From Lachnospiraceae bacterium JLR.KK002 (GTDB lineage Bacteria > Bacillota > Clostridia > Lachnospirales > Lachnospiraceae), in NCBI GenBank assembly GCA_036941025.1, contig JAYMNP010000001.1:1178001-1242000 (forward strand): 64,000 nt of DNA, in the 5' to 3' direction. Positions 1-64,000 of this stretch are shown here, in pieces (within the stretch, counting starts at the first letter, position 1; every line of letters begins with the position of its first letter). The notes beneath the pieces were generated by a model. The model saw only the letters and a program-made list of their open reading frames with translations, had not been told where the DNA came from and did not search any database. The position numbers were made by a program, and so were the translations under genes.

Positions 1-633
1 GCCGATGATCTGGCAAAGGAGTCCAATATACAGGTGGAGTTTAAGAAGGACAATTCCACTGCCTGGGGGGCTTCCCGGATTTTAAATCAGGGCGATGACT
101 GGTATCTGATACTGACCTTCCAGAATTCTGCCATTCGCTTTGCTGCGGACCGCTATCTGGATGTGAAGCTGCTGCTGTCAGATACCAATGGACTGAAAAT
201 ACCAAACACAGCTCTGACGAAAAAAGATTTCTTTCTCATTCCCAAAGATTTTCTCACCAAAGGCGGAGATGACGGGAACAGCGGCGTTACGCGTCAGTAT
301 CAGGATGATAATGGCAAGATCATTATGGAATTTACAGAAGTTGCGATTGCAGAAGAAACAGAAAACAGATACTATATTGCAGCTTCCGCCCTGGAAAAGG
401 GGGATATTCTGATAAAATCAGATTCCAGTGAGAAATTTACCCTGTCAGAAACAGAGTCTCTGCCAGGAGTCTTTAATATTAACAGAGGTTATGCGGTATT
501 TCGTAAAGTGGAAATCCTGTTTCAGAATCAGGAATATACCATTGTAGATACAGGAACCAGTTATGGAATTTCCCTTTACGATCACATAGCGCTGGAAGCC
601 TCAGCCATCAGAGAAAATGAGATTATACGGTAA
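1..633 (+). CDS. HlyD-like efflux/membrane-fusion adaptor, C-terminal part (5' end outside window)
   Basis: The frame is open from base 1, so the true start lies upstream; a GTG at 34 is only an internal codon. About 210 C-terminal residues are visible. They are beta-rich with no membrane segment, and end in a pattern (GISLYDHIALEASAIRENE) like the last barrel of Gram-positive HlyD/RND-type membrane-fusion proteins that often precede yggS-sepF in Clostridia. Such proteins sit outside the membrane and link an exporter to the wall space. The assignment rests on this weak terminal pattern and on synteny; a cell-wall or division-associated protein of unknown role is the alternative. The next gene starts 23 bases downstream, so they may share a transcript. 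Confidence 0.5.
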   Translation, partial: ADDLAKESNIQVEFKKDNSTAWGASRILNQGDDWYLILTFQNSAIRFAADRYLDVKLLLSDTNGLKIPNTALTKKDFFLIPKDFLTKGGDDGNSGVTRQYQDDNGKIIMEFTEVAIAEETENRYYIAASALEKGDILIKSDSSEKFTLSETESLPGVFNINRGYAVFRKVEILFQNQEYTIVDTGTSYGISLYDHIALEASAIRENEIIR

Positions 634-656
634 GCTGCCGCAGGAGGATATATGGT

Positions 657-1364
657 ATGGTAAAAGAGAATTTATTACAGGTACAGGAAAATATCAGAAA
701 AGCATGTGAGAAGTCCGGCAGAAGTCCGGAGGAAGTTACCCTGATTGCAGTCAGCAAGACAAAGCCTGTTCCCATGCTGGAGGAAGCCTATGAAGCCGGA
801 AGCCGGGAATTCGGAGAAAATAAAGTGCAGGAGATTATGGACAAATATCCGGTTCTGCCTTCTGACATTCACTGGCATATGATTGGACACCTCCAGAGAA
901 ACAAGGTAAAATATATTGTGGACAAGGTATGTCTGATTCATTCTGTGGATTCCCTGCGTCTGGCAGAGGAAATCAGCGCACAGGCAGAAAAGAAGCAGGT
1001 GGAAGTGGATATTCTGGTGGAAGTTAATATTGCCCAGGAGGAAAGCAAGTTTGGAATTTCCAGAGAAGAAGCCTTCCGGCTTGTGGAAGAAATTGCCAGA
1101 CTTCCTCATATCCACATCAAAGGCCTTATGACAATTGCTCCCTTTGTGGAGAATCCGGAAGACAATCGGGAATATTTTCATCAAATCCGGCAATTATCTG
1201 TTGACATAATGCGGAAAAACATTGATAATGTAAGTATGTCTGTGCTTTCTATGGGCATGACAGGTGACTACATGGTAGCCATAGAAGAAGGGGCCACCAT
1301 GGTTCGTGTTGGAACAGGTATTTTTGGCGAGCGGAATTATCCGAAAACCTGTGAAACTGATTAA
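657..1364 (+). CDS. yggS: YggS/YlmE family pyridoxal-phosphate homeostasis protein
   Basis: 235 residues, the usual length for this PLP-binding single-domain barrel, which lacks the second domain of alanine racemase and is thought to buffer PLP and balance amino acids in the cytosol. The PLP lysine lies in AVSKTKP (Lys34). Other family blocks are HWHMIGHLQRNKVKYI, the VNIAQEESKFG segment and the phosphate-binding end MVRVGTGIFGERNY. An AGGAGG about ten bases before ATG 657 fixes the start. It is followed after 12 bases by sepF, the same order as ylmE-sepF-ylmH in Bacillus, so it probably belongs to that transcript. Confidence 0.95.
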   Translation: MVKENLLQVQENIRKACEKSGRSPEEVTLIAVSKTKPVPMLEEAYEAGSREFGENKVQEIMDKYPVLPSDIHWHMIGHLQRNKVKYIVDKVCLIHSVDSLRLAEEISAQAEKKQVEVDILVEVNIAQEESKFGISREEAFRLVEEIARLPHIHIKGLMTIAPFVENPEDNREYFHQIRQLSVDIMRKNIDNVSMSVLSMGMTGDYMVAIEEGATMVRVGTGIFGERNYPKTCETD

Positions 1365-1376
1365 AGGGAGACTATT

Positions 1377-1895
1377 ATGGGAATGCTGGATAAATTTTTA
1401 GATGTTATGAGATTGAATTCAGACGACGATGATTTTTACGATGACGATTACTATGATGACGATTATGAAGAAGAAAAGCCTAAACGGAAGAGCTTTCTGA
1501 AGGAAAAAGATACGGAAGATGAGGAAGATGATTTTGAAGAAAAACGTCCGCGTCCGGTAAAAACGCCGAAGGTAACGCCTATGCGCCCTTCCAAAAGGCA
1601 GGCAAACGGCATGGAAGTATGCGTCATCAAGCCCACCACAGTAGAAGATGCACGGGAAATTACAGAGACCTTGCTGCTGAACAGAACCGTTGTATTGAAT
1701 GTGGAAGGGCTGGATGTGGATATTGCCCAGCGTATTATTGATTTCACTTCCGGTTCCTGTTTTGCCATCAGCGGAAATCTCCAGAAAATTTCCAATTACA
1801 TATTTATCATTACGCCGCCCAATGTGGATATTTCCGGTGATTTTGCCAATATTATGGATGCCTTTGACGTACCTGCCATCCAGAGGGATTTTTAG
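1377..1895 (+). CDS. sepF: Cell division protein SepF
   Basis: 172 residues. SepF bundles FtsZ filaments and ties the Z ring to the membrane. The N-terminal stretch MGMLDKFLDVMRL is the amphipathic membrane-binding helix. Residues about 15-75 are a very acidic then basic linker, with runs of Asp and Lys/Arg. The C-terminal 90 residues are the conserved SepF core, with VCVIKPTTVEDAREI and a GSCFAISGNLQKIS block. GGGAG lies just before the start. It sits between yggS and ylmH, the standard division cluster. Nothing in it looks damaged. Confidence 0.95.
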   Translation: MGMLDKFLDVMRLNSDDDDFYDDDYYDDDYEEEKPKRKSFLKEKDTEDEEDDFEEKRPRPVKTPKVTPMRPSKRQANGMEVCVIKPTTVEDAREITETLLLNRTVVLNVEGLDVDIAQRIIDFTSGSCFAISGNLQKISNYIFIITPPNVDISGDFANIMDAFDVPAIQRDF

Positions 1896-1898
1896 AAA

Positions 1899-2660
1899 AT
1901 GGCAGAGATGACAAGGGACGAAAAATTACTGGCGAAACGTTTTATTGATTTATCCAGACAGGCACAGCAGAAAAACATCGTTGTATTCAGTGAATTTTTA
2001 AACTTAAACGAATTGAATATTTTCCGCCGCCAGGGTCCTGAACTCTGCTGCGACTTTGCATTGTCCGGCGGATATGAATTAAGTGAGCGTCAGATGATTG
2101 CATTTATACCTGATGCTCTTTGTTATACCTGGAATTTTCCCATATCCTGTTTGAAAATCACACCAGTAAATAAAAAATTTGCTGAAGAATTAAGTCATCG
2201 GGATGTACTTGGAAGTCTGATGAATCTTGGACTTGAGCGTTCCAGACTGGGGGACATTCTGGTGGATGAGCAGGAGATTTACGTGTTCTGCCATGAAAAG
2301 AATGCAGCGTATATTATGGAAGAACTTACCCGGATACGCCATACCACGGTCTGTACGGAACGGACGGAACCTGGGGAAATTTCTCCGGAGCCGAAAAAAG
2401 AAGCCGGAGAGGGAATCATAACTTCCAATCGTCTGGACAGCGTAATTGCCTGTCTCTGCAGAATATCCCGTTCTCAGGCAAGCCAGTGGATTCGCAGCGG
2501 CCGGGTGTTTATCAATAACAGGGAAATCCTTCAGATTACTTATGAATGCAGGGAACAGGATTTGATTTCCGTGCGTTCTATGGGGAGATTCCGATTTCTG
2601 GGCTGCCGGGGAGAGACACGGAAAGGACGCATGAAAATACAGTATGAAAAATATATTTAG
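1899..2660 (+). CDS. ylmH: YlmH family RNA-binding S4-domain protein
   Basis: 253 residues. YlmH proteins have an N-terminal ylmH-specific domain and a C-terminal S4 RNA-binding domain. Here the S4 domain is about residues 175-245 (SNRLDSVIACLCRISRSQAS, then IRSGRVFINNREI). In Bacillus YlmH has been tied to rescue of stalled ribosomes and to the division cluster. The start lies four bases after the sepF stop, so the two are co-transcribed and probably coupled. In many relatives a divIVA gene follows, but here aroB follows directly. Confidence 0.9.
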   Translation: MAEMTRDEKLLAKRFIDLSRQAQQKNIVVFSEFLNLNELNIFRRQGPELCCDFALSGGYELSERQMIAFIPDALCYTWNFPISCLKITPVNKKFAEELSHRDVLGSLMNLGLERSRLGDILVDEQEIYVFCHEKNAAYIMEELTRIRHTTVCTERTEPGEISPEPKKEAGEGIITSNRLDSVIACLCRISRSQASQWIRSGRVFINNREILQITYECREQDLISVRSMGRFRFLGCRGETRKGRMKIQYEKYI

Positions 2661-2668
2661 ATTGAGGA

Positions 2669-3766
2669 ATGATTATGGGAAAAACAATAACAGTCTCTTA
2701 TGAAGGAAAACCATGTTACAATATTGAAATTCAGCCGGATTTCCGTCTGCTTCCGGAACAGTTAAAAGGACTTGGATACGGCAGGAACCGGGCATGTATT
2801 ATTACCGAATCCAATGTGGCAGGCTGGTACCTGGAGGAAGTGAAATCACTTCTGGAGCCGGTTTTTTCCTGCTGTACTTCCTTTGTATTTGAAGCGGGAG
2901 AGGCCAGTAAAAACACAGATACGGTAGGAGCGATTTATCACCATCTGATTCAGAATGCCTTTGACCGGAAAGACGTTTTAATTGCCCTGGGCGGGGGAGT
3001 GGTGGGGGATATGGCCGGATTTGCGGCAGCCACTTATCTGCGAGGTATTGATTTTGTGCAGGTTCCCACTTCTCTGCTGGCCCAGACGGACAGCAGCATT
3101 GGCGGAAAAACGGGCGTGGATTTTCAGCAGTATAAAAATATGGTAGGGGCTTTTTACATGCCCCGGCTGGTCTATATGAACATCTCCACTCTGAAAACAC
3201 TGCCCGAACGTCAGTTTATTGCCGGAATGGCTGAAATAATCAAACACGGATTTATCAAAGACAGCAATTATACGGAGTTTATCCGCAGCCGCAGCCAGGA
3301 AATCCGAATGCAGGATTATCCTGTTATGGAGGAAATGATTTACAGGAGCTGCCGGATTAAAGGGGATGTGGTGGAGCGGGATCCAAAAGAACAGGGAGAA
3401 CGCGCACTTTTAAATTTCGGTCACACCATTGGCCATGCCATCGAAAAATTGTCTGACTTTTCCTTATGCCATGGAGAATGCGTGGCCCTTGGCATGGTAA
3501 GCGCCGGTTATATTTCCTGTCGGAAAGGCACAGTTTCACCGGGGCAGTTTGAGGAATTAAAAGCCATTCTGCAAAATTACGGACTTCCCGTATCCCTTTC
3601 CGATTTTTCTCACAGTCCGGAAGAGATTCTTGCAGCCACAAAACTGGATAAAAAAATGGAATCCGGAAAAATAAAATTTATTCTGCTGAAAACACTGGGA
3701 GAATCTTATATTACAAAGGATTTGACGGATTCTGAGATTTTAGAAGGGATAAGATATATTTTATGA
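2669..3766 (+). CDS. aroB: 3-dehydroquinate synthase
   Basis: 365 residues, normal length. The enzyme converts DAHP to 3-dehydroquinate, the second step of the shikimate pathway, using NAD and a metal ion. The NAD-binding block GGGVVGDMAGFAAATYLRG and the metal-binding segments MAEIIKHGFI and LNFGHTIGHAIE are all intact. Its start is eight bases after the ylmH stop. It overlaps lspA by four bases (ATGA), so it is embedded in the division/lspA transcript rather than in an aromatic operon. Confidence 0.97.
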   Translation: MIMGKTITVSYEGKPCYNIEIQPDFRLLPEQLKGLGYGRNRACIITESNVAGWYLEEVKSLLEPVFSCCTSFVFEAGEASKNTDTVGAIYHHLIQNAFDRKDVLIALGGGVVGDMAGFAAATYLRGIDFVQVPTSLLAQTDSSIGGKTGVDFQQYKNMVGAFYMPRLVYMNISTLKTLPERQFIAGMAEIIKHGFIKDSNYTEFIRSRSQEIRMQDYPVMEEMIYRSCRIKGDVVERDPKEQGERALLNFGHTIGHAIEKLSDFSLCHGECVALGMVSAGYISCRKGTVSPGQFEELKAILQNYGLPVSLSDFSHSPEEILAATKLDKKMESGKIKFILLKTLGESYITKDLTDSEILEGIRYIL

Positions 3767-4302
3767 ATGCGAAAAAGCGAAAAAGCTGTATCCTCTATGC
3801 AGTCAGCACTGTGTTGCTGCTGATGCTGGACCAGGTAACCAAATATCTGGCGGTCATCCATTTAAAGGACGGCAGTTCCTTTGTCCTGATTCCGGACGTA
3901 TTTCAGCTTCACTACCTGGAGAACCGGGGTGCGGCATTTGGCCTGATGCAGGGTCAGAAGCCGTGGTTTGTAATCAGTACGCTGCTTATGCTTATGCTGA
4001 TGGTTCTGGTATATTTCCGGATTCCCATGGATAAAAAGTATCGCTGGCTCCGGTTTATTCTGGTTCTTCTGACAGCGGGGGCTCTGGGAAACCTGGTGGA
4101 TCGGCTGCGTCTGAATTATGTGATAGATTTCTTTTATTTTGAGCTGATAAACTTTCCTATTTTCAATGTGGCTGACATTTATGTTACGGTGGGAATGGGA
4201 CTTTTGCTGATACTGGTTCTTTTCTATTATAAAGAAGAAGAACTGGAAATGCTCTGGCCTTTCCGCAGGAAGAAAGATAAGTCAGAAGAAGGGCAGCAGT
4301 AA
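3763..4302 (+). CDS. lspA: Lipoprotein signal peptidase (signal peptidase II)
   Basis: 179 residues with four hydrophobic segments. LspA cleaves the signal peptide from diacylglyceryl-modified prolipoproteins in the membrane. The conserved NRGAAFGL block and the two aspartate-bearing catalytic segments GNLVDRLRL and FNVADIYVTVG are present. The charged C-terminal tail is a common extension. Translation is probably coupled to aroB through the ATGA overlap. rluD follows 14 bases later, the usual lspA-rluD pairing of Firmicutes. Confidence 0.96.
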   Translation: MNAKKRKSCILYAVSTVLLLMLDQVTKYLAVIHLKDGSSFVLIPDVFQLHYLENRGAAFGLMQGQKPWFVISTLLMLMLMVLVYFRIPMDKKYRWLRFILVLLTAGALGNLVDRLRLNYVIDFFYFELINFPIFNVADIYVTVGMGLLLILVLFYYKEEELEMLWPFRRKKDKSEEGQQ

Positions 4303-4316
4303 CAGGAGGCAAAATA

Positions 4317-5249
4317 ATGGAGGATTTTTTTCCTGAAAACGCGGAGAAATTTGAGGTGAATCCGGAACAGACCGGAGAACGTCTGGATAAATTTCTGTCC
4401 GAAGTCTGCAAAGATTCCTCACGCTCTTTTCTTCAGAAACTGATAAAAGAAGGTCAGGTGCTTGTAAACAGGGAACCCCAGAAAGCCAGTTACCGGGTAA
4501 CGGAGCAGGATGTGGTTCACCTTACCATTCCTCCGGCCCAGGAACCGGAACTTCTTCCGGAGCCCATTCCCCTGGACGTCCTCTATGAGGATGATGACCT
4601 TCTGGTGGTAAATAAACCAAAAGGGATGGTAGTACATCCTTCAGCAGGCCATGATTCCGGCACTCTGGTGAACGCAGTGATGTATCACTGCAGAGACAGC
4701 CTTTCTGGTATCAATGGCCATATCCGGCCCGGTATTGTACATCGGATTGATATGGATACCACTGGAGCTCTGATTGTCTGTAAAAATGACAATGCCCATA
4801 TCAGAATTGCAGAACAGATTAAGGAGCATTCCGTGACAAGGCGTTACCTTGGAATTGTGAAGGGGATTGTGAAACAGGATACAGGAACCATTGAAACTAC
4901 GGTTGGACGCCATCCGATTGAGCGTAAAAAGATGGCAGTGAACGTGGTGAATGGCAGGAGAGCAGTGACTCATTACAGAGTTCTCCAGCGGTTTTCCAGA
5001 CACACGTATATGGAATTTGAACTGGAAACAGGGCGTACCCATCAGATTCGTGTCCATATGGCCAGCATGGGCCATCCCCTTCTGGGAGACAGTCTCTATG
5101 GAAATGGGAAGAATCCCTGGCATCTGCAGGGGCAGACATTACATGCGGCAGTCACAGGATTTATTCACCCCACTACCGGGGCATATCTTGAAATAGCAGC
5201 TCCGCTGCCGGAATATTTCAGGCAGCTCCTTCAGAAGAACCAGCTCTGA
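4317..5249 (+). CDS. rluD: RluD-type 23S rRNA pseudouridine synthase
   Basis: 310 residues. An N-terminal S4 domain (about residues 15-75, RLDKFLSEVCKDSSRSFLQK) precedes the RluA-type catalytic domain. The catalytic Asp is in HRIDMDTTGALIV (Asp145); the usual form is HRLDKDTSG, so this is a mild variant. The RTHQIRVHM block is intact. It modifies uridines of large-subunit rRNA. The start has AGGAGG upstream. It is the last gene of the yggS-to-rluD transcript; a new promoter lies just past its stop. Confidence 0.93.
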   Translation: MEDFFPENAEKFEVNPEQTGERLDKFLSEVCKDSSRSFLQKLIKEGQVLVNREPQKASYRVTEQDVVHLTIPPAQEPELLPEPIPLDVLYEDDDLLVVNKPKGMVVHPSAGHDSGTLVNAVMYHCRDSLSGINGHIRPGIVHRIDMDTTGALIVCKNDNAHIRIAEQIKEHSVTRRYLGIVKGIVKQDTGTIETTVGRHPIERKKMAVNVVNGRRAVTHYRVLQRFSRHTYMEFELETGRTHQIRVHMASMGHPLLGDSLYGNGKNPWHLQGQTLHAAVTGFIHPTTGAYLEIAAPLPEYFRQLLQKNQL

Positions 5250-5256
5250 AACCGTA

Positions 5257-5285
5257 TATACATTTTGCCGGGATTGTGATATAAT
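5257..5285 (+). promoter_or_regulatory. Predicted SigA promoter for the cytidylate-kinase-like gene
   Basis: TATACA (5257-5262), a 17-base spacer and a perfect TATAAT (5280-5285). The start point would fall near 5292, so the following tandem repeats would be transcribed as a leader of roughly 210 bases before the ATG at 5504. Confidence 0.5.
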
Positions 5286-5286
5286 A

Positions 5287-5422
5287 TGCCTTGAAGAGGG
5301 ACCCATCGTTTGCCTTGAGGAGGGACCCATCGTTTGCCTTGAGGAGGGACCCATCGGAGATGGGAGGAGACCTGAAGGCAGATGGGAGGAGACCTGAAGG
5401 CAGATGGGAGGAGACCTGAAGG
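5287..5422. repeat. Two back-to-back short tandem repeats forming palindromes
   Basis: First block: a 24-base unit beginning TGCCTTGA and ending ACCCATCGTT, nearly three copies (5287-5310, 5311-5334, 5335-5356). Second block: a 22-base unit containing GATGGGAGGAGACC, three copies (5357-5378, 5379-5400, 5401-5422). The two units are partly complementary: CCCATC pairs with GATGGG across a three-base loop at the block border, and TGCCTT pairs with AAGGCA further out. The leader RNA could therefore fold into alternative hairpins. A single related copy lies at 20701-20726. Confidence 0.85.
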
Positions 5423-5503
5423 CTGAACAGGAAGGAATCCTGAAGGCTTCGAAAAAATGACATATTGGACTGATGACAGAACAAATGGAAAGGTGGTATA
5501 TGT

Positions 5504-6148
5504 ATGGAACAATTTGTAATTACAATTGGACGGGAGTTTGGCAGCGGCGGTCTGGATGTGGGACGGATGCTCTCGGATAAATTAAATGTAAAATGCTATG
5601 ACAAGGAATTACTTTCCATGGCTGCAAAAGAAAGCGGATTATGTCAGGAAATTTTTGAAAATCACGATGAAAAGCCCACCAGCAGTTTCCTCTATTCACT
5701 GGTTATGGATACTTATTCTGTCAGCGGGTACACATCTGCGCCTTTTCTGGATATGCCCCTGAATCATAAAGTTTTTCTGGCGCAGTTTGATGCGATTAAG
5801 AATCTTGCCAGAAAGGAGTCCTGCATTATTGTAGGCCGCTGTGCAGATTATGCACTGGCAGAACATCCCAATTGTATCAATGTCTTTATCCATGCGGATA
5901 TGGAATTCCGTATTGACCATATTATGAAGACTTTCGACCTTTCAAGAGAAAAGGCTACGGACATGATACATAAAACAGATAAGAAACGCGCAAGCTATTA
6001 TAACTATTATTCCAGCAAAAAATGGGGAGATTCCAGAAGCTATCATCTGACTCTGGACAGCAGCCAGCTTGGACTTCAGGGCTGCGGAGAGATGATTCTG
6101 AACTATATGGATATACGGAAAAAATATAAAATTCAATCATCTTCCTGA
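5504..6148 (+). CDS. Cytidylate kinase-like family protein
   Basis: 214 residues. The N-terminus FVITIGREFGSGGLDVGRML is a P-loop with the GREFGSGG form typical of the cytidylate-kinase-like family (Pfam Cytidylate_kin2) common in Clostridia; IIVGRCADYAL is another family block. Its substrate is not established; family membership suggests NMP phosphorylation. It differs from true Cmk in lacking the usual CMP-binding insert. AAGGTGG precedes the start. It has its own predicted promoter and a repeat-rich leader. Its last 16 bases overlap the convergent recombinase gene. Confidence 0.85.
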   Translation: MEQFVITIGREFGSGGLDVGRMLSDKLNVKCYDKELLSMAAKESGLCQEIFENHDEKPTSSFLYSLVMDTYSVSGYTSAPFLDMPLNHKVFLAQFDAIKNLARKESCIIVGRCADYALAEHPNCINVFIHADMEFRIDHIMKTFDLSREKATDMIHKTDKKRASYYNYYSSKKWGDSRSYHLTLDSSQLGLQGCGEMILNYMDIRKKYKIQSSS

Positions 6149-7197
6149 AAGATACTTCCGGAGAATTTCCCTGCAAGTTTGCGGCGTTCATCGTCAATGG
6201 CCGCGTAGTGCTGGCGTGTGGTTTCAACACTTTTATGGCCCAGTGCATCGGCTACCAGATAAATGTCGCCTGTTTCTTTATAAAGATTCGTCCCATAGGT
6301 GCTGCGCAGCTTGTGGGGCGTAATTTTTTTGCTGATTTTAGCTGCGTCCGTATATTTCTTTACCAGTTTTTCTACGGCACGGGTAGTCAGCCTGCTGTAT
6401 TTCAGGGAGAGAAACAGTGCGTTTTCATGTTCCGGCAATGCTTTTTCCGCCAGAATGGGGCGTTCCAGCTCCAGATAATCCAACAATGCATTGCTTACTT
6501 CTTCGCCGAAGTAAACCATGGATTCATTCCCTCCTTTTCGTACCACCCGCATACCATAATGTTTAAAACTTACATCATTGACGTCCAGTCCCACACATTC
6601 CGATACACGAATACCTGTTCCGAGCAGCAGAGTCAGAATAGCAATATCCCGGTATTTTGTTTTCTGATGGGAGGCGAGCTGCCTGGCAGTAAGAGAACTT
6701 CCGTGTTCCACTGCGGAAATCAGTTCCGCAACTTCGTCTTTATCGAGACGGATAATATTTTCTTTATGCTTTTTCGGTGTTTCTATCATGGAAGGTGCGT
6801 TTGTCTTAATAAATTCCTTTTTAAAATAATAGTTATACATGGTACGGATAGCGGAGAGCTTACGGGATTTTCCTTTTTCTCCGTTGGTAACAGCCTGCCC
6901 GTCTCTTTTTTCATAATAAGACAGGTATGCCAGGTATTCCTCAATATCCACCGGGGTCATTTCATCCAGTACGGATATGGGGATATCGTGCATGGGCATT
7001 CTGGCATATACGGGATTATTTTCCTGTATAAATTCAAAAAAAATACGAATATCATATCCATAGGATAATCTGGTTCTGGATGCTGTATTTCTGGTATCCA
7101 GATATCGGAAAAAATCTCCGCAGAATTTTGGAAGTTCTTTTAATAATCCCTGAAGTTTGCGCTTATTTTCCAGATTAATTTTTTCCACGTAATCCAT
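6133..7197 (-). CDS. Tyrosine recombinase / site-specific integrase
   Basis: 354 residues. An N-terminal SAM-like core-binding domain (about residues 20-125) precedes the catalytic domain. All six catalytic positions are present: Arg197 (GTGIRVSE), Lys221 (RKGGNE), His295 and Arg298 (HKLRSTY), His321 (LGHKS) and Tyr331 (TRQHY). It resembles chromosomal XerC/XerD-like recombinases of Lachnospiraceae located near lexA more than phage integrases, and no mobile element is evident beside it. AAAGGA precedes the start. A perfect inverted repeat lies upstream at 7321-7362. Whether it is a dimer-resolution Xer or serves another role is not decided by the sequence. Confidence 0.9.
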   Translation of the reverse strand: MDYVEKINLENKRKLQGLLKELPKFCGDFFRYLDTRNTASRTRLSYGYDIRIFFEFIQENNPVYARMPMHDIPISVLDEMTPVDIEEYLAYLSYYEKRDGQAVTNGEKGKSRKLSAIRTMYNYYFKKEFIKTNAPSMIETPKKHKENIIRLDKDEVAELISAVEHGSSLTARQLASHQKTKYRDIAILTLLLGTGIRVSECVGLDVNDVSFKHYGMRVVRKGGNESMVYFGEEVSNALLDYLELERPILAEKALPEHENALFLSLKYSRLTTRAVEKLVKKYTDAAKISKKITPHKLRSTYGTNLYKETGDIYLVADALGHKSVETTRQHYAAIDDERRKLAGKFSGSIFQEDD

Positions 7198-7320
7198 GAA
7201 AAATCCTTTCTTTTATATTATTAACAGTTTACAGAATTCGGTCCCGGCAAATGTTCTATCTGTAAAAAATCAGGAGCCGCTGCAAACAGGGAACGATGTA
7301 TTGGTTGTCTGAAATGTTCC

Positions 7321-7362
7321 ATATATCAGTTCGTAAAATCAACATTTCGCGAACTGATATAT
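7321..7362. repeat. Perfect 13-bp inverted repeat between dtd and the recombinase gene
   Basis: ATATATCAGTTCG (7321-7333) and its exact complement (7350-7362) flank 16 bases. The right arm overlaps the dtd stop codon. No U-tract follows, so it is a poor intrinsic terminator, although it may still end dtd transcripts. The arm length resembles tyrosine-recombinase binding sites, but the spacer is longer than the usual 6-8 bases. Confidence 0.7.
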
Positions 7363-7823
7363 CAGGAAGCGCTGTGTACTATTTCTTCTGAATCCAGCAG
7401 AATGGTAAAGGGTCCGTCGTTCAATAAAGAAATTTTCATGTCAGCTCCGAAAACTCCGGTTTCCACTACCGAAATCTGTTTTCTGCATTCAGATATAATG
7501 TATTCATATAATTCTCTGGCCAGTTCCGGATGACCGGCTTTGGTAAAGGAAGGCCGATTGCCTTTTTTGCAGTCAGCATATAATGTAAATTGCGAAATCA
7601 GCAATAATTCACCGGATATATCCTGAAGAGACAGATTTGTCTTTCCCTGTTCATCGCTGAAAATCCGCATACCAGTCAGTTTCCGAATCATCTTATCTGC
7701 AATTTCACGGGTATCCTGATGGCTGATTCCGATAAATACCAGAAATCCGTTTCCAATTTTCCCGATGGTTTCCTGTTCAACTGTTACCTGAGCTTCTGTG
7801 ACGCGTTGAATGATAAATCGCAT
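7362..7823 (-). CDS. dtd: D-aminoacyl-tRNA deacylase
   Basis: 153 residues from the ATG at 7823. This start is chosen because GGAGG lies seven bases upstream and the family begins [16 protein letters not shown]; a longer frame to 7958 has no family similarity. Dtd hydrolyses D-amino acids mischarged on tRNA. Signature segments are [18 protein letters not shown] (the family SQFTL motif) and the C-terminal [11 protein letters not shown] (a variant of the NxGPVT motif). It stands between the LysM gene and the recombinase, on the same strand as both. Confidence 0.95.
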
Positions 7824-7899
7824 ATTAATTGCCTCCATTACAGCTTTGTGTACGCTATTCACTATTATAGCTCTGTGAAAAGGAAAATACAAGAAATAG

Positions 7900-8265
7900 T
7901 TACGGGATATAATATGGTACAAGCAGAAATTTTCCCGCATGAATCTCATCGCTGCCAAGGCCGTTTAGAGATTTAATATCTCTTACATATTCCTGAATAC
8001 TGTCATAGTCATCTGTCATATATTCCGAGGCAATGCTCCAGAGACTGTCGCCGGACTTTATTTCAATGCTTGTGTAGGACTTGAAGCCTGTGTCTGTTTC
8101 TGCTGCTTTCGGGCTTTTTCCCTGGAACAGAAGAATTCCTGCAAAAATACAGCAGACAAGAGAAATTCCTGCAGTAAGAAGAATCTTCTTATTTCTGTGC
8201 TGCCGGATTTTTATATACTGAAAAACCCTTTCTGATAAGGCCATACCTGTTCTGCTGTATTTCAT
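7900..8265 (-). CDS. LysM protein, YneA-like SOS division inhibitor
   Basis: 121 residues from ATG 8265, with GGAGG eight bases upstream. The order is a basic cytosolic N-terminus, one membrane helix ([20 protein letters not shown], about residues 30-50), a linker and a LysM domain ([17 protein letters not shown] to [10 protein letters not shown]). This is the YneA architecture: a membrane-anchored wall-binding protein that blocks division during DNA damage. It is divergent from lexA, with a LexA box sitting over its start point, as for yneA-lexA in Bacillus. The function is inferred from architecture and position. Confidence 0.85.
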
Positions 8266-8296
8266 AATTTCTTCCCTCCAATCCGAACACATATTC

Positions 8297-8310
8297 CGAA
8301 CATTTGTTTA
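8297..8310. promoter_or_regulatory. LexA (SOS) box over the yneA-like start site
   Basis: CGAACATTTGTTTA matches the Gram-positive SOS box CGAACN4GTTC in all but the last positions. It lies immediately downstream of the -10 of the yneA-like promoter. A weaker half match (GAACATATATTT, 8328-8339) lies in that promoter's spacer. Confidence 0.8.
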
Positions 8311-8315
8311 TACAG

Positions 8316-8344
8316 ATTATAAATGAAGAACATATATTTGTCAA
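8316..8344 (-). promoter_or_regulatory. Consensus SigA promoter of the yneA-like gene
   Basis: On the minus strand: TTGACA (8344-8339), 17-base spacer, TATAAT (8321-8316), a full consensus match. Such a strong promoter with a LexA box at the start point fits a gene held off by LexA and strongly induced on DNA damage. Confidence 0.85.
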
Positions 8345-8365
8345 GAAAATTCAAGAACAGATTTT

Positions 8366-8406
8366 CGGAATATGTGTTTGCATTTCGGAGAAATCTGTGT
8401 TAAGAT
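8366..8406 (+). promoter_or_regulatory. lexA promoter with overlapping LexA box
   Basis: TTTGCA (8377-8382), an 18-base spacer and TAAGAT (8401-8406). The -35 overlaps a second SOS-box-like sequence, GAATATGTGTTT (8368-8379), which matches GAACN4GTTC at six of eight fixed positions. This fits autoregulation of lexA. Confidence 0.65.
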
Positions 8407-8436
8407 AAAAACAGTTAAAGTTTGGGAGGTACGATT

Positions 8437-9054
8437 ATGGCATATGGAAAAATAAGTGAAAAACAGAAGGAAATTCTGGAATACATTAAGAGCGAAATTC
8501 TGAACAGGGGCTATCCCCCTGCAGTGCGTGACATTTGCGAAGCTGTTCATCTGAAGTCCACGTCTTCTGTTCATTCTCATCTGGAAACACTGGAGAAGAA
8601 TGGTTATATCCGGAGAGATCCCACCAAGCCAAGAGCAATTGAAATTATAGACGACACCTTTAATCTGGTGCGGCGTGAAGTGGTAAATGTTCCCCTTCTG
8701 GGACGTGTTGCTGCCGGACAGCCGCTGCTGGCGGTGGAGAATATTGAAGCCTATTTTCCCGTACCTTCGGAATATATGCCCAATGAAGAGAGTTTTATGC
8801 TGCGTGTAAAGGGAGAAAGCATGATAAATGCAGGAATTTTTGACGGGGATAATATTCTGGTGCGGCGTCAGTCCACTGCCTCCAATGGCGATATGGTAGT
8901 TGCACTGGTGGATGATTCTGCCACAGTGAAGACATTTTATAAAGAAGATGGCTATTACCGCCTTCAGCCGGAGAACGACTCCATGGAGCCTATTATTGTA
9001 GAAGAATGTTCTATCCTTGGGAAAGTGTTTGGGGTATTTCGTTTTTTTGAATAG
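8437..9054 (+). CDS. lexA: SOS repressor LexA
   Basis: 205 residues from ATG 8437, chosen because GGGAGG lies eight bases upstream; a TTG at 8422 is a less likely start. The winged-helix DNA-binding domain is residues 1-70 (PPAVRDICEAVHLKSTSSVH is the helix-turn-helix). The self-cleavage site is Ala93-Gly94 in GRVAAGQP. The Ser-Lys dyad is Ser128 (KGESMINAGI) and Lys165 (ATVKTFY). It represses SOS genes and cleaves itself with RecA help. Divergent from the yneA-like gene, with LexA boxes between them. Confidence 0.97.
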   Translation: MAYGKISEKQKEILEYIKSEILNRGYPPAVRDICEAVHLKSTSSVHSHLETLEKNGYIRRDPTKPRAIEIIDDTFNLVRREVVNVPLLGRVAAGQPLLAVENIEAYFPVPSEYMPNEESFMLRVKGESMINAGIFDGDNILVRRQSTASNGDMVVALVDDSATVKTFYKEDGYYRLQPENDSMEPIIVEECSILGKVFGVFRFFE

Positions 9055-9091
9055 TAGTGACATCTTCCATTCGCACGAGTGTGTATAATGG

Positions 9092-9154
9092 TTTTATCTT
9101 ATAAGAAGATACTTTCACGCTTTAGTGTGACACGGTATTTCCTATAAGATAAAA
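9092..9154. repeat. 63-bp palindromic element, copy 1
   Basis: Perfect 12-base arms TTTTATCTTATA (9092-9103) and TATAAGATAAAA (9143-9154). The right half (9127-9158) recurs exactly at 9323-9354. Confidence 0.75.
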
Positions 9155-9171
9155 AAGCGGACAGGTCCGCT
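9151..9171 (-). terminator. Intrinsic terminator, minus strand
   Basis: Stem AGCGGAC/GTCCGCT (9171-9165 with 9162-9156) and a two-base loop, followed on the minus strand by a T tract (9155-9151). It stops leftward transcripts before they reach lexA. Confidence 0.65.
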
Positions 9172-9287
9172 TCAACTCCCTGAATCCCTCATTCTTGAGG
9201 GACCTGGGCGCTTTGTCGCGCACGAGCGGATTGCCTGGCAATAAATTTCCTCTCCGCGAGCTGCGCATCCTGCCCGGAAGGCTTTTC

Positions 9288-9345
9288 TCTTATAGGAAAT
9301 CTATATACTTTAGCATTTCACAGTGACACGGTATTTCCTATAAGA
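9288..9345. repeat. 58-bp palindromic element, copy 2
   Basis: Perfect 13-base arms TCTTATAGGAAAT (9288-9300) and ATTTCCTATAAGA (9333-9345) around a 32-base interior. Shares its right half with copy 1. Confidence 0.75.
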
Positions 9346-9435
9346 TAAAAAAGCCGCTGTAAAATGCTGCTGTATACGGATTATGGTATCCGGGTTTTTC
9401 CATATCTTGTATATAAACTGCATTTTACAACGACC
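9345..9435 (-). terminator. Long imperfect hairpin terminator of the rsfS operon
   Basis: On the minus strand GGTCGTTGTAAAATGC (9435-9420) pairs imperfectly with the segment 9355-9370 (GTAAAATGC core exact) through an extended arm, followed by a T-rich run (9352-9347). It lies just past the rsfS stop. The same stem core is used in the his-operon terminator at 20808-20847. Confidence 0.6.
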
Positions 9436-9450
9436 CCTGAATCTGTTGTT

Positions 9451-9801
9451 TTATAAATCTTCCACTGCTATTTTTTTACCGTCTGTCCAGATTCGTTCCA
9501 GATCATAAAACAGACGGTCTTCTTTGGAAAATATGTGGACAATAATATCGCGGTAATCCATGAGAACCCAGCTTGAGCTGCGGTTGCCTTCAATCTGTTT
9601 CGGCGTATGTCCGGCTTTGCCCAGTTCTTCTTCTACTGCATCCACCATTGCCTGAATCTGGTTGACATTTCCTCCGGTTGCGATTACAAAGTAATCAGCC
9701 AGCGGAGAAATTTCACTGATATCAATTACACGTACTTCTTCTGCCTTTTTTTCACTTAATGCATGGCAGGCAGCTCTTGCCATTTCACGGGAAATATCCA
9801 T
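9451..9801 (-). CDS. rsfS: Ribosome silencing factor RsfS
   Basis: 116 residues, normal length. RsfS (Iojap/DUF143) binds L14 and blocks joining of ribosomal subunits when nutrients are short. Conserved blocks: DISEISPLADYFVIATG, the EGNRSSSWVLMDYRDIIVHIF segment split around Trp-Val, and FYDLERIW. The start overlaps the yqeK stop by one base, so the genes are coupled. This is the last gene of the obg-yhbY-nadD-yqeK-rsfS cluster and is followed by a hairpin terminator. Confidence 0.96.
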   Translation of the reverse strand: MDISREMARAACHALSEKKAEEVRVIDISEISPLADYFVIATGGNVNQIQAMVDAVEEELGKAGHTPKQIEGNRSSSWVLMDYRDIIVHIFSKEDRLFYDLERIWTDGKKIAVEDL

Positions 9802-10382
9802 TATATGTCCTCCTGTTTTGCCTGATTTTTAAAATACTGGTAAGATTCCATGGTCATGGGATCAAGTTCACCGCCTTTTCTCTTCAGATAATCCAGTGTA
9901 TCTGAAAGGATTTTCAGCATGGTACGGTCCAGATCTTCAAAGGCCATCTTCCGTACCTCTTCCAGGTCAGGTGCTTTATCCCGGTTCGGTTCAATATAAT
10001 CTGCAATATAGATAATTTTATCCAGCGTGTTCATATTCGGTGCTCCTGTCGTATGCACCTGAATGGCATGAAGAATGTCCTCATCGTCTGTTTCATAATA
10101 TTTCTGTGCGAAAAATGCTCCCAGTTTTGCATGAAGCAGAAAGGGGCTTCGTTCCTCTGAAGGGGAAATGGGAATATCATATTTTTTGCACAGTTTAAAT
10201 TTATCCCGGCTGGAAACGCATTTCGCACAGTCATGCAACAGCCCTGCATACATGGCCTGTTCCAGATTTGCATGGTGTGCCATTGCCAGTGCCGCGGCCG
10301 TGTACATGACACCAAGGGTGTGGGTATATCGTTCCTTATCCAGTTCCTTTTTCAGTTTCTTCTCTATCTCCGTTCGTTTCAA
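9801..10382 (-). CDS. yqeK: YqeK HD-domain diadenosine tetraphosphate hydrolase
   Basis: I place the start at a TTG at 10382 because GGGGAGG lies nine bases upstream and the family begins about 18 residues before RYTHTLGVM. The ATG at 10403 in the same frame has no ribosome binding site. About 193 residues. HD-domain metal ligands are visible in RYTHTLGV, GLLHDCAKC and the VHTTGAPNMNTLDKIIYIADYIEP region. YqeK cleaves Ap4A to two ADP. It overlaps the end of nadD in another frame, the classic nadD-yqeK-rsfS order. Confidence 0.92.
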   Translation of the reverse strand: MKRTEIEKKLKKELDKERYTHTLGVMYTAAALAMAHHANLEQAMYAGLLHDCAKCVSSRDKFKLCKKYDIPISPSEERSPFLLHAKLGAFFAQKYYETDDEDILHAIQVHTTGAPNMNTLDKIIYIADYIEPNRDKAPDLEEVRKMAFEDLDRTMLKILSDTLDYLKRKGGELDPMTMESYQYFKNQAKQEDI

Positions 10383-11013
10383 TCTCTGCTTCCTCCCCTT
10401 CATATAAATGATGTTCTCTGATATAAGATTCTACTGTTCCGGGAACAAGATACCGTATGGTCCGTCCATACCGCAGCCTGTTACGAATATCCTGAGAAGA
10501 TACTTCCAGACTGGGGGTATCCAGCGGAAAAAATCTGTCCTGGTATTTTTCATTCAGGTAAGCAATCTGCTGGAAAAATCGTTCTTCCTGTCTGTGTTTG
10601 CGGCAGGCAGCCAGAATACGGCAGCTTTTCAGAATTTCTTCCGGTTTCCGCCAAAGTTCAAAATCAAAGAGTGAATCTGCGCCCAGAATAAAAAACAATT
10701 CTGCATTTGTATAATTTTCTTTTAATTTCTGCATGGTAATATAAGTGTAACTGGTTTTCCGGGACTCCACTTCCATCTTATTCAGGGAAAATACGGGGTT
10801 GTCGGCAATGGCCAGAGCAACCATACGACAGCGGTGGATGGAATCGGTCACATACTGCTCCTGCTTGTGGGGAGAATGACCTGTGGGCAGAAATAATACT
10901 TTGTCAAGCCGGAACTGTTCTCTGGCATTTTCTGCAATCATCAGGTGCCCGTAATGAATGGGATCAAAGGTTCCTCCCATAATCCCTATTCTTTGTACTT
11001 TGTTTTTTTTCAT
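10336..11013 (-). CDS. nadD: Nicotinate-nucleotide adenylyltransferase
   Basis: 225 residues. Makes deamido-NAD from nicotinate mononucleotide and ATP. The nucleotidyltransferase motif GIMGGTFDPIHYGHLMIA and the C-terminal VSSQDIRNRL block (family ISST/SxxR) are present. About 18 residues at the C-terminus (EGEEAEIETNGDREETEK) extend past the normal end. This highly acidic tail is encoded by DNA that also holds the ribosome binding site and start of yqeK, so it may exist only because of that overlap. Confidence 0.95.
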   Translation of the reverse strand: MKKNKVQRIGIMGGTFDPIHYGHLMIAENAREQFRLDKVLFLPTGHSPHKQEQYVTDSIHRCRMVALAIADNPVFSLNKMEVESRKTSYTYITMQKLKENYTNAELFFILGADSLFDFELWRKPEEILKSCRILAACRKHRQEERFFQQIAYLNEKYQDRFFPLDTPSLEVSSQDIRNRLRYGRTIRYLVPGTVESYIREHHLYEGEEAEIETNGDREETEKGTG

Positions 11014-11025
11014 ATTGCACCCCTG

Positions 11026-11322
11026 CTATTTCGGCAGTTGAATTTTTGGCTCCTTTTTTGCCGGACGGTATAATATTATTTTTTTTCCAATCACCTGGAC
11101 CACCAGGGAGTGTGTACGCTCTGCCACTGTATCGGCTATTTCATTTGGGTCGTCGAAACAGTTTTTTAATACGGAGAGTTTTATCAGTTCTCTTTTTTCC
11201 AGCGCTTCGTCCACTGCAGCTACAAGTTCCGGCGTCAAGCTTGATTTTCCAACCTGGAAAATGGCGTCCTGGCTGCTGGCCAGACTTTTTAAATATGCGC
11301 GCTGCTTACTTGTTATATTCAT
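11026..11322 (-). CDS. yhbY: YhbY/CRM-domain ribosome assembly RNA-binding protein
   Basis: 98 residues, a stand-alone CRM domain. MNITSKQRAYLKSLA, the VGKSSLTPELVAAVDEAL segment, and ELIKLSVL with a C-terminal VVQVIGKKIILYRP are typical. It binds pre-50S particles. The gene lies between obg and nadD in the expected order, 12 bases before nadD. Confidence 0.93.
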   Translation of the reverse strand: MNITSKQRAYLKSLASSQDAIFQVGKSSLTPELVAAVDEALEKRELIKLSVLKNCFDDPNEIADTVAERTHSLVVQVIGKKIILYRPAKKEPKIQLPK

Positions 11323-11342
11323 GGCATATCCTTTCTGAAGCC

Positions 11343-12629
11343 TTATTTATAGTAATCAAATTCCAGACCGTACATCCGTACGGTATCTCCTTCGGAAATT
11401 CCGGCGTTTTCCAGGTCTTCCAGGATTCCCTGTTCCCGCAGAAATTTCTGAAAAAACAGAAATCCCTTTTCTGAATCAATATTGGTATATCCAAGCATTT
11501 TTTCAATTTTCGGGCCTTCTACCACATAGACATTATTTTCCACGTCATATTCCACAGTGCAGGCTTCTTCCTGGAATATGGCGGTTTCCGGAAAGAACTC
11601 CTGTTCATAGACAATGGGAGTATCATCCATGCCGGAAAGAAGGTCATTGACATAATACAGTAATTCCTTTAATCCCTGTCCGCTGACGGCAGATATGGGA
11701 AAAACGCGGATTCCCTGAGATTCAAATTCTGCTTTTAACAGAGGGATGGCACTTTCTGATTCATCATAAATGGCGTCCGTTTTATTTGCGGCAATAACCT
11801 GAGGTTTTTTCAAGAGCTGGGGATTGTAATTTTCCAGTTCCCGATTGATGGCATAAATATCTGCCACAGGATCTCTTCCCTCTACGGAAGCGGCGTCCAC
11901 CATATGAATCATAACGCGGGTCCGCTCGATATGCTTCAGGAAAGCATGGCCCAGTCCTACTCCTTCGGAAGCTCCCTCAATTAAACCGGGAATGTCTGCA
12001 ATCACAAATCCTCCGGCGTCTTCCAGATCAACTACACCCAGATTGGGATTTAAAGTGGTAAAATGGTAATTTGCAATTTTAGGCCGGGCATTGGTCACAC
12101 GGGCTAACAGTGTGGATTTTCCCACATTGGGAAATCCAACCAGTCCCACGTCCGCAATCACTTTCAGCTCCAGACGGACTTCCAGTTCCATACCGGGCTG
12201 TCCGGGCTGGGCATATTTCGGCGCCTGCATGGTGGCGGTGGCATAATGCTGATTTCCCAGTCCGCCTCTGCCGCCTTTCAGAATAATCTGGCGTTTGTTT
12301 TCTCCGGACATATCGGCGATGACTTTGTCGCTTTCTGCGTCGCGGATGATGGTTCCGGCAGGTACTTTGACAATCAGGTCTTCCCCGTTTTTGCCGTGGC
12401 AGTTGCGTTTCCTGCCGTCCTCGCCGTTCTCCGCTGCGTATTTCCGCCGGTGTCTGAAATCGGTGAGGGTATTCAGCCCTTCGTCTACCTGAAAAATCAG
12501 GTTACCTCCATGGCCTCCGTCACCGCCGTCCGGCCCGCCGTTAGGAACGTATTTTTCTCGTCGGAAAGAGACATGCCCATTGCCGCCTTTCCCTGATTTT
12601 ATTATAATTTTTGCACTGTCTGCAAACAT
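11343..12629 (-). CDS. obg: GTPase Obg (CgtA)
   Basis: 428 residues. The glycine-rich Obg fold (residues 1-158, with KSGKGGNGHVSFRREKYVPN) precedes the GTPase domain (G1 GFPNVGKSTLL, G3 DIPGLIEGA, G4 NKTD) and a C-terminal OCT domain. Obg acts in 50S maturation and stress responses. It follows rpmA, as in most Firmicutes, separated here by 89 bases that hold no evident gene. Confidence 0.97.
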   Translation of the reverse strand: MFADSAKIIIKSGKGGNGHVSFRREKYVPNGGPDGGDGGHGGNLIFQVDEGLNTLTDFRHRRKYAAENGEDGRKRNCHGKNGEDLIVKVPAGTIIRDAESDKVIADMSGENKRQIILKGGRGGLGNQHYATATMQAPKYAQPGQPGMELEVRLELKVIADVGLVGFPNVGKSTLLARVTNARPKIANYHFTTLNPNLGVVDLEDAGGFVIADIPGLIEGASEGVGLGHAFLKHIERTRVMIHMVDAASVEGRDPVADIYAINRELENYNPQLLKKPQVIAANKTDAIYDESESAIPLLKAEFESQGIRVFPISAVSGQGLKELLYYVNDLLSGMDDTPIVYEQEFFPETAIFQEEACTVEYDVENNVYVVEGPKIEKMLGYTNIDSEKGFLFFQKFLREQGILEDLENAGISEGDTVRMYGLEFDYYK

Positions 12630-12718
12630 GGTTTATACCTCATAATTGTGATAAAAACAGCCGTATGAAAAGAATAGACCCGGCTATTCAGTCGAGTCTA
12701 TCAGTGGTATCATGCAGT

Positions 12719-13012
12719 CTACTGTTCGTTGCCTGCTACTGGATATACGGAAGCCTGTTTTTTATCTCTTCCTTTTCTTTCAAATCTCAGAACGCCGTCA
12801 ACCTTGGCGAATAATGTATCATCTCCGCCCTTTCCAACATTCACCCCAGGATGAATTCTGGTTCCGCGCTGTCTGTATAAAATATTTCCAGCCTTGACAA
12901 ACTGTCCGTCAGCTCTTTTTGCACCCAACCGTTTAGATTCGGAATCTCTGCCGTTCTTGGTAGAACCAACTCCCTTTTTATGAGCGAAAAACTGAAGATT
13001 CATATTCAACAT
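12719..13012 (-). CDS. rpmA: Ribosomal protein bL27
   Basis: 97 residues. The N-terminus [18 protein letters not shown] carries the Firmicutes extension that must be removed after Phe-Phe to expose AHKKG for the ribosomal peptidyl-transferase centre. The processing protease gene prp is directly upstream (stop three bases away). GGAGG precedes the ATG. Cleavage is established for this family; that it happens here is inferred from the intact site. Confidence 0.97.
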
Positions 13013-13015
13013 GTT

Positions 13016-13345
13016 CTACACCTCCTCGAATGTAAGCGAAACATACTTTTTGCCGTAATTTTTCTGTATTCCCTGTAAACCCAGAACCAGTGAACGGAGC
13101 AACAGCAGGGAGCTTTCAGAGTATCCCTCTTTCAGGGAAAAATCAATCCGTCCCGTATCAGAATCCGTCGTCAGATCAAACCTGTCTGATACAAGCTGTT
13201 CCACAGAATTAATGGCATTTATCACCAGAACTGAAACTGCGGCACAGACAATATCTTCTCCGGAAACAGCGTATCCTGCGTGTCCCTTACAGCGAAATGC
13301 TGTGTATTCCTGTTCTCTGTTTTTATAAACTGTGATACAGATCAT
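13016..13345 (-). CDS. prp: Ribosomal-processing cysteine protease Prp
   Basis: 109 residues (YsxB family). The catalytic His and Cys lie in GHAGYAVSGEDIVCAAVSVL. Prp removes the N-terminal extension of bL27. It sits between rplU and rpmA, the standard order in organisms with extended L27, and co-occurs here with the extended L27 form. Confidence 0.95.
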   Translation of the reverse strand: MICITVYKNREQEYTAFRCKGHAGYAVSGEDIVCAAVSVLVINAINSVEQLVSDRFDLTTDSDTGRIDFSLKEGYSESSLLLLRSLVLGLQGIQKNYGKKYVSLTFEEV

Positions 13346-13359
13346 AATATTCCTGTCAC

Positions 13360-13665
13360 TTAACCATTAATCTTTTCAATCTTTACTTTGGTGAAGGACT
13401 GTCTGTGACCGTTCTTCTTGTGATAGCCGGTTTTTCTCTTATACTTGTAAACGATGACTTTCTTTCCTCTTCCGTTTTCCACTACGGAAGCCTCAACAGT
13501 TGCGTTTGCTGCATCTGTTCCAACTTTCAGAGAACCGTCGTTTACTGCCAGTACATCGTCAAAAGTAACTTTTTCACCAGCTTCCAGACCAAGTTTTTCA
13601 ATGGTAATGATATCGCCTTCAGATACTTTGTACTGTTTACCACCTGTTGCTATAATTGCGTACAT
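13360..13665 (-). CDS. rplU: Ribosomal protein bL21
   Basis: 101 residues, normal length. [18 protein letters not shown] and the C-terminal [20 protein letters not shown] are classic L21 sequences. It is the first gene of the rplU-prp-rpmA unit and has a predicted promoter and a leader of about 77 bases that may be the autoregulatory L21 leader. Confidence 0.98.
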
Positions 13666-13742
13666 ATGGCACCTCCTATTATCATTACTCGCCAGTTATG
13701 GTGCTGCAACTGCAGTCTTTCAAACCTCACTGTGCGGCATAC
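13666..13742 (-). ncRNA. Candidate L21 leader (ribosomal protein autoregulatory RNA)
   Basis: The leader between the predicted start point and rplU is about the length of the known Firmicutes L21 leader and contains a short self-complementary segment CTGCAGTTGCAG. I could not check it against the Rfam model by eye, so the call rests on position and length. Confidence 0.35.
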
Positions 13743-13748
13743 TCATAG

Positions 13749-13777
13749 AGAATAGCATAAAAATGCTGACAAGTCAA
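13749..13777 (-). promoter_or_regulatory. Predicted promoter of rplU-prp-rpmA
   Basis: Minus strand TTGACT (13777-13772), 17-base spacer, TATTCT (13754-13749). The -35 region overlaps the 3' end of the RNase E/G gene. Confidence 0.5.
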
Positions 13778-14970
13778 TGGTTTTTTACCTGTTCTGCCAG
13801 AGATTTTCTGACTTTTTTCCGTGTCACTTCCACAAGGTTCAGTTTTGTCCGGTCCACTACCTGAACCGGGACAGAATCTGTGCGGACTGCGCTGCGCAAT
13901 GTCTGCATCAGAAGTTCCTGGGCCTCTGCGGACTTCATGTCAATAAAATCTATAATAATGATACCGGAAAGATTGCGGAGCCTGAGCTGACGCGCCAGCT
14001 CCCAGGCAGCCTCCAGATTAATCTTAAGGTAATGTTCCTGCGCCTGTTTTCCGGAAATGCTTTTGCCTGAATTTACATCCACTACCGTTAAAGCCTCCGT
14101 GGGCTGTATAATTAAATAGCCTCCGGATTTCAGCCATACCTTTTCCTGAAGGGCTTCCTGCAGCCGGATGTCCAGATGGTAAAGTTTGTTCAGGCTTAAC
14201 AGGCTGTCTTCATAAAAAGTAAGTTTCTGTTTTTCTTCCGGTTGGGCATGTTCAAAATAAGAGCTGATTTTTTCTGAAAGTTCCCGGTCGTCGGTAATTA
14301 CTGTTTCCAGCTGTGAGCGGTTCAGGCCCTGAAGGACATGGAGATATTCCGGCGTACTCTCTTTCAGGCAGGAAAAAACGGTGCGGCAGGGAGCGGTCTT
14401 CTTAAGATATATAAACTCTTCCTTTAATTTCTCATACTCATTTAAAATCTCCTGTCTGGAAGCAAATGCTGCATTTGTGCGGACAATTATTCCAAAATCA
14501 CTGTTTTTCTCAAAAGTTAAATCCTGCCTTAATTCTTCCCGCTTTTCTTCGTCCAGTTTTCTGGAAATACCCAGAGTGATATTCTCACTGGTCAGAACAA
14601 GATAATTTCCTGTGAGGTTCAGGTTGGTGGTGACTCTGGGAGGTTTGGATTTGCTGCTTTCCTGAGATACCTGTACCACAAGTTCGTCTCCCTGTACCAG
14701 CCTGGGGCTGTTAATCTTTTTCACATACAGAGGATGTTTCAGTTCTTCCAGAGGATAGTAACAGGATGTGCCCGGAGCAATCTCAATAAAGGCGGCGTTC
14801 AGGTTTTTTACGATATTTTTTACCCGGCCCACATAAATATTTCCCAGAATGCTCTGCTGCCCGTCAGGTTCCAGATGAAGTTCCAGTATTTTTTTTCCCT
14901 GATAAAGTGCAGTTGCAATATAAGTTCTGTTATTCCACTTAAGCCTGGTCACCAGCAATGTCGTTCCCAT
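13774..14970 (-). CDS. rng: Ribonuclease E/G family protein
   Basis: 398 residues from ATG 14970; AGGTGAGG lies nine bases upstream, and homologues begin near this point, so the GTG at 14985 is less likely. An N-terminal S1-like region (ILGNIYVGRVKNI, AAFIEI) is followed by the RNase E/G catalytic core with acidic metal ligands in VVDVNSGKS and IIIIDFIDM. It processes rRNA and mRNA. The protein stops right after LVEVTRKKVRKSL, where E. coli RNase G continues into the CPxC zinc link, so the zinc-link and C-terminal segments are absent. Confidence 0.9.
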   Translation of the reverse strand: MGTTLLVTRLKWNNRTYIATALYQGKKILELHLEPDGQQSILGNIYVGRVKNIVKNLNAAFIEIAPGTSCYYPLEELKHPLYVKKINSPRLVQGDELVVQVSQESSKSKPPRVTTNLNLTGNYLVLTSENITLGISRKLDEEKREELRQDLTFEKNSDFGIIVRTNAAFASRQEILNEYEKLKEEFIYLKKTAPCRTVFSCLKESTPEYLHVLQGLNRSQLETVITDDRELSEKISSYFEHAQPEEKQKLTFYEDSLLSLNKLYHLDIRLQEALQEKVWLKSGGYLIIQPTEALTVVDVNSGKSISGKQAQEHYLKINLEAAWELARQLRLRNLSGIIIIDFIDMKSAEAQELLMQTLRSAVRTDSVPVQVVDRTKLNLVEVTRKKVRKSLAEQVKNH

Positions 14971-15814
14971 AAATAATGTCCTCACCTAATTCTCCCAGTG
15001 CGAAAAATTCCGGAAATGTTTTCTTTTTTTCTGTCCAGGATTGCTTTAACTGTTTCAGGTATTTTTCGTATAATTTCCGCTCCTGCTCTCCTTTTACAGG
15101 AATTTCTTCCGATTTTGCATAAACTTCAAGACGATGTATCTGAATGTCCCAGGGCTCATAATCCTGATTGCAGAATCTGCTGAAGGCTTCCAGTACAAGT
15201 TCCGGCTTAATATTGTCGCTGCTTCCGGTACATACCCTTAAGAAGATTCCATGATTTCCGGCAGGAGTCTCTTTCAGATTCGGGTATTCTTCCTGGAGGT
15301 TTACCATCTTCATCTCATAGATTAAGGGCTTTAAGTTTAACTCCATCCGGCTTTTTTTGGTCTGTTTGGTAATCAGAATTTCCGGCTGGCCCTCATAAAA
15401 ATCATGAATCTGCTGCCTGAGACGTTCCGGTGAGGAAAAAAGTCCTTTCTGTTCCTCTCCGGCATACAGGAGATAATCGGCGGCTGCCACCAGAGACATG
15501 GCGGTCTTGGCTGTATCCGGCAGCTTTTTGTATTCCAGAACAGAGATTCCTTCCACCATAACACGGTTTAAGTCTTCCAGGGATTCCTGGCTGGATTTGG
15601 AAGATTTTACTTCGATATCAAAGTATTCTCCGTCGCTGGTGACGCCCACGCCCAGGGGCGCTGCAAAGGACATAATCTGATGGGGGCTGTAGCCTTCGGA
15701 ATAGGAAATGTCAATCCCCGCCCGCCGGATGGCTTTCTGGAAATAGCGCATCATATCCAGATGTCCCACAAATTTCATTACCCCGTATTTCTGAAATTTA
15801 ATTCTGATGTTCAA
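14939..15814 (-). CDS. TIGR03936 family radical SAM-associated protein (DUF2344)
   Basis: About 291 residues from a TTG at 15814, chosen because AAAGGAGG lies eight bases upstream; the ATG at 15853 would add 13 residues without similarity. The segments GHLDMMRYFQKAIRRAGI and SEGYSPHQIMSFAAPLGVG are the family hallmark. It always neighbours the TIGR03960 radical SAM protein and RNase E/G genes; the biochemical role is unknown, though tRNA or rRNA modification has been suggested from context. It overlaps both neighbours. Confidence 0.88.
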   Translation of the reverse strand: MNIRIKFQKYGVMKFVGHLDMMRYFQKAIRRAGIDISYSEGYSPHQIMSFAAPLGVGVTSDGEYFDIEVKSSKSSQESLEDLNRVMVEGISVLEYKKLPDTAKTAMSLVAAADYLLYAGEEQKGLFSSPERLRQQIHDFYEGQPEILITKQTKKSRMELNLKPLIYEMKMVNLQEEYPNLKETPAGNHGIFLRVCTGSSDNIKPELVLEAFSRFCNQDYEPWDIQIHRLEVYAKSEEIPVKGEQERKLYEKYLKQLKQSWTEKKKTFPEFFALGELGEDIIYGNDIAGDQA

Positions 15815-17660
15815 TGCAGACACCTCCTTTCCACACAGCGGCGCCGCAGCCATTGCACTGCTGTCTGCAGTTTGGCGTCACTTCTCCCTTTTGCGCCCGT
15901 TCCCATTCTCTTTTCAAAAATTCTTTTGAAACGCCGCAATCAATAAAATCCCAAGGCAGGATTTCGCCGGTGCTTCTGGTACGCAGATTGTAAAAATCAA
16001 TGGAAATCCCGCATTCCTCAAAAGCCTCCATCCATTTTTGGTTATCAAAAAATTCGCTCCAGGCGTCGAATATGCAGCCTTTTTCATATGCCCTGACCAG
16101 AACCTGTCCCACTCTCCGGTCCCCTCTGGCAAAAACGCCTTCCAGAACCGTAACGTCAGCTTCATGCCAGTTGTACTTTAAACTCTTCCGGTTTAACTGT
16201 TCTTTCACTTCTTCATTGACTGTTCCGGCACAGGCCAGATAATCTTCCTGTTTCAGCATGGGCGCCCACTGAAATGGCGTAAAGGGTTTAGGCACGAAAA
16301 AGGAAGTGCTGATGGTAATCTGGCATTTTCCGTTGCGCCGGTCTTTGGGAATTTCATAATATCTGCGGGCAATTTTGTCTGCAAGCCGGGGGATTTCCTT
16401 TCGGTCTTCCTCTGTTTCCGTGGGCAGCCCCAGCATAAAATACAGCTTGACTTTCTGCCAGCCCCCTGCAAAGGCAAGGCCTGCGCCTTCCAGAATCACT
16501 TCTTCGGTGAGGCCTTTGTTTATTACATTTCTCAGTCTTTGAGAGCCTGCTTCCGGTGCAAAGGTCAGGCTGCTTTTCCGGATATCCTGAACTTTACTCA
16601 TAACATCCAGAGAAAATGCGTCAATGCGCAGGGAAGGAAGGGAAATGTTGACGCCCTGTTCTTTGGCGTCCATCAGGTAATTTATCAGTTCAGGGAGATG
16701 GCTGTAATCACTGGAACTTAACGAACTTAAAGAGATTTCTTCATGTCCGGTGTTTTCCAGCATTTCACGGGCCCATTCCTTTAACATGTTCACGTCACGT
16801 TCTCTGGTGGGCCGGTAAATCATGCCTGCCTGGCAGAACCGGCAGCCCCGGATACATCCCCGCTGAATTTCCAGCACCACCCGGTCCTGGGTTGCTTTTA
16901 TAAAAGGAACCAGGGGGTTACGGGGATAATGGGTATGGCTGATATCCATCTGGATTTCTTTTTTTACCGTGGCCGGCACATCTTCATATTTTGGATGAAA
17001 AGCCGCAATGGTTCCGTCCTCCCCATATTCCACCTGGTAAAGGGAAGGAACATAGATGCCCGGCAGATGGCTGGCGGCACGTAAAAATTCCCTGCGGTCT
17101 GCGCCCTGGGATTTCATGGATTTGTATAAATCAAACAAATCGTCGTATCGTGTTTCTCCCTCTCCGATGTAAAACAGGTCAAAGAACTCGGCCAGGGGTT
17201 CCGGATTGTACGTGCAGGGGCCGCCGCCGATGACAATGGGATGTTCCCCCGTGCGGCTTTCGGCCGAAAAAGGGATATTGCTTAAGTCCAGAATTTGAAG
17301 AATATTAGTATAACACATTTCGTACTGTATGGTGATACCAAGGAAATCCATATCTTTCACCGGAGACTGGGTTTCCAGTGTAAACAGGGGAATCTGCTGC
17401 TCTTTCATAATGCTGTGCAGGTCGCTCCAGGGGGAATAGACCCGTTCGCAGTATACATCCTCCCGTTTGTTGAACATATCATATAAAATCTGGATGCCCA
17501 GATGGGACATGCCGATTTCGTATACATCCGGAAAACACATGGCAAACCGGATGGCCACGGTTTCCGGATTTTTTCTGACCATATTGACTTCGTTGCCGAT
17601 GTATCGGGCAGGTTTGTCAATATTCAGGAGTATTTCATCGCTCAGTGCTAATTGTTTCAT
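15798..17660 (-). CDS. TIGR03960 family B12-binding-domain radical SAM protein
   Basis: About 620 residues. The start at ATG 17660 is preferred, because AGGA nine bases upstream fits it better than ATG 17669. An N-terminal B12-binding-like region is followed by a radical SAM domain with the cluster motif RGCIRGCRFCQAG (CxxxCxxC) and a C-terminal Cys-rich end (RQQCNGCGAAVWKGG). Expected to be an iron-sulfur enzyme working with the adjacent TIGR03936 protein; substrate unknown. The pair is conserved across Clostridia next to RNase E/G. Confidence 0.9.
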   Translation of the reverse strand: MKQLALSDEILLNIDKPARYIGNEVNMVRKNPETVAIRFAMCFPDVYEIGMSHLGIQILYDMFNKREDVYCERVYSPWSDLHSIMKEQQIPLFTLETQSPVKDMDFLGITIQYEMCYTNILQILDLSNIPFSAESRTGEHPIVIGGGPCTYNPEPLAEFFDLFYIGEGETRYDDLFDLYKSMKSQGADRREFLRAASHLPGIYVPSLYQVEYGEDGTIAAFHPKYEDVPATVKKEIQMDISHTHYPRNPLVPFIKATQDRVVLEIQRGCIRGCRFCQAGMIYRPTRERDVNMLKEWAREMLENTGHEEISLSSLSSSDYSHLPELINYLMDAKEQGVNISLPSLRIDAFSLDVMSKVQDIRKSSLTFAPEAGSQRLRNVINKGLTEEVILEGAGLAFAGGWQKVKLYFMLGLPTETEEDRKEIPRLADKIARRYYEIPKDRRNGKCQITISTSFFVPKPFTPFQWAPMLKQEDYLACAGTVNEEVKEQLNRKSLKYNWHEADVTVLEGVFARGDRRVGQVLVRAYEKGCIFDAWSEFFDNQKWMEAFEECGISIDFYNLRTRSTGEILPWDFIDCGVSKEFLKREWERAQKGEVTPNCRQQCNGCGAAVWKGGVCIEHQN

Positions 17661-17715
17661 ATTTTTCATTCCTTTTCAGAGTATGTTGCTCAGACCATTA
17701 TAACAATCCTAATCA

Positions 17716-18207
17716 TTATGTAATATATTTCCTCAATTTCTGATACAGCTTCTCACTGATCCGTATTCCATTTTCCTTCAGCCGCTCAATACATTTTTCC
17801 ACATCTTCCTTTGTCAGCATCCCTTCATCAAATGCCTGTGTCAGAATTCCAATCGTGCCGGTAGTTGTTATGCCCATTTTCCTGGCAACCTGCCTGCCTT
17901 TATGCTCGTCCATCAACAATACATCTGAATGCTTTTCATCTGCCAGAATAATTGCTTCACTTTCTCCGGTATCTAATCCGGTAAAATTTCGCAAAATGGT
18001 AACGGATTTCTCATTGTTCACTTTCTCTACATACAAAAATTCACACTCCTGTATCATTTTTATTTCTTTACAAAATGCTTTATTATCTGTCAATTCCAGA
18101 TATACTGTCTCAGGAATATAAACAACACGAAACAGTTTTTACAACAATTCTAATTTTCCAGCTTTCATCAGAGAAATAATCGGTGTTGTATCTGAAACAA
18201 CAATCAT
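17716..18207 (-). pseudogene. DUF3368 PIN-like toxin, broken by a nonsense codon
   Basis: Read from ATG 18207, the frame gives MIVVSDTTPIISLMKAGKLE, then LL and an in-frame TAA at 18141-18139 (codon 23), then continues in the same frame for 140 codons (KLFRVVYIPETVYLEL and onwards, with GLDTGESEAIILADE and LLMDEHKGRQVARKMG). Homologues have Gln at this spot, so a single CAA to TAA change explains it. DUF3368 proteins are PIN-fold nuclease toxins. The first catalytic Asp (SDTTP) lies before the stop and the others after it. Its ATG overlaps the antitoxin stop (ATGA). Confidence 0.85.
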
Positions 18208-18478
18208 ACGGTCGTACCTCTTAATTTTTTTAATACTGCCAAATTTTCTTCAAATTCTTCTTCCGTTTCATCAAAATATGGCAGACCTAATTTGCCATAC
18301 AATGCAATTAAGTCAATCTTATGAAGCCCAAGCATTTCTGCTGCCTTTCCATGAGACATGACACCATTTCTGATATAAGGGCAGACCAGCATTGCATTTC
18401 TTGTTATTTGTGCCTCTTTATCTTCCGGCACTGTATACGGTACAATTCTTCTGGTACATCAATTTCTACCTTTATCAT
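18204..18478 (-). pseudogene. UPF0175 antitoxin, apparently frameshifted near its start
   Basis: The main frame (18431-18204) encodes PEDKEAQITRNAMLV through AAEMLGLHKIDLIALYGKLG, a UPF0175 DNA-binding antitoxin. The expected N-terminus, MIKVEIDVPEELYRI, is encoded from ATG 18478 in a different frame. The two join near 18432-18438 if one base is missing. If so, the antitoxin is disrupted, like its toxin. A GTG at 18434 could give a shortened protein, but it has no ribosome binding site. Confidence 0.7.
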
Positions 18479-18772
18479 TGTCCTAGCAATCATCTCCTTA
18501 TTTTTACAAGTATGTTTTTATTCATATTATATACTTTTTACCTTATCCTTACAACAAAAAAGTCAATACAACAAAAAAGTCAATAATTGAAACCCTTAAG
18601 AAATTCCCAAAAACCGAGAGAGATTATTTCCCTCCCGGTTTAATTATAAGCAATGTAATCCAATGCCATATCCATGTTATGCAGTTCATTCTCCACCTCG
18701 ATTTGTGTAACAGTATGGTAAAAAACTTTCTTTATATACATCTGTTTCCACATAAACTGTGCATATTATCTG
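18479..18772. other. AT-rich intergenic region with terminator
   Basis: Upstream of the dead toxin-antitoxin pair. Includes a 14-base tandem duplication (ACAACAAAAAAGTCAATA type, about 18551-18585) and the terminator at 18608-18641. No gene seen. Confidence 0.6.
18608..18641 (-). terminator. Intrinsic terminator for the 110-residue gene
   Basis: Minus-strand stem AAACCGGGAGGG with CTCTCTCGGTTT (12 pairs, two of them G-U), seven-base loop, then a T run. Confidence 0.65.
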
Positions 18773-19105
18773 TTACTTCTGTTTACTGCCTGCCTCCATA
18801 CTGATATGAAACACTTCTTCCAGTTCTTCCACTGGCAGGGGATTCCATTCCAGCTGTTCCCAGACGTCCTGGGTCTTATACTGCTGAAAAGTAATCTGCT
18901 TCTGGTCGCAGTACACAAAGGCGGCAAAAATCAGAACGGCTATCATGGTCCGCAGGCCAAGGCTGGAAAAATGGATTTCCTCCTGCGGGTTTTCTCTCGC
19001 TGCACCGCCCTTTCTCCGGTCCGGTACTTCCCGATAAAAAGATTCCCGAATCCGGTCTACATAATCTCTCCGCTCTGTAACAGTTTCTTCCATTGATTTT
19101 ATCAT
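18773..19105 (-). CDS. Hypothetical single-pass membrane protein
   Basis: 110 residues, not recognised. A charged, Arg-rich N-terminus (about residues 1-48) precedes one membrane helix (LRTMIAVLIFAAFVYCD, about 51-67) and a short C-terminal acidic domain (PLPVEELEEVFHISME). Similar small proteins occur in Lachnospiraceae, but I know of no function. It lies alone between the DUF6179/DUF6323 pair and the toxin-antitoxin remnant, with its own terminator. Confidence 0.6.
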   Translation of the reverse strand: MIKSMEETVTERRDYVDRIRESFYREVPDRRKGGAARENPQEEIHFSSLGLRTMIAVLIFAAFVYCDQKQITFQQYKTQDVWEQLEWNPLPVEELEEVFHISMEAGSKQK

Positions 19106-19169
19106 GGCTTCTCCTGAAAAATTCTTTGTTACAGTTTAGTAGAAAAGCATTGGAAAAATACATGTTTTT

Positions 19170-19985
19170 TCAGAATTGTCCGTTTTTTATCCGCACTGCT
19201 ACGTCTTTCACATGGCTTTTCAGATATGCCGTAATATCTGAATCCCTCTGCCAGTATGTCTCTGCAAATTTTACCGTAAGTTCTGCCAGATGTATTTCCA
19301 GTTCATCGTAAGTCAGAGGCTCGCACCATTTTATAATCTGCTGTCGCTCTGATTCCGTAAAGCCTGCGGTTTCCAGAGGTTTTTTCAGCATAATATGAAC
19401 CATCAGGTTTAAAAAGACAGCGTTTCCCAGATTTTCCACACTGTTTTCGTAATCGCCCAGGGAATGTTCCAGCACCTGCCTGATATAGGACGCATCCATT
19501 GTCTGCAAAAAGCGCTGTTCCTGATAAATGATTTTTATGTATTCATATACCGTGTCAACACCGGAATATGCACTGAGATCCGCGGGAACGGGATAATCCA
19601 GGGTAATGATGGTGTCCATGGGAGCAAATTTCATATCATACCACTTGAAAAATTCCGGGATTCCTTTTAAAATGGTATCTTTAAGGCAGATATTTCCGTA
19701 CGTCCTGAAAAATGGCGTGAGAGAATTGCAGAGTTTCCGGAGCTCCTGCGCTTTTTCCTGTACAAGATGGAAACCCTGCCTGTAAGCCTCTTCGGCCAAA
19801 ATGTTTTCCGGCAGGAGGGTTTCTGTTCCGGTGTTTTCGTATTCCCGGATACAGTACAGCACAGCTTCCATGAGCTGTTCGGCTCTTTCATAAGTGACAG
19901 ATGTACTCTCAAATCCGGTGTACTGCCCCGCCAGTTTTGCCACAACCGGAATCAGTTCTTCCATTTTAAAATTTAATCTGCACAT
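19170..19985 (-). CDS. DUF6179 domain protein
   Basis: 271 residues, cytosolic, helix-rich, with no catalytic motif I recognise. From memory it matches the DUF6179 family, which is found next to DUF6323 genes in Lachnospiraceae; that is the case here. GGAGG precedes ATG 19985. The gene starts 57 bases after the upstream gene's stop. Function unknown; the constant pairing suggests that the two proteins act together. Confidence 0.6.
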   Translation of the reverse strand: MCRLNFKMEELIPVVAKLAGQYTGFESTSVTYERAEQLMEAVLYCIREYENTGTETLLPENILAEEAYRQGFHLVQEKAQELRKLCNSLTPFFRTYGNICLKDTILKGIPEFFKWYDMKFAPMDTIITLDYPVPADLSAYSGVDTVYEYIKIIYQEQRFLQTMDASYIRQVLEHSLGDYENSVENLGNAVFLNLMVHIMLKKPLETAGFTESERQQIIKWCEPLTYDELEIHLAELTVKFAETYWQRDSDITAYLKSHVKDVAVRIKNGQF

Positions 19986-20042
19986 AATGCTCCTCCATTC
20001 TTTGTTAAAATAGATAAATTTAAAACAGGATTTTATAAAATG

Positions 20043-20594
20043 TCAGGAAAGAAGTTCATATAGAGTATACAGATACACTTCTCTGTCCCATCGCTGTACT
20101 TCATCAAACTGTTCATATTCTGCATATCCGTCACTTCCCTCATATCCGCGGTAACCCGCCCGGATGGCCTGGGCAAAGATATTCAGACAGGTGCCTTCCA
20201 GGTATTCCGGATCTCCGGAACAGACAGTCTCAAACTGTTCTTTCATAAAATGGAGCAACTCCGTGTCAGTAATCTCGTCCAGCATTTCATTCTTGTAGTG
20301 ATAAAAGATTTCCTGAAGTCGAATGATGGTTTCGGTATAATTATCCATTGTAATATAATCAGAGTCACAGAATTCATAAATAATCTTTGGGAGAATGCTC
20401 TCAGAAAATTCCACGCGCTTCTGCTCTTTCAGGGTCTGCTTCTGCTCCGCAACCAGCAGTTCCACATCTTCCGGCGTCAGTGTAAGACCGAATTTTTCCG
20501 TATACCGGTTGGTTTCCAGTACGTTGGATATCTGTATTTTTCTGCCTGCTTCCATGAAATACTCTGACATAGTCCCTTTACTGTTTTTATCCAT
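20043..20594 (-). CDS. DUF6323 family protein
   Basis: 183 residues, acidic and helix-rich, with no signal peptide or membrane segment. The core FGLTLTPEDVELLVAEQK with YITMDNYTETIIRLQEIFYH resembles the DUF6323 family (memory, not searched). GGAGG seven bases before ATG 20594. First gene of a probable two-gene operon with the DUF6179 gene. Function unknown. Confidence 0.6.
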   Translation of the reverse strand: MDKNSKGTMSEYFMEAGRKIQISNVLETNRYTEKFGLTLTPEDVELLVAEQKQTLKEQKRVEFSESILPKIIYEFCDSDYITMDNYTETIIRLQEIFYHYKNEMLDEITDTELLHFMKEQFETVCSGDPEYLEGTCLNIFAQAIRAGYRGYEGSDGYAEYEQFDEVQRWDREVYLYTLYELLS

Positions 20595-20959
20595 GGCAGT
20601 TCCTCCTTTTCAGATGACGGGTAAATCGTAACGTGATATAATGTAACATGTATATGTTGTTATTTCAAGTCTGGAAAAAACGTATTTTTATGGTATAATA
20701 TGCCTTGAGGAAGAGACCTGAAGGCAGGGAAAGGATGGTGGCAAAATGAATGAAAAAGAGATTATTGATATTTCAATCAGGAGGAGCTGGAAGTATGAAT
20801 AAAAAAAGGTCGTTACAAAATGCTACAAGCAGCATTTTGTAACGACCTTCTTCCTGTTCAATTTTTTAAAAAATCGCTGAATTCCTTCAATTATTCCTCA
20901 TGGATATTAATTCCGACATACATCCCTCACAGGTTTACATAAAACATTTATGTAAACTT
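20595..20959. other. Intergenic region with a repeat copy, tiny ORFs and the his terminator
   Basis: TATAAT at 20694-20699 is followed at once by a copy of the TGCCTTGA...TGAAGGCA repeat (20701-20726) also found as tandem units at 5287-5422. A tiny plus-strand ORF (20746-20802, MNEKEIIDISIRRSWKYE) and a second start with AGGAGG (ATG at 20795) run into the terminator hairpin. They look like remnants of a lost gene rather than real products. Confidence 0.5.
20801..20847 (-). terminator. Strong terminator of the histidine operon
   Basis: Perfect 17-base stem GGTCGTTACAAAATGCT (20808-20824 with 20831-20847) and six-base loop. On the minus strand it is followed by seven T. The stem core resembles the rsfS-operon terminator at 9345-9435. 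Confidence 0.85.
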
Positions 20960-22240
20960 CTAACGCTGGTTCAGTTCTTCCACAATATCTTCCCAGGTTA
21001 CTTCTTTTTCCACCATCAATACCATCATGTGGTACAGCAAATCTGAAATTTCGTATTTGATTTCTTCTTTTTCCGGATTCTTGGCGGCAATTACAATTTC
21101 CGTAGCTTCCTCTCCTATTTTCTTCAGAATTTTGTCAATTCCTTTATCAAACAGATAGTTGGTATAGGAGCCTTCTTTGGGATGGATTTTACGGTCCTGA
21201 ATTACATCATAGACATCTTCAAAAATTCTCAGGGGATTTTTGGTGGTAAATTCTTTTTTCACAAGTTCCTGGAAAAAGCAGGTTGCATTGCCCGTATGGC
21301 AGGCTGCCCCTACCTGAGATACTTTTGCCAGAAGGGTGTCTTTGTCACAGTCAATGGTCAGAGACTTGACATACTGATAATGACCGGAAGTTTCTCCTTT
21401 CATCCAGAGTTTCTGCCTGCTTCTGCTGTAGTAGGTCATCTTGCCAAGGGACAGGGTGGTTTTGAAAGATTCCTCGTTCATGTAAGCCATCATCAGCACT
21501 TCCGCTGTCCGGTAATCCTGGACGATAACCGGAAGGAGGCCGTCGCTGTTCAGCTTAAATTCCGACCATTCCATGGAGGATTCAAATTTCTTGGTCTCAA
21601 TCCCTTCGGCTGCCAGAGTCTGTTTCAGTTCTGTGATATAAGTGTCGGGATTGCTGACATAGCCACCGCCGATTCCGGTTACGCAGTCTTTTTTCAGGAT
21701 TTCCACCCAGTGTTCTTTGTCATAGCCCTCCACAAGTACGCTGAAAGGAAGGTTCGTAATATTTTCCAGAGATTCTATAATGGTTTCATTCAGTACAACC
21801 AGTTTGTGTACATGTTCTTCCACTTCTTTTTTGTGCTTGAACATTAAATCCACGTTTTCCATGGAAATCAGCAGCTTTTCCCGTCCGAACCGATGAGAGG
21901 CTTCTTCTGCAAGCTGAATGGTCTCATGTCTGGAGCTGTCTAAAATAGTTCCTCTGCAGCCGGCATAAAGTAATTTCTTAATATCTTCCAGTCTGGTAAT
22001 GGTTCCGGCTCCGTAGATGGGGATTTCCACCAGCCGGCTCAGTTCTTTAATGGTATGGAGGTTGGTATCATGTTCCTCATCTGTCTCTGACAAATCAAAA
22101 ATGTAAAGTTTGTCCACACCGCTGTCGTTGTATATTCTGGCCAGTTTTTTCCAGTCTCCGGCACTTTCCGGATTATTTTTCCCTTTGACTGCCATGCCGT
22201 TTTTCAGGTACATGGTGGCAATCAGGTTCTTATGTTCCAT
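20960..22240 (-). CDS. hisIE: HisIE with an extra N-terminal HisA/HisF-like barrel
   Basis: 426 residues, about twice a normal HisIE. Residues about 1-215 form a HisA/HisF-like barrel (ATMYLKNGMAVKG; YGAGTITRLEDIKKLLYAG; GIGGGYVSNPDTY). The position of the first catalytic Asp of HisF (LDVKDG) is Tyr11, so this part is probably inactive. HisI follows (DYRTAEVLMMAYMNEES, SRSRQKLWMKGETSGH, DCDKDTLL, CHTGNATCFF) and then HisE (SYTNYLFDKGIDKILKKIGE, EATEIVIAAKN). It does steps two and three of histidine synthesis. It is the last gene of the operon. Confidence 0.9.
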   Translation of the reverse strand: MEHKNLIATMYLKNGMAVKGKNNPESAGDWKKLARIYNDSGVDKLYIFDLSETDEEHDTNLHTIKELSRLVEIPIYGAGTITRLEDIKKLLYAGCRGTILDSSRHETIQLAEEASHRFGREKLLISMENVDLMFKHKKEVEEHVHKLVVLNETIIESLENITNLPFSVLVEGYDKEHWVEILKKDCVTGIGGGYVSNPDTYITELKQTLAAEGIETKKFESSMEWSEFKLNSDGLLPVIVQDYRTAEVLMMAYMNEESFKTTLSLGKMTYYSRSRQKLWMKGETSGHYQYVKSLTIDCDKDTLLAKVSQVGAACHTGNATCFFQELVKKEFTTKNPLRIFEDVYDVIQDRKIHPKEGSYTNYLFDKGIDKILKKIGEEATEIVIAAKNPEKEEIKYEISDLLYHMMVLMVEKEVTWEDIVEELNQR

Positions 22241-22248
22241 ATTTTCAC

Positions 22249-22842
22249 CTATAAACTACCTTTCGTTGACATAATATCTTTAATTCTTGGGTCTCTTAAA
22301 GTGGCTTCATCCAGCGCCCTTCCAAAGGATTTAAACAGCCCTTCAATCATATGATGGTTGTTGGAGCCGTTTAAGAGCTTCATGTGCAGGTTCATGCCTG
22401 CGCTGTAGGAAATGGCATAAAAGAATTCCCGGACCATTTCTGTTTCCATGTAGCCTACCCGTTCAGCGGTAAATTCCCCTTCAAAAGAAAAATAAGGTCT
22501 TCCGCTTAAGTCTATGGCGCAGAGCACCAGCGTTTCGTCCATGGGCAGGATACAGCTTCCGTAGCGTCTGATTCCCCTTTTATCCCTCAGTGCAATCCGT
22601 ATGGCGTTTCCCAGCACAATCCCCGTATCTTCAATGGTATGGTGGGTATCCACAATCAGATCTCCGGTAACCTGAACCTTAAGGTCAAAAAAACCATGAC
22701 GGGCAAATCCGTCCAGCATGTGGTCAAAAAAACCGATTCCTGTATTCAGCTGAGTAGTTCCGCTGCCATCCAGGTTCAGGGTCAGGCTGATATCTGTCTC
22801 TTTTGTTTTCCGGTGCTGTCTGGCAGTTCTGTCTCCTGGCAT
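22249..22842 (-). CDS. hisB: Imidazoleglycerol-phosphate dehydratase
   Basis: 197 residues from ATG 22842 (AAGGAG six bases upstream); nine extra codons upstream lack similarity. The manganese-binding histidine motifs are intact: GFFDHMLDGFARHG, DTHHTIEDTG and GSNNHHMIEGLFKS. Catalyses the dehydration to imidazole-acetol phosphate. This is the monofunctional type without the phosphatase domain. It lies between hisD and hisIE. Confidence 0.96.
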   Translation of the reverse strand: MPGDRTARQHRKTKETDISLTLNLDGSGTTQLNTGIGFFDHMLDGFARHGFFDLKVQVTGDLIVDTHHTIEDTGIVLGNAIRIALRDKRGIRRYGSCILPMDETLVLCAIDLSGRPYFSFEGEFTAERVGYMETEMVREFFYAISYSAGMNLHMKLLNGSNNHHMIEGLFKSFGRALDEATLRDPRIKDIMSTKGSL

Positions 22843-22881
22843 AGCGTTCTCCTTCCTGCATTCATCCAAAACGGACTTATT

Positions 22882-24174
22882 TTAATCCTCAAACCTTACT
22901 TTAATCGAATTTGCGTGAGCCGTCAACTGTTCAGATGTGGCAAATTGTACAATATCCTGGTAAACCGGCTCCAGAGCTTCTCTGGAACAGGAAATAATGC
23001 TGGATTTTTTGATAAAATCATCTACTCCCAGAGGGGAGAAAAATTTTGCCGTACCGTTGGTGGGCAGTACATGATTAGGCCCGGCAAAATAATCTCCCAG
23101 AGGTTCGCTGGCGTAGTCTCCCAGGAAAATAGCTCCGGCATTTTTAATTTTCATCATGGTTTCAAATGGGCTTGCTGTTAAAATCTCAAGATGTTCGGAA
23201 GCAATTTCATTGGCAGTTTCCACAGCTTCTTCCATGGTATCCGCAACCAGGATATAACCGTAGTTTTCCAGAGATTTTTCGATAATCTCTTTTCTGGAAA
23301 GGGCGGCGGTAAAACAATCCACTTCACGGGAAACCTGCTCTGCCAGGGCCTGGCTGGTGGTAATCAGGATGGCGCTGGCCAGTTCATCGTGCTCTGCCTG
23401 GGATAACAAATCGGCGGCCACATACCGGGGATTGGCTGTTTCATCTGCCAGAATCAGAATTTCGCTGGGGCCGGCGATGGAATCAATGCTTACATGGCCG
23501 AATACTGCTTTTTTGGCCAGGGCCACATAAATATTGCCGGGGCCTGTAATTTTATCCACTTTCGGTATGGATTCCGTTCCGAAAGCGAGAGCCGCAACAG
23601 CCTGGGCTCCTCCTGCTTTGTAAATTTCATCTGCTCCTGCCAGATCAGCGGCGGCCAGTGTGGCGGGATTGACTTTTCCGTCCCGGTTACAGGGAGTTAC
23701 CATCACAATTTTTTCCACACCTGCAACCTTTGCCGGAATGATATTCATAAGAACGGAAGATGGATAGGCGGCCTTTCCCCCAGGCACATATACGCCCACA
23801 CGGGAAAGGGCTGTTACTTTCTGGCCCAGCAGCACGCCGTCGGGCCGGCTGTCGAACCAGCTGTACTGCTTCTGTTTTTCGTGATAGGCCCGAATGTTTT
23901 CCAGTGATTTTTTCATCACGTCCAGAAGTTTTGCATCCGTAAGACGATATGCCTCCCGGATTTCTTCTTCCGTTACCCGGATATTTTCTTTATTGATTTC
24001 AGCTCCGTCAAACTGTTTCGTACAGGCGAACAATGCTTCATCCTTTTTCTCGCGCACTTCAGCAATAATGTTGTTGACGGTTGCTTCATACTGCTGGTAG
24101 TTGTTGGGACTTCTCTTTAATAAATCTTCCAGAAGATTCTCTTTTGTGTCCCTGGTTAATTTTAATATTCTCAT
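22882..24174 (-). CDS. hisD: Histidinol dehydrogenase
   Basis: 430 residues from ATG 24174, chosen for GGGAGG five bases upstream. Oxidises histidinol to histidine with NAD and zinc. Key segments include AGGAQAVAALAFGTESIPKV, ITGPGNIYVALAKK, DSIAGPSEILILADE, SQAEHDELASAILIT and GPNHVLPTNGTAKF. Complete. It follows hisG after 134 bases; this AT-rich gap has no recognised signal. Confidence 0.96.
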   Translation of the reverse strand: MRILKLTRDTKENLLEDLLKRSPNNYQQYEATVNNIIAEVREKKDEALFACTKQFDGAEINKENIRVTEEEIREAYRLTDAKLLDVMKKSLENIRAYHEKQKQYSWFDSRPDGVLLGQKVTALSRVGVYVPGGKAAYPSSVLMNIIPAKVAGVEKIVMVTPCNRDGKVNPATLAAADLAGADEIYKAGGAQAVAALAFGTESIPKVDKITGPGNIYVALAKKAVFGHVSIDSIAGPSEILILADETANPRYVAADLLSQAEHDELASAILITTSQALAEQVSREVDCFTAALSRKEIIEKSLENYGYILVADTMEEAVETANEIASEHLEILTASPFETMMKIKNAGAIFLGDYASEPLGDYFAGPNHVLPTNGTAKFFSPLGVDDFIKKSSIISCSREALEPVYQDIVQFATSEQLTAHANSIKVRFED

Positions 24175-24308
24175 AATATCCTCCCTGGATTCCTGCATAT
24201 TCTAAACTTAAAGAAAAAGTCAATTCTGAATTATATAAAAATATATCCTGCAATTCAGAGAAAAATTAAAAGTGAATTTTACAGGCAGTTTTAAATCCTG
24301 AATTAATA

Positions 24309-24962
24309 TTATAAAATCCCCTTTAAATCCTGAATTATTTTCGTAATTCTTTCATGTTCCATTTTCATACTGACCTGGTTCACCACCATTCTTGCAGAGA
24401 GGGGACATACTTCCTCCAGTACATGAAGGCCGTTTTCCCGCAGGGTGGAACCTGTCTCCACGATATCCACAATAACTTCGGACAGTCCTACAATGGGAGC
24501 CAGTTCAATGGAACCGTTCAGCTTGATAATTTCCACTGTCTGATGTTTCCGGTTATAAAAATAATTTTTGGCAATTCTGGGATATTTGGTGGCAACGCGA
24601 ATCAGTTCATGGTGTTTCAGAAGTTCTTCTGCTTCTTTCGGGCCGCAGACGCACATCCGGCATTTTCCAAATCCCAAATCCAGCACTTCATAAATATTTC
24701 TGCCTTCTTCCAGAATGGTGTCCTTTCCCACAATCCCAATATCCGCTGCACCGTACTCCACATAGGTGGGCACGTCCGGCCCTTTGGCCAGGAAGAATTT
24801 CAGCTTCAGTTCTTCGTTGACAAAAATCAGTTTCCTGGTGTCTTTATCCTTCATTTCCTGGCAGGTGATGCCTGTTTTTTCAAAAGCGGCCAGTGCCTGC
24901 CTGGCCAGCCTGCCCTTTCCCAGTGCAAAGGTTAAATATCTCTGTTCCTCTCTGGTATCCAT
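24309..24962 (-). CDS. hisG: ATP phosphoribosyltransferase catalytic subunit, short form
   Basis: 217 residues, the short HisG that needs HisZ as regulatory partner. [39 protein letters not shown] and [14 protein letters not shown] are family blocks. First committed step of histidine synthesis. hisZ lies directly upstream in the operon, as expected. AAAGGAT precedes the ATG. Confidence 0.96.
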
Positions 24963-25030
24963 GTTTTATCCTTTCTTTTTACATTTCAGCTGACATTCAG
25001 CTGATACTCGGCTGATACGGTCTTACGGTA

Positions 25031-26218
25031 TCAGCACAGAAACTGAACGTCCGTCATATTCATACGGTCCGCATAGGACTGGTAGTCTTCCCGTGCTTTT
25101 GTTTCCTGCCACCGTACCAGAGAAACCTGGCTGCCCTGGCTGCGCAGAGCGTTTGCCTGACGGATGGCTTCTTCCTGTCTGGATTCCTGGTATACCAGCA
25201 GAATTCCGTTATTACTGACGGGGATGTCCGTTTTCTGTCTGGATAATGCGGCCAGAAGCTGGTCTACGACTACTGCAAAACCGATGGCAGGTGCATCTTT
25301 CCCAAAATAAGTGAGCAATTTGTCATAACGCCCGCCTTTTACCACCGGTTCGCCGCTTCCAAAGGTGTAGCCGGAAAAAATAATTCCGGTATAATAATGA
25401 TAGGTGCTCAGCATACCAGGCTCAATGGAAATGTATTTTTCCACACCGTAATATTTTAATACCTGAGTCAGTTCCTCCAGATGTTCCAGAGCGTGGAGAA
25501 CATCCGGATAAGAAGCAGACAGTTTTTTTGCTCTCAGCAACAGTTCTTCGGACATGCAGATATTTCCCAGCATGGAAAATAATTCCCGCAAATCTCCGGA
25601 CAGATGAAGGGAGTCCAGCAGTTCTTCCACACCGAAAAAGTTTTTATTGGATATGAGTTCCACCAGTTCCAGCTCCGTTTCCTCTTCCAGCCCTGCGGCT
25701 TTGGCCAGTCCCCGGAAAAAGTCCACATGGCCCACGCCAATCTGAAATTCCTGCAGGCCTGCTACTTTCAGGGCATTTACCACAAGGGCAAGAATTTCTC
25801 CGTCGGCAGCTACGGAATTGTCTCCGATTAATTCTGCCCCTGACTGGGTAATTTCTTTCAGACGGCCCTGATAGCTGCTGTTGTTGATAAAAGTATTTCC
25901 CATGTAACAGAGCCGCACCGGAAATGCTTCATCTCCGTAATATTTTGCCGCACATCTTGCAATGGAAGGGGTAATATCCGGGCGGAGCACCAGTGTATTG
26001 CCTTCCCGGTCAAAGAATTTATATAAGTCTCTGGAAGGTGTTGTTCCGATTTCCCGGCTGAAAATATCAAAAAATTCAAAGGTGGGCGTCTCTATGGTAT
26101 GATACCCGTACTTTTTCAGCAGTTCATGGAGATTTTCTTGCAGCACCTGTTTTCGCGCGCATTCACTGCTGTAAATATCCCGGACTCCTTCCGGGGTATG
26201 TAATAATTTCTGTCTCAT
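25031..26218 (-). CDS. hisZ: ATP phosphoribosyltransferase regulatory subunit
   Basis: 395 residues from ATG 26218 (AAAGGA upstream); the in-frame ATG at 26233 lacks a site. HisZ is a catalytically dead relative of histidyl-tRNA synthetase: motif 2-like FDREGNTLVLRPDITPSIAR is present, while the anticodon-binding domain is missing. It forms an octamer with HisG and gives histidine feedback control. First gene of the operon. Confidence 0.94.
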   Translation of the reverse strand: MRQKLLHTPEGVRDIYSSECARKQVLQENLHELLKKYGYHTIETPTFEFFDIFSREIGTTPSRDLYKFFDREGNTLVLRPDITPSIARCAAKYYGDEAFPVRLCYMGNTFINNSSYQGRLKEITQSGAELIGDNSVAADGEILALVVNALKVAGLQEFQIGVGHVDFFRGLAKAAGLEEETELELVELISNKNFFGVEELLDSLHLSGDLRELFSMLGNICMSEELLLRAKKLSASYPDVLHALEHLEELTQVLKYYGVEKYISIEPGMLSTYHYYTGIIFSGYTFGSGEPVVKGGRYDKLLTYFGKDAPAIGFAVVVDQLLAALSRQKTDIPVSNNGILLVYQESRQEEAIRQANALRSQGSQVSLVRWQETKAREDYQSYADRMNMTDVQFLC

Positions 26219-26312
26219 AGTCGTTCCTTTCATCCCTGTATGGAAAAGTGCCGTCTCTGAAAACTGCCGGACACTTTAGTATGCTACCATGCTACCTTAC
26301 TAAAACAATGAT

Positions 26313-26341
26313 ATTATATAAGAAAATACGTTGTTTGTCAA
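26313..26341 (-). promoter_or_regulatory. Consensus promoter of the histidine operon
   Basis: Minus strand TTGACA (26341-26336), exactly 17 bases, TATAAT (26318-26313). The -35 overlaps the end of recU. The leader would be about 88 bases; no T-box or run of His codons was seen in it. Confidence 0.85.
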
Positions 26342-26871
26342 CTTCGTTTTTCCAGATCCTGCTGCATAAGCTCCAGATAGGGTACCAGAATTCCGCCTCC
26401 GGAGGAGAGGAAGAAATCGGGTTCCAGTTCCTCATACCGGAAACTTTTTCTTCCTCCTGCTTCTGCCCGATTCCAGAATTCCATGAGTTTTCTGTGGCGC
26501 AGGTAATAAAATTCATTTCTGTGGGAATAAAAAATCAGCAGAAAGGAAATTCCTTTCTGTTTCTCAAATGCTTCCATAAACCGAATCTGGTGGGGATGGA
26601 TGTTCTGCAGGGGAAAGGTATCGGTATGACATTCCTTGGCGTCAAAACATACCGGAATTCCCTGTACCGCTCCGATATAGTCCACGGTACTTTTCTGGTC
26701 AAAATAGGCCAGAGTAATGTGCCTGCTGTCTTTGTCAATCCGGATGGGTGTGATGGGTGTGGGAACTTTCTGAATCAGTGCAAGCCCGTGTTCCGCATAT
26801 TTTTCGTTGGTAAGATTGATAAATTCTTCCAGTGTGGAACCGCGCAGGCCTCTGGAGTTCCATGTAGCCAT
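26338..26871 (-). CDS. recU: Holliday junction resolvase RecU
   Basis: 177 residues. The RecU signature runs from SRGLRGSTLEEFINLTNEKY through TPITPIR, then AYFDQKSTVDYIGAVQG with the catalytic Asp, and VCFDAKEC (the Glu-x-Lys-like metal site), PLQNIHPHQI. It resolves four-way DNA junctions in repair and chromosome segregation. GGGGG precedes ATG 26871. Downstream of the rluA-type gene with 14 bases between. Confidence 0.92.
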   Translation of the reverse strand: MATWNSRGLRGSTLEEFINLTNEKYAEHGLALIQKVPTPITPIRIDKDSRHITLAYFDQKSTVDYIGAVQGIPVCFDAKECHTDTFPLQNIHPHQIRFMEAFEKQKGISFLLIFYSHRNEFYYLRHRKLMEFWNRAEAGGRKSFRYEELEPDFFLSSGGGILVPYLELMQQDLEKRS

Positions 26872-26885
26872 AATAGTATCCCCCT

Positions 26886-27845
26886 TTATCTGTGTTCTCT
26901 GAGATAGCGGAGTGTTTTCAGGAAAATACCGCTGACAGGTGCTTCCAGAACCGTTCCGTCCGCCAGTTTTATCAGAGAGGCATGGAGCAGCTGGGACTGG
27001 ATGCCAAGTTCCCGGTATCCCCAGGCATTGATGATTTTGTCACCGTATTTGTGGTCTCCCAGAACGGGATATCCCAGGGCTGCCAGATGAGCCCGAATCT
27101 GATGAGAACGTCCGGTAATCAGGCGTACGCTCAGAAGGGTAAAATCTCCCTGCTGCCCGGCGGTGAAAGTTTCCACCGGCTTGCAGGCTGTGCGGATATA
27201 TCTGCTGCCGGGAATTTCTGTTTCGGATACCGTTACCCGGTTTTGGGCTTCCTCTTTTGACAGCCATCCTTCCAGTGTCCGGGCTTCGGAAATCTTCCCT
27301 TTCACAAGGCAGAGATAATATTTCCGGGCAGAACGGTCCTGTAACTGTCCGCTCAGCTCCTGCAGGCCCTTCAGACTTTTTCCGGCAATCAGAAGGCCGG
27401 AGGTATTTCTGTCCAGACGGTTGCAGACAGAGGGACGGAAAGTTTTCAAATCTTCTTCTTTCAGTTCCTGTTTCCCCAGCAGGTAGCCGATGATATATTC
27501 GTTGGCGGAAACATCCGAATATTTTCCTTTCTGAGAAAGCATACCCGCCGGTTTGTTGATGACCAGAATATCTTCATCCTCATAAATAATGTTCAGAGAA
27601 ATCCGGGGATAAGTTACGGAAGGAGTTTTTGAAAATTTTGCCAGGGTTTCCTCCGACAGAAATAATGTAACCGTATCGCCCAGGTTCAGTTTTTCGGAAC
27701 CGTCTGCCTTTTTGCCGTTGAGGGTGATATTTTTCTTACGGAGCATTTTATAAATAAAACTGCCCGGCGCCTGGGACAGGAGTTTTTTCAGGTATTTATC
27801 CAGACGCTGGCCTTTTTCGTTATTTCCAATCTGAAATTCTTTCAT
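26886..27845 (-). CDS. RluC/RluA family pseudouridine synthase
   Basis: 319 residues: S4 domain at the N-terminus (RLDKYLKKLLSQAPGSFIYK) and a catalytic domain with CNRLDRNTSGLLIAGKS (catalytic Asp in RLD) and SHQIRAHLAALGYPVLGD. Probably modifies 23S rRNA like RluC; the exact uridine cannot be read from sequence. It starts inside the ygiQ stop (ATGA), so translation is coupled. Confidence 0.92.
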   Translation of the reverse strand: MKEFQIGNNEKGQRLDKYLKKLLSQAPGSFIYKMLRKKNITLNGKKADGSEKLNLGDTVTLFLSEETLAKFSKTPSVTYPRISLNIIYEDEDILVINKPAGMLSQKGKYSDVSANEYIIGYLLGKQELKEEDLKTFRPSVCNRLDRNTSGLLIAGKSLKGLQELSGQLQDRSARKYYLCLVKGKISEARTLEGWLSKEEAQNRVTVSETEIPGSRYIRTACKPVETFTAGQQGDFTLLSVRLITGRSHQIRAHLAALGYPVLGDHKYGDKIINAWGYRELGIQSQLLHASLIKLADGTVLEAPVSGIFLKTLRYLREHR

Positions 27846-29848
27846 GGTTTTTTCTCCTGTTTTTTTCTCTTGTGAATATTGCGGATGGTTCCTGTTCTGC
27901 CTGACGTTCTGTTTCCGGATTTGCGCTGTTTGCCGGAACGTTGTTCCGGAATATTATGCTGCCTGCCGGAACGTTGTTCCGGAATATTATGCTGCCTGCC
28001 GGAACATTGTTCCGGAATATTATGCTGTTTGCCGGAATGTTGTTCTGAAAATTTCCGGGGCCTGATAAGACAGTACCGCTCAAACCCAATCAAATCCTGA
28101 CGCCCGGTTTTCAGAAGGGCTTCCCGGACCAGATCATAATTTTTCGCATCCCGATACTGTATCAGCGCCCGCTGCATGGCTTTTTCATGGGGATTTCTTG
28201 CCACATACACCGGTTCCATGGTACGGGGATCCAGCCCTGTGTAGTACATGCAGGTGGAAATGGTGGAAGGCGTGGGGTAGAAATCCTGCACCTGTTCAGG
28301 CATATATCCCAGTTCCCGCAGGAATTCCGCCAGTTCTACCGCTTCCTGTAAGGTGGAGCCGGGATGAGAGGACATGAGATAAGGCACCAGGTACTGCTCT
28401 TTGTGCAGCTTCCGGTTCATATTCTCGTACTCCCGGACGAATCTGCGGTACACAGATGATTCCGGCTTGCCCATATACTGCAATACCTGGTCAGAAATAT
28501 GTTCCGGCGCCACTTTCAGCTGTCCGCTTACATGATACTGACACAGTTCTCTCAGAAATGTATGGTCGGAATCTGCCAGCAGATAATCAAATCGAATGCC
28601 GGACCGGATAAATACTTTTTTGACACCCGGAAGATTCCGGAGTTTTCGAAGCAGGTCAAGATAATCCCTGTGGTCAGCCTTCAGATTTCTGCAGGGTTCC
28701 GGAAACAGACATTGTCTGTCGGTGCAGACGCCTTTTGTAAGCTGCTTTTCACAGGCGGGAAAACGGAAATTGGCGGTAGGGCCGCCCACGTCATGAATAT
28801 ATCCTTTAAAATCCCGGTCCTTTATCAGAAGTTCCGCCTCTCTGAGCAGGGATTCGTGGCTTCTGGACTGAATGATCCGTCCCTGATGGAAGGTCAGGGC
28901 ACAGAAATTGCAGCCGCCAAAACAGCCCCGGTTGCTGGTAAGGCTGAATTTTATTTCGGAAATTGCAGGTACGCCTCCCGCTTTTTCATAAGAGGGATGG
29001 TATGTGCGCATATAAGGCAATGCGTATACGTCGTCCATCTCCTGCCGGCTCAGAGGATGGGCCGGGGGATTCTGCACCACATATACCTGATTGAGATATT
29101 CTTCCGCCAGCCGCCTGCCGGAATATGGGTCCGTATTGGTGTACTGCCGGTAAAAGCTCCTGGCATAAACCTTTTTATCCTGTGCTGTTTTTTCAAATTC
29201 CGGCAGGAATATGGCGCCATAGATATCTTCTTTTTTTCTGGTTTTATATACGGTGCCTTCCACAAAGGTAATCTGTTCCGCAGGCAGGCCGCTGTCCAGC
29301 GCTTCTGCCAGAGCCAGTATGCTGCGCTCTCCCATGCCGTACATCAGAATATCCGCGCCGCTGTCCAGAAGGATGGAACGTCTGATTTTATTGCTCCAGT
29401 AATCGTAATGGGCCAGTCTCCGCAGGCTGGCTTCCACGCCGCCGATTAAAATGGGCGTTTTTTTATAAGTCTGGCGTATCAGGTTGCCATATACAATTGT
29501 TGCATAGTCCGGCCGCTTTCCCATGATTCCTCCAGGGGTAAAAGCGTCATGATCCCGGCGGCGTCCGGATACACTGTAATGATTTACCATGGAATCCATA
29601 TTTCCTCCGCTGACCAGGAAAGCCAGTCTGGGTTCCCCGTAAATGGCAATGCTGTCTTTCTTTTTCCAGTCCGGCTGGGAAATGATACCCACTGTATATC
29701 CGTGGGCTTCCAGCAGGCGGCTGATAATGGCATGTCCAAACGAGGGGTGATCCACATAGGCGTCCCCGATGACATACACAAAATCAAACTGTGTAATTCC
29801 CCGTTTTTGCATATCTTCTCTGCAAATGGGCAGAAAATCCCGTTCCAT
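27842..29848 (-). CDS. ygiQ: YgiQ family radical SAM protein with a repetitive tail
   Basis: 668 residues. An N-terminal domain (FVYVIGDAYVDHPSFGHAI) precedes a radical SAM domain with RGCFGGCNFCALTFHQGR (CxxxCxxC) and a conserved YgiQ C-terminal region (PEQVQDFYPTPSTISTCMYY). Function is unknown; the family is very conserved in Clostridia. The last 70 residues are unusual: 11-residue repeats of the type GRQHNIPEQRS, encoded by a 33-base tandem repeat (27931-28050), then a Lys/Arg-rich end. AAGGAG precedes ATG 29848. Confidence 0.92.
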   Translation of the reverse strand: MERDFLPICREDMQKRGITQFDFVYVIGDAYVDHPSFGHAIISRLLEAHGYTVGIISQPDWKKKDSIAIYGEPRLAFLVSGGNMDSMVNHYSVSGRRRDHDAFTPGGIMGKRPDYATIVYGNLIRQTYKKTPILIGGVEASLRRLAHYDYWSNKIRRSILLDSGADILMYGMGERSILALAEALDSGLPAEQITFVEGTVYKTRKKEDIYGAIFLPEFEKTAQDKKVYARSFYRQYTNTDPYSGRRLAEEYLNQVYVVQNPPAHPLSRQEMDDVYALPYMRTYHPSYEKAGGVPAISEIKFSLTSNRGCFGGCNFCALTFHQGRIIQSRSHESLLREAELLIKDRDFKGYIHDVGGPTANFRFPACEKQLTKGVCTDRQCLFPEPCRNLKADHRDYLDLLRKLRNLPGVKKVFIRSGIRFDYLLADSDHTFLRELCQYHVSGQLKVAPEHISDQVLQYMGKPESSVYRRFVREYENMNRKLHKEQYLVPYLMSSHPGSTLQEAVELAEFLRELGYMPEQVQDFYPTPSTISTCMYYTGLDPRTMEPVYVARNPHEKAMQRALIQYRDAKNYDLVREALLKTGRQDLIGFERYCLIRPRKFSEQHSGKQHNIPEQCSGRQHNIPEQRSGRQHNIPEQRSGKQRKSGNRTSGRTGTIRNIHKRKKQEKKP
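27931..28050. repeat. 33-bp tandem repeat inside ygiQ
   Basis: Copies at 27931-27963, 27964-27996, 27997-28029 and a partial, diverged copy from 28030. Each contains the palindrome CCGGAACGTTGTTCCGG (seven-base arms). The length, a multiple of three, keeps the frame open. Confidence 0.9.
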
Positions 29849-29857
29849 ACTGTCTCC

Positions 29858-30553
29858 TTATATATTCAGTGCGGGTTCTAAAATACCCGGTTCCATCTCC
29901 TGGGACGGAGAAAAGACTTCATAGTAAGTATTGATATAGTAATCTGCCAGATTCTGTTTTTCCTGTCTCTGAGCAGAGGAAAATTCATCTTCTACGGCGC
30001 ATACCCGCATTCCTGCATTTTTTCCTGCCAGAATTCCCATGGGCACGTCTTCAAATACCAGACAGTGTTCCGGCTTTGTCCCAAGACGTCCCGCTGCCTC
30101 CAGGTATACATCCGGCGCCGGCTTTCCACGTTTCACCTCACAGGCTGTGACAATTTCCTGAATATAACCGTCAAAGCGGAGGGCCTGTGCCACTGCGTCC
30201 ACCAGTTCTCTGGAATTGCTGGTGGCAATACCTGTGGAAATTCCCTGCTGTTTGCAGTATTTCAGAAATTCTTCCGCACCGGGTTTGAAATTTACTTCAT
30301 ATGTATATTTCCGAATAGCCATCCGGTTCCAGATTTCTTTCAGTTCTTCTACGCTTTCGGAAAGATGGAACAGTTCTCTGGTATAGACTGCGGTTTCCGT
30401 AAAACTCATACCTTCAATATCATGCTGGTAGGTTTCCGGCAGGGTAAGACCCCGCTGTTCTAAAAATTCCACGTCTATGTCATGCCACAGCCACATGGAG
30501 TCCACCAGAGTTCCGTCCAGGTCAAAGATGACCGACCGTATATTTTTTAACAT
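29858..30553 (-). CDS. HAD-family phosphatase (phosphoglycolate / beta-phosphoglucomutase type)
   Basis: 231 residues from ATG 30553, preceded by AAGGAG; the frame is open to 30805, but the extra part has no protein-like similarity and overlaps degV. HAD motif I is VIFDLDGTLVDS, motif II IATSN, motif III near KRGKPAPDVYLEAA, and motif IV VFEDVPMGILAGKNAGM. The cap domain (residues about 17-90) marks subfamily I. Substrate cannot be read. It lies between degV and ygiQ on the same strand. Confidence 0.9.
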   Translation of the reverse strand: MLKNIRSVIFDLDGTLVDSMWLWHDIDVEFLEQRGLTLPETYQHDIEGMSFTETAVYTRELFHLSESVEELKEIWNRMAIRKYTYEVNFKPGAEEFLKYCKQQGISTGIATSNSRELVDAVAQALRFDGYIQEIVTACEVKRGKPAPDVYLEAAGRLGTKPEHCLVFEDVPMGILAGKNAGMRVCAVEDEFSSAQRQEKQNLADYYINTYYEVFSPSQEMEPGILEPALNI

Positions 30554-30566
30554 AGTGCTGTTCTCC

Positions 30567-31445
30567 TTAAAGTCTTTTGGGCCGGCAGGAACATCCGATG
30601 CCAAGGCCTCCCTGCCCGATATGGCAGGAGACGCCCATGGAAAGATTGTCACATAATACTTCCATGCCCGGAAAGGCCTCACGGATTTCCCGCAGCCATT
30701 CTTCCGTGGCTTCCTGGGAAGCGCTGGAGGCAGCCAGCAGATATACTTCTCCCTTTTCCTGCCACTCCCGGAAGGTGGTTTCCAGGTCGTGGTGCATGGC
30801 TTCAATCATGGCTTTTCTGGCTCTGGCTGTCCCATGGCATTTCTTAAAGGTATCCAGGGTGCCCACATCAAATTTCAGTACCGGTTTGATATTCAGTACA
30901 GTGCCCAGGGCTGCTGTGGCCGGGGATATTCTTCCGCCCCGCTTTAAGTGTTCCAGCGTCTCCACACCCACGTAGATGACCATTTTGTCTCTGGATGCTT
31001 CCAGAATCTCTTTAATTTCCGGAGCAGTATAGCCTTCCTCAATCAGTTCCAGCGCATCCAGAACGGAGCGGTGCAGGGCTGTGGATACCCTTCCGTTGTC
31101 CACCACAAAGATTTTGCCATTATAAGGTTCTTCCTGTGCCAGTCCCAGAGCTGCCCCGCAGGAGCCGCTCAGCCCGCTGCTGATGGGAATGTACAGAATC
31201 TGTTCACAGGTTTCCATCCCTTTATCCCATAATTTCATAACCTCCGCCGGAGAAGGCTGGGAAGTGGAAACCTCGCTGCCGGAGTCCAGTTTCTGGAAAA
31301 ATGCTTCTCTGGACAGGTTCACATCTTCATAGTAGCATATATCGTCAAAATAAAAGGGCATGGGCAGCACCAGAATATCAAGTTCCGCCGCCTCTTTTTG
31401 TGTAATTCCGCTGTGACTGTCAGTTATTACGCCAATTTTTTTCAT
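30567..31445 (-). CDS. DegV family fatty-acid-binding protein
   Basis: 292 residues. IGVITDSHSGITQKEA at the N-terminus, the SQPSPAEVMKLWDKG segment and KRGGRISPATAALGTVLNIKP are DegV/FakB signatures. Such proteins bind a fatty acid and hand it to the kinase FakA; no fakA is in the window. AGGAGG precedes ATG 31445. Its start overlaps the rsuA-type gene by 26 bases. Confidence 0.92.
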   Translation of the reverse strand: MKKIGVITDSHSGITQKEAAELDILVLPMPFYFDDICYYEDVNLSREAFFQKLDSGSEVSTSQPSPAEVMKLWDKGMETCEQILYIPISSGLSGSCGAALGLAQEEPYNGKIFVVDNGRVSTALHRSVLDALELIEEGYTAPEIKEILEASRDKMVIYVGVETLEHLKRGGRISPATAALGTVLNIKPVLKFDVGTLDTFKKCHGTARARKAMIEAMHHDLETTFREWQEKGEVYLLAASSASQEATEEWLREIREAFPGMEVLCDNLSMGVSCHIGQGGLGIGCSCRPKRL

Positions 31446-32205
31446 AGCTTCCTCCTGTATCCGGAGCCTCCGTTTTGGATGGCCCTCTGTATTCCGTTAT
31501 CTTCTGCAACTCTTCCTGAGTCAGCGGCCGGTAATCCCCCGGCTGCAGGGAGCCGTCCAGCTCCAGGCTGCCCATGGAAATCCGCTTTAAATACAGCACT
31601 TTTTTGCCCACTGCCTCAAACATCCGTTTTACCTGATGGAATTTTCCTTCTGTAATGGTCAGGGTAATCCGGGAAATTTCCGGCTGGTTTTCAGGCAGAA
31701 GTTTCAGTTCTGCCGGCCGGGTGGGCCTGGCTTCTCCGATATCAATCCCCTGGGAGAACTGTTTCACATCTTCTTCTGTCACCCTGCCCGAAACTTCGGC
31801 ATAATAGGTCTTTGGCACATGTTTTCCGGGAGCCAGAAGATTGTGAGCCAGCGTACCGTCATTGGTAATCAGCATAAGACCTTCCGTGTCCAAATCCAGC
31901 CTGCCCACGGGAAACAGTCCTTTTTTGCGGTTTTCCGGAAAATATTCAAGAACTGTTCTGTGCACATTGTCTTTCACTGCACTGACGCAGCCCTGGGGTT
32001 TATAAAACAGAAAGTATTCGTATCTGGTATAAGGGATATCATGCCCCTGAAAGGACACCGTGTCCGTATCCGGGATTATCTTCTGTTCCGGTCCTGCCGG
32101 AAGCATTCCGTTTACCAGAACCTGCTTTTTGCGTATGTACTGTTTTACCTGGCTGCGGGTGCCGATTCCCATGTCCGCAAGATATTTGTCCAGTCTGATC
32201 TGCAT
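31420..32205 (-). CDS. RsuA family pseudouridine synthase
   Basis: 261 residues: S4 domain (RLDKYLADMGIGTRSQVKQY) then the catalytic domain with VGRLDLDTEGLMLITNDG and FHQVKRMFEAVGKKVLYLKR, typical of RsuA/RluB enzymes acting on 16S or 23S rRNA. The 30-residue C-terminal tail after ITEYRG is extra. AAAGGAT precedes the ATG. Confidence 0.92.
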   Translation of the reverse strand: MQIRLDKYLADMGIGTRSQVKQYIRKKQVLVNGMLPAGPEQKIIPDTDTVSFQGHDIPYTRYEYFLFYKPQGCVSAVKDNVHRTVLEYFPENRKKGLFPVGRLDLDTEGLMLITNDGTLAHNLLAPGKHVPKTYYAEVSGRVTEEDVKQFSQGIDIGEARPTRPAELKLLPENQPEISRITLTITEGKFHQVKRMFEAVGKKVLYLKRISMGSLELDGSLQPGDYRPLTQEELQKITEYRGPSKTEAPDTGGSYEKNWRNN

Positions 32206-32239
32206 GGCACATCCTTTCTGTTTCTCCGGTGGAAATGGT

Positions 32240-33079
32240 TCAGGAAAACTGATAGTTCAGACGTTTATCCTCCAGCCATTTTAATACCCAGTAAGGGTTA
32301 ATGCTGAGTTCCTTTCCCGTTCCATCGTCAATGTAAATACCCATATGAAGATGGACTGCAAATTTTCCCACAGTGCCTTCTTCCTCTCCATAGCCGCTGT
32401 CTCCCATAAAGCCCAGCAGTTCTCCGGCCTTTATCTCGTCCCCTTCCTGAAAGTCCCTGGCATAATCATGGAGATGGGCGTAGTAAAAATAGCCGCCATG
32501 GGGAGAACGGATTCCGATTCGGTATCCTCCCAGTTTCAGCCATCCGATTTTTTCCACGACGCCGTCTGTCATGCTGATGACAGGATAATGGCCCCGCAGG
32601 TTCAGAGAGGCCATGATATCGGTTCCTTCATGGCCCCGGTTTCCTCCGAAATTTCGGTCAAACATCCAGGAATTCTCGAAGGAGGTGGTCAGAGAACTGT
32701 CCCTTGCCGACAGGGGAACGGGAAAATACCGCAGGTCTTCCCAAATGGCCTGTTCTGCCTGTTCCAGAGCACGGATTCTCTCAGGCTGATATTCATAAAG
32801 AAGGTTCAGGTAATCTTCCAGCTGGCTTTTTTCCTGTTTTTCTGTAAAAAGATAACTCAGCAAATAATCGTAACGGGTGTAGTTCGTATCTTTTTCAAAG
32901 GCACAGAAGTCCTCAAACTGTTCGGAAGGGACCTGCTGCTGCCGCAGGAGTTCTCTGGTATCTTCCCCCGCCAGAAGGTGGGTAATCTTCGCAATCTGCC
33001 GGATATGTCCGGTCAGGACCGTAATCAGGCAGACCATTGCTGTAAGAATCAGTAACCATATACATACCTGCTTTTTCAT
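32240..33079 (-). CDS. M23 family metallopeptidase (membrane-anchored wall hydrolase)
   Basis: 279 residues. One N-terminal membrane helix (VCIWLLILTAMVCLITVLTG, residues 4-23) exposes a C-terminal M23/LytM domain. Zinc ligands are in GHEGTDIMA (HxxxD) and the HLHMGIYI (HxH) end; the YYAHLHD block is also present. The middle 120 residues have no recognised domain. Likely cuts peptidoglycan cross-links; it lacks an obvious activating coiled coil. The family includes sporulation proteins such as SpoIIQ, but the identity is not clear. Confidence 0.88.
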   Translation of the reverse strand: MKKQVCIWLLILTAMVCLITVLTGHIRQIAKITHLLAGEDTRELLRQQQVPSEQFEDFCAFEKDTNYTRYDYLLSYLFTEKQEKSQLEDYLNLLYEYQPERIRALEQAEQAIWEDLRYFPVPLSARDSSLTTSFENSWMFDRNFGGNRGHEGTDIMASLNLRGHYPVISMTDGVVEKIGWLKLGGYRIGIRSPHGGYFYYAHLHDYARDFQEGDEIKAGELLGFMGDSGYGEEEGTVGKFAVHLHMGIYIDDGTGKELSINPYWVLKWLEDKRLNYQFS

Positions 33080-33166
33080 AGTCTTCCTTTTACGAGGATA
33101 TTTGGTTTATGTTCCTGTTCCCCTGTGTGGTATCCGGATTGTTTTCCATATTCCTTATAAGGGAAA

Positions 33167-34618
33167 TTACCGGGAACGTTTTAAAAATTCCAGAAGCAGC
33201 TTCCATACTCTTTCCGCGGAGGAAATGCTTAACCGTTCCTGAGGTGTGTGGATATCAAAATTATCGGGGCCAAGGGAAATGCAGTCCAGGTTCTCAAGTT
33301 TTCCGGAAAAAATACCGCATTCCAGTCCGGCATGAATGGCCTGAATCTTCGGTTCTTCCTGAAACAATTCCCGGTAAACGGCCGCCATCTGTTCACGCAT
33401 GGGGGAATCTGCCCGGTATTCCCATGCAGGATAATCACCGCTTATGTTGATTTCGCCTCCCAGAAATTCAGTGAGAAAGGCCAGTCGTTCCGTCACCTCA
33501 TATTTTCTGCTGGTGACGCTGCTTCTTACGGAAAAGCACAGGGAAAATGATTCATGTTCCAGCTTCATAATACCGGGATTCAGAGAGGTTTCCACCAGTC
33601 CTTCCAGTTCCGGACTCATATGCTGCACGCCCCAGGGCATGGTACGGAGGAAAAACAGCACTTTGGTCAGAGAGGATGCGTCCAGAACCTCTGTCTGCTT
33701 CTGCTCCATTTCGGTACACTGAACGCTGACCTTTGGATCGGAACTGCGGTATTCATGTTTCAGCACTTCCTGCCAGGAGGAAACCAGCCTTTCCAGTTCT
33801 GATTTGTCCGAGGCATCCGGTAACAGGATGGTACATCCGGCTTCCCGCGGGATAGCATTATCTTTCAGGCCCCCCTGCAATGTTTCCAGGGAAAAGGGAA
33901 GTTCTTCCCGTATTCCGTTTAATATCCGTCCAAGGAGTACAGCGGCATTCCCGCGCTCTTTATGGATTTCGCTGCCGGAATGGCCTCCCTGCAGTCCAGC
34001 CACTCTGATTTCATAAAGGAATCCCTGTGACGATGTCCGGGTAACGGGAATCATGCAGTCTGCCTGCAGTCCTCCCGCACATCCGGTCAGGAAAATGCTT
34101 TCTTCGTCGGAATCAATGTTCAGAAGTTTTCTTCCTTTCAGCATGGAGAGGTCAATGGATTCCGCACCCAGCATTCCCACTTCCTCGTCTACGGTAAAGA
34201 CCACTTCCAGCGGCGGGTGAGGCAGGGTATCGTCTTCCAGAATGGCAAAGGCGTAGGCCAGGGCGATTCCGTCATCCCCGCCCAGGGTGGTTCCCTCTGC
34301 TTTCAGAAAATCGCCGTCCACATACAGCCGCAGGCCTTCTTTTTCAAAATCAATGTCCGCATGGTTTTCCTTTTCGCATACCATATCCATATGGCCCTGT
34401 ATGATAATGGGCTCAGACATTTCATAACCCTCGGAACCGTTTTTGAAAATAATGACGTTATTGCTGTCATCCTGTATCCAGTTCAGATTATGGGCTCTGG
34501 CAAAGGATACGCAGTAATCGCTGATGGCTTTTGTATTTCCGGAGCCATGGGGAATCTGGCAGATTTCTTCAAAATATGCAAAAACTCTTTCCGGCTTTAA
34601 CTGTTCACAAACTCTCAT
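33167..34618 (-). CDS. pepD: Aminoacyl-histidine dipeptidase (PepD, M20)
   Basis: 483 residues. The M20 di-zinc centre is visible: IIQGHMDMVCEK, LGGDDGIALAYA, VFTVDEEVGMLGA (catalytic Glu pair) and a C-terminal HAGLECGIFSGK. Family length is right. Splits Xaa-His and other dipeptides in the cytosol. AGGAGG precedes ATG 34618; it is divergent from the ylbJ-like gene only 50 bases away. Confidence 0.93.
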   Translation of the reverse strand: MRVCEQLKPERVFAYFEEICQIPHGSGNTKAISDYCVSFARAHNLNWIQDDSNNVIIFKNGSEGYEMSEPIIIQGHMDMVCEKENHADIDFEKEGLRLYVDGDFLKAEGTTLGGDDGIALAYAFAILEDDTLPHPPLEVVFTVDEEVGMLGAESIDLSMLKGRKLLNIDSDEESIFLTGCAGGLQADCMIPVTRTSSQGFLYEIRVAGLQGGHSGSEIHKERGNAAVLLGRILNGIREELPFSLETLQGGLKDNAIPREAGCTILLPDASDKSELERLVSSWQEVLKHEYRSSDPKVSVQCTEMEQKQTEVLDASSLTKVLFFLRTMPWGVQHMSPELEGLVETSLNPGIMKLEHESFSLCFSVRSSVTSRKYEVTERLAFLTEFLGGEINISGDYPAWEYRADSPMREQMAAVYRELFQEEPKIQAIHAGLECGIFSGKLENLDCISLGPDNFDIHTPQERLSISSAERVWKLLLEFLKRSR

Positions 34619-34668
34619 ATTCGCCTCCTGCTTTGGTATATTTATTTTATTGGTTCATAGAATAAACT

Positions 34669-35586
34669 ATGAAAAAAATCATGTACATTATTATTTTAAT
34701 CGGATTTTTACTTTACATTTTAATATTTCCTCAGGAATCGGTAAATGCCGCTGCCCTGGGGCTGAATCTGTGGTATGAGAAAATGCTGCCCACATTGCTG
34801 CCTTTTTCCATTCTCTCCTACATTCTGATTCACTCCGGAATACTGGACAGATTTACCATGGTGCTGCACCGGGGGCTGAAACATCTGTTTCCGGTAAGCA
34901 GCGCCGGTATTTATCCTCTTGCGGCCGGACTGCTGTTCGGCTTCCCCATGGGCAGCAAAATCACATCGGAACTGGTGCTTGCAGGGAAAATGACCAGAGA
35001 GGAGGGGCAGCGTCTGTTCTGTGTCTGCAACAATATCAGTCCCATGTTTATCAGCAGCTTCATTCTGAATGACTGCCTGGGCAGACCGGATTTAAGGACA
35101 GCAAGTTATCTGATTCTGTACGGGCCGCCGCTGATCCTTTATATGATGCTGAACAGCCGGCGCAGATTTGAATCTCCGGTTACCGGTAATTCTTCAAAAA
35201 AAGCGACATCCATGAACTTTCAAATCATAGATGCCGGCATTATGAACGGATTTGAAACACTGGCAAAGCTGGGAGGCTACATTATGCTCTTTGCCATACT
35301 GGCCCGGATGACCATGCTGCTGCCTTTGTCAAATCCGGTTTTAACATGTATTTTCATCGGATTTACGGAAATTACCAACGGAATCTCCTGTACTGCCGAA
35401 CAGCATATGGCTGTTCAGATTGCATATCCTCTGATGATGGCGTTTACCGCCTTCGGCGGTCTTTCCGGCTTTGCTCAGACGGCCTCCATGGTAAAAGAAA
35501 CGGGATTTTCCATGGTTCCCTATATCCGGATGAAACTGTTCGGAACGGTTACTGCCTTTGTGCTGGCTTTCCTGCTTGTCCGCTGA
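34669..35586 (+). CDS. YlbJ-like sporulation membrane protein (nucleoside-recognition family)
   Basis: 305 residues with about eight hydrophobic segments. The paired blocks PTLLPFSILSYILIHSG and FGFPMGSKITSELVLAGKM with CNNISPMFISSFI are of the YlbJ/SpmA-like gate type. In Bacillus ylbJ lies beside ylbI (coaD) and ylbH (rsmD) and is needed for sporulation; here coaD and rsmD follow within 1.7 kb, although on the other strand, which supports the name. No good ribosome binding site precedes the ATG, so expression may be weak or start elsewhere. Confidence 0.8.
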   Translation: MKKIMYIIILIGFLLYILIFPQESVNAAALGLNLWYEKMLPTLLPFSILSYILIHSGILDRFTMVLHRGLKHLFPVSSAGIYPLAAGLLFGFPMGSKITSELVLAGKMTREEGQRLFCVCNNISPMFISSFILNDCLGRPDLRTASYLILYGPPLILYMMLNSRRRFESPVTGNSSKKATSMNFQIIDAGIMNGFETLAKLGGYIMLFAILARMTMLLPLSNPVLTCIFIGFTEITNGISCTAEQHMAVQIAYPLMMAFTAFGGLSGFAQTASMVKETGFSMVPYIRMKLFGTVTAFVLAFLLVR

Positions 35587-35589
35587 TAC

Positions 35590-36195
35590 TTATATTTCCG
35601 TAACCTGAAGCTCCGGAACGGCTTCGCTTTCATTGGCTCCGGAATCCGGATCTCCGCCTGCCGGCGACAGTTCAATACGGTTGGCATTTACCACACTGTA
35701 GCATTCCTGCAGAGAATTTAAAAGATTATCTGTTCTGGCTTTGGTGGTATCCATGGCATGTCCGATAATACTTTCCAGGCCTTTTAAAATATCATCTGTG
35801 TACTGAATGGCTCCCATACGGATATTATTTGCATCATTCGTGGCGTTATCCAGAATTTCCTGCGCCTGGTTGGTGGCAATTAATACCACTTCGTTTGCCT
35901 GGGCATAGGCCTGCTGCATAATTTCATGTTCGCTGACCAGTTCTGTGGTATGTACTTCAGCCTGGGCGATAATGGCGTCCGCCTTGGCCTGGGCGTCTGC
36001 CAGAATGGCTTCCTTGTTGCTGATCATCCTCTGATAACGCTTGATTTCATCGGGCATTCTTCTGCGGAGTTCTGATAACAAATCTTCGATTTCATCTTTG
36101 TCCACCACAATCCTGCTGTTGGAAAAAGGCTGGTATTTACAGTTCTCAATATAATCTTCAATCTCGTCGATAATCTGCTCGATTTTGTTACTCAT
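35590..36195 (-). CDS. DivIVA/V-ATPase-subunit-H-like coiled-coil protein
   Basis: 201 residues. A long coiled coil (about residues 40-170) rich in Ala, Glu and Gln, with AQAKADAIIAQAEVHTTELV and QAQEILDNATNDANNIRMGA, follows an N-terminal 35-residue head. Clostridial relatives are usually called ATPase or DivIVA-like without proof. There is no catalytic motif. AAGGAG precedes the ATG; coaD lies 20 bases upstream, so they share a transcript. Confidence 0.7.
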   Translation of the reverse strand: MSNKIEQIIDEIEDYIENCKYQPFSNSRIVVDKDEIEDLLSELRRRMPDEIKRYQRMISNKEAILADAQAKADAIIAQAEVHTTELVSEHEIMQQAYAQANEVVLIATNQAQEILDNATNDANNIRMGAIQYTDDILKGLESIIGHAMDTTKARTDNLLNSLQECYSVVNANRIELSPAGGDPDSGANESEAVPELQVTEI

Positions 36196-36215
36196 ATATG
36201 TAACGCTCCTTACAT

Positions 36216-36692
36216 TCAGCTATATTTTGCATAAATTCTGTCTATAAGCTGCTCCGGTACAAAATGAGAAATATCCCCCCCGTAAGAAGCAACTTCCTTC
36301 ACGATGGTAGAGCTCAGATAGGCATATTCCAGACTGGTTGTTAAAAATACCGTGTCAATCCGGGAATTCACAATACGGTTGGTCTGGGCAATCTGAAGTT
36401 CATATTCAAAATCAGTGACAGCCCTGAGACCGCGGACAATAATGGAAGCATCTACTTCCCTGGCATAATCTATCAGAAGCCCGTTAAAAGACGTGATTCT
36501 GATATTCGGAATATGGCCTGTAATCTCTTCTAACATACTAACACGTTCCTGTACAGAAAACAATGGATTTTTTGCACTATTGATTAAAACTGCCACCACC
36601 AGTTCATCCACAATCTGGGCGGAACGCTCTATCATATCAATGTGTCCAAAGGTTACCGGGTCAAAACTGCCCGGATAAATTGCTCTTTTCAT
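36216..36692 (-). CDS. coaD: Phosphopantetheine adenylyltransferase
   Basis: 158 residues, normal. [19 protein letters not shown] is the nucleotidyltransferase motif; [19 protein letters not shown] and [20 protein letters not shown] are the other family blocks. Makes dephospho-CoA. It follows rsmD by 19 bases, as ylbI follows ylbH in Bacillus. Confidence 0.97.
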
Positions 36693-36711
36693 CTGTTTCC
36701 CCCATAGCTTC

Positions 36712-37263
36712 TTACTTCAACCGCAGAAATACATGTTTATTGGTTTTGTAAGTTTTTTCCTTTGTAATGGTATAGCCCATGGATTCTGCCCGGGAAAAGT
36801 CCGTATCCAGAGCGGCTTCCACTACAATCAGTGAAGATTCGGTAATCAGCGATGATTCCTTCAGGGCCTGCAGGACGTCTTCTTCCAGATGTTTTCCGTA
36901 AGGCGGGTCCAGGAATACAAGGTCAAAAGGTTCTTTGCCTTCCAGCCATCGGATTGCCGAAAGAACATCTTTTATCAGCAGCGTGCACCGGTCCGTAAAC
37001 CTGGTAAACCGTATATTTTCCTCAATACAGGAGGCTGCTTTCTTATTGTTCTCCACAAAAACCGCAGCCTCTGCGCCCCGGCTGACTGCCTCCAGCCCCA
37101 TCTGTCCGCTCCCGGCGAACAAATCCAGAAACCTGCTGTCCAAAAGCTCCGGGTTCAGCATATTGAATAAGGTTTCCTTGATACGGTCTGAGGTGGGTCT
37201 TGTTTCCATGCCCGAAATGGTTTTCAGGGGAAGGCTCCGGGCGCTTCCTGCTATGATTCTCAT
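36712..37263 (-). CDS. rsmD: 16S rRNA (guanine966-N2)-methyltransferase
   Basis: 183 residues. [15 protein letters not shown] and [14 protein letters not shown] start the protein; SAM-binding [20 protein letters not shown] and catalytic FLDPPYGK (family NPPY-like DPPY) follow. It starts in the cinA stop (ATGA), so it is coupled. Confidence 0.96.
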
Positions 37264-38507
37264 TGCTTCACCTCGTTTAAAATTGCCTTCCTAAGAAGGG
37301 TCAGTGCACTTGCCACAGAATACTCCCTGATTTTGCTCCGGCTGCCGCTGAACAGATTTTTCTCCGTATAAACCGTTCCTTTACAGCAGCAGCTGATATA
37401 TACCAGACCTACCGGCTTTTCTTCGGTGCCTCCTTCAGGCCCTGCGATTCCGGTTACAGCCACGCAGATATCGGCGCCTGCCGCTTTCCGCCCGCCTCTG
37501 GCCATTTCTTCTGCCGTTTCAGGGCTGACTGCACCGTGACATGCCAGCGTCTGATGGGAAACGCCCAGCAGTTTTTCCTTGGCCTCATTGGAATAGGTAA
37601 TATAGCCTTCTTTAAAGTTTTCCGAAATGCCGGACACATTCACCAGTCTGCCGGCCAGCAGCCCACCGGTACAGGATTCTGCCGTAGTGACGGTGAGATG
37701 ATGTTTTTTCAGCAGTTCCCCTATGGCCTGCTCCAGAGTCACCTGAGGGTCGTCCGTGTAAATCAGATCTCCAAACCGCTGTTTCAGAGCCTGTTCCACC
37801 GGTGCAATCAAATCAAGAGCCGCTGCTTCTGTTTCTGCTTTTGCGGTAAGGCGCAGATGTACTTCCCCTGTTTTGGCGTAGGGCGCCACGGTCGGATTCT
37901 TCTGTGCGTCAATTAAATCCAGTATTTTTGTCTCAGCCGCGCTTTCTCCGATACCGCAGAACTTGACCATTCTGGAACAGATGACTTCCGGCTGCAGGGC
38001 GCGCAGATATGGGTATACCTGTTCTTTAAACATGGGAATCAGCTCGTTGGGCGGTCCCGGAAGGAGAATCATGCAGGTATCCGCATCTTCCATGATAATG
38101 CCCGGCGCTGTCCCGTTGGCATTATACAGTACTTTGCAGCCTTCCGGAACCAGCGACTGTTTCCAGTTATTTTCGGTAATTTCATTGCCTCTTTTGCTCA
38201 TGAATTCCTGTATTTCCTGTCTGGCTCTTTCATCCTCCACCAGCTTCCGCCCCATAACTTCTGCGGCTGTTTCTTTCGTCAGGTCATCTCTGGTGGGCCC
38301 AAGGCCTCCGCACAGAATGATTACATCGGAACGTTCTTTTGCCGTACGCAGCAAATACTCCAGGCGCCCGGCATTGTCACCCACCACGCTCTGATAATAC
38401 ACGGAAAGCCCCAGCATGGCGCACTGTTCCGAAAGGAAAGCTCCGTTGGTGTTCACAATATTGCCCAGAAGTAATTCTGTTCCCACACAAATCAGTTCTG
38501 CTGTCAT
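37260..38507 (-). CDS. cinA: CinA family nicotinamide-nucleotide amidohydrolase
   Basis: 415 residues. The N-terminal molybdopterin-binding-like domain (ELICVGTELLLGNIVNTNGA; LCGGLGPTRDDLTKE) is fused to the C-terminal CinA domain (VTTAESCTGGLLAGRLVNVSG; YITYSNEAKEKLLGV). Deamidates NMN and may hydrolyse ADP-ribose. In many bacteria it is co-transcribed with pgsA and recA; here pgsA is just upstream but recA is not in the window. Confidence 0.95.
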   Translation of the reverse strand: MTAELICVGTELLLGNIVNTNGAFLSEQCAMLGLSVYYQSVVGDNAGRLEYLLRTAKERSDVIILCGGLGPTRDDLTKETAAEVMGRKLVEDERARQEIQEFMSKRGNEITENNWKQSLVPEGCKVLYNANGTAPGIIMEDADTCMILLPGPPNELIPMFKEQVYPYLRALQPEVICSRMVKFCGIGESAAETKILDLIDAQKNPTVAPYAKTGEVHLRLTAKAETEAAALDLIAPVEQALKQRFGDLIYTDDPQVTLEQAIGELLKKHHLTVTTAESCTGGLLAGRLVNVSGISENFKEGYITYSNEAKEKLLGVSHQTLACHGAVSPETAEEMARGGRKAAGADICVAVTGIAGPEGGTEEKPVGLVYISCCCKGTVYTEKNLFSGSRSKIREYSVASALTLLRKAILNEVKQ

Positions 38508-38597
38508 GTTTCATCACCCTTTTCTGTAAAATTTAAAATAATGATTATTTTAGTAACAGTTCAACACGGCACTTTGCATTTGCTGCAAAGTCTGTCA

Positions 38598-39140
38598 TTA
38601 TTTTTGCTCTTTCAGAACGTCTTTATTCTTGACAATATAATCAATTAAAGAAACAAGGGTCAGAATCAGTGCAATATATGTGATAACAGTTGCACAGATG
38701 CGGTAAATGTCATTGTCGTAATTTAAAATCAGCATTACAATCATAATCATCTGAAAGGTGGTTTTAAATTTTCCCCAGTAGCTTGCCGCAATTACAATTC
38801 CGTTGTCGGAGGCTACCAGACGGAATCCGCTGATGATAAATTCCCGGCTGATGATAATAATGGAAATCCAGGCTGCAAGGCTGCCGTTGGCAGTCAGGCA
38901 GATTAATGCGGACGCTACCAGAAGTTTATCAGCCAGCGGGTCCATAAATTTCCCGAAATTTGTCACCAAATCATACTTTCTTGCAATTTTTCCGTCCATA
39001 AGGTCTGTCAGGCTGGCAATGACAAACAGTACGACGGAAGCGTACACGCCTGCCTGGCCCAGCCCTGGAACCAGCATACAGATTACAAAAGGAACAATCA
39101 GAATCATTCGTAAAATTGTTAATTTGTTTGGTAAGTTCAT
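38598..39140 (-). CDS. pgsA: CDP-diacylglycerol-glycerol-3-phosphate 3-phosphatidyltransferase
   Basis: 180 residues with about five membrane segments. The CDP-alcohol phosphotransferase signature is complete: TDLMDGKIARKYDLVTNFGKF and MDPLADKLL (D(x)2DGxxAR(x)8Gx3Dx3D). Makes phosphatidylglycerol phosphate. It overlaps the rimO stop by four bases. Confidence 0.95.
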   Translation of the reverse strand: MNLPNKLTILRMILIVPFVICMLVPGLGQAGVYASVVLFVIASLTDLMDGKIARKYDLVTNFGKFMDPLADKLLVASALICLTANGSLAAWISIIIISREFIISGFRLVASDNGIVIAASYWGKFKTTFQMIMIVMLILNYDNDIYRICATVITYIALILTLVSLIDYIVKNKDVLKEQK

Positions 39141-40462
39141 ACAATCACCTCTCCTGTTAAATCATATTCATGTGCTCCGGTTACTTTTACTTTTACAAAA
39201 TCTCCGGTCACCAGTGTTTCCTCCGTATTGATGAAGATGTAGCCGTCAATTTCCGGTGCGTCCCGGTAAGTTCTTCCCACACAGACGTTTTCTCCCTCTA
39301 CGGTTCCCTCAATCATCACCCACAGTTCCCGGCCCTTCATTTCTTCATTTTTATCAAAAATGATTTCCTCCTGCAGCTCCATAATATCTTCTTTCCAGAT
39401 GGATTTCTGATATTCTTCTATCTGGTCCGGAAATTCTGCCGCCGGAGTATCTTCTTCCTGAGAATAGGTAAATGCCCCCAGACGGTCAAATTCCATCTCA
39501 TTGAGAAAATACATGAGTTCTTCGTGCATTTCCTGCGTTTCCCCCGGAAATCCGGTAATCAGGGTGGTCCGGAGGGCAATGTCAGGAATTTCCTCTCTCA
39601 GATGAGTCAGTTTTTCCGTGAGTTCTTCCCTGGTGGTCCGCCGTCCCATCCGCTTCAGGATTTCATTGCTGATATGCTGAATGGGCATATCCAGGTAATG
39701 GCATACCTTTGGATTTCGCTTTATGGCCTGAATCAGTTCCTCGTAAATTTCTTCCGGATAACAGTACATAATGCGAATCCACTGAATACCGGGAATTTTA
39801 TTCAGTTCATCCAGCAGCCGGTGCAGTGATTTCTCACCATACAAATCCAGACCGTATAAAGTGGTTTCCTGAGCTACCAGAATCAGTTCCTTTACGCCCT
39901 GGTCTGCAAATTTCTCTGCCTGGGCCAGAAGCTGTTCCATGGGTACGCTCCGGTATCGGCCGCGAATCTTTGGAATAATGCAGTAACTGCAGTTTTTATT
40001 ACAGCCTTCTGCTATTTTCAGGTGGGCATAGTGGCCTCCGGTGGTCAGAAAACGCTTTCCGGAAAGTACGGGCAGGTTTTCCAGAGGCCGGTAGGATTCA
40101 TATTTTTTCCCTTCCAGCACTGCGTCCACTGCCGCTGCGATTTCCTGCCCGGAGCCGGTACCCAGCACTGCGTCCACCTGGGGAATTTCCTGTATGATTT
40201 CCTGCCGGTACCGTTCGGCCAGACAGCCTGTTACCAGCAGTGCCTGACAGGTTCCGGCTTCTTTATATTCTGCCAGTTCCAGAATGGTATTGATACTTTC
40301 TTCTTTGGCGTCGTTAATAAAACAGCAGGTATTAATAATGATAACTTCCGCCTGTTCTTCCTCGTCCGTAAAGGTATGGCCTGCTTCTGATAATGTTCCT
40401 GTCATATATTCCGTATCTACCAGGTTCTTATCACATCCCAGAGAAACAAATAAAATTCTCAT
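39137..40462 (-). CDS. rimO: Ribosomal protein S12 methylthiotransferase
   Basis: 441 residues from ATG 40462 (GGAGA five bases upstream); 11 extra codons upstream are unlikely. The order is UPF0004 domain (ILFVSLGCDKNLVDTEYM, with Cys ligands also in INTCCFI and LLVTGCLAERY), radical SAM (IAEGCNKNCSYCIIPKIRG) and a TRAM domain at the end. Adds a methylthio group to an Asp of S12. Confidence 0.95.
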   Translation of the reverse strand: MRILFVSLGCDKNLVDTEYMTGTLSEAGHTFTDEEEQAEVIIINTCCFINDAKEESINTILELAEYKEAGTCQALLVTGCLAERYRQEIIQEIPQVDAVLGTGSGQEIAAAVDAVLEGKKYESYRPLENLPVLSGKRFLTTGGHYAHLKIAEGCNKNCSYCIIPKIRGRYRSVPMEQLLAQAEKFADQGVKELILVAQETTLYGLDLYGEKSLHRLLDELNKIPGIQWIRIMYCYPEEIYEELIQAIKRNPKVCHYLDMPIQHISNEILKRMGRRTTREELTEKLTHLREEIPDIALRTTLITGFPGETQEMHEELMYFLNEMEFDRLGAFTYSQEEDTPAAEFPDQIEEYQKSIWKEDIMELQEEIIFDKNEEMKGRELWVMIEGTVEGENVCVGRTYRDAPEIDGYIFINTEETLVTGDFVKVKVTGAHEYDLTGEVIV

Positions 40463-40544
40463 GTTCTTCTCCATTTCTTCTATAAAGATTACCACACCGT
40501 TCTGTCAGCTGGCAGAACAATGTGGTAATCTTTGCCGGAGCGTT

Positions 40545-40805
40545 TCAGATTTCCGAATCCTCACTGTCATCTTCTTCGCCCACAATTTTCACCTTACTGC
40601 TGTATAATTCCTCCACCGCAATGGAAAAAGGTTTTTTATTGGAGGGGTTGTCAATCAGCGGGTCTTCGCCTCCGATGATCTGCCTTGCCCTTTTTGCAGT
40701 TGCAAGTACAATGGAATAACGGCTGTTTACCACCGGCTCCTCTCCAATCTCAACGTTGCTGTTTACCACTTTCATTAAATCTGTGTAAGACGGATGCAGC
40801 ATCAT
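40545..40805 (-). CDS. rpoZ: RNA polymerase omega subunit
   Basis: 86 residues from ATG 40805; AAAGGAGA lies nine bases upstream, so the longer frame to 40826 is rejected. MMLHPSYTDLMKVVNS and YSIVLATAKRARQII are omega signatures. The end is acidic (EEDDSEDSEI). Starts four bases after the gmk stop, the usual gmk-rpoZ pair. Confidence 0.94.
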   Translation of the reverse strand: MMLHPSYTDLMKVVNSNVEIGEEPVVNSRYSIVLATAKRARQIIGGEDPLIDNPSNKKPFSIAVEELYSSKVKIVGEEDDSEDSEI

Positions 40806-40809
40806 AATA

Positions 40810-41454
40810 TCATTCTCCTTTCGCAAAGCCTTTTAACTCTGTCCTGATTCGTTCAATCAATGCGTGGTTTCGGGCCACACGGGCATGTTCATTCTGTATC
40901 ATGGTGTGTACCTGTTCCACACATGTTTCCAGATCGTCGTTGATGATCAGGTAGTCGTATGCTTCCACTCCCTGAGCTTCCTGCCATGCACGACTCAAAC
41001 GGGAACGGATTACGTCTTCTGTCTCCGTTCCTCTCTCTGTCAGCCTGTTCTTCAGTTCTTCCGCTCCCGGCGGTGTGACAAACAGCAGCAATGTATCGGG
41101 ACGGGCTTCCTTTACTTTCAGAGCGCCCTGGATTTCTATTTCGAGAATAACGTCCTTTCCCGCCTCTGACTGCTGCTTCACATATGCTTCGGGTGTTCCG
41201 TAATAGTGGTTTACATACTGAGCGTACTCCAGTAATGCGTGATTATCTATCATGGACTGGAATTCTTCTTCCGATACAAAGAAGTATTCCTTTCCATGGG
41301 TTTCTCCCGGTCTTGGGGCTCTGGTGGTAGCTGAAATACTCAGCGCGTAAGTATCCGGATATTTTTCTGATAACCGGTTCATAATGGTTCCTTTTCCGGC
41401 TCCGGAAAAGCCGGATACCACAGTCAAAATACCTGTTTTACTGTTCGTTTTCAT
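40810..41454 (-). CDS. gmk: Guanylate kinase
   Basis: 214 residues from ATG 41454 (AAAGGA ten bases upstream); an upstream TTG at 41463 is too close to the site. VVSGFSGAGKGTIMNRLSEK is the P-loop; SISATTRAPRPGE and GKEYFFVS are GMP-binding blocks. Phosphorylates GMP. It lies between yicC and rpoZ; the remA-like gene often found in this order is absent. Confidence 0.96.
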   Translation of the reverse strand: MKTNSKTGILTVVSGFSGAGKGTIMNRLSEKYPDTYALSISATTRAPRPGETHGKEYFFVSEEEFQSMIDNHALLEYAQYVNHYYGTPEAYVKQQSEAGKDVILEIEIQGALKVKEARPDTLLLFVTPPGAEELKNRLTERGTETEDVIRSRLSRAWQEAQGVEAYDYLIINDDLETCVEQVHTMIQNEHARVARNHALIERIRTELKGFAKGE

Positions 41455-41469
41455 TGCGTGCAATTCCTT

Positions 41470-42348
41470 TTATTCTATGTTCTGAATCTGTTCCCGTACT
41501 TTTTCAATATCTGTTTTCAGATTGATGGCAATATCGGAAACAGTCAGGTCATTGGCTTTGGAAAGAATGGTATTTGCCTCCCGGTTCATTTCCTGGGCAA
41601 TAAAATCCAGCTTTCTTCCCACGCTTCCGCCTTCTGTCAGAGTATCTCTGGTACTGCTGATATGGCTTTTCAGACGGACGGTTTCTTCATCCGTGCAGAT
41701 TCGGTCGGCAAAAATGGTGACCTCCGTAAGGATTCTGCTCTCATCCATCTGGGCATCCGACAGAAGTTCCCGGACCTTATCGGTCAGTTTCTGCCGGTAT
41801 TCTGCCAGAATCTCCGGGGAACGCTGTTCAATCTGTTCCACATATTCTGACATCAGCTCCAGTTTCCCCAGTAAATCTTTCTTTAACTGTTCACCCTCCC
41901 GGATACGGGTTTTCACAAACTGCTCCGCAGCTTCTGTGACCGCCTGTTCTAACAGTTTCCACAGTTCTTCTTCGTCCACTGCCTGAGCTTCCATGGTGAG
42001 GACTTCCGGACACTGGGAAAGTTCTCTGGCACTCAGGTCGCAGGGCAGCGAAAAGGTATCTCCTATCTGCCGGATGTACGTTACATATTTTTCAGCCAGA
42101 TCCTGGTTATAGTTTAAGGTAATCTGGTTCTCCGTACAGTCTTCATAAGTAATATAAACATCCACTTTTCCCCGCTGGATATAATTTTTCAGGAGATTGC
42201 GGATATTATTTTCAAAAAAATTCATTTTCCGCGGCATCTTGACGGCAAGATCCAGATACCGGTGATTCACCGACTTTATCTCCACCGTGATTCTGCGGGC
42301 CTCGTCTGCAAGCTCGCAGCGTCCAAAGCCGGTCATGCTTTTTATCAT
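41470..42348 (-). CDS. yicC: YicC family endoribonuclease
   Basis: 292 residues. MIKSMTGFGRCE at the N-terminus and GGSVGRKLDFIAQEMNREAN near the C-terminus are signatures of this family, shown in E. coli to cut RNA. It begins the yicC-gmk-rpoZ-rimO-pgsA gene run. AGGAGG precedes the ATG. Confidence 0.95.
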   Translation of the reverse strand: MIKSMTGFGRCELADEARRITVEIKSVNHRYLDLAVKMPRKMNFFENNIRNLLKNYIQRGKVDVYITYEDCTENQITLNYNQDLAEKYVTYIRQIGDTFSLPCDLSARELSQCPEVLTMEAQAVDEEELWKLLEQAVTEAAEQFVKTRIREGEQLKKDLLGKLELMSEYVEQIEQRSPEILAEYRQKLTDKVRELLSDAQMDESRILTEVTIFADRICTDEETVRLKSHISSTRDTLTEGGSVGRKLDFIAQEMNREANTILSKANDLTVSDIAINLKTDIEKVREQIQNIE

Positions 42349-42406
42349 AAGAGCCTCCTGTATGCATAGATGAATGTATTATAAAACAATTCCCATAATT
42401 AGTCAA

Positions 42407-45400
42407 TCAGGATTCTTTCAGGTTTCCATGGAGCTGCTGCAGGGACCGCACTTCGCTGCTGCCATGCTTTTTCAGGGAAAGAATTCCGCTGACCGTAGCT
42501 TTTGCCGCTGCCATGGTGGTCATGTAGGGAATCTTTTTCTTAATGGCGGCTTTTCTCAGGTAGCTGTCGTCCGCTTTTCGGTCCTGGCCGATGGGCGTAT
42601 TCACAATCAGATCAATTTTGCCGTTGGTAATCAGGTCCAGCATATTGGGCCTTCCTTCCTGGAGCTTGTGTACCATATCCGCTTCAATGCCTGCCTCGCG
42701 AATGAGTTTACAGGTGTTTTTGGAAGCGATGATATGAAAGCCTGCTTCTGCAAATTTCCGGGCAATCTCCACCACTTCCGGCTTGTCTCTGTTGCTGACG
42801 GAAATCAGGACGGTTCCTTCCAGAGGGAGTTTCATCTGGGCAGCTTCCTGGGCTTTGAAGAATGCTTCTCCGTAGGATTCGGAAAGTCCCAGAACCTCGC
42901 CGGTGGAGCGCATTTCCGGCCCTAACACCGGGTCCACTTCCTGGAACATATTAAAGGGGAAGACAGATTCTTTGACGCCGTAATAGGAAATATTCTGTTC
43001 TTTCAGTTCCGGTACCGGAGAAGGATTTCCGGTCAGTTCTGCGGTTACAATATCAATGGCCAGAGGCACCATACGGATATTGCAGACCTTGGACACCAGC
43101 GGTACGGTTCTGGAGGCTCTTGGATTGGCTTCCAGAACGAATACTTTGCCGTTCTCAATGGCATACTGCATGTTCATCAGTCCCTGCACATGCATTTCCT
43201 CTGCAATTTTTCTTGTATATTCCTTGATAGTGGCCACATTTTCCTCAGAAATATGTCTGGAGGGAATAATGCAGGCGGAATCACCGGAATGTACTCCTGC
43301 CAGCTCGATGTGTTCCATCACTGCAGGTACAAATGCATGGCGTCCGTCGCTGATGGCGTCTGCTTCACACTCTGTTGCATGGCCCAGAAAACGGTCAATC
43401 AGAATGGGCCTGTCCGGGGTTACGCCCACAGCGGCGTTCATATAGCCTTCCATGCTGTCCGCATCATAAACTACTTCCATGCCCCGTCCGCCCAGCACGT
43501 AGGAAGGACGTACCATGACCGGATAGCCGATTTCTTCTGCAATGTGAAGGGCCTCCTCCACATTGACTGCCATGCCTGATTCGGGCATGGGGATTTCCAG
43601 TTTGTCCATCATGGCCCGGAACAAATCCCGGTCTTCGGCCAGATCGATGACAGAGGGAGCGGTTCCCAGAATCTTCACGCCGTTTTTCTCCAGGTCTGCC
43701 GCCAGATTCAGAGGCGTCTGACCGCCGAACTGGGCAATCACACCTGCAGGCTTTTCTTTTTTATAGATACTTAACACATCTTCCAGCGTCAGCGGTTCAA
43801 AATACAGCTTGTCGGAGGTGTCGTAATCGGTGGAAACGGTTTCCGGGTTGCAGTTTACAATAATAGTTTCAAATCCCAGCTTTTTCAATGCCAGAGAAGC
43901 ATGGACGCAGCAGTAATCAAACTCAATTCCCTGGCCAATCCGGTTGGGACCGCCGCCCAGAATCATGATTTTGGGCTTTCCTTCCGAGACCGGATTTTTA
44001 TCTTCGGCATTGTAGGTGGAATAATAGTAGGCGCTGTCTTTGGTTCCGCTGACATGTACGCCTTCCCAGGCTTCTTCCATGCCCAGAGAAATCCGTTTTT
44101 CCCGGATATCTGCCTCCGGTATTTCTAAAATCTGGCTTAAATATTTATCAGAAAATCCATGTTTCTTGGCTTTAATCAAAGCAGTATCGGAAGGAAGATG
44201 ACCTTTTTCTATTGCAAGGGCCTCCTCCTCTTCCACCAGTTCTTTCATCTGCTCCAGAAAATAATGTTTTACCCTGGTGATTTCGTGAATTTCTTCCGGT
44301 GCAGCTCCTTTCCGCAATGCTTCATATATAATGAAATACCGTTCACTGGAAGGAGTTATAAGAAGTTTTAATAAATCTTCTTTTGATTTTTTATCAAAGT
44401 CTTTTGCATGGCCGAGTCCGTAGCGTCCGGTTTCCAGACTGCGTATGGCTTTCTGGAAGGCTTCTTTGAAAGTCTTTCCAATGCTCATGACTTCTCCCAC
44501 TGCCCGCATCTGGGTGCCCAGCTTATCTTCCACACCTTTGAATTTTTCAAAAGCCCAGCGGGCAAATTTGATTACCACATAATCTCCGTCGGGCACGTAT
44601 TTGTCCAGCGTGCCGTATTTTCCGCAGGGAATGTCCGCAAGGGTCAGCCCTGTGGCCAGCATGGCGGATACCAGCGCGATAGGGAAGCCGGTCGCCTTGG
44701 AAGCCAGAGCCGAAGAACGGGAGGTTCTGGGATTGATTTCGATTACAATGTCCCGGTCTGTTTTGGGGTCATGGGCCCACTGTACGTTGGTGCCGCCGAT
44801 GACCTGAATGGATTCCACAATTTTGTAGGATTTCTCCTGCAGCCGTTTCTGTACTTCTTCCGATATGGTGAGCATGGGTGCGGAACAGAAAGAGTCTCCC
44901 GTATGCACGCCAAGAGGGTCTATATTCTCGATAAAGCATACGGTAATCATGTTGTTGTCTGCATCCCTTACCACTTCCAGCTCCAGTTCTTCCCAGCCCA
45001 GAATGGATTCTTCCACCAGCACCTGCCCTACCAGGCTGGCCTGCAGTCCTCTGGCACAGACGGTTTTCAGTTCTTCCACATTGTATACCAGGCCGCCTCC
45101 TGCGCCGCCCATGGTATAGGCCGGACGGAGTACCACCGGGTATCCCAGTTTGTCTGCAATCTCCATGGCTTCTTCCACGGAGTAAGCCACCTCGCTTCGT
45201 GCCATCTCAATGCCAAGGCTGTCCATGGTTTTCTTAAATTCAATACGGTCTTCCCCCCGCTCAATGGCGTCTACCTGTACGCCGATGACCTGTACGTTAT
45301 ATTTGTCGAGAACGCCTGTTTTAGCAAGTTCTGAACATAAATTAAGACCCGACTGCCCGCCAAGGTTTGGCAGCAATGCATCTGGTCTTTCTTTTGCAAT

Positions 45401-45631
45401 AATCTGTTCCATTCGTTCTGCATTCAAAGGTTCAATATAAGTAACGTCGGCAGTTTCCGGGTCTGTCATAATGGTGGCAGGATTGGAATTTACCAATACG
45501 ATTTCATAACCCAGACTTCTCAGTGCCTTACACGCCTGTGTACCGGAATAGTCAAATTCACACGCCTGTCCAATAACAATGGGACCGGAACCGATAATCA
45601 GCACTTTATGGATATCTTTTCTCTGAGACAT
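42407..45631 (-). CDS. carB: Carbamoyl-phosphate synthase large subunit
   Basis: 1074 residues, full length. Two homologous ATP-grasp halves (GSGPIVIGQACEFDYSGTQA and GGGPNRIGQGIEFDYCCVH), with KFARWAFEKFKG in the first, and a C-terminal allosteric MGS-like domain (GTVLISVSNRDKPEVVEIA). Supplies carbamoyl phosphate for pyrimidines and arginine. carA is not adjacent on either side, so this is a stand-alone carB with its own promoter. Confidence 0.97.
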   Translation of the reverse strand: MSQRKDIHKVLIIGSGPIVIGQACEFDYSGTQACKALRSLGYEIVLVNSNPATIMTDPETADVTYIEPLNAERMEQIIAKERPDALLPNLGGQSGLNLCSELAKTGVLDKYNVQVIGVQVDAIERGEDRIEFKKTMDSLGIEMARSEVAYSVEEAMEIADKLGYPVVLRPAYTMGGAGGGLVYNVEELKTVCARGLQASLVGQVLVEESILGWEELELEVVRDADNNMITVCFIENIDPLGVHTGDSFCSAPMLTISEEVQKRLQEKSYKIVESIQVIGGTNVQWAHDPKTDRDIVIEINPRTSRSSALASKATGFPIALVSAMLATGLTLADIPCGKYGTLDKYVPDGDYVVIKFARWAFEKFKGVEDKLGTQMRAVGEVMSIGKTFKEAFQKAIRSLETGRYGLGHAKDFDKKSKEDLLKLLITPSSERYFIIYEALRKGAAPEEIHEITRVKHYFLEQMKELVEEEEALAIEKGHLPSDTALIKAKKHGFSDKYLSQILEIPEADIREKRISLGMEEAWEGVHVSGTKDSAYYYSTYNAEDKNPVSEGKPKIMILGGGPNRIGQGIEFDYCCVHASLALKKLGFETIIVNCNPETVSTDYDTSDKLYFEPLTLEDVLSIYKKEKPAGVIAQFGGQTPLNLAADLEKNGVKILGTAPSVIDLAEDRDLFRAMMDKLEIPMPESGMAVNVEEALHIAEEIGYPVMVRPSYVLGGRGMEVVYDADSMEGYMNAAVGVTPDRPILIDRFLGHATECEADAISDGRHAFVPAVMEHIELAGVHSGDSACIIPSRHISEENVATIKEYTRKIAEEMHVQGLMNMQYAIENGKVFVLEANPRASRTVPLVSKVCNIRMVPLAIDIVTAELTGNPSPVPELKEQNISYYGVKESVFPFNMFQEVDPVLGPEMRSTGEVLGLSESYGEAFFKAQEAAQMKLPLEGTVLISVSNRDKPEVVEIARKFAEAGFHIIASKNTCKLIREAGIEADMVHKLQEGRPNMLDLITNGKIDLIVNTPIGQDRKADDSYLRKAAIKKKIPYMTTMAAAKATVSGILSLKKHGSSEVRSLQQLHGNLKES

Positions 45632-45687
45632 TCTTGTTCCTCCTGTCTGTAACGACTACTTTTGTTGACGGTATTTCTCAGTAAACT

Positions 45688-45716
45688 ATTATACAGGAAA
45701 ATCTTTCATGTAGCAA
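45688..45716 (-). promoter_or_regulatory. Predicted carB promoter
   Basis: Minus strand TTGCTA (45716-45711), 17-base spacer, TATAAT (45693-45688). The leader to the carB ATG is about 50 bases and holds no PyrR-type element that I can recognise. Confidence 0.6.
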
Positions 45717-45744
45717 CGGGAAAGTTTAATTTTAATGTTGTCTG

Positions 45745-45931
45745 GTAACAGTTCAGTTACTGTTCACACCCTGCGGGTGTTCCGGTAATGGCATCCGGCC
45801 ATTTAAAGTCACCTTCGGTGAGAGGCCGGATTGCCCGGCAGCCACTACTTCTTTGGCAGGACACTGTGCAGCGTGGTGCTGTCTCTCTGTATTCCATAAT
45901 TTCACAGGCCGGTGTTACATCATTTTTCAGT
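45745..45931. other. Structured intergenic region between the chemoreceptor and carB
   Basis: Three successive hairpins: GTAAC-6-GTTAC (45745-45760), ACACCC-TGC-GGGTGT (45766-45780), and a nested stem with outer arms ATCCGGCC/GGCCGGAT (45793-45800 and 45824-45831) and an inner TCACC-TTC-GGTGA (45809-45821). The end shares CGGATTGCCCGGCA with CGGATTGCCTGGCA near 9227 (13 of 14 bases). No gene. It may end the chemoreceptor transcript or be a copy of a dispersed repeat. Confidence 0.6.
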
Positions 45932-48001
45932 TTATATTCTGAACTTTGTCATTTCCTGTTTCATTTCCTGAGAAACCTCTGACAGATTTTCAATACCTGC
46001 GGTTACTTTTGCAATTCCCTTTGCCTGTTTTGCTATGGATTCTGCCACCTGTTCTGTGAGTCCTGCCGTATTGGCGGAAATATTCTGTATTCTCTCAGCA
46101 GCACATACCACCATGCGGTCGCACTGGTGCATGTTTTCCACAAGCTCCTCCATGCTGCTGACGGATTCTTTTGTCCGCTCTGCCAGCATACGGAAATCGG
46201 AAAATGTTCCCTGTACCTGTTTAGCCGCCTGCGCCTGTCCATCCACGCCTGCACGGATGGATTCGATATCTGCAACCACATCGGAGATTTCTCCGCACAG
46301 TTCTGCAATGATTTTTTCTATGTCATCTGTTGCTGCCGATGAATCTGAAGCAAGTTTTCCTATGGATTCTGCCACTACGGAAAAGCCTCTGCCATGTTCT
46401 CCTGCACGTGCAGCCTCTACGGACGCATTCAGGGCAAGCAGCTCTGTCTGGGAAGCTATGTTGTTGATGGTATTTAAAATTCCTGAAATCTTCCGGGACT
46501 GTTCTTCCAGTGCCATAATCCTGTCATATGCTTCGGCCATTCCCCTGGAAGCCTCTTCATTCTGTTGCTGAAGCCTTGTCACACCCTGTATTCCCTTCTC
46601 GCTGGAAACAATGGTATCCTGTGCATTTTCAAGAAGGAATCTGCTCTTTTCCTGCAATTGCCCGAATTTTGCCCCCAGGATTCTTTCCTGTGTGAGGACT
46701 TCTCTCACATCTGCATCCTGTTCCTCCGAGCCATTCAGTATTTCCCGGACTGCCTGACCGGTGTGGTCCATTTCCTTTTCAATTTGTTTTAAATGTCCTG
46801 CGCTTTCCACAACTTCTCCGGCAATCACCGCATTCTTTTTCAGAATTACCGATATTTTTCCTGTCATTTTATTAAAATTTTTGGAAAGCACACCGATTTC
46901 ATTCTCAATACTTTCTTCTGCCTGTACGGTAAAATCCCCGTCAGAGGCATTTTGAATTAATTCTGTAATGGATACAATCGGTCTGGTCAGCCTGCGTGCC
47001 AGCAATGCAGTTACTAAAATTGCTGCTGCAATCATAAAAAGGGCCACTGCTGCTGCAACAGCAATCATGCGATGCACCGGGGCCATTGCTGATTTTTCTC
47101 TGTGGAGGGTTATTACGGACCAGGTATCGGATTCCCCTTTGAGCGGAATAGACGCATAGCTTACAATGTAATGTTCTCCTTCGTTTGTAATCCTGCCGCT
47201 TCCTGTATTTCCAGACATAACTTCTGCAATAATTTCCTGGTAATCCCTGGAAACCGTTATCGTCTGCTCCTCTGTCACAATATTGCCTTCCCCGTCAACC
47301 TCCGGCTGCCCCGCCTTATCCTTGCAGGAGACGGTTTTGGTCATCTGTTTGTAATTGTAGAGTTCTTCTATCTGGGTGCTGTCCGGGTGGGCCACCACAA
47401 CGCCTTCTCCATCAATGACAAAGGAATATTCTCCATGCTCCGTATCGGAGAATTCTTCTATCAGGCTCTGCAGATAATTCAGTTTTAAATCCACCGCAAA
47501 AATTCCGATAAAGGTATTCTCCTGATACATGGGAAAAAATATGGAGGCGCATGGCATTCCGGTATTTACGGAATAATAGGACTTTGAGATAAAAGGTTTC
47601 TGTTCCTCCACAGTCTGCTGAAACCACCATCTGCCGGAACGGTCTGCCAGTTCGCCGGAGGAACGTCCCGTCTGCATACCGTCCGTTCCCTGTATGTAAA
47701 GCAGTTCCAGATAAGGATTGCGCCTGACACATTCCTCAAGAATCGTTGTCTGCATATTGGTTTCCATGGTGAGAATACTGGGATTTACAGATAATTCTTC
47801 TGTAATACCGTAGGCACCGTCCAGAAACGTGGCAATCTCACCGGCTACCAGCTGCGACTTGTCCTGGCTCCTTCCATAGATTTGATTTTTATAGGATTTT
47901 ACAAAAATAGTTCCAATAATTCCTGTTAAGCAGATTGCCAGTACACATACAATCAGTATCATAGGCAAAAGAAGCTGCTTGAAAATACCTGTCTTTTTCA
48001 T
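45932..48001 (-). CDS. Methyl-accepting chemotaxis protein, dCache type
   Basis: 689 residues from ATG 48001 (a longer frame to 48037 has no site closer). One N-terminal membrane helix (about 8-32), a large extracellular double-Cache-like domain (about 33-300), a second helix (VAAAVALFMIAAAILVTALL), HAMP (RRLTRPIVSITELI), then a coiled-coil signalling domain with the hairpin tip in ASQTELLALNASVEAARAGE. Senses an external ligand and signals to CheA; no other chemotaxis gene is in the window. Confidence 0.9.
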   Translation of the reverse strand: MKKTGIFKQLLLPMILIVCVLAICLTGIIGTIFVKSYKNQIYGRSQDKSQLVAGEIATFLDGAYGITEELSVNPSILTMETNMQTTILEECVRRNPYLELLYIQGTDGMQTGRSSGELADRSGRWWFQQTVEEQKPFISKSYYSVNTGMPCASIFFPMYQENTFIGIFAVDLKLNYLQSLIEEFSDTEHGEYSFVIDGEGVVVAHPDSTQIEELYNYKQMTKTVSCKDKAGQPEVDGEGNIVTEEQTITVSRDYQEIIAEVMSGNTGSGRITNEGEHYIVSYASIPLKGESDTWSVITLHREKSAMAPVHRMIAVAAAVALFMIAAAILVTALLARRLTRPIVSITELIQNASDGDFTVQAEESIENEIGVLSKNFNKMTGKISVILKKNAVIAGEVVESAGHLKQIEKEMDHTGQAVREILNGSEEQDADVREVLTQERILGAKFGQLQEKSRFLLENAQDTIVSSEKGIQGVTRLQQQNEEASRGMAEAYDRIMALEEQSRKISGILNTINNIASQTELLALNASVEAARAGEHGRGFSVVAESIGKLASDSSAATDDIEKIIAELCGEISDVVADIESIRAGVDGQAQAAKQVQGTFSDFRMLAERTKESVSSMEELVENMHQCDRMVVCAAERIQNISANTAGLTEQVAESIAKQAKGIAKVTAGIENLSEVSQEMKQEMTKFRI

Positions 48002-48037
48002 TGGTATACCCGTGCCTTTCCTGAGTAAATATAGCAT

Positions 48038-48410
48038 TTAGCAAGTAAAACTATGATTACATCATACCCTATTACCGGAAAAATAGCAATGATTCTCCGA
48101 ATCTCTTATGAACAATTATTTTCATAATCTGAATCTTTCCATATATCCTAATGGGGATTGCTGAATGCCCAGGTGGAACGGATATTTCCTGTAATCAGAC
48201 GTAGACTCATTGGCTCTGTTATACAATATCAGCCTGACAGATGGAATTAATTTTCAACAAACTTTTCTGACAGAGTAAGGTGGACTCTTTTTTATCTGCA
48301 CAAACAGCGGTAATATGCATAAAATAAGATAAAACCGCCATAATCTGACAAATACATTCAAATATTTTTAATATTCAGGTTTTTATAAAGAATCAGGAGG
48401 AACAATTAGA
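48038..48410. other. Intergenic region upstream of the interrupted jelly-roll gene
   Basis: No gene seen. It has a weak promoter-like pair CTGACA (48345-48350), 18 bases, TAATAT (48369-48374), pointing into the jelly-roll gene. GCGGT and ACCGC (48307-48311 and 48334-48338) form a small inverted repeat just upstream. Confidence 0.4.
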
Positions 48411-48635
48411 ATGAGTCATAAATCATGCTGTTGTCATTGCTGTCCGAAGAACGAATCCAATCTACAGCCAGCTTATTTTAATGCTGTCATGCAGGGAGGT
48501 TACCAGGAGATTGCTCCGGAGGAAAATGTTAATTTTTTACTGGCTTTTCAATCCGGTGACTTTTCCTTCACCCCAAACACAGCAGAAATTATAGTCCACA
48601 CAGAAGGTATTTACCGAATAGATTATAGTTTACTA
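48411..48635 (+). pseudogene. BclA/TNF-like jelly-roll protein, 5' part, cut by an IS630 array
   Basis: 75 codons from ATG 48411 (AGGAGG ten bases upstream) end exactly at CTA of a CTAG. The N-terminus is Cys-rich (MSHKSCCCHCCPKN); GIYRIDYSLL is like the start of the BclA C-terminal jelly-roll. The 3' part resumes at 52570. Rejoining the two gives an uninterrupted 163-residue protein. Such proteins are often spore-surface or exosporium proteins; here only the fold type is inferred. The short ORF that runs into the IS ends after one more codon and is not a real product. Confidence 0.88.
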
Positions 48636-49906
48636 GTATAGCGAATATTAAATTGTTGATAGTTTAAATAGTTGCTGCTTCATCGGGATTAATTTCATCC
48701 ATTTTATATGTCCAATGATAAACGATTGGATCGGCATTGATCTCATCGAAGTAGCGGTATATCCGCTCCGACAGTTCCTCCTTTGAATTGACGCGGATGC
48801 CTTTTAACATCTGCTTTGTCATTTTGCTGAAAAAGCTTTCAATCATATTCAGCCATGAAGTGTGTGTCGGGGTAAATACAAACAAAAAACGGCCTTCGGG
48901 TAACGTTGCAAGAAACTGTTGGGTTTCCTTTGAAGTATGGGCTGAGTGGTTGTCCAGTATCAGCCGTATTGTGTCACCCTCCGGGTATTTTACATCAAGA
49001 ATCTTTAGAAACTCGATAAAATCAGAACTTTTGTGTGTCTGGCTGACCAATGGAATTGCCTCCCCTGTCAAAAGGTCAATACCTGCAGGCAGTGACAGCG
49101 TCCCAAGCCGCACATACTCATAATCCCGGCGGACATAACCTTTTTCCTCTGTCGGGGTATGGTCGGGATATTTGTTGGCAACAGCCTGGATGCCGGGTTT
49201 TTCATCATATGAAACAGTATGTGTCAAATGCCCGTTTTCCGGTATGATGATATTCCCATCAATGCCAAACTGCATCTCGACCTGCTTATAGACCAGGAGG
49301 ACGTCATGCATCTTATTCTCAAAATCAGGGTCTTTCCGTTCAAGATAATACTTGATCCTGAATGGTTTTATATCCATCTTTTTGAGATATTTTTGGAGCC
49401 ATGGTTTGGTAACTGTCTTTAAGCGTGGATAGCCGGCTTCTTCAGCATATGCCTGTATATGTCTGTGCAACGCAGCCAGTGTCCATAATTCTGCAGCATA
49501 GCCAGGGTCACAGGGTTTTTGGCAGGCTATACTGACAATCCATGCTTTTGCATCGTCAGTAATCTCAACTGGTCTGCCGGAACGCTCGTCATCAAATATG
49601 GCAAGGTTAATTCCATTGTTAAGATAACGGTCAATACAGCGCCGGACGGTATTCACACTAATGCCCAGGCCGTCTGCGATAGCCTTGTCTGTCCTGGCTT
49701 CGGATTTCCATAGCAATATTCGGGCACGGTCAACAACCTGCGCCTGGATAGTTCTGGCTTTTATCAATGATTTTAGGTAATCACGTTCTTCATCTGATAT
49801 TGTAATGCTATAAGATAACGCTGGCATAATCAGCCTCCATAAATTATATTTATTAAGTCTATTATACCAGATACCGAAACTATCAACAACTTAATTTATG
49901 ATATAC
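48636..49906 (-). mobile_element. IS630-family element A (1271 bp)
   Basis: Bounded by TA at 48634-48635 and 49907-49908. Ends are imperfect 30-base inverted repeats: GTATAGCGAATATTAAA against GTATATCATAAATTAAG, then an exact TTGTTGATAGTTT. One transposase gene inside. A second copy in the opposite orientation begins at 63738. The end carries a promoter (TTGTTG, 17 bases, TATAAT) that reads into the transposase. Confidence 0.93.
48664..49827 (-). CDS. IS630-family transposase of element A, intact
   Basis: 387 residues in one frame. N-terminal helix-turn-helix (TDKAIADGLGISVNTVRRCI) and a DDE catalytic domain with Asp in VSYDEKPG, Asp in LILDNHSAHTSK and Glu in HTSWLNMIESFF. Complete, hence probably active. 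Unlike the two neighbouring elements, it needs no frameshift. Confidence 0.95.
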   Translation of the reverse strand: MPALSYSITISDEERDYLKSLIKARTIQAQVVDRARILLWKSEARTDKAIADGLGISVNTVRRCIDRYLNNGINLAIFDDERSGRPVEITDDAKAWIVSIACQKPCDPGYAAELWTLAALHRHIQAYAEEAGYPRLKTVTKPWLQKYLKKMDIKPFRIKYYLERKDPDFENKMHDVLLVYKQVEMQFGIDGNIIIPENGHLTHTVSYDEKPGIQAVANKYPDHTPTEEKGYVRRDYEYVRLGTLSLPAGIDLLTGEAIPLVSQTHKSSDFIEFLKILDVKYPEGDTIRLILDNHSAHTSKETQQFLATLPEGRFLFVFTPTHTSWLNMIESFFSKMTKQMLKGIRVNSKEELSERIYRYFDEINADPIVYHWTYKMDEINPDEAATI

Positions 49907-49950
49907 TAGTACAGCGTTTTTTTGATGCTCATATACTATCAAGGCTGTTT

Positions 49951-50619
49951 TTAACCAGCATATTTCCAGTTAAATGCTTTGGCTGTTAAATTGTATTGTT
50001 TAATAAAATTAAGGATGCTTTGAGCCATTTCCTCTACGGATTTATAGCTGCCTTTTTTCAAAAGCTTCCGATTGATGATACCAAACCAGATTTCTATCTG
50101 GTTCACCCAGGAACTGTGCTTCGGCGTATATACAAAACGAATCCTGTGGCTTTCATCCATAAGGAAAGTTTCCCTGCTTTTCATGCTCTCCAGTATGCCT
50201 TTCTTTCCCTTAATACCAGGATCAACCGTAATGGAACATTTCTGTGCAACCAACTTTACAAGTCCTTCGGATTTATGGGTATTAAGACCATCACAGATAA
50301 TGATATAGTTTTTATCTGCATCCTCTGATATAAGCTGCCCCACAGCATTGCAGAAATCTTCCTCATTTCGTGTGCTGTTCAGATACGGTGACTGGATCCT
50401 GCCATCTGCAACACGCAGGAATGTGATCAGACTTATAGTGCCATGACGGATGTATTCAAACTCATGCAGCGCCGGGCTGCCCGGGCGTACCGGCTTGTCC
50501 GGATATTTGCGCTCCAATGCCTGGATCCCGGTCATTTCATCCGTGGAATATACTTCCGTACCGCATTCAGCAAGTTCCGAAGCCTGAAGATAGATGCCGC
50601 AGATTGTTTCAATTTTTTT
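49951..50619 (-). CDS. Element B transposase, second frame (DDE domain)
   Basis: About 222 residues from the frame junction. DDE residues: Asp in YSTDEMTG, Asp in IIICDGLNTHKSE, Glu in SSWVNQIEIWFG. There is no own ribosome binding site in the right place. It joins the first frame at a run of eight A (minus strand, 50620-50613) if one A is skipped or lost in the RNA, which would give a product of about 410 residues. Fusion is inferred. Confidence 0.85.
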   Translation of the reverse strand, partial: KKIETICGIYLQASELAECGTEVYSTDEMTGIQALERKYPDKPVRPGSPALHEFEYIRHGTISLITFLRVADGRIQSPYLNSTRNEEDFCNAVGQLISEDADKNYIIICDGLNTHKSEGLVKLVAQKCSITVDPGIKGKKGILESMKSRETFLMDESHRIRFVYTPKHSSWVNQIEIWFGIINRKLLKKGSYKSVEEMAQSILNFIKQYNLTAKAFNWKYAG

Positions 50620-51190
50620 TAAAGGATTCCGGGTTATCGTGCCTTTCCGGGGAGTTGAGCCAGTAACGGTTTTTCCATGGTGCGATACCCGCAAATTTAA
50701 GGAACCTCTGTACACTTGCGACAGAAATGGATCCCACGATACCCTGCCTGACAGCTTCTTTCGCAAGGGATGCAAGATTCCAGCAGCTCAGCTCACAGCC
50801 AAAGTCTTTTGGGTTTTTACACGCCAGTTCATTGATGAGCATGATCTGTTCCGGGGTGAATACAGGCTCTTTTCCGGGTCTTTGTTTATCTGAAAGCACA
50901 GACTTTATGACATCAGACAGCTTTTTATCACCATCCGGTCCGTCATACTCCTCCGTCTGGGCAATAAGGTCTATGTTGTTATAAAAACGATTCCGCCATA
51001 TGCTGACAGTCGAATAGGTGGTTCCAAGCGCTTCTGCGATCTGGGTATTGTTTTTCTCCTCCGCGGCCATCAATATAATTTTGGATCGGGTCACAATACA
51101 TGATGGCAGGGAATAGCTGGTGCTGAAATTTTTTAATATTGTTTCTGCCTTATCAGACAAAGTAAAAGAAGCAGCTTGAAAACCACGCAT
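50609..51190 (-). CDS. Element B transposase, first frame (DNA-binding part)
   Basis: 193 residues from ATG 51190 (GGAGG upstream). Helix-turn-helix region includes TQIAEALGTTYSTVSIWRNR. It ends right after the A8 run (PESFKKN, stop). Taken alone it lacks the DDE residues and would bind DNA only, a possible transposition inhibitor. Confidence 0.85.
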   Translation of the reverse strand: MRGFQAASFTLSDKAETILKNFSTSYSLPSCIVTRSKIILMAAEEKNNTQIAEALGTTYSTVSIWRNRFYNNIDLIAQTEEYDGPDGDKKLSDVIKSVLSDKQRPGKEPVFTPEQIMLINELACKNPKDFGCELSCWNLASLAKEAVRQGIVGSISVASVQRFLKFAGIAPWKNRYWLNSPERHDNPESFKKN

Positions 51191-51379
51191 AATATTCCCT
51201 CCAATTTGAACCAATTCCTGTTAAGATATTATTGCATATTTTATAAAAAAATGGAAGAAAAAAGCATATGGTTATCAAAGAAACATTGTACTAGTGTACT
51301 GACCTGTTGATATTTAATCAAATAATTCTGGTAACCACAGCTGTTTTGATATATAATAAAAGAAACGGCGGTGATTCCT

Positions 51380-51889
51380 ATGGCAAGACCTAAAAAGTAT
51401 AATATCCATCTCACAGAAGAAGAATTTAGAAAGTTGAAATCTGTTATCCGTAAGAAGGAAACTTCAAAAACTATCCGCAGCAGATGCCAGGTTATTCTTG
51501 ATCTGGACGAGGCGCATGGAAAAGTTTTAACTCATGAACAAAGCGCAAAGTCCAATGGTGTCTGTATGGCAACCGTCACCAATACTGTGACGAAATACAT
51601 CAATGGCGGCATTGACGCAGTTACTGAATTTAAAAGGAACATAAATTCAGATAATGCAAGGCGCAAGGTTGACGGGCGTACAGAGGCCCGGCTGATTGAA
51701 CTTGCCTGCGGCCCCGTTCCAGAAGGGCACTCCCGGTGGACAATCCGTCTGCTTGAGGAAAAATCCAAAGTGGTTCTGGAAACCCCTGTGGGCAGGGAGG
51801 CAATCCGCAATGCCCTAAAAAAAACAAACTTCGACCTCACAAAAACGACTACTGGTGCATCCCGTCAAAAGAAGACCCGGAATTCATAG
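51380..51889 (+). CDS. Element C transposase, first frame (DNA-binding part)
   Basis: 169 residues from ATG 51380. MARPKKYNIHLTEEEF and EQSAKSNGVCMATVTNTVTK form the DNA-binding part. At 51817-51824 there is a run of eight A reading CTA AAA AAA ACA, a canonical A-AAA-AAA slippery heptamer. After it the frame runs on to a stop as a non-conserved tail (DLTKTTTGASRQKKTRNS). Confidence 0.88.
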   Translation: MARPKKYNIHLTEEEFRKLKSVIRKKETSKTIRSRCQVILDLDEAHGKVLTHEQSAKSNGVCMATVTNTVTKYINGGIDAVTEFKRNINSDNARRKVDGRTEARLIELACGPVPEGHSRWTIRLLEEKSKVVLETPVGREAIRNALKKTNFDLTKTTTGASRQKKTRNS

Positions 51890-52527
51890 CCTGCATGGAG
51901 GATATCCCTGATGTTTACGAACGCCCCTATGATGAAAATCGTCCGGTTGTGTGTATGGACGAAAAACCATATCAGCTTTTGGGAGAGTCCAGGGAGCCTT
52001 TGCCAATGATTCCCGGAAGTGACCGGAAAACCGATTCGGAATATGTCCGCAATGGTACGGTCAGCATCTTTGCCTTCGTGGAACCGCTCGGAGGGATGCA
52101 CCATGTGAGTGTCCGGGAACACCGTACAGCCGTCGACTGGGCAGAGGAAATCAGGTATCTGGTGGACATCATGTACCCTGATGCCGAGAAGATCGTCCTT
52201 GTGATGGATAATCTGAACACACATAAAGCAGCTTCCCTGTACAAACGGTATCCGCCTGAAGAAGCAAGACGCATCATAAAAAAATTGGAGATACATTATA
52301 CGCCAAAGCATGGGAGCTGGCTGGACATTGCAGAAATAGAGCTTAATGTAATGACCAGGCAATGTCTCAGCCGCCGCATCGCTGAAACAGGACTGTTACG
52401 CAAAGAACTGTCCGCATGGGAAACGGAGCGGAATACAGTGGCGGCAAAGGTCAACTGGCAGTTCCGGACTACTGATGCCAGAATAAAGCTCAGTTCCTTA
52501 TACCCTGTATTTACTTCTGCCTCTTGA
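51817..52527 (+). CDS. Element C transposase, second frame (DDE domain)
   Basis: Read in the -1 frame from the A8 run, it gives KNKLRPHKNDYWCIPSKEDP and then EFIACMEDIPDVYERPY, the normal continuation of such transposases. DDE: Asp in VCMDEKPYQL, Asp in LVMDNLNTHKA, Glu in GSWLDIAEIELN. The fused product would be about 380 residues. The ATG at 51895 is unlikely to be an independent start. Confidence 0.88.
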   Translation, partial: KKNKLRPHKNDYWCIPSKEDPEFIACMEDIPDVYERPYDENRPVVCMDEKPYQLLGESREPLPMIPGSDRKTDSEYVRNGTVSIFAFVEPLGGMHHVSVREHRTAVDWAEEIRYLVDIMYPDAEKIVLVMDNLNTHKAASLYKRYPPEEARRIIKKLEIHYTPKHGSWLDIAEIELNVMTRQCLSRRIAETGLLRKELSAWETERNTVAAKVNWQFRTTDARIKLSSLYPVFTSAS

Positions 52528-52569
52528 TGAGGTGGTAGTAATGCTAAATATCAACAGGTCAGTACACTA

Positions 52570-52836
52570 GTCCGCCCCACCGCCGGACTGTTGAATATTG
52601 CTTATGCGGTGGCAGTCAATGGCCTGGAAAATCCCTTATCATTTTTCGGAACTTATTCAGATGAACTTGCAAATACGGTACGCACAGAACTAACTGGCAT
52701 GTTTATTACCTCTATTCCTGCCGGAGCAACTGTGACACTGCGCAATAAGTCCTCTACTATTGATTATCTGGCAGGAACAGGCATTGACAATCAGGCTGAC
52801 AATCATGCCTCCATTTTACTCCAGAGGATTGCCTGA
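52570..52836 (+). pseudogene. BclA/TNF-like jelly-roll protein, 3' part
   Basis: 88 codons and a stop, starting with the G of the original CTAG. VRPTAGLLNIAYAVAVNG continues directly from the 5' part, then SIPAGATVTLRNKSST and a hydrophobic ending LLQRIA, as in BclA C-terminal domains. Apart from the IS array the gene has no other damage. Confidence 0.88.
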
Positions 52837-52941
52837 TATCATTTTACTTATGATATGGCTCTCCATAACATATCTAAGTGCGAAAAAATCTCATAGTATT
52901 ATTCAAAAACAGGCAGAACAATGATATGTCCTGCCTACAAA

Positions 52942-53781
52942 TCAACACCTTAAATATTCCTGCGCCTCCTCTTTGGTCAATAAAAACTTTTCTTGTAATT
53001 TTTGCAATATCATACTATCTGGTATATCTAAATCCCTCAATGCTGATATCATTCCCAATATTCCCTGTTCTCTTCCTTTTTCCACATTTTCCTGGTCACG
53101 CATTAACAATGTCATATATTCATGCCTCCATTCCCTGTTTCTTTTTGCTTCTTTTACCGCTTCTTCCAGTTTTTTTACATAAGAATCTTCTGTATCATCC
53201 GCTTTCCTCCCCGCCACATAATCCAGAAATGCCATTAGTTCTTTACTGACATCATCCTGTATCCCTTCCGTGTTGAGGAATATTTTTACCGTTTCATCTC
53301 CCATTGATATGCTGTTATCTTCTTTACAGATATTTTCAAAGGTATAAATATGACGCCCTTTATCGTATAAATCAAACGGGCAGATAAATATGATGTAACT
53401 CCGGTTCAGCCTTTTGTAATACTGTTTCTTATCAATGAGTTGTAAATCTATCATGCTCTGATAATATCTGCTCCTTTTGGGAAGCTCCTTTGTATTGCTT
53501 ACCTGCATTTCTATGTCATAAACTGTTTCCTTATCGTCCTTTACATACACATCCAGCCTTACTCCGTGGGCGTCCCTGTCCTGCTCAATGCTTTTCTGCA
53601 ACTCCGGGTATTCTATGTGGTCTATCTTTAAATCCGGCAGAATCCTCTGCAGTAATTCTTTACACAGCTCCGGGTTCTGCATGACTTTCCCAAACAGGAA
53701 ATCATTGGATATGCCTAATTCCTCCCAGCTTGTTTGGCTGTCTTCTATATTTTCTATCTGCTCTTTTTCATTGCCATTCAT
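52942..53781 (-). CDS. Rpn family PD-(D/E)XK nuclease
   Basis: 279 residues. Begins with ISNDFLFGKVMQNPELCKE; the nuclease core is GVRLDVYVKDDKETVYDIEMQ (Asp, then Glu-x-Gln in place of Glu-x-Lys) and YYQSMIDLQLI; the C-terminal part is helical with MTLLMRDQENVEKGREQGI. The family (PDDEXK_2, also called transposase_31) promotes RecA-independent recombination in E. coli and has been linked to phage defence. It has its own promoter and lies between the IS array and the recombinase element. Confidence 0.92.
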   Translation of the reverse strand: MNGNEKEQIENIEDSQTSWEELGISNDFLFGKVMQNPELCKELLQRILPDLKIDHIEYPELQKSIEQDRDAHGVRLDVYVKDDKETVYDIEMQVSNTKELPKRSRYYQSMIDLQLIDKKQYYKRLNRSYIIFICPFDLYDKGRHIYTFENICKEDNSISMGDETVKIFLNTEGIQDDVSKELMAFLDYVAGRKADDTEDSYVKKLEEAVKEAKRNREWRHEYMTLLMRDQENVEKGREQGILGMISALRDLDIPDSMILQKLQEKFLLTKEEAQEYLRC

Positions 53782-53855
53782 ATTGTCTTACCTGCTTTCT
53801 GTCACTCCTTGCCGGGAAACTGTATCTTCCATAAAGCTGCTTTTCTTATGGTTCT

Positions 53856-53884
53856 ATTATACACATTCTCCGGCTAAATTACAA
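53856..53884 (-). promoter_or_regulatory. Predicted promoter of the rpn gene
   Basis: Minus strand TTGTAA (53884-53879), 17 bases, TATAAT (53861-53856). Confidence 0.6.
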
Positions 53885-53911
53885 TCATCCATGCCCCTGC
53901 TTTTATGGTTT

Positions 53912-54472
53912 TTATTCTTTCAGGATAACCAGCTTATTGGGGAAGCACTCTATACGTACACTGCTCCCTGCTTCAAATCCCCATTTTCTGACCCGGTTTC
54001 CCTGCAGCATAATCTGTGGTACGGTTTTCCCACTGCCTGTTGTAACTGCATATGCCTTTACCCTGCGGGTAATTATGGTATAGTCTGTATCTTTTGCCAC
54101 ATATTCATCCAGATGGAATTTCCCCATAACCTGGAACATCCGGGACAGCATAGTGTCTTTCCCAATCCTGCAGATTTCTGTAAAATCCGGTTCCTTCCGG
54201 TATTCTGTACCCTCCTGGGTTTCCCGCAATAAAACCTGCTGGTTCTGGCGGATAAATCCGGAAAGCATCCAGAGGTTGTTCAGCTCATAGAGTGTGTCCG
54301 TCACAGAATAAAATTCCCGTCCCGTCAGGCTCTTTTTGGAATAATAATCGGAAAAGTCTTTCTCTTTCGCCATCATAAGGAAACGCATGGTTTCTGTAAA
54401 TTCCCTCTGTTCCATTTCGGAGTCCAGCTTTTCATATTCCCTGATAAGATACTGGTTTAAATCATGGTTCAT
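53912..54472 (-). CDS. SymE-like toxin-fold domain protein
   Basis: 186 residues. The N-terminal 120 residues are helical and not recognised. The C-terminal about 60 residues (VKAYAVTTGSGKTVPQIMLQ, then GNRVRKWGFEAGSSVRIECF) match the AbrB-fold pattern of SymE toxins (PQI.L.G.WL..AGF..G..V.V). SymE proteins bind nucleic acid and are SOS-linked in E. coli. GAGAGG precedes the ATG. It starts 44 bases after the recombinase stop, so it could be read from the same transcript. Confidence 0.6.
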   Translation of the reverse strand: MNHDLNQYLIREYEKLDSEMEQREFTETMRFLMMAKEKDFSDYYSKKSLTGREFYSVTDTLYELNNLWMLSGFIRQNQQVLLRETQEGTEYRKEPDFTEICRIGKDTMLSRMFQVMGKFHLDEYVAKDTDYTIITRRVKAYAVTTGSGKTVPQIMLQGNRVRKWGFEAGSSVRIECFPNKLVILKE

Positions 54473-54516
54473 CTTCTGTTGCCCTCTCTTTCCTTTTTCA
54501 TCTTTGTACCGCTTTC

Positions 54517-56190
54517 CTATATCACAAGTTCCAGTTCCAGTGACGTTATCCCAAATTCCTGAAACATAAAAACAGACGGCGCACCGTCTGGTGGTGTGCC
54601 GCCATTGTTCTGTAAGAACCTGATTAACTCGTCAGAAAGTTTCAGTTTTATGGAATCTATGTTCCTGTCCCTGTCTATGGTGATTTCCTTTATCAGCAGG
54701 TGCAGTAACCGCTTCCGTATAGTTCGGTTTATATCAGCGGATAAGGCTTTGCTGAAGTTCTTTAAGATTCCCCTCACTGCTTCCTCTGGTATCTCTTTGC
54801 GCCCTTCTTCCAGCAGAATAAGATGGTTCTCACTGGTATGCTCCCTGATTTGTTCCATCTGCCGGCCTAATTCCTGTTTCCTCATTAAAAATTCCTCTCT
54901 GGTAATCACACCGTCTTCATAGGCTTCATGGTTCTTCATCATGCGCTTTGAAAGTTTTTCCTGTTCTTTCTCCTGTAAATCCTGCTCTTTATAAGCATTT
55001 TTCTTTCTGATTTCGTGTTCCCGGTTTACCCTTGAAAAGACTTCCTGAAACACTTTGTCATCATTTAAGACTTCCTCCATCCTCCGGTAGACAAAGTCAT
55101 TGGCTTTCTCCACCCGTATCATATTGCTGTGGCAGACTGCGCTTCCTTTATTCTTCCAGTTCCCACAGGCATAACAGGTCAGCTCCCGTCTGCTTCCGTC
55201 CGCCTTTTTATTGATTACCCTTGAAATCACCATTCCTGCGCCACATTCGGGGCATTTCAGTATCCCCGTCAGCGGGTATTCCCCATCATAGATACGGGAC
55301 GGTTTTCCTGATTTCTGGCTGATTAAGAACTGCACCTGGTTCCACTGCTCCTCTGTTATGATGGCTTCATGGATTCCATCAGCAATAATCGGGTCGGGGT
55401 TGATATTGTTGCGCCTTTTCTCATTCCAGTCCCGTCGCACATTAAAACGAACTTTCCCAATATAGACCGGGTTGGTAAGTATGGTGCGGAGCTGTGCCAC
55501 AGAAAATGTATTTCCGAGTTTGGTCTGATACCCTTTTTTATTCAGGTAGTTTGCAATCGCCTTATAGCCTTTGCCGGACGCATACATCCCATAAATGATT
55601 TTAATGACCTCCGCTTCTTTTTCATCAATTTCAAGGCGTGATTTTTTCCTTGCCAAATCTTCCGTTCCCTCCATGGGAACCCAATGGTAGCCCAAAGGCG
55701 CAATCCCTCCGCACCACTCCCCTGCACGGGCTTTGGCTTTCATCCCCATCTTTACATTCTGTGCAATGGTATTTCGCTCAAACTCCCCCACCAGTGCCAT
55801 CATCTGGAACTGCATTTTCCCTGCCGGTGTATCGGATTCAAAAGGCTCGGAATAAGAGCGGTAAGCTATCCCGTACCTGTCCAGCGTGTTCACAATCTTT
55901 ATGGCGTCCTCCAGTTTCCGGCTTAAACGGTTGATTTTCCATGACATCACGATATCAAACTTCTTTTCTCCTGCTTCCTTTAACAGTTCCTGTATGGCCG
56001 GCCTGTGGGCAATGTCTTTCCCGCTGATTCCTGCGTCAGAAAAGACCTTGTAGACTTCATAGCCCTGTTTCATGCAGTATTCCCTTATCAGACGCTCCTG
56101 CTCCCCGATACTGTAGCCTTCTTCCGCCTGCTCCCTGGTGCTTACCCTGCAGTAAATGGCAGCGGTTGCTTTTTGTTCTGTATGGCTCAT
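54517..56190 (-). CDS. Large serine recombinase
   Basis: 557 residues from ATG 56190 (GAGG eight bases upstream). Resolvase domain with catalytic Ser17 (YCRVSTREQ) and the GEFERNTIAQNVKMGMKAKA block, a recombinase domain (GYKAIANYLNKKGYQTKLG), a zinc ribbon (CPECGAGMV, later CYACGNWKNKGSAVC) and a coiled coil (EQDLQEKEQEKLSKRMMKNH). This type integrates or excises phages and conjugative or mobilisable elements. Complete. It marks the region to its right, or both sides, as a mobile element. Confidence 0.95.
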   Translation of the reverse strand: MSHTEQKATAAIYCRVSTREQAEEGYSIGEQERLIREYCMKQGYEVYKVFSDAGISGKDIAHRPAIQELLKEAGEKKFDIVMSWKINRLSRKLEDAIKIVNTLDRYGIAYRSYSEPFESDTPAGKMQFQMMALVGEFERNTIAQNVKMGMKAKARAGEWCGGIAPLGYHWVPMEGTEDLARKKSRLEIDEKEAEVIKIIYGMYASGKGYKAIANYLNKKGYQTKLGNTFSVAQLRTILTNPVYIGKVRFNVRRDWNEKRRNNINPDPIIADGIHEAIITEEQWNQVQFLISQKSGKPSRIYDGEYPLTGILKCPECGAGMVISRVINKKADGSRRELTCYACGNWKNKGSAVCHSNMIRVEKANDFVYRRMEEVLNDDKVFQEVFSRVNREHEIRKKNAYKEQDLQEKEQEKLSKRMMKNHEAYEDGVITREEFLMRKQELGRQMEQIREHTSENHLILLEEGRKEIPEEAVRGILKNFSKALSADINRTIRKRLLHLLIKEITIDRDRNIDSIKLKLSDELIRFLQNNGGTPPDGAPSVFMFQEFGITSLELELVI

Positions 56191-56304
56191 AATCTTTTCC
56201 TCTCTTTCTTTCATGGTTCAGAGTTATAATATATATTCTGTCTGTCTTCTTAACACGGAAGAAAAACCTCCTGACCAAACTTATACGAAAAGGTATACCC
56301 ATTC

Positions 56305-56359
56305 GCCAAATGATTTACGTTTTCCCTGAAAAATGGAATCTGTCGGTAAACCATTTGGC
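56305..56359. repeat. Inverted repeat upstream of the serine recombinase
   Basis: GCCAAATGATTTAC and GTAAACCATTTGGC, 13 of 14 positions complementary, 27 bases apart. Confidence 0.75.
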
Positions 56360-56373
56360 TCACAGATATTTAT

Positions 56374-56466
56374 TTACAACTCTTCTTTTAGATAAAATTC
56401 AACAATAAGCTGTGAAAGCATGGATATAAACAGTTCCAGCCACTCATTTTCTTTTAACTGTTTCAC
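56374..56466 (-). CDS. Small hypothetical protein (30 residues)
   Basis: GTG start at 56466 with GGAGG ten bases upstream. MKQLKENEWLELFISMLSQL and then IVEFYLKEEL: an amphipathic helix-like peptide. Not recognised. The good ribosome binding site is the main support. It lies between the primase and recombinase genes on the same strand. Confidence 0.45.
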   Translation of the reverse strand: MKQLKENEWLELFISMLSQLIVEFYLKEEL

Positions 56467-56626
56467 TTTTTAAATTCCTCCAATACATAAGCATAATTAT
56501 TTTCTTATCAGGACAATCAGGACAGTAAGGACGGTCTTTTGCCAGAGAATTTTTAATCCATTTTTATTCATGTAGTTGTCACGTTTTCTTTTTTCTGTTT
56601 TTACCGCCCTTATCGCCTTTACGGTC

Positions 56627-59131
56627 TTATCCCATCTCTTTTTTACAGATTTTTACAAAACGTGCTCCATTCTTTTTTCCAATCTCAACAGAAATTCCCA
56701 CATTTGAAAGTCCTGTTTGCAGCTCTTTCAGCCGCCTTGACAAGTGGTTTGGCTGCTTTATCTTATTATTTGCATATATCCCTTTTTCGTAAAGCATATC
56801 GGAAATCTCTGCGCTTAATTCACTCATTGTTCCTTTAAATTCCCCGGCTTCCTCAATGTAATCCATTACTGCACTGGCTACTTCATCCTCTTCCAAGAGT
56901 TCCGCATTCAGCCTGATACGGTTCTTCTGATATGCTTCCAGAAATTTTTCCTGTCCATATCCCAATGCCTCCGATACTGCACATCCCCATTTTAAAAAGT
57001 CGATAAGACGGTCATCTATGGTTACTTCAATCGAAGGCAGGATTTGCATAGCCCTGGAAATACACTCAAGCATGCCATAGAGTATATAAGGCTTTTCTGC
57101 TTCAAATTCCTCCATAACATCTTTTTTGCTTCTGCGGACTTTTGCGGAAATGGTTTTCATATTCAAAAACACACAGCGGTCGAGGAAGTCCGAACGGTCT
57201 GAAAGCAGATGGATTCCATTCATATAGACGGTAGACCTTATATTTATCTCACACAATTCACTGTCTGAATACTTCTTCCTTTTAACTGCTGTTGCCCCCG
57301 TCACTACCTGACAGAAAATATTTGCCTGTGCCCTGGTAATACTGTCCATGTTGTCCAGACACACAATATCCTGTGATTCTAAAAGCAGCAAAAAATCTTC
57401 CTCATTTTTCGGCATTACCGTTACATTATTGCTGGATATATCCAAACAGCGTTTATCCATTTCCATGGAAGTGGTTTTAGAAGAACCTCTGGAGCCTTTG
57501 TAAATAACGATAGGTTGTTCAATCCCTGTTATCAGCCTGACAACCAATATGACATTATGGAGAATCCGGTCTGCGGAACTGGCAAAGTGGTAATACTTTT
57601 TCATCAGTTTTAAAAAAGATTCCCCTTTTTGCGGCATGGGCTGTGGAAGTAAAGTTTTCCTCTTTATCAGCCTGACAGGAGGTTCTTTACAGGTATTTAT
57701 CCCCGATTCGTTGATACAAAGCACGGTAGCTTCTTCATCAGCCAGATTATAGTACATACAACCCTCATATAAAGCGAAACGATTATATACGGGATATTCC
57801 TTCCCCTGAAAAAATGCCTTTGAGATAAGCGTTTCAATCACCGTCTGAATCATATCGCCCCTGCTTCCACGCTTATATGTCTGAAAATACAGGTTCCTCA
57901 GCCACATCTGGTAAAGTTCAGACTTAAGGGGATAATTCACAAAACCCCCCTTTTGCGGAACCTGGATAAAGGCTTCCCCTGTAATGCTCCGAAAAGGGAT
58001 ATGTCCCTGTTCTTCTATCATCCTGAGAAGGACGTCTATCTGGCTCTCCTTTTCCGGGAGTTGATTTTCGGTATTTGTTTTCTTCACAGAGGGTACGGGT
58101 CTGTTTCCCTCCATCAAACGCCAGAGTGTTTGCCAGTTTTCTTCCTTGCAACTGTCATGGTGACAGCCAGCCGCAATCCCGCCATTCTCAAACTGAATGA
58201 TATATGCCCCCTTATCTGTCGAATGTTCCTGATTCCATGGGCATGATTCCAGGATGTAACAGGTGCCATTTTCGATTGGCTTTGTCCTCGCAACGGAAAT
58301 CTCGTGGGATTTCATCCATTTTTCAAGAGAAAAAACATCATTGTTTCTTTCTTTTCTGCTAACACCGGTGCTGCCAAATTTTTGATTTTGTATTTTTTTC
58401 TCTTTACTTTGCTTTTCCTGTACTGCACGTTCCATCAAAGCAACTGATACATTCGTAATATCTTCCGGTACTGATATTATTCTGGAACGCCTATGGGGTC
58501 TTTCTTCCGTACTGTCACCTTTACAGGCCACCGTGCCATACATCTTCGTTATTCTGGCTGCATTGTGATTAACTACGTCGACTTTTACATTTTCCGTAGA
58601 AAATTTATGGTCAAGTGCCTTTAAAAAATTTTTTATCAGTGTTGTGCTTCTCTCGTCATTGGGCATATCAACCGGATATAGCAAGTGGTATCCATTTCCG
58701 CTCAATGCCACTACGGGTTCAGGGAATCCATTGTCCGTCAAATACTTCTGGATTTTCTCCCCTAATCCTACAGCCAAATCTAATTCTTCGTCTGTGCTGG
58801 AAATTCCTGCAGGACGCTCCGGGTCTAAATCAATCAACACCCACCTGCGGCAACAGATTTCTTTATCGTTAGTTGTACTCTTCGCATAATTTTGTAAACG
58901 GTTCATGCTTCTGGCTTGGATACCATCACATAAAGCATTCATGGTCAGATAAATATTGTAACTGCCATCATAACGCTGAATGTGCTGAATCAGTTTTTCT
59001 ACATCATTATAATACCCCGATATGGTTCCTTTGTTGGTATTTAATACTCTCACCTCTGCAAATTTGCCAGGTTCAACCAGTACCTGAAATGCTTTCGTTA
59101 CTTCCTTTTGAAGCTCATTAAAATTTCTCAC
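56627..59131 (-). CDS. Primase-helicase of a mobile element
   Basis: 834 residues from GTG 59131 (GGAGGG eight bases upstream). N-terminal archaeo-eukaryotic-type primase domain with WVLIDLDPERPAG (Asp101, Asp103) and SGNGYHLLYP (His149); a Cys/His cluster (ESCPWNQEHS, GCHHDSC, about 297-328) is a probable zinc site; then a D5-like helicase/ATPase with Walker A YKGSRGSSKTT (about 544-554) and Walker B DIVCLDNMD (about 588-596). Such proteins start replication of plasmids, phages and satellite elements. Confidence 0.85.
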   Translation of the reverse strand: MRNFNELQKEVTKAFQVLVEPGKFAEVRVLNTNKGTISGYYNDVEKLIQHIQRYDGSYNIYLTMNALCDGIQARSMNRLQNYAKSTTNDKEICCRRWVLIDLDPERPAGISSTDEELDLAVGLGEKIQKYLTDNGFPEPVVALSGNGYHLLYPVDMPNDERSTTLIKNFLKALDHKFSTENVKVDVVNHNAARITKMYGTVACKGDSTEERPHRRSRIISVPEDITNVSVALMERAVQEKQSKEKKIQNQKFGSTGVSRKERNNDVFSLEKWMKSHEISVARTKPIENGTCYILESCPWNQEHSTDKGAYIIQFENGGIAAGCHHDSCKEENWQTLWRLMEGNRPVPSVKKTNTENQLPEKESQIDVLLRMIEEQGHIPFRSITGEAFIQVPQKGGFVNYPLKSELYQMWLRNLYFQTYKRGSRGDMIQTVIETLISKAFFQGKEYPVYNRFALYEGCMYYNLADEEATVLCINESGINTCKEPPVRLIKRKTLLPQPMPQKGESFLKLMKKYYHFASSADRILHNVILVVRLITGIEQPIVIYKGSRGSSKTTSMEMDKRCLDISSNNVTVMPKNEEDFLLLLESQDIVCLDNMDSITRAQANIFCQVVTGATAVKRKKYSDSELCEINIRSTVYMNGIHLLSDRSDFLDRCVFLNMKTISAKVRRSKKDVMEEFEAEKPYILYGMLECISRAMQILPSIEVTIDDRLIDFLKWGCAVSEALGYGQEKFLEAYQKNRIRLNAELLEEDEVASAVMDYIEEAGEFKGTMSELSAEISDMLYEKGIYANNKIKQPNHLSRRLKELQTGLSNVGISVEIGKKNGARFVKICKKEMG

Positions 59132-59308
59132 GTAGGTTTCCCTCCATTAAATGATTTCGATTCGTAGCTTTCCGGATAAACTATGCAATTTTTCACAGCC
59201 TGAAGACTGCCTTCTGTAACGTTACGACTATAAAATACCATAGTGACTTTCAAAAATCACGGTTCACTTTTTTTTCAATTTTTTGAACCCCTGGCAAAAA
59301 AAATTTAC

Positions 59309-59344
59309 AAAAAAAGTATCAGCCAATGAGCCAATACTTTTTTT
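59309..59344. terminator. Bidirectional terminator
   Basis: AAAAAAAGTAT (59309-59319) and ATACTTTTTTT (59334-59344) around 14 bases; a U tract results on both strands. It separates the 339-residue gene from the primase gene. Confidence 0.7.
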
Positions 59345-59371
59345 ATATCGTAGTATCATATTTTACCTTTA

Positions 59372-60391
59372 TTAAAATAAACTTTTTTCATCCCTGTTTG
59401 TTTCTTTCTCTTTTGTGTACAGATTTAAAATGACACTTGTAAATATTTCAAACATATTCGGTAAATGCTCCCTCTTTTCGGCGAAATATTCTTCTTCAGC
59501 AGTTTCAAATTCTTTTTTATAATCTTCTAAAAGTTTCTCCCAGTTTTCTAAATAAGTCTTTAAATATAGTTCAAACTGCTCTAACAAAAATAATTTTTCT
59601 CCGCTGCTAAAATAATACCGCTGGGACTTCTCTGCCTCCTGTACGGTTGTTAAATGATTTGATGGCAGTGTAAAATAATTATCTTTTAGCCCATCAATAT
59701 CACTTTTATAATCTACCAAAATATCTATTTTTCTATTTAAAACCTCTGGCAAATCCAGTAGTTCTTTTATCCTCTCCTGAACCATTGTTCCCATGCGCTT
59801 CTCTGCCAGCATAATTTTTTTCTTATTTTCCAGGGCTGCCTTAACTTCCTCTGCATACATATTTGCTTTGCTCAATAGTTCCCATCTACGGTAAACATAT
59901 TCTTCTTCCACAGCATTATCCCAGTCGTTTTCAATCTCATCCAAATCCTCGGCTTCATCAATCATATCGTCCAGTTCTTTTTTTCTATTACTGTCTAATC
60001 CTTCAACAACTATGGATTTTCCGTATGACTGAAAGGATTCCCGCATTTGCCCTGCAAAGTTTTCTATCTCATCTTCGGTTATCTTATCAAATCTTCCATT
60101 TTTTATTTTACTTCCCAAACAATTCTTTTTTCCCGATGGAAGTAATAATAGCACTTCAAAAAAAGCCAATATGTATTCCGGGAAAATCTTTTTGTTTCCT
60201 TGTAGATAAAGCTCATTCTTCAATATATCCTTATAGCCTAAACCTCCCAGCTTTCCTTTTAGGTCACGTTTTAAATTTTTGATGCTATCAGAATTTGATG
60301 GTATATCCTCTGCAAACCCATCTCCATATTTTTTTCTCAATATTTTTTCTAAAAATGCTGTAAAAGATTTTTTTTCACTACTCTCATCCAT
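59372..60391 (-). CDS. Hypothetical protein (339 residues)
   Basis: Not recognised. Highly charged, mostly helical, with an acidic coiled-coil-like middle (KKELDDMIDEAEDLDEIEND) and a helix-rich C-terminus (EQFELYLKTYLENWEKLLED). The N-terminal 110 residues (KLGGLGYKDILKNELYLQGN) may be a small DNA- or protein-binding domain. No membrane segment. GAGGAG precedes the ATG. It is monocistronic, between two terminators. Low GC compared with the housekeeping genes, in keeping with foreign origin. Confidence 0.6.
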   Translation of the reverse strand: MDESSEKKSFTAFLEKILRKKYGDGFAEDIPSNSDSIKNLKRDLKGKLGGLGYKDILKNELYLQGNKKIFPEYILAFFEVLLLLPSGKKNCLGSKIKNGRFDKITEDEIENFAGQMRESFQSYGKSIVVEGLDSNRKKELDDMIDEAEDLDEIENDWDNAVEEEYVYRRWELLSKANMYAEEVKAALENKKKIMLAEKRMGTMVQERIKELLDLPEVLNRKIDILVDYKSDIDGLKDNYFTLPSNHLTTVQEAEKSQRYYFSSGEKLFLLEQFELYLKTYLENWEKLLEDYKKEFETAEEEYFAEKREHLPNMFEIFTSVILNLYTKEKETNRDEKSLF

Positions 60392-60575
60392 AATTTTTCT
60401 CCTCGCTTATATGATTCATATTATTTATTTTACTATACTTGTCTGCTTGATTTCTATATCTTTCTTTCGCCCTGTTTTTACACAAAAAACTAAAAAAAAT
60501 GATAATGTAACAAAACTGTGGCAATAACTTTATCTTCCGTTATCACCACAGTTTCTACAATTTATTTTTACAATC
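60392..60575. other. AT-rich gap with hairpin
   Basis: Holds the leader of the 339-residue gene and the hairpin at 60513-60554. No gene seen. Confidence 0.6.
60513..60554 (-). terminator. Hairpin ending the unknown operon
   Basis: AAACTGTGGCAATAAC (60513-60528) and GTTATCACCACAGTTT (60539-60554), 14 of 16 pairs, ten-base loop. On the minus strand it ends in TTTTGTT. Lies 22 bases past the 48-residue gene. Confidence 0.65.
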
Positions 60576-60722
60576 CTATTTTCTCCGTGTCCTGCTCCCC
60601 TGCTTCACACACTTCGACGCTGTATAGATGGAGATTCCCAATCCAACTCCGGCTGTCACGGATTCTACCACCACACTGGACGCTACCGCACTTCCAACAA
60701 CTGCTAAAAACCCTAAAATCAT
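60576..60722 (-). CDS. Small hydrophobic glycine-rich protein (48 residues)
   Basis: Starts at ATG 60722 inside the stop of the upstream gene (ATGA), so translation is coupled. MILGFLAVVGSAVASSVVVE and SVTAGVGLGISIYTASK form one or two hydrophobic stretches with small residues, then a basic tail (KQGSRTRRK). Too short for most gene callers. It resembles small glycine-zipper membrane peptides in shape; no family recognised. It could be a membrane-active partner of the 245-residue protein. Confidence 0.6.
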   Translation of the reverse strand: MILGFLAVVGSAVASSVVVESVTAGVGLGISIYTASKCVKQGSRTRRK

Positions 60723-61456
60723 GCTTCGATTCCTTTCTGATAAATCAATATTATTCCGTAATCATTGTTTGTTAAATATAAGGCTTCCACCCATTCCGTA
60801 CCGTCAACCGTAACCGTATCAAGGTATTCATACATGGATTCCTGGATATAATGCTCTTTTAAAATCTCTTTGTATGCTTCTTCTGCGGCTTCATCACTTT
60901 TCGGAATCACAGTGCAGAACCCTCCCATGCCTCCCATCACGTCACGTTCCGCCCCATAATTGCTGTCCAGTATCTCAACCTGGGAAACAAGATAGGTTAA
61001 TATCTGTTCCGGTAATTCCATCTGCAGGACAGGGTAATTGTCCCAGTAATCCCGTTCTGTACCGATACAATAAAATACTCTGGCTTTTTTCTGTTCTTCT
61101 GCCATTGATACAAAATGGGCATTATCATCTGTTTCGGCTCTTTCTTCCACAATTCCATACCCCATGCACTGATAACGACCCTCCCGGTCTTCCGCTCCCG
61201 CCGCATAAAAAATCATCCTGACTGTTCCTTTCTGTATCTGGAACGACCTTACTTCTATGGTGCTTCCGTTTGCGGTGAATGTTTCGTAATCGGCGGCAGG
61301 CAGTATCTTACGAAACCCTGCCCATTCCTCCGTTTTCAGATAGTCCGTGTGAAACTGACAGTCAGTATAGCTCCATCCTGTTTCCGGCTCTGTCTTTTCT
61401 TTGTGCTTTACATAATTAAAAAAACGCTCCCAGCTCTGGAATAAAATCCTTACCAT
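60719..61456 (-). CDS. Hypothetical protein (245 residues)
   Basis: Not recognised. Soluble, acidic, with many aromatic residues (WERFFNYVKHKEKTEPETGW; GIILIYQKGIEA). No catalytic motif stands out. GGAGGG precedes ATG 61456. It overlaps the 127-residue gene upstream by seven bases and the 48-residue gene downstream by four. Confidence 0.65.
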   Translation of the reverse strand: MVRILFQSWERFFNYVKHKEKTEPETGWSYTDCQFHTDYLKTEEWAGFRKILPAADYETFTANGSTIEVRSFQIQKGTVRMIFYAAGAEDREGRYQCMGYGIVEERAETDDNAHFVSMAEEQKKARVFYCIGTERDYWDNYPVLQMELPEQILTYLVSQVEILDSNYGAERDVMGGMGGFCTVIPKSDEAAEEAYKEILKEHYIQESMYEYLDTVTVDGTEWVEALYLTNNDYGIILIYQKGIEA

Positions 61457-61833
61457 GTTCCATCCCTCCTGTAATCATCCTGCCCTTTTGTTGTATAGAT
61501 GAGCTGAATCTTCTGGCTTTTCATTTTTACATGGGTTATGTACCAGCTTTTTGTCTTTCCTTTTCGGCTTCTTATTGGAATTTCGTCTATTTTCTCCTCT
61601 ATCCTGATTTTGTTTGGGTACATCCCGACAGTGTCTTCCACTTCCAGACAGTCATCTTTTATTCTGTCTAAGCATAAAACAATGAATCCATCTTTCCCCA
61701 GCTCTTTAGCGTGGAGTATGTAGTAAATTCTCACTATCACTTCCTCCGGTATCTGTTTCTTCCCCAGATACCTGTTTATCTGCTTCAGCAAATGCCACTG
61801 GCTCACCGTCCTGATTCGGATTGTCTTTTTCAT
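61450..61833 (-). CDS. Hypothetical protein (127 residues)
   Basis: Not recognised. Basic, mixed alpha/beta: MKKTIRIRTVSQWHLLKQIN, GFIVLCLDRIKDD, then KTKSWYITHVKMKSQKIQL. AAGGAG lies ten bases before ATG 61833. Unusual for overlapping the DUF1643 gene by 128 bases in another frame. Both frames have ribosome binding sites and protein-like composition, so both are kept. Confidence 0.6.
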   Translation of the reverse strand: MKKTIRIRTVSQWHLLKQINRYLGKKQIPEEVIVRIYYILHAKELGKDGFIVLCLDRIKDDCLEVEDTVGMYPNKIRIEEKIDEIPIRSRKGKTKSWYITHVKMKSQKIQLIYTTKGQDDYRRDGTW

Positions 61834-62506
61834 CCTGTTTCTTCTCCTTTTTCTCTTTTTCCGGTTTCTTTATTTTACCCGGCAGCTTTTTCTCCCTGTC
61901 TTCTCCCGCTTTTTCTGGCAGCTTTCCATTCCCGGCTTCTTTCAGTGTATTCTTTTCCGCAAATTCAAATGGGCGTAATTTCCATCTGTTGGGAAAATAT
62001 CTTCCTGCCATCAGTGGATGTGTGGCTTTGAGCCTTTCATATTCTCCTTTGTTGTCTACAATGTCCACTACTTTTTCTTTATAAGGTTTCAGAAGTTTTA
62101 ACAGATGTTCTTTTTCTTCTTTCACAAATTTATTTGTCAGGAACGTATTACCATATCCAAGCAGGACAGCGTCAAAACCACGTTTTAACACTTCCTCAAG
62201 GTATTTCCGGTTCTCTGTGTTGTTCGCCACTTCTGAGGGCTTTAAACGCTTCGAAAAAAGGTCTGCGTAAAGGTTACAGACTGTCATTGTGGTATATCCC
62301 ATGGGGATTAAGTTGTTTAAGATAAATGTGGTGGTCGTGTCTAAAATGCTGACATCTGTACTGGCAGGGTTTAAGCCAATGATTAAGATACTTTTCTCCG
62401 GCTTTCTGTCTTTGCAGGTGAAGGTCAGCTCAAACCGTTTTTTATGGTTCTTATCGAAAATGCCTTTCCGCTCCACTGTCATGGATTCTGTTGATAATTT
62501 TTCCAT
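61706..62506 (-). CDS. DUF1643 protein with a charged C-terminal tail
   Basis: 266 residues. ILIIGLNPASTDVSILDTTT with VCNLYADLFSKRLKPSE, then GFDAVLLGYGNT, matches DUF1643, a family of unknown function found in phages and bacteria. Residues about 1-185 are the domain. After KLRPFEFAEKN the tail is low-complexity (KKPEKEKKEKKQDEKDNPNQ) and is the part that overlaps the next gene. First gene of a four-gene coupled operon. Confidence 0.75.
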   Translation of the reverse strand: MEKLSTESMTVERKGIFDKNHKKRFELTFTCKDRKPEKSILIIGLNPASTDVSILDTTTTFILNNLIPMGYTTMTVCNLYADLFSKRLKPSEVANNTENRKYLEEVLKRGFDAVLLGYGNTFLTNKFVKEEKEHLLKLLKPYKEKVVDIVDNKGEYERLKATHPLMAGRYFPNRWKLRPFEFAEKNTLKEAGNGKLPEKAGEDREKKLPGKIKKPEKEKKEKKQDEKDNPNQDGEPVAFAEADKQVSGEETDTGGSDSENLLHTPR

Positions 62507-62582
62507 TGGTATGCTCCTTTTTGCACGAAAATAAGGCAGATAACATTTCTGCCATCTGCCTGTTTTCCAAACTCTTATATTG

Positions 62583-62666
62583 TTATGCGTTTACTGTTTC
62601 CAGTGCCACCAGTACGCCTACTGTAATGACACATGCGCCTAAAAAGATTCCTGCGTGCATATATAT
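62583..62666 (-). CDS. Small membrane peptide (27 residues)
   Basis: GTG start at 62666 with AGGA five bases upstream. MIYARRNLLGACVITVGVLV then ALETVNA: one short membrane helix. The next ATG (62659) lies in another frame and stops after six codons. Support is the ribosome binding site and the clean hydrophobic pattern only. Confidence 0.4.
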   Translation of the reverse strand: MYMHAGIFLGACVITVGVLVALETVNA

Positions 62667-62716
62667 CACCCCTTTCCTGATAGTTTTCAGGGTAATAATA
62701 TGTATTTCACATTGCT

Positions 62717-62851
62717 TTAAGCCTTCACTTTCACCCAATCATGCGGCTTCATTTTCCCATTTTTATCTTTCTTACAGTTTCCGCCAGTTGGCTTTGCGCT
62801 TTCTGAATTTGTTGTGGCAGTCTTCCCACAATTCCTGCATTTTCATCTCAT
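62717..62851 (-). pseudogene. Small zinc-ribbon-like ORF with a TGA at codon 3
   Basis: From ATG 62851, preceded by AGGTGAG, the frame reads M-R-stop-K-C-R-N-C-G-K-T, then continues to a TAA at 62719-62717: SAKPTGGNCKKDKNGK, MKPHDWVKVKA. CRNCGK with a later NC fits a small Cys-rich ribbon. TGA (62845-62843) would be TGG (Trp) with one base change. A different frame gives a 24-residue peptide (MKMQELWEDCHN...) that looks less protein-like. Confidence 0.5.
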
Positions 62852-62964
62852 ACTCTCACCTCTCTCCAATTTTTTATATTGTCGGAAAAATTCCTGCGTA
62901 CCTGGATATCACTCCCATATAAAATTTCATGCATAGAGATAATATATATCTTACAAAAATCTGC

Positions 62965-63513
62965 TTATCTGAAATTTATCTGAAGCATATAATCATAAAA
63001 TGTACTTTGCAGACTTTCCGGCATATATTCATATCTTTCATCTGCCATATATTCATTGATTTTTCCCCTGGCTTCTTCTATCTCTCCATCCTCTATCAAT
63101 GCTCCCACTTCTTTAGCTACTTCAAGCCCTTCGTTTCCATATTCCTCCAGAGTTTCTACTTTCTCTTTTAATTTTTCTATATCAGCTTCAAATATATCAT
63201 AATCTTTGTAATTTCCATTCATTTCGTCCAAAATAGTTTTTACTTTTCCCAAATTCATTTCAGAATATTTTTCCATTTCTTTTTGAGCGGCTCCATAAAG
63301 TTTAAGATCCTCAATTAACCTGGATACTTTTTTGGACATTTTTTCTCCCTTAAATTCAATATCTTCTGCGTCCTCCAATGCAGCATAGTAATTCCCCTGC
63401 TTCACACTCCTGATGATATTTTTTTCTAACTCACTGGCTTCTCCTGACATTATAATTTTTCCAATGATTAAAAGTACCGCTATTACAATGATAATAGGCA
63501 AAACCTTCTTCAT
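62965..63513 (-). CDS. Hypothetical membrane-anchored coiled-coil protein (182 residues)
   Basis: One N-terminal membrane helix (VLPIIIVIAVLLIIGKIIM, residues 4-22) then an acidic, helical outer or inner domain (LEKNIIRSVKQGNYYAALED; IEKLKEKVETLEEYGNEGLE). No Cys for lipidation. Not recognised. It lies 24 bases after the 60-residue ORF and may be co-transcribed with it. Confidence 0.6.
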   Translation of the reverse strand: MKKVLPIIIVIAVLLIIGKIIMSGEASELEKNIIRSVKQGNYYAALEDAEDIEFKGEKMSKKVSRLIEDLKLYGAAQKEMEKYSEMNLGKVKTILDEMNGNYKDYDIFEADIEKLKEKVETLEEYGNEGLEVAKEVGALIEDGEIEEARGKINEYMADERYEYMPESLQSTFYDYMLQINFR

Positions 63514-63537
63514 ATCTAAATCCCTCCTCTGGCTGTT

Positions 63538-63720
63538 TCACTCCACAATATCCATTTCCGTATCAATCGAATCTTTTGGTTGATTTTGTTCCAGTTCTGT
63601 CTGACTTGATACGCCGCCAACCCATTCCGGTTGAAAGTCGACTGCCCCTTCTTCGCTTTCTTTTTTCTGATAACTTTCATATTGAATGATTAACTGTTCC
63701 AACCGCTCACTCTGTTCCAT
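63538..63720 (-). CDS. Hypothetical acidic protein, probably truncated by the IS
   Basis: 60 residues from ATG 63720, acidic (MEQSERLEQLIIQYESYQKK), no domain recognised. There is no ribosome binding site before the ATG, and the same frame is open upstream (L-V-A-D-T-S) to the IS at 63737. This suggests that the gene once started further right and lost its 5' end to the IS insertion. Confidence 0.5.
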   Translation of the reverse strand: MEQSERLEQLIIQYESYQKKESEEGAVDFQPEWVGGVSSQTELEQNQPKDSIDTEMDIVE

Positions 63721-63737
63721 GGATGTATCTGCTACTA

Positions 63738-64000
63738 GTATATCATAAATTAAGTTGTTGATAGTTTCGGTATCTGGTATAATAGACTTAATAAATATAA
63801 TTTATGGAGGCTGATTATGCCAGCGTTATCTTATAGCATTACAATATCAGATGAAGAACGTGATTACCTAAAATCATTGATAAAAGCCAGAACTATCCAG
63901 GCGCAGGTTGTTGACCGTGCCCGAATATTGCTATGGAAATCCGAAGCCAGGACAGACAAGGCTATCGCAGACGGCCTGGGCATTAGTGTGAATACCGTCC
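63738..64000 (+). mobile_element. Second copy of IS630 element A (runs off the window)
   Basis: Starts right after TA 63736-63737 in an ACTAG. By eye the visible 263 bases match the end of element A (49906-49644, reversed) without difference. Orientation is opposite to the first copy. Confidence 0.93.
63817..64000 (+). CDS. IS630-family transposase, N-terminal part (3' end outside window)
   Basis: From ATG 63817, preceded by GGAGG; 61 residues identical to the start of the element A transposase (MPALSYSITISDEERDYLKS...). Cut by the window edge. Confidence 0.93.
   Translation, partial: MPALSYSITISDEERDYLKSLIKARTIQAQVVDRARILLWKSEARTDKAIADGLGISVNTV

Follow-up and report, generated by a model that had tools for sequence, protein, structure and literature searches.

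Three different insertion sequences, A, B and C, lie stacked in a 64,000-nucleotide stretch of the genome of Lachnospiraceae bacterium JLR.KK002, which we refer to as the window. They are very probably recently active elements with IS630-type DDE transposases that insert at CTAG, duplicate all four target bases, thereby multiply the site and, by hitting the scarce CTAG borders again, form stacks. The account draws on the anatomy of the array, identical 4-mers at copies outside CTAG, an empty site, the scarcity of CTAG, three stacks and strain differences at these stacks, all read in the genome sequences themselves.

Table 1. Features of the array, the interrupted gene and the second A copy in the window. 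Core lengths exclude the shared CTAG.
Feature	Position	Strand	Evidence or remark
Small gene, 5' part, interrupted; listed ORF stops within the A border	48411..48641	+	No Pfam match
CTAG, left border of array	48633..48636	.	Identical left flank and CTAG in G331 (same species)
A core, 1269 bp	48637..49905	-	Imperfect terminal inverted repeats; 8 genome copies, identity at least 99.8%
A transposase, 387 aa, one frame	48664..49827	-	DDE_3 (PF13358) and NF033545 above cut-off
CTAG common to A and B	49906..49909	.	Sequence reading
B core, 1381 bp	49910..51290	-	5 genome copies
B ORF1, helix-turn-helix part; overlap with ORF2 contains an A run; frames left unjoined	50609..51214	-	
B ORF2, DDE_3 part	49951..50775	-	NF033545 96.7 bits, slightly below cut-off of 100
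CTAG common to B and C	51291..51294	.	Sequence reading
C core, 1272 bp	51295..52566	+	Perfectly inverted ends, 27 nt including CTAG; 4 genome copies
C ORF1, helix-turn-helix part; A8 run close to its end	51371..51889	+	
C ORF2, DDE_3 part	51895..52527	+	NF033545 127.4 bits, above cut-off
CTAG, right border of array	52567..52570	.	Identical CTAG and right flank in G331
Interrupted gene, 3' part	52591..52836	+	No Pfam match
Second A copy: left CTAG and element start	63735..64000	+	Leaves the window end; complete as L011, CTAG/CTAG

The order in the window is CTAG-A-CTAG-B-CTAG-C-CTAG with no intervening DNA, so the elements are contiguous, as the preliminary description had it (three elements head to tail, nothing between). 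Its view that the elements differ and are not a simple amplification also holds, with the transposase of A in a single frame and those of B and C each in two, as does its placement of the second A copy at CTAG. Five of the six CTAGs in the window are borders of A, B or C elements. The array is inserted within a small gene. Five other genomes of the genus have relatives of this gene without any interruption at the site, and both window flanks match these relatives codon for codon if a single CTAG is retained.

Each of the three elements encodes an IS630/DDE_3-type transposase, with DDE_3 above cut-off in all three. The IS630 family model NF033545 scored 205.4 bits for A; B ORF2 came slightly under the cut-off because B was scanned as two pieces (Table 1). 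Terminal inverted repeats are present in all of them (arms of 27-36 nt, 78-100%), and those of A (35 nt, 86%) include the CTAG plus a few bases past it. Insertion is at TA, as in the IS630 family, with both border 4-mers TA-centred in 17 of 17 copies in this genome. The family's duplication of TA only (2 bp) is not what we found, since 12 copies outside CTAG repeat the entire 4-mer. We therefore class A, B and C not as typical members but as a lineage related to IS630 that duplicates 4 bp. A 4-bp direct repeat with a central TA, the ISHsp2-like feature, is present.

CTAG stands at both borders of 15 of the 17 copies in the JLR.KK002 genome (G000), and ATAG at both borders of the other two. Elsewhere, relatives of A amounted to 81 elements in 80 loci. 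Nine with a border cut off or unreadable (L043, L049, L056, L060, L063, L076, L087, L091 and L093) were left out of the border count. CTAG is on both sides in 54 of the 72 resolved elements, and another identical 4-mer in ten (GTAG in three, CTAA in three, CTAC in three, ATAG in one). Borders were unequal in eight, six of which lose the TA on one side while two retain it on both. TA is kept at both borders in 66 of the 72, in a border search that favoured TA by demanding it at the centre; 16 loci and the second L054 copy were placed by eye. The right 4-mer of L048 is ACTC by script and CTCA by eye (one base on), unequal to the left one either way. For B and C outside this genome, six of eight B loci and 12 of the 23 distinct C loci were readable and all 18 were CTAG/CTAG. 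This alignment agrees with the CTAG targeting suggested earlier, and CTAG is indeed regenerated at both borders, though seemingly through a 4-bp duplication.

The CTAG copies fit a duplication of 2 bp and of 4 bp alike, so its length is judged from the 12 copies outside CTAG, of which 11 belong to type A, one to type C and none to type B. Most copies outside CTAG carry identical ATAG, GTAG, CTAA or CTAC on both sides, which argues that the whole 4-mer is duplicated and not TA. From these borders, the terminal G and C are best left outside the elements. The same-species genome G331 has an empty site holding a single ATAG. In a tree that served solely for the spread of non-CTAG duplications across A-like branches, these duplications are scattered over several such branches; the B, C and ISEc33 branches are very long.

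The preliminary description had instead proposed a TA duplication by elements starting with G and ending with C, which we now regard as very improbable. Such a duplication is established for ISY100, for which a 2-bp stagger and TA duplication were demonstrated in vitro (PMC2170065). All the CTAG/CTAG copies fit it equally well, and the two unequal pairs that retain TA, L081 (CTAC/CTAG) and L106 (TTAG/CTAG), have the pattern expected from it. However, it demands that the terminal base of the element changed on 12 separate occasions (L001, L005 and ten loci elsewhere), every time to the target base of the opposite side. Siblings within one genome are also CTAG/CTAG, for example L098, L101, L103, L105 and L107 versus CTAC/CTAC for L112, and the copies in G000 likewise include CTAG/CTAG siblings beside the ATAG/ATAG ones. 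As a yardstick we used ISEc33, an element near classical IS630 from Enterobacteriaceae, which reads C-TA-element-TA-G in six of seven copies. This is a 2-bp duplication, so the same border reading is able to detect one. ISEc33 resembles A, B and C in its IS630-type DDE transposase and CTAG target. Unlike them it has the borders CTAA and TTAG, with TA alone duplicated, the CTAG destroyed and the site not renewed.

The genome has two further stacks of A and B, one at 128 kb (A- B-) and the other at 777 kb (A+ B+), giving three in total and supplying the additional tandem junctions that the earlier reading had suggested looking for. CTAG is the most under-represented 4-mer in samples of the genome (22 in 400 kb, observed/expected 0.16), from which the genome number was estimated. 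The sampled CTAGs are not concentrated in genes, as 17 of 22 are in ORFs of at least 100 aa and such ORFs make up 85% of the sampled bases. Occupied sites are in such an ORF in seven of 13 cases, two of them at its very edge, compared with those 17 of 22, a difference that is only suggestive. Like-with-like junctions number zero of four, too few for a test of avoidance.

At the 128 kb stack, the left flank is followed by CTAG-A-CTAG-B in G000 but by CTAG-B in G331. This comparison suggests that B was inserted before A, although the same picture would arise if G331 had lost A. Serial stacking, as proposed in the preliminary description, is thus backed by three loci and by a sister genome in which one stack has fewer elements; an excess over what the scarcity of usable CTAGs gives is not.

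It is conceivable, though unlikely, that beyond CTAG scarcity the transposase is actively attracted to resident IS630-like ends, or that an excised element re-enters its site. If all CTAGs are equally likely to be chosen, simulations give 0.93 junctions, against the four seen (P about 0.01). If about a quarter of the CTAGs are usable (about 50), however, 3.1 junctions are expected and four are ordinary (P 0.38), which makes the stacks less surprising. Within the searches made, G000 and G331 share occupied sites at the three stacks and nowhere else, and the resident has opposite orientations in the two genomes for A at the window site and for B at 777 kb, both in favour of attraction or re-entry. 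Against it, an abutting related transposase was found at none of the 80 A loci elsewhere, in flanks of up to 3 kb that were frequently shortened by contig ends. At L054 a second A relative begins 1.36 kb beyond the first. The contigs of G331 break within elements, which leaves room for more complex arrays there.

Since A adjoins B at all three stacks, the two could have moved or been copied as one composite transposon, but we give this little credence: order and orientation vary (A- B- at two stacks, A+ B+ at one), the variants differ (DDE_3 scores for A/B of 78.5/74.9, 78.5/73.7 and 81.8/73.7), and in G331 B adjoins the flank directly at 128 kb. Least probable of all is an assembly artefact. 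Repeats of 99.8-100% identity are open to misassembly, but the three stacks have different flanks in a single 4.2-Mb contig, and G331 has matching outer flanks with their borders, both of them for the window site, the left for the 128 kb stack and the right for the 777 kb stack.

In the reading we prefer, insertion with a 4-bp duplication at a scarce target, A, B and C would insert at the palindrome CTAG and occasionally at a site differing from it by one base (NTAG or CTAN). All four target bases would be duplicated, probably by a 4-bp staggered strand transfer, so that each border would carry a CTAG in place of the single original one, independently of the end bases of the element. Because CTAG is so under-represented, the borders of resident elements would account for a considerable part of all targets. 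They would also sit where an earlier insertion has presumably been tolerated. Later insertions would hit these borders again, giving stacks of different elements built up over time, and extra attraction to occupied sites would not be needed. A further idea seems possible but doubtful to us: in CTAG-poor genomes the lineage may keep a few permanent docking sites, where occupied CTAGs are re-used preferentially, both by further elements and by a resident that leaves and re-enters flipped, so that content, order and orientation vary between strains of one species.

A 1991 paper by Tenzen and Ohtsubo reportedly dealt with the preference of IS630 for CTAG. A preference of IS630 for TA within CTAG is published (PMC6811581); the preference in the preliminary description stands, but its status there as an inference does not. 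Also published is one relative with a 4-bp duplication, ISHsp2 of Halomonas sp. ZM3, an IS630-family element with 4-bp direct repeats instead of TA, described by its authors as a distinct member (PMC3606827). Its repeat, TTAA, came from a trap plasmid, whereas here CTAG is favoured and the behaviour extends to many Lachnospiraceae elements. As described there, ISHsp2 has its transposase over two frames with an A run, like B and C. ISY100 and Tc1/mariner belong to the same superfamily as A, B and C, and their target, too, is centred on TA (PMC2170065). In MITEPsy1 of Pseudomonas syringae the duplicated unit is likewise a 4-mer, CTAG or YTAA, but its authors connect the element with ISPsy2 (IS5 family) and not with IS630 (PMC3189936).

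At any CTAG site, annotation of IS630-like elements as TA-duplicating can mask a 4-bp duplication, since the shared CTAG is equally readable as TA plus a terminal G and C. The distinction matters since a TA duplication consumes CTAG and a 4-bp duplication multiplies it, leading to stacks, re-used sites and wrongly set element ends. Viral contigs yielded few loci (6, 3, 5 and 3). Six elements of other groups (L202-L206 and L221) have CTAG on both sides, suggesting that the effect may be wide.

Elements A, B and C, three different IS630-like elements, lie head to tail in one regenerated CTAG without further DNA between them, as the preliminary description had recognized. They are not alike, as it also noted, differing in length and in frame layout, one in A versus two in B and C. 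The second A copy, placed near 63738, likewise follows a CTAG.

Stacked IS630-like elements and the second A copy in the window
Feature	Window position	bp between CTAGs	Strand	Transposase
Whole array: left flank-CTAG-A-CTAG-B-CTAG-C-CTAG-right flank	48633-52570			
Element A		1269	minus	IS630-type DDE, one frame
Element B	49951-51214 (transposase frames)	1381	minus	IS630-type DDE, split in two frames
Element C	51371-52527 (transposase frames)	1272	plus	IS630-type DDE, split in two frames
Second A copy	starts after CTAG at 63735			

Searching the window's own genome via DDE_3 found 17 copies (A 8, B 5, C 4), with at least 99.8% identity within each type. Three of the 13 occupied sites are stacks, the other two being A/B stacks at 128 kb (both minus) and 777 kb (both plus). 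All four junctions, the CTAGs common to two elements, join different types.

To read the four bases around the TA, as had been proposed, we compared borders across copies. CTAG is present on both sides in 15 of the 17 own copies. In the remaining two, L001 (type A) and L005 (type C), both borders read ATAG. The preliminary description assumed a TA-only duplication with elements beginning with G and ending with C, under which insertion at ATAG should leave one ATAG border and one CTAG border. We also surveyed A transposase relatives encoded in GTDB genomes, most of which are named Lachnospiraceae, using 80 loci, the best of 372. Borders were sought automatically under two conditions, a TA at the centre of the 4-mer and a core, the stretch between the borders, of the form T..A; identity of both 4-mers was no criterion. 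For 16 loci and for a second copy in L054 we placed the borders by eye. The 80 loci hold 81 elements, of which 72 are resolved; in the other nine a border is truncated or illegible. CTAG flanks both sides in 54 of the 72, and another 4-mer, the same on both sides, is found in 10 (GTAG 3, CTAA 3, CTAC 3, ATAG 1). The border 4-mers differ in eight; in six of these the TA is missing from one side, probably through decay, and in two (L081, L106) it is kept. The ATAG pairs and the 10 identical non-CTAG pairs contradict the TA-only model, and we read the whole 4-mer as duplicated. Among relatives of B and C from other genomes and from viral contigs, every locus with readable ends (6 of 8 for B, 12 of 23 distinct ones for C) carries CTAG at both borders, which gives no information on duplication length. 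The base just outside the CTAG is adenine in 43 of 86 flanks at 43 foreign A loci, a mild ACTAGT preference.

In G331, a comparison genome labelled as the same species, the L001 site lacks the element and has a single ATAG. In five further genomes of the genus, relatives of the gene interrupted in the window continue across the site codon for codon, and the window's two flanks fit them when exactly one CTAG is retained. None of these five has a CTAG at the site. An ORF is broken by the A copy at L001 (~696 kb in contig C1 of the window's genome, G000); the left piece of this ORF falls just short of the Pfam cut-off for phage tail sheath, so this site may lie in a prophage or phage-tail-like cluster.

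The yardstick was ISEc33, whose transposase gene has 88% DNA identity to a gene annotated as IS630 itself; we read the borders of seven copies (L155, L196-L201), found in E. coli and on an Enterobacter plasmid. Six are C-TA-element-TA-G, with target CTAG, duplication TA and borders CTAA and TTAG; the left end of the seventh (L200) was not found. IS630-like elements of the ISEc33 kind therefore do combine a CTAG target with duplication of TA. This destroys the target, in clean contrast within the family to A, B and C. To judge by its title, a 1991 paper by Tenzen and Ohtsubo reportedly concerns the CTAG preference of IS630. The preference called inference in the preliminary description is borne out by the own copies, yet for IS630 it had already been published, according to PMC6811581. 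One family member, ISHsp2, is described in PMC3606827 with a 4-bp repeat of TTAA, different from the CTAG of the window's elements. In the accessible parts of the open-licence literature we found no description of IS630-family elements that duplicate CTAG as a 4-mer or stack serially. The kind is thus known, and the 4-bp CTAG variant with site renewal appears new. The two frames of B and of C overlap or adjoin near an A run, and alignments with relatives of both transposases likewise fall into two pieces. This pattern suggests programmed frameshifting, which has been published for ISHsp2; A, with one frame, differs.

The stacks were compared with G331. At the window site G331 has left flank-CTAG-A with A in plus orientation, opposite to ours, and also A-CTAG-right flank; as contigs break inside A, we infer one single A there. 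At 777 kb, B is minus against the right flank in G331 (the left flank has only a poor match) and plus in the window's genome. Given these opposite orientations, at both stacks either the same CTAG was re-used or the resident turned in place; plain inheritance does not account for them. At the 128-kb stack, B (minus) directly follows left flank-CTAG in G331, which has no match for the right flank, and in the window's genome A lies between flank and B; on the simplest reading A is the later arrival, inserted into the CTAG bordering B. Within searches of G331, among the matches listed, the sites of the window's genome occupied in both are exactly the three stacks, A ends and B ends each occur at at least three contig ends, and none matches element C. 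Two more A or B sites of G331 (contigs C16, C33) have no counterpart among the loci retrieved from the window's genome.

CTAG is scarce in this genome. Evenly spaced samples totalling 400 kb (L018-L037) contain 22, 0.16 of the expectation from shorter words and the lowest ratio among all 4-mers; GATC is second (399 vs 1403 expected) and CGCG third. Extrapolation suggests ~210 native CTAGs in the whole genome. Five of the six in the window are element borders. Sampled CTAGs lie in ORFs of at least 100 aa in 17 of 22 cases, such ORFs making up 85% of bases, and occupied sites in 7 of 13, two of them at an ORF edge. Under uniform choice among CTAGs, 15 insertions give a mean of 0.93 junctions and at least four in ~1% of runs, but P is 0.07 with 106 usable sites and 0.38 with 53. 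The serial stacking proposed earlier thus exists in three stacks, and its excess over chance, which depends on the number of usable CTAGs, is suggestive, not proven.

CTAG borders extend to other lineages. At L190, from another genus, a CTAG joins a C-type end to an A-like end; a search of the 4 kb there revealed no A transposase. CTAG is on both sides of elements from other phyla, L202 (51% identity) and L203-L206 (28-30%), and at viral-contig locus L221. L203-L206, IS630-family elements on plasmids of Pseudomonas, Rhizobium, Sinorhizobium and Streptomyces, perhaps make 4-bp duplications too. In genome G282 (L151:1481-1535) a ~46 bp palindromic mini-element with C-like ends, perhaps a very small non-autonomous derivative, lies between two CTAGs.
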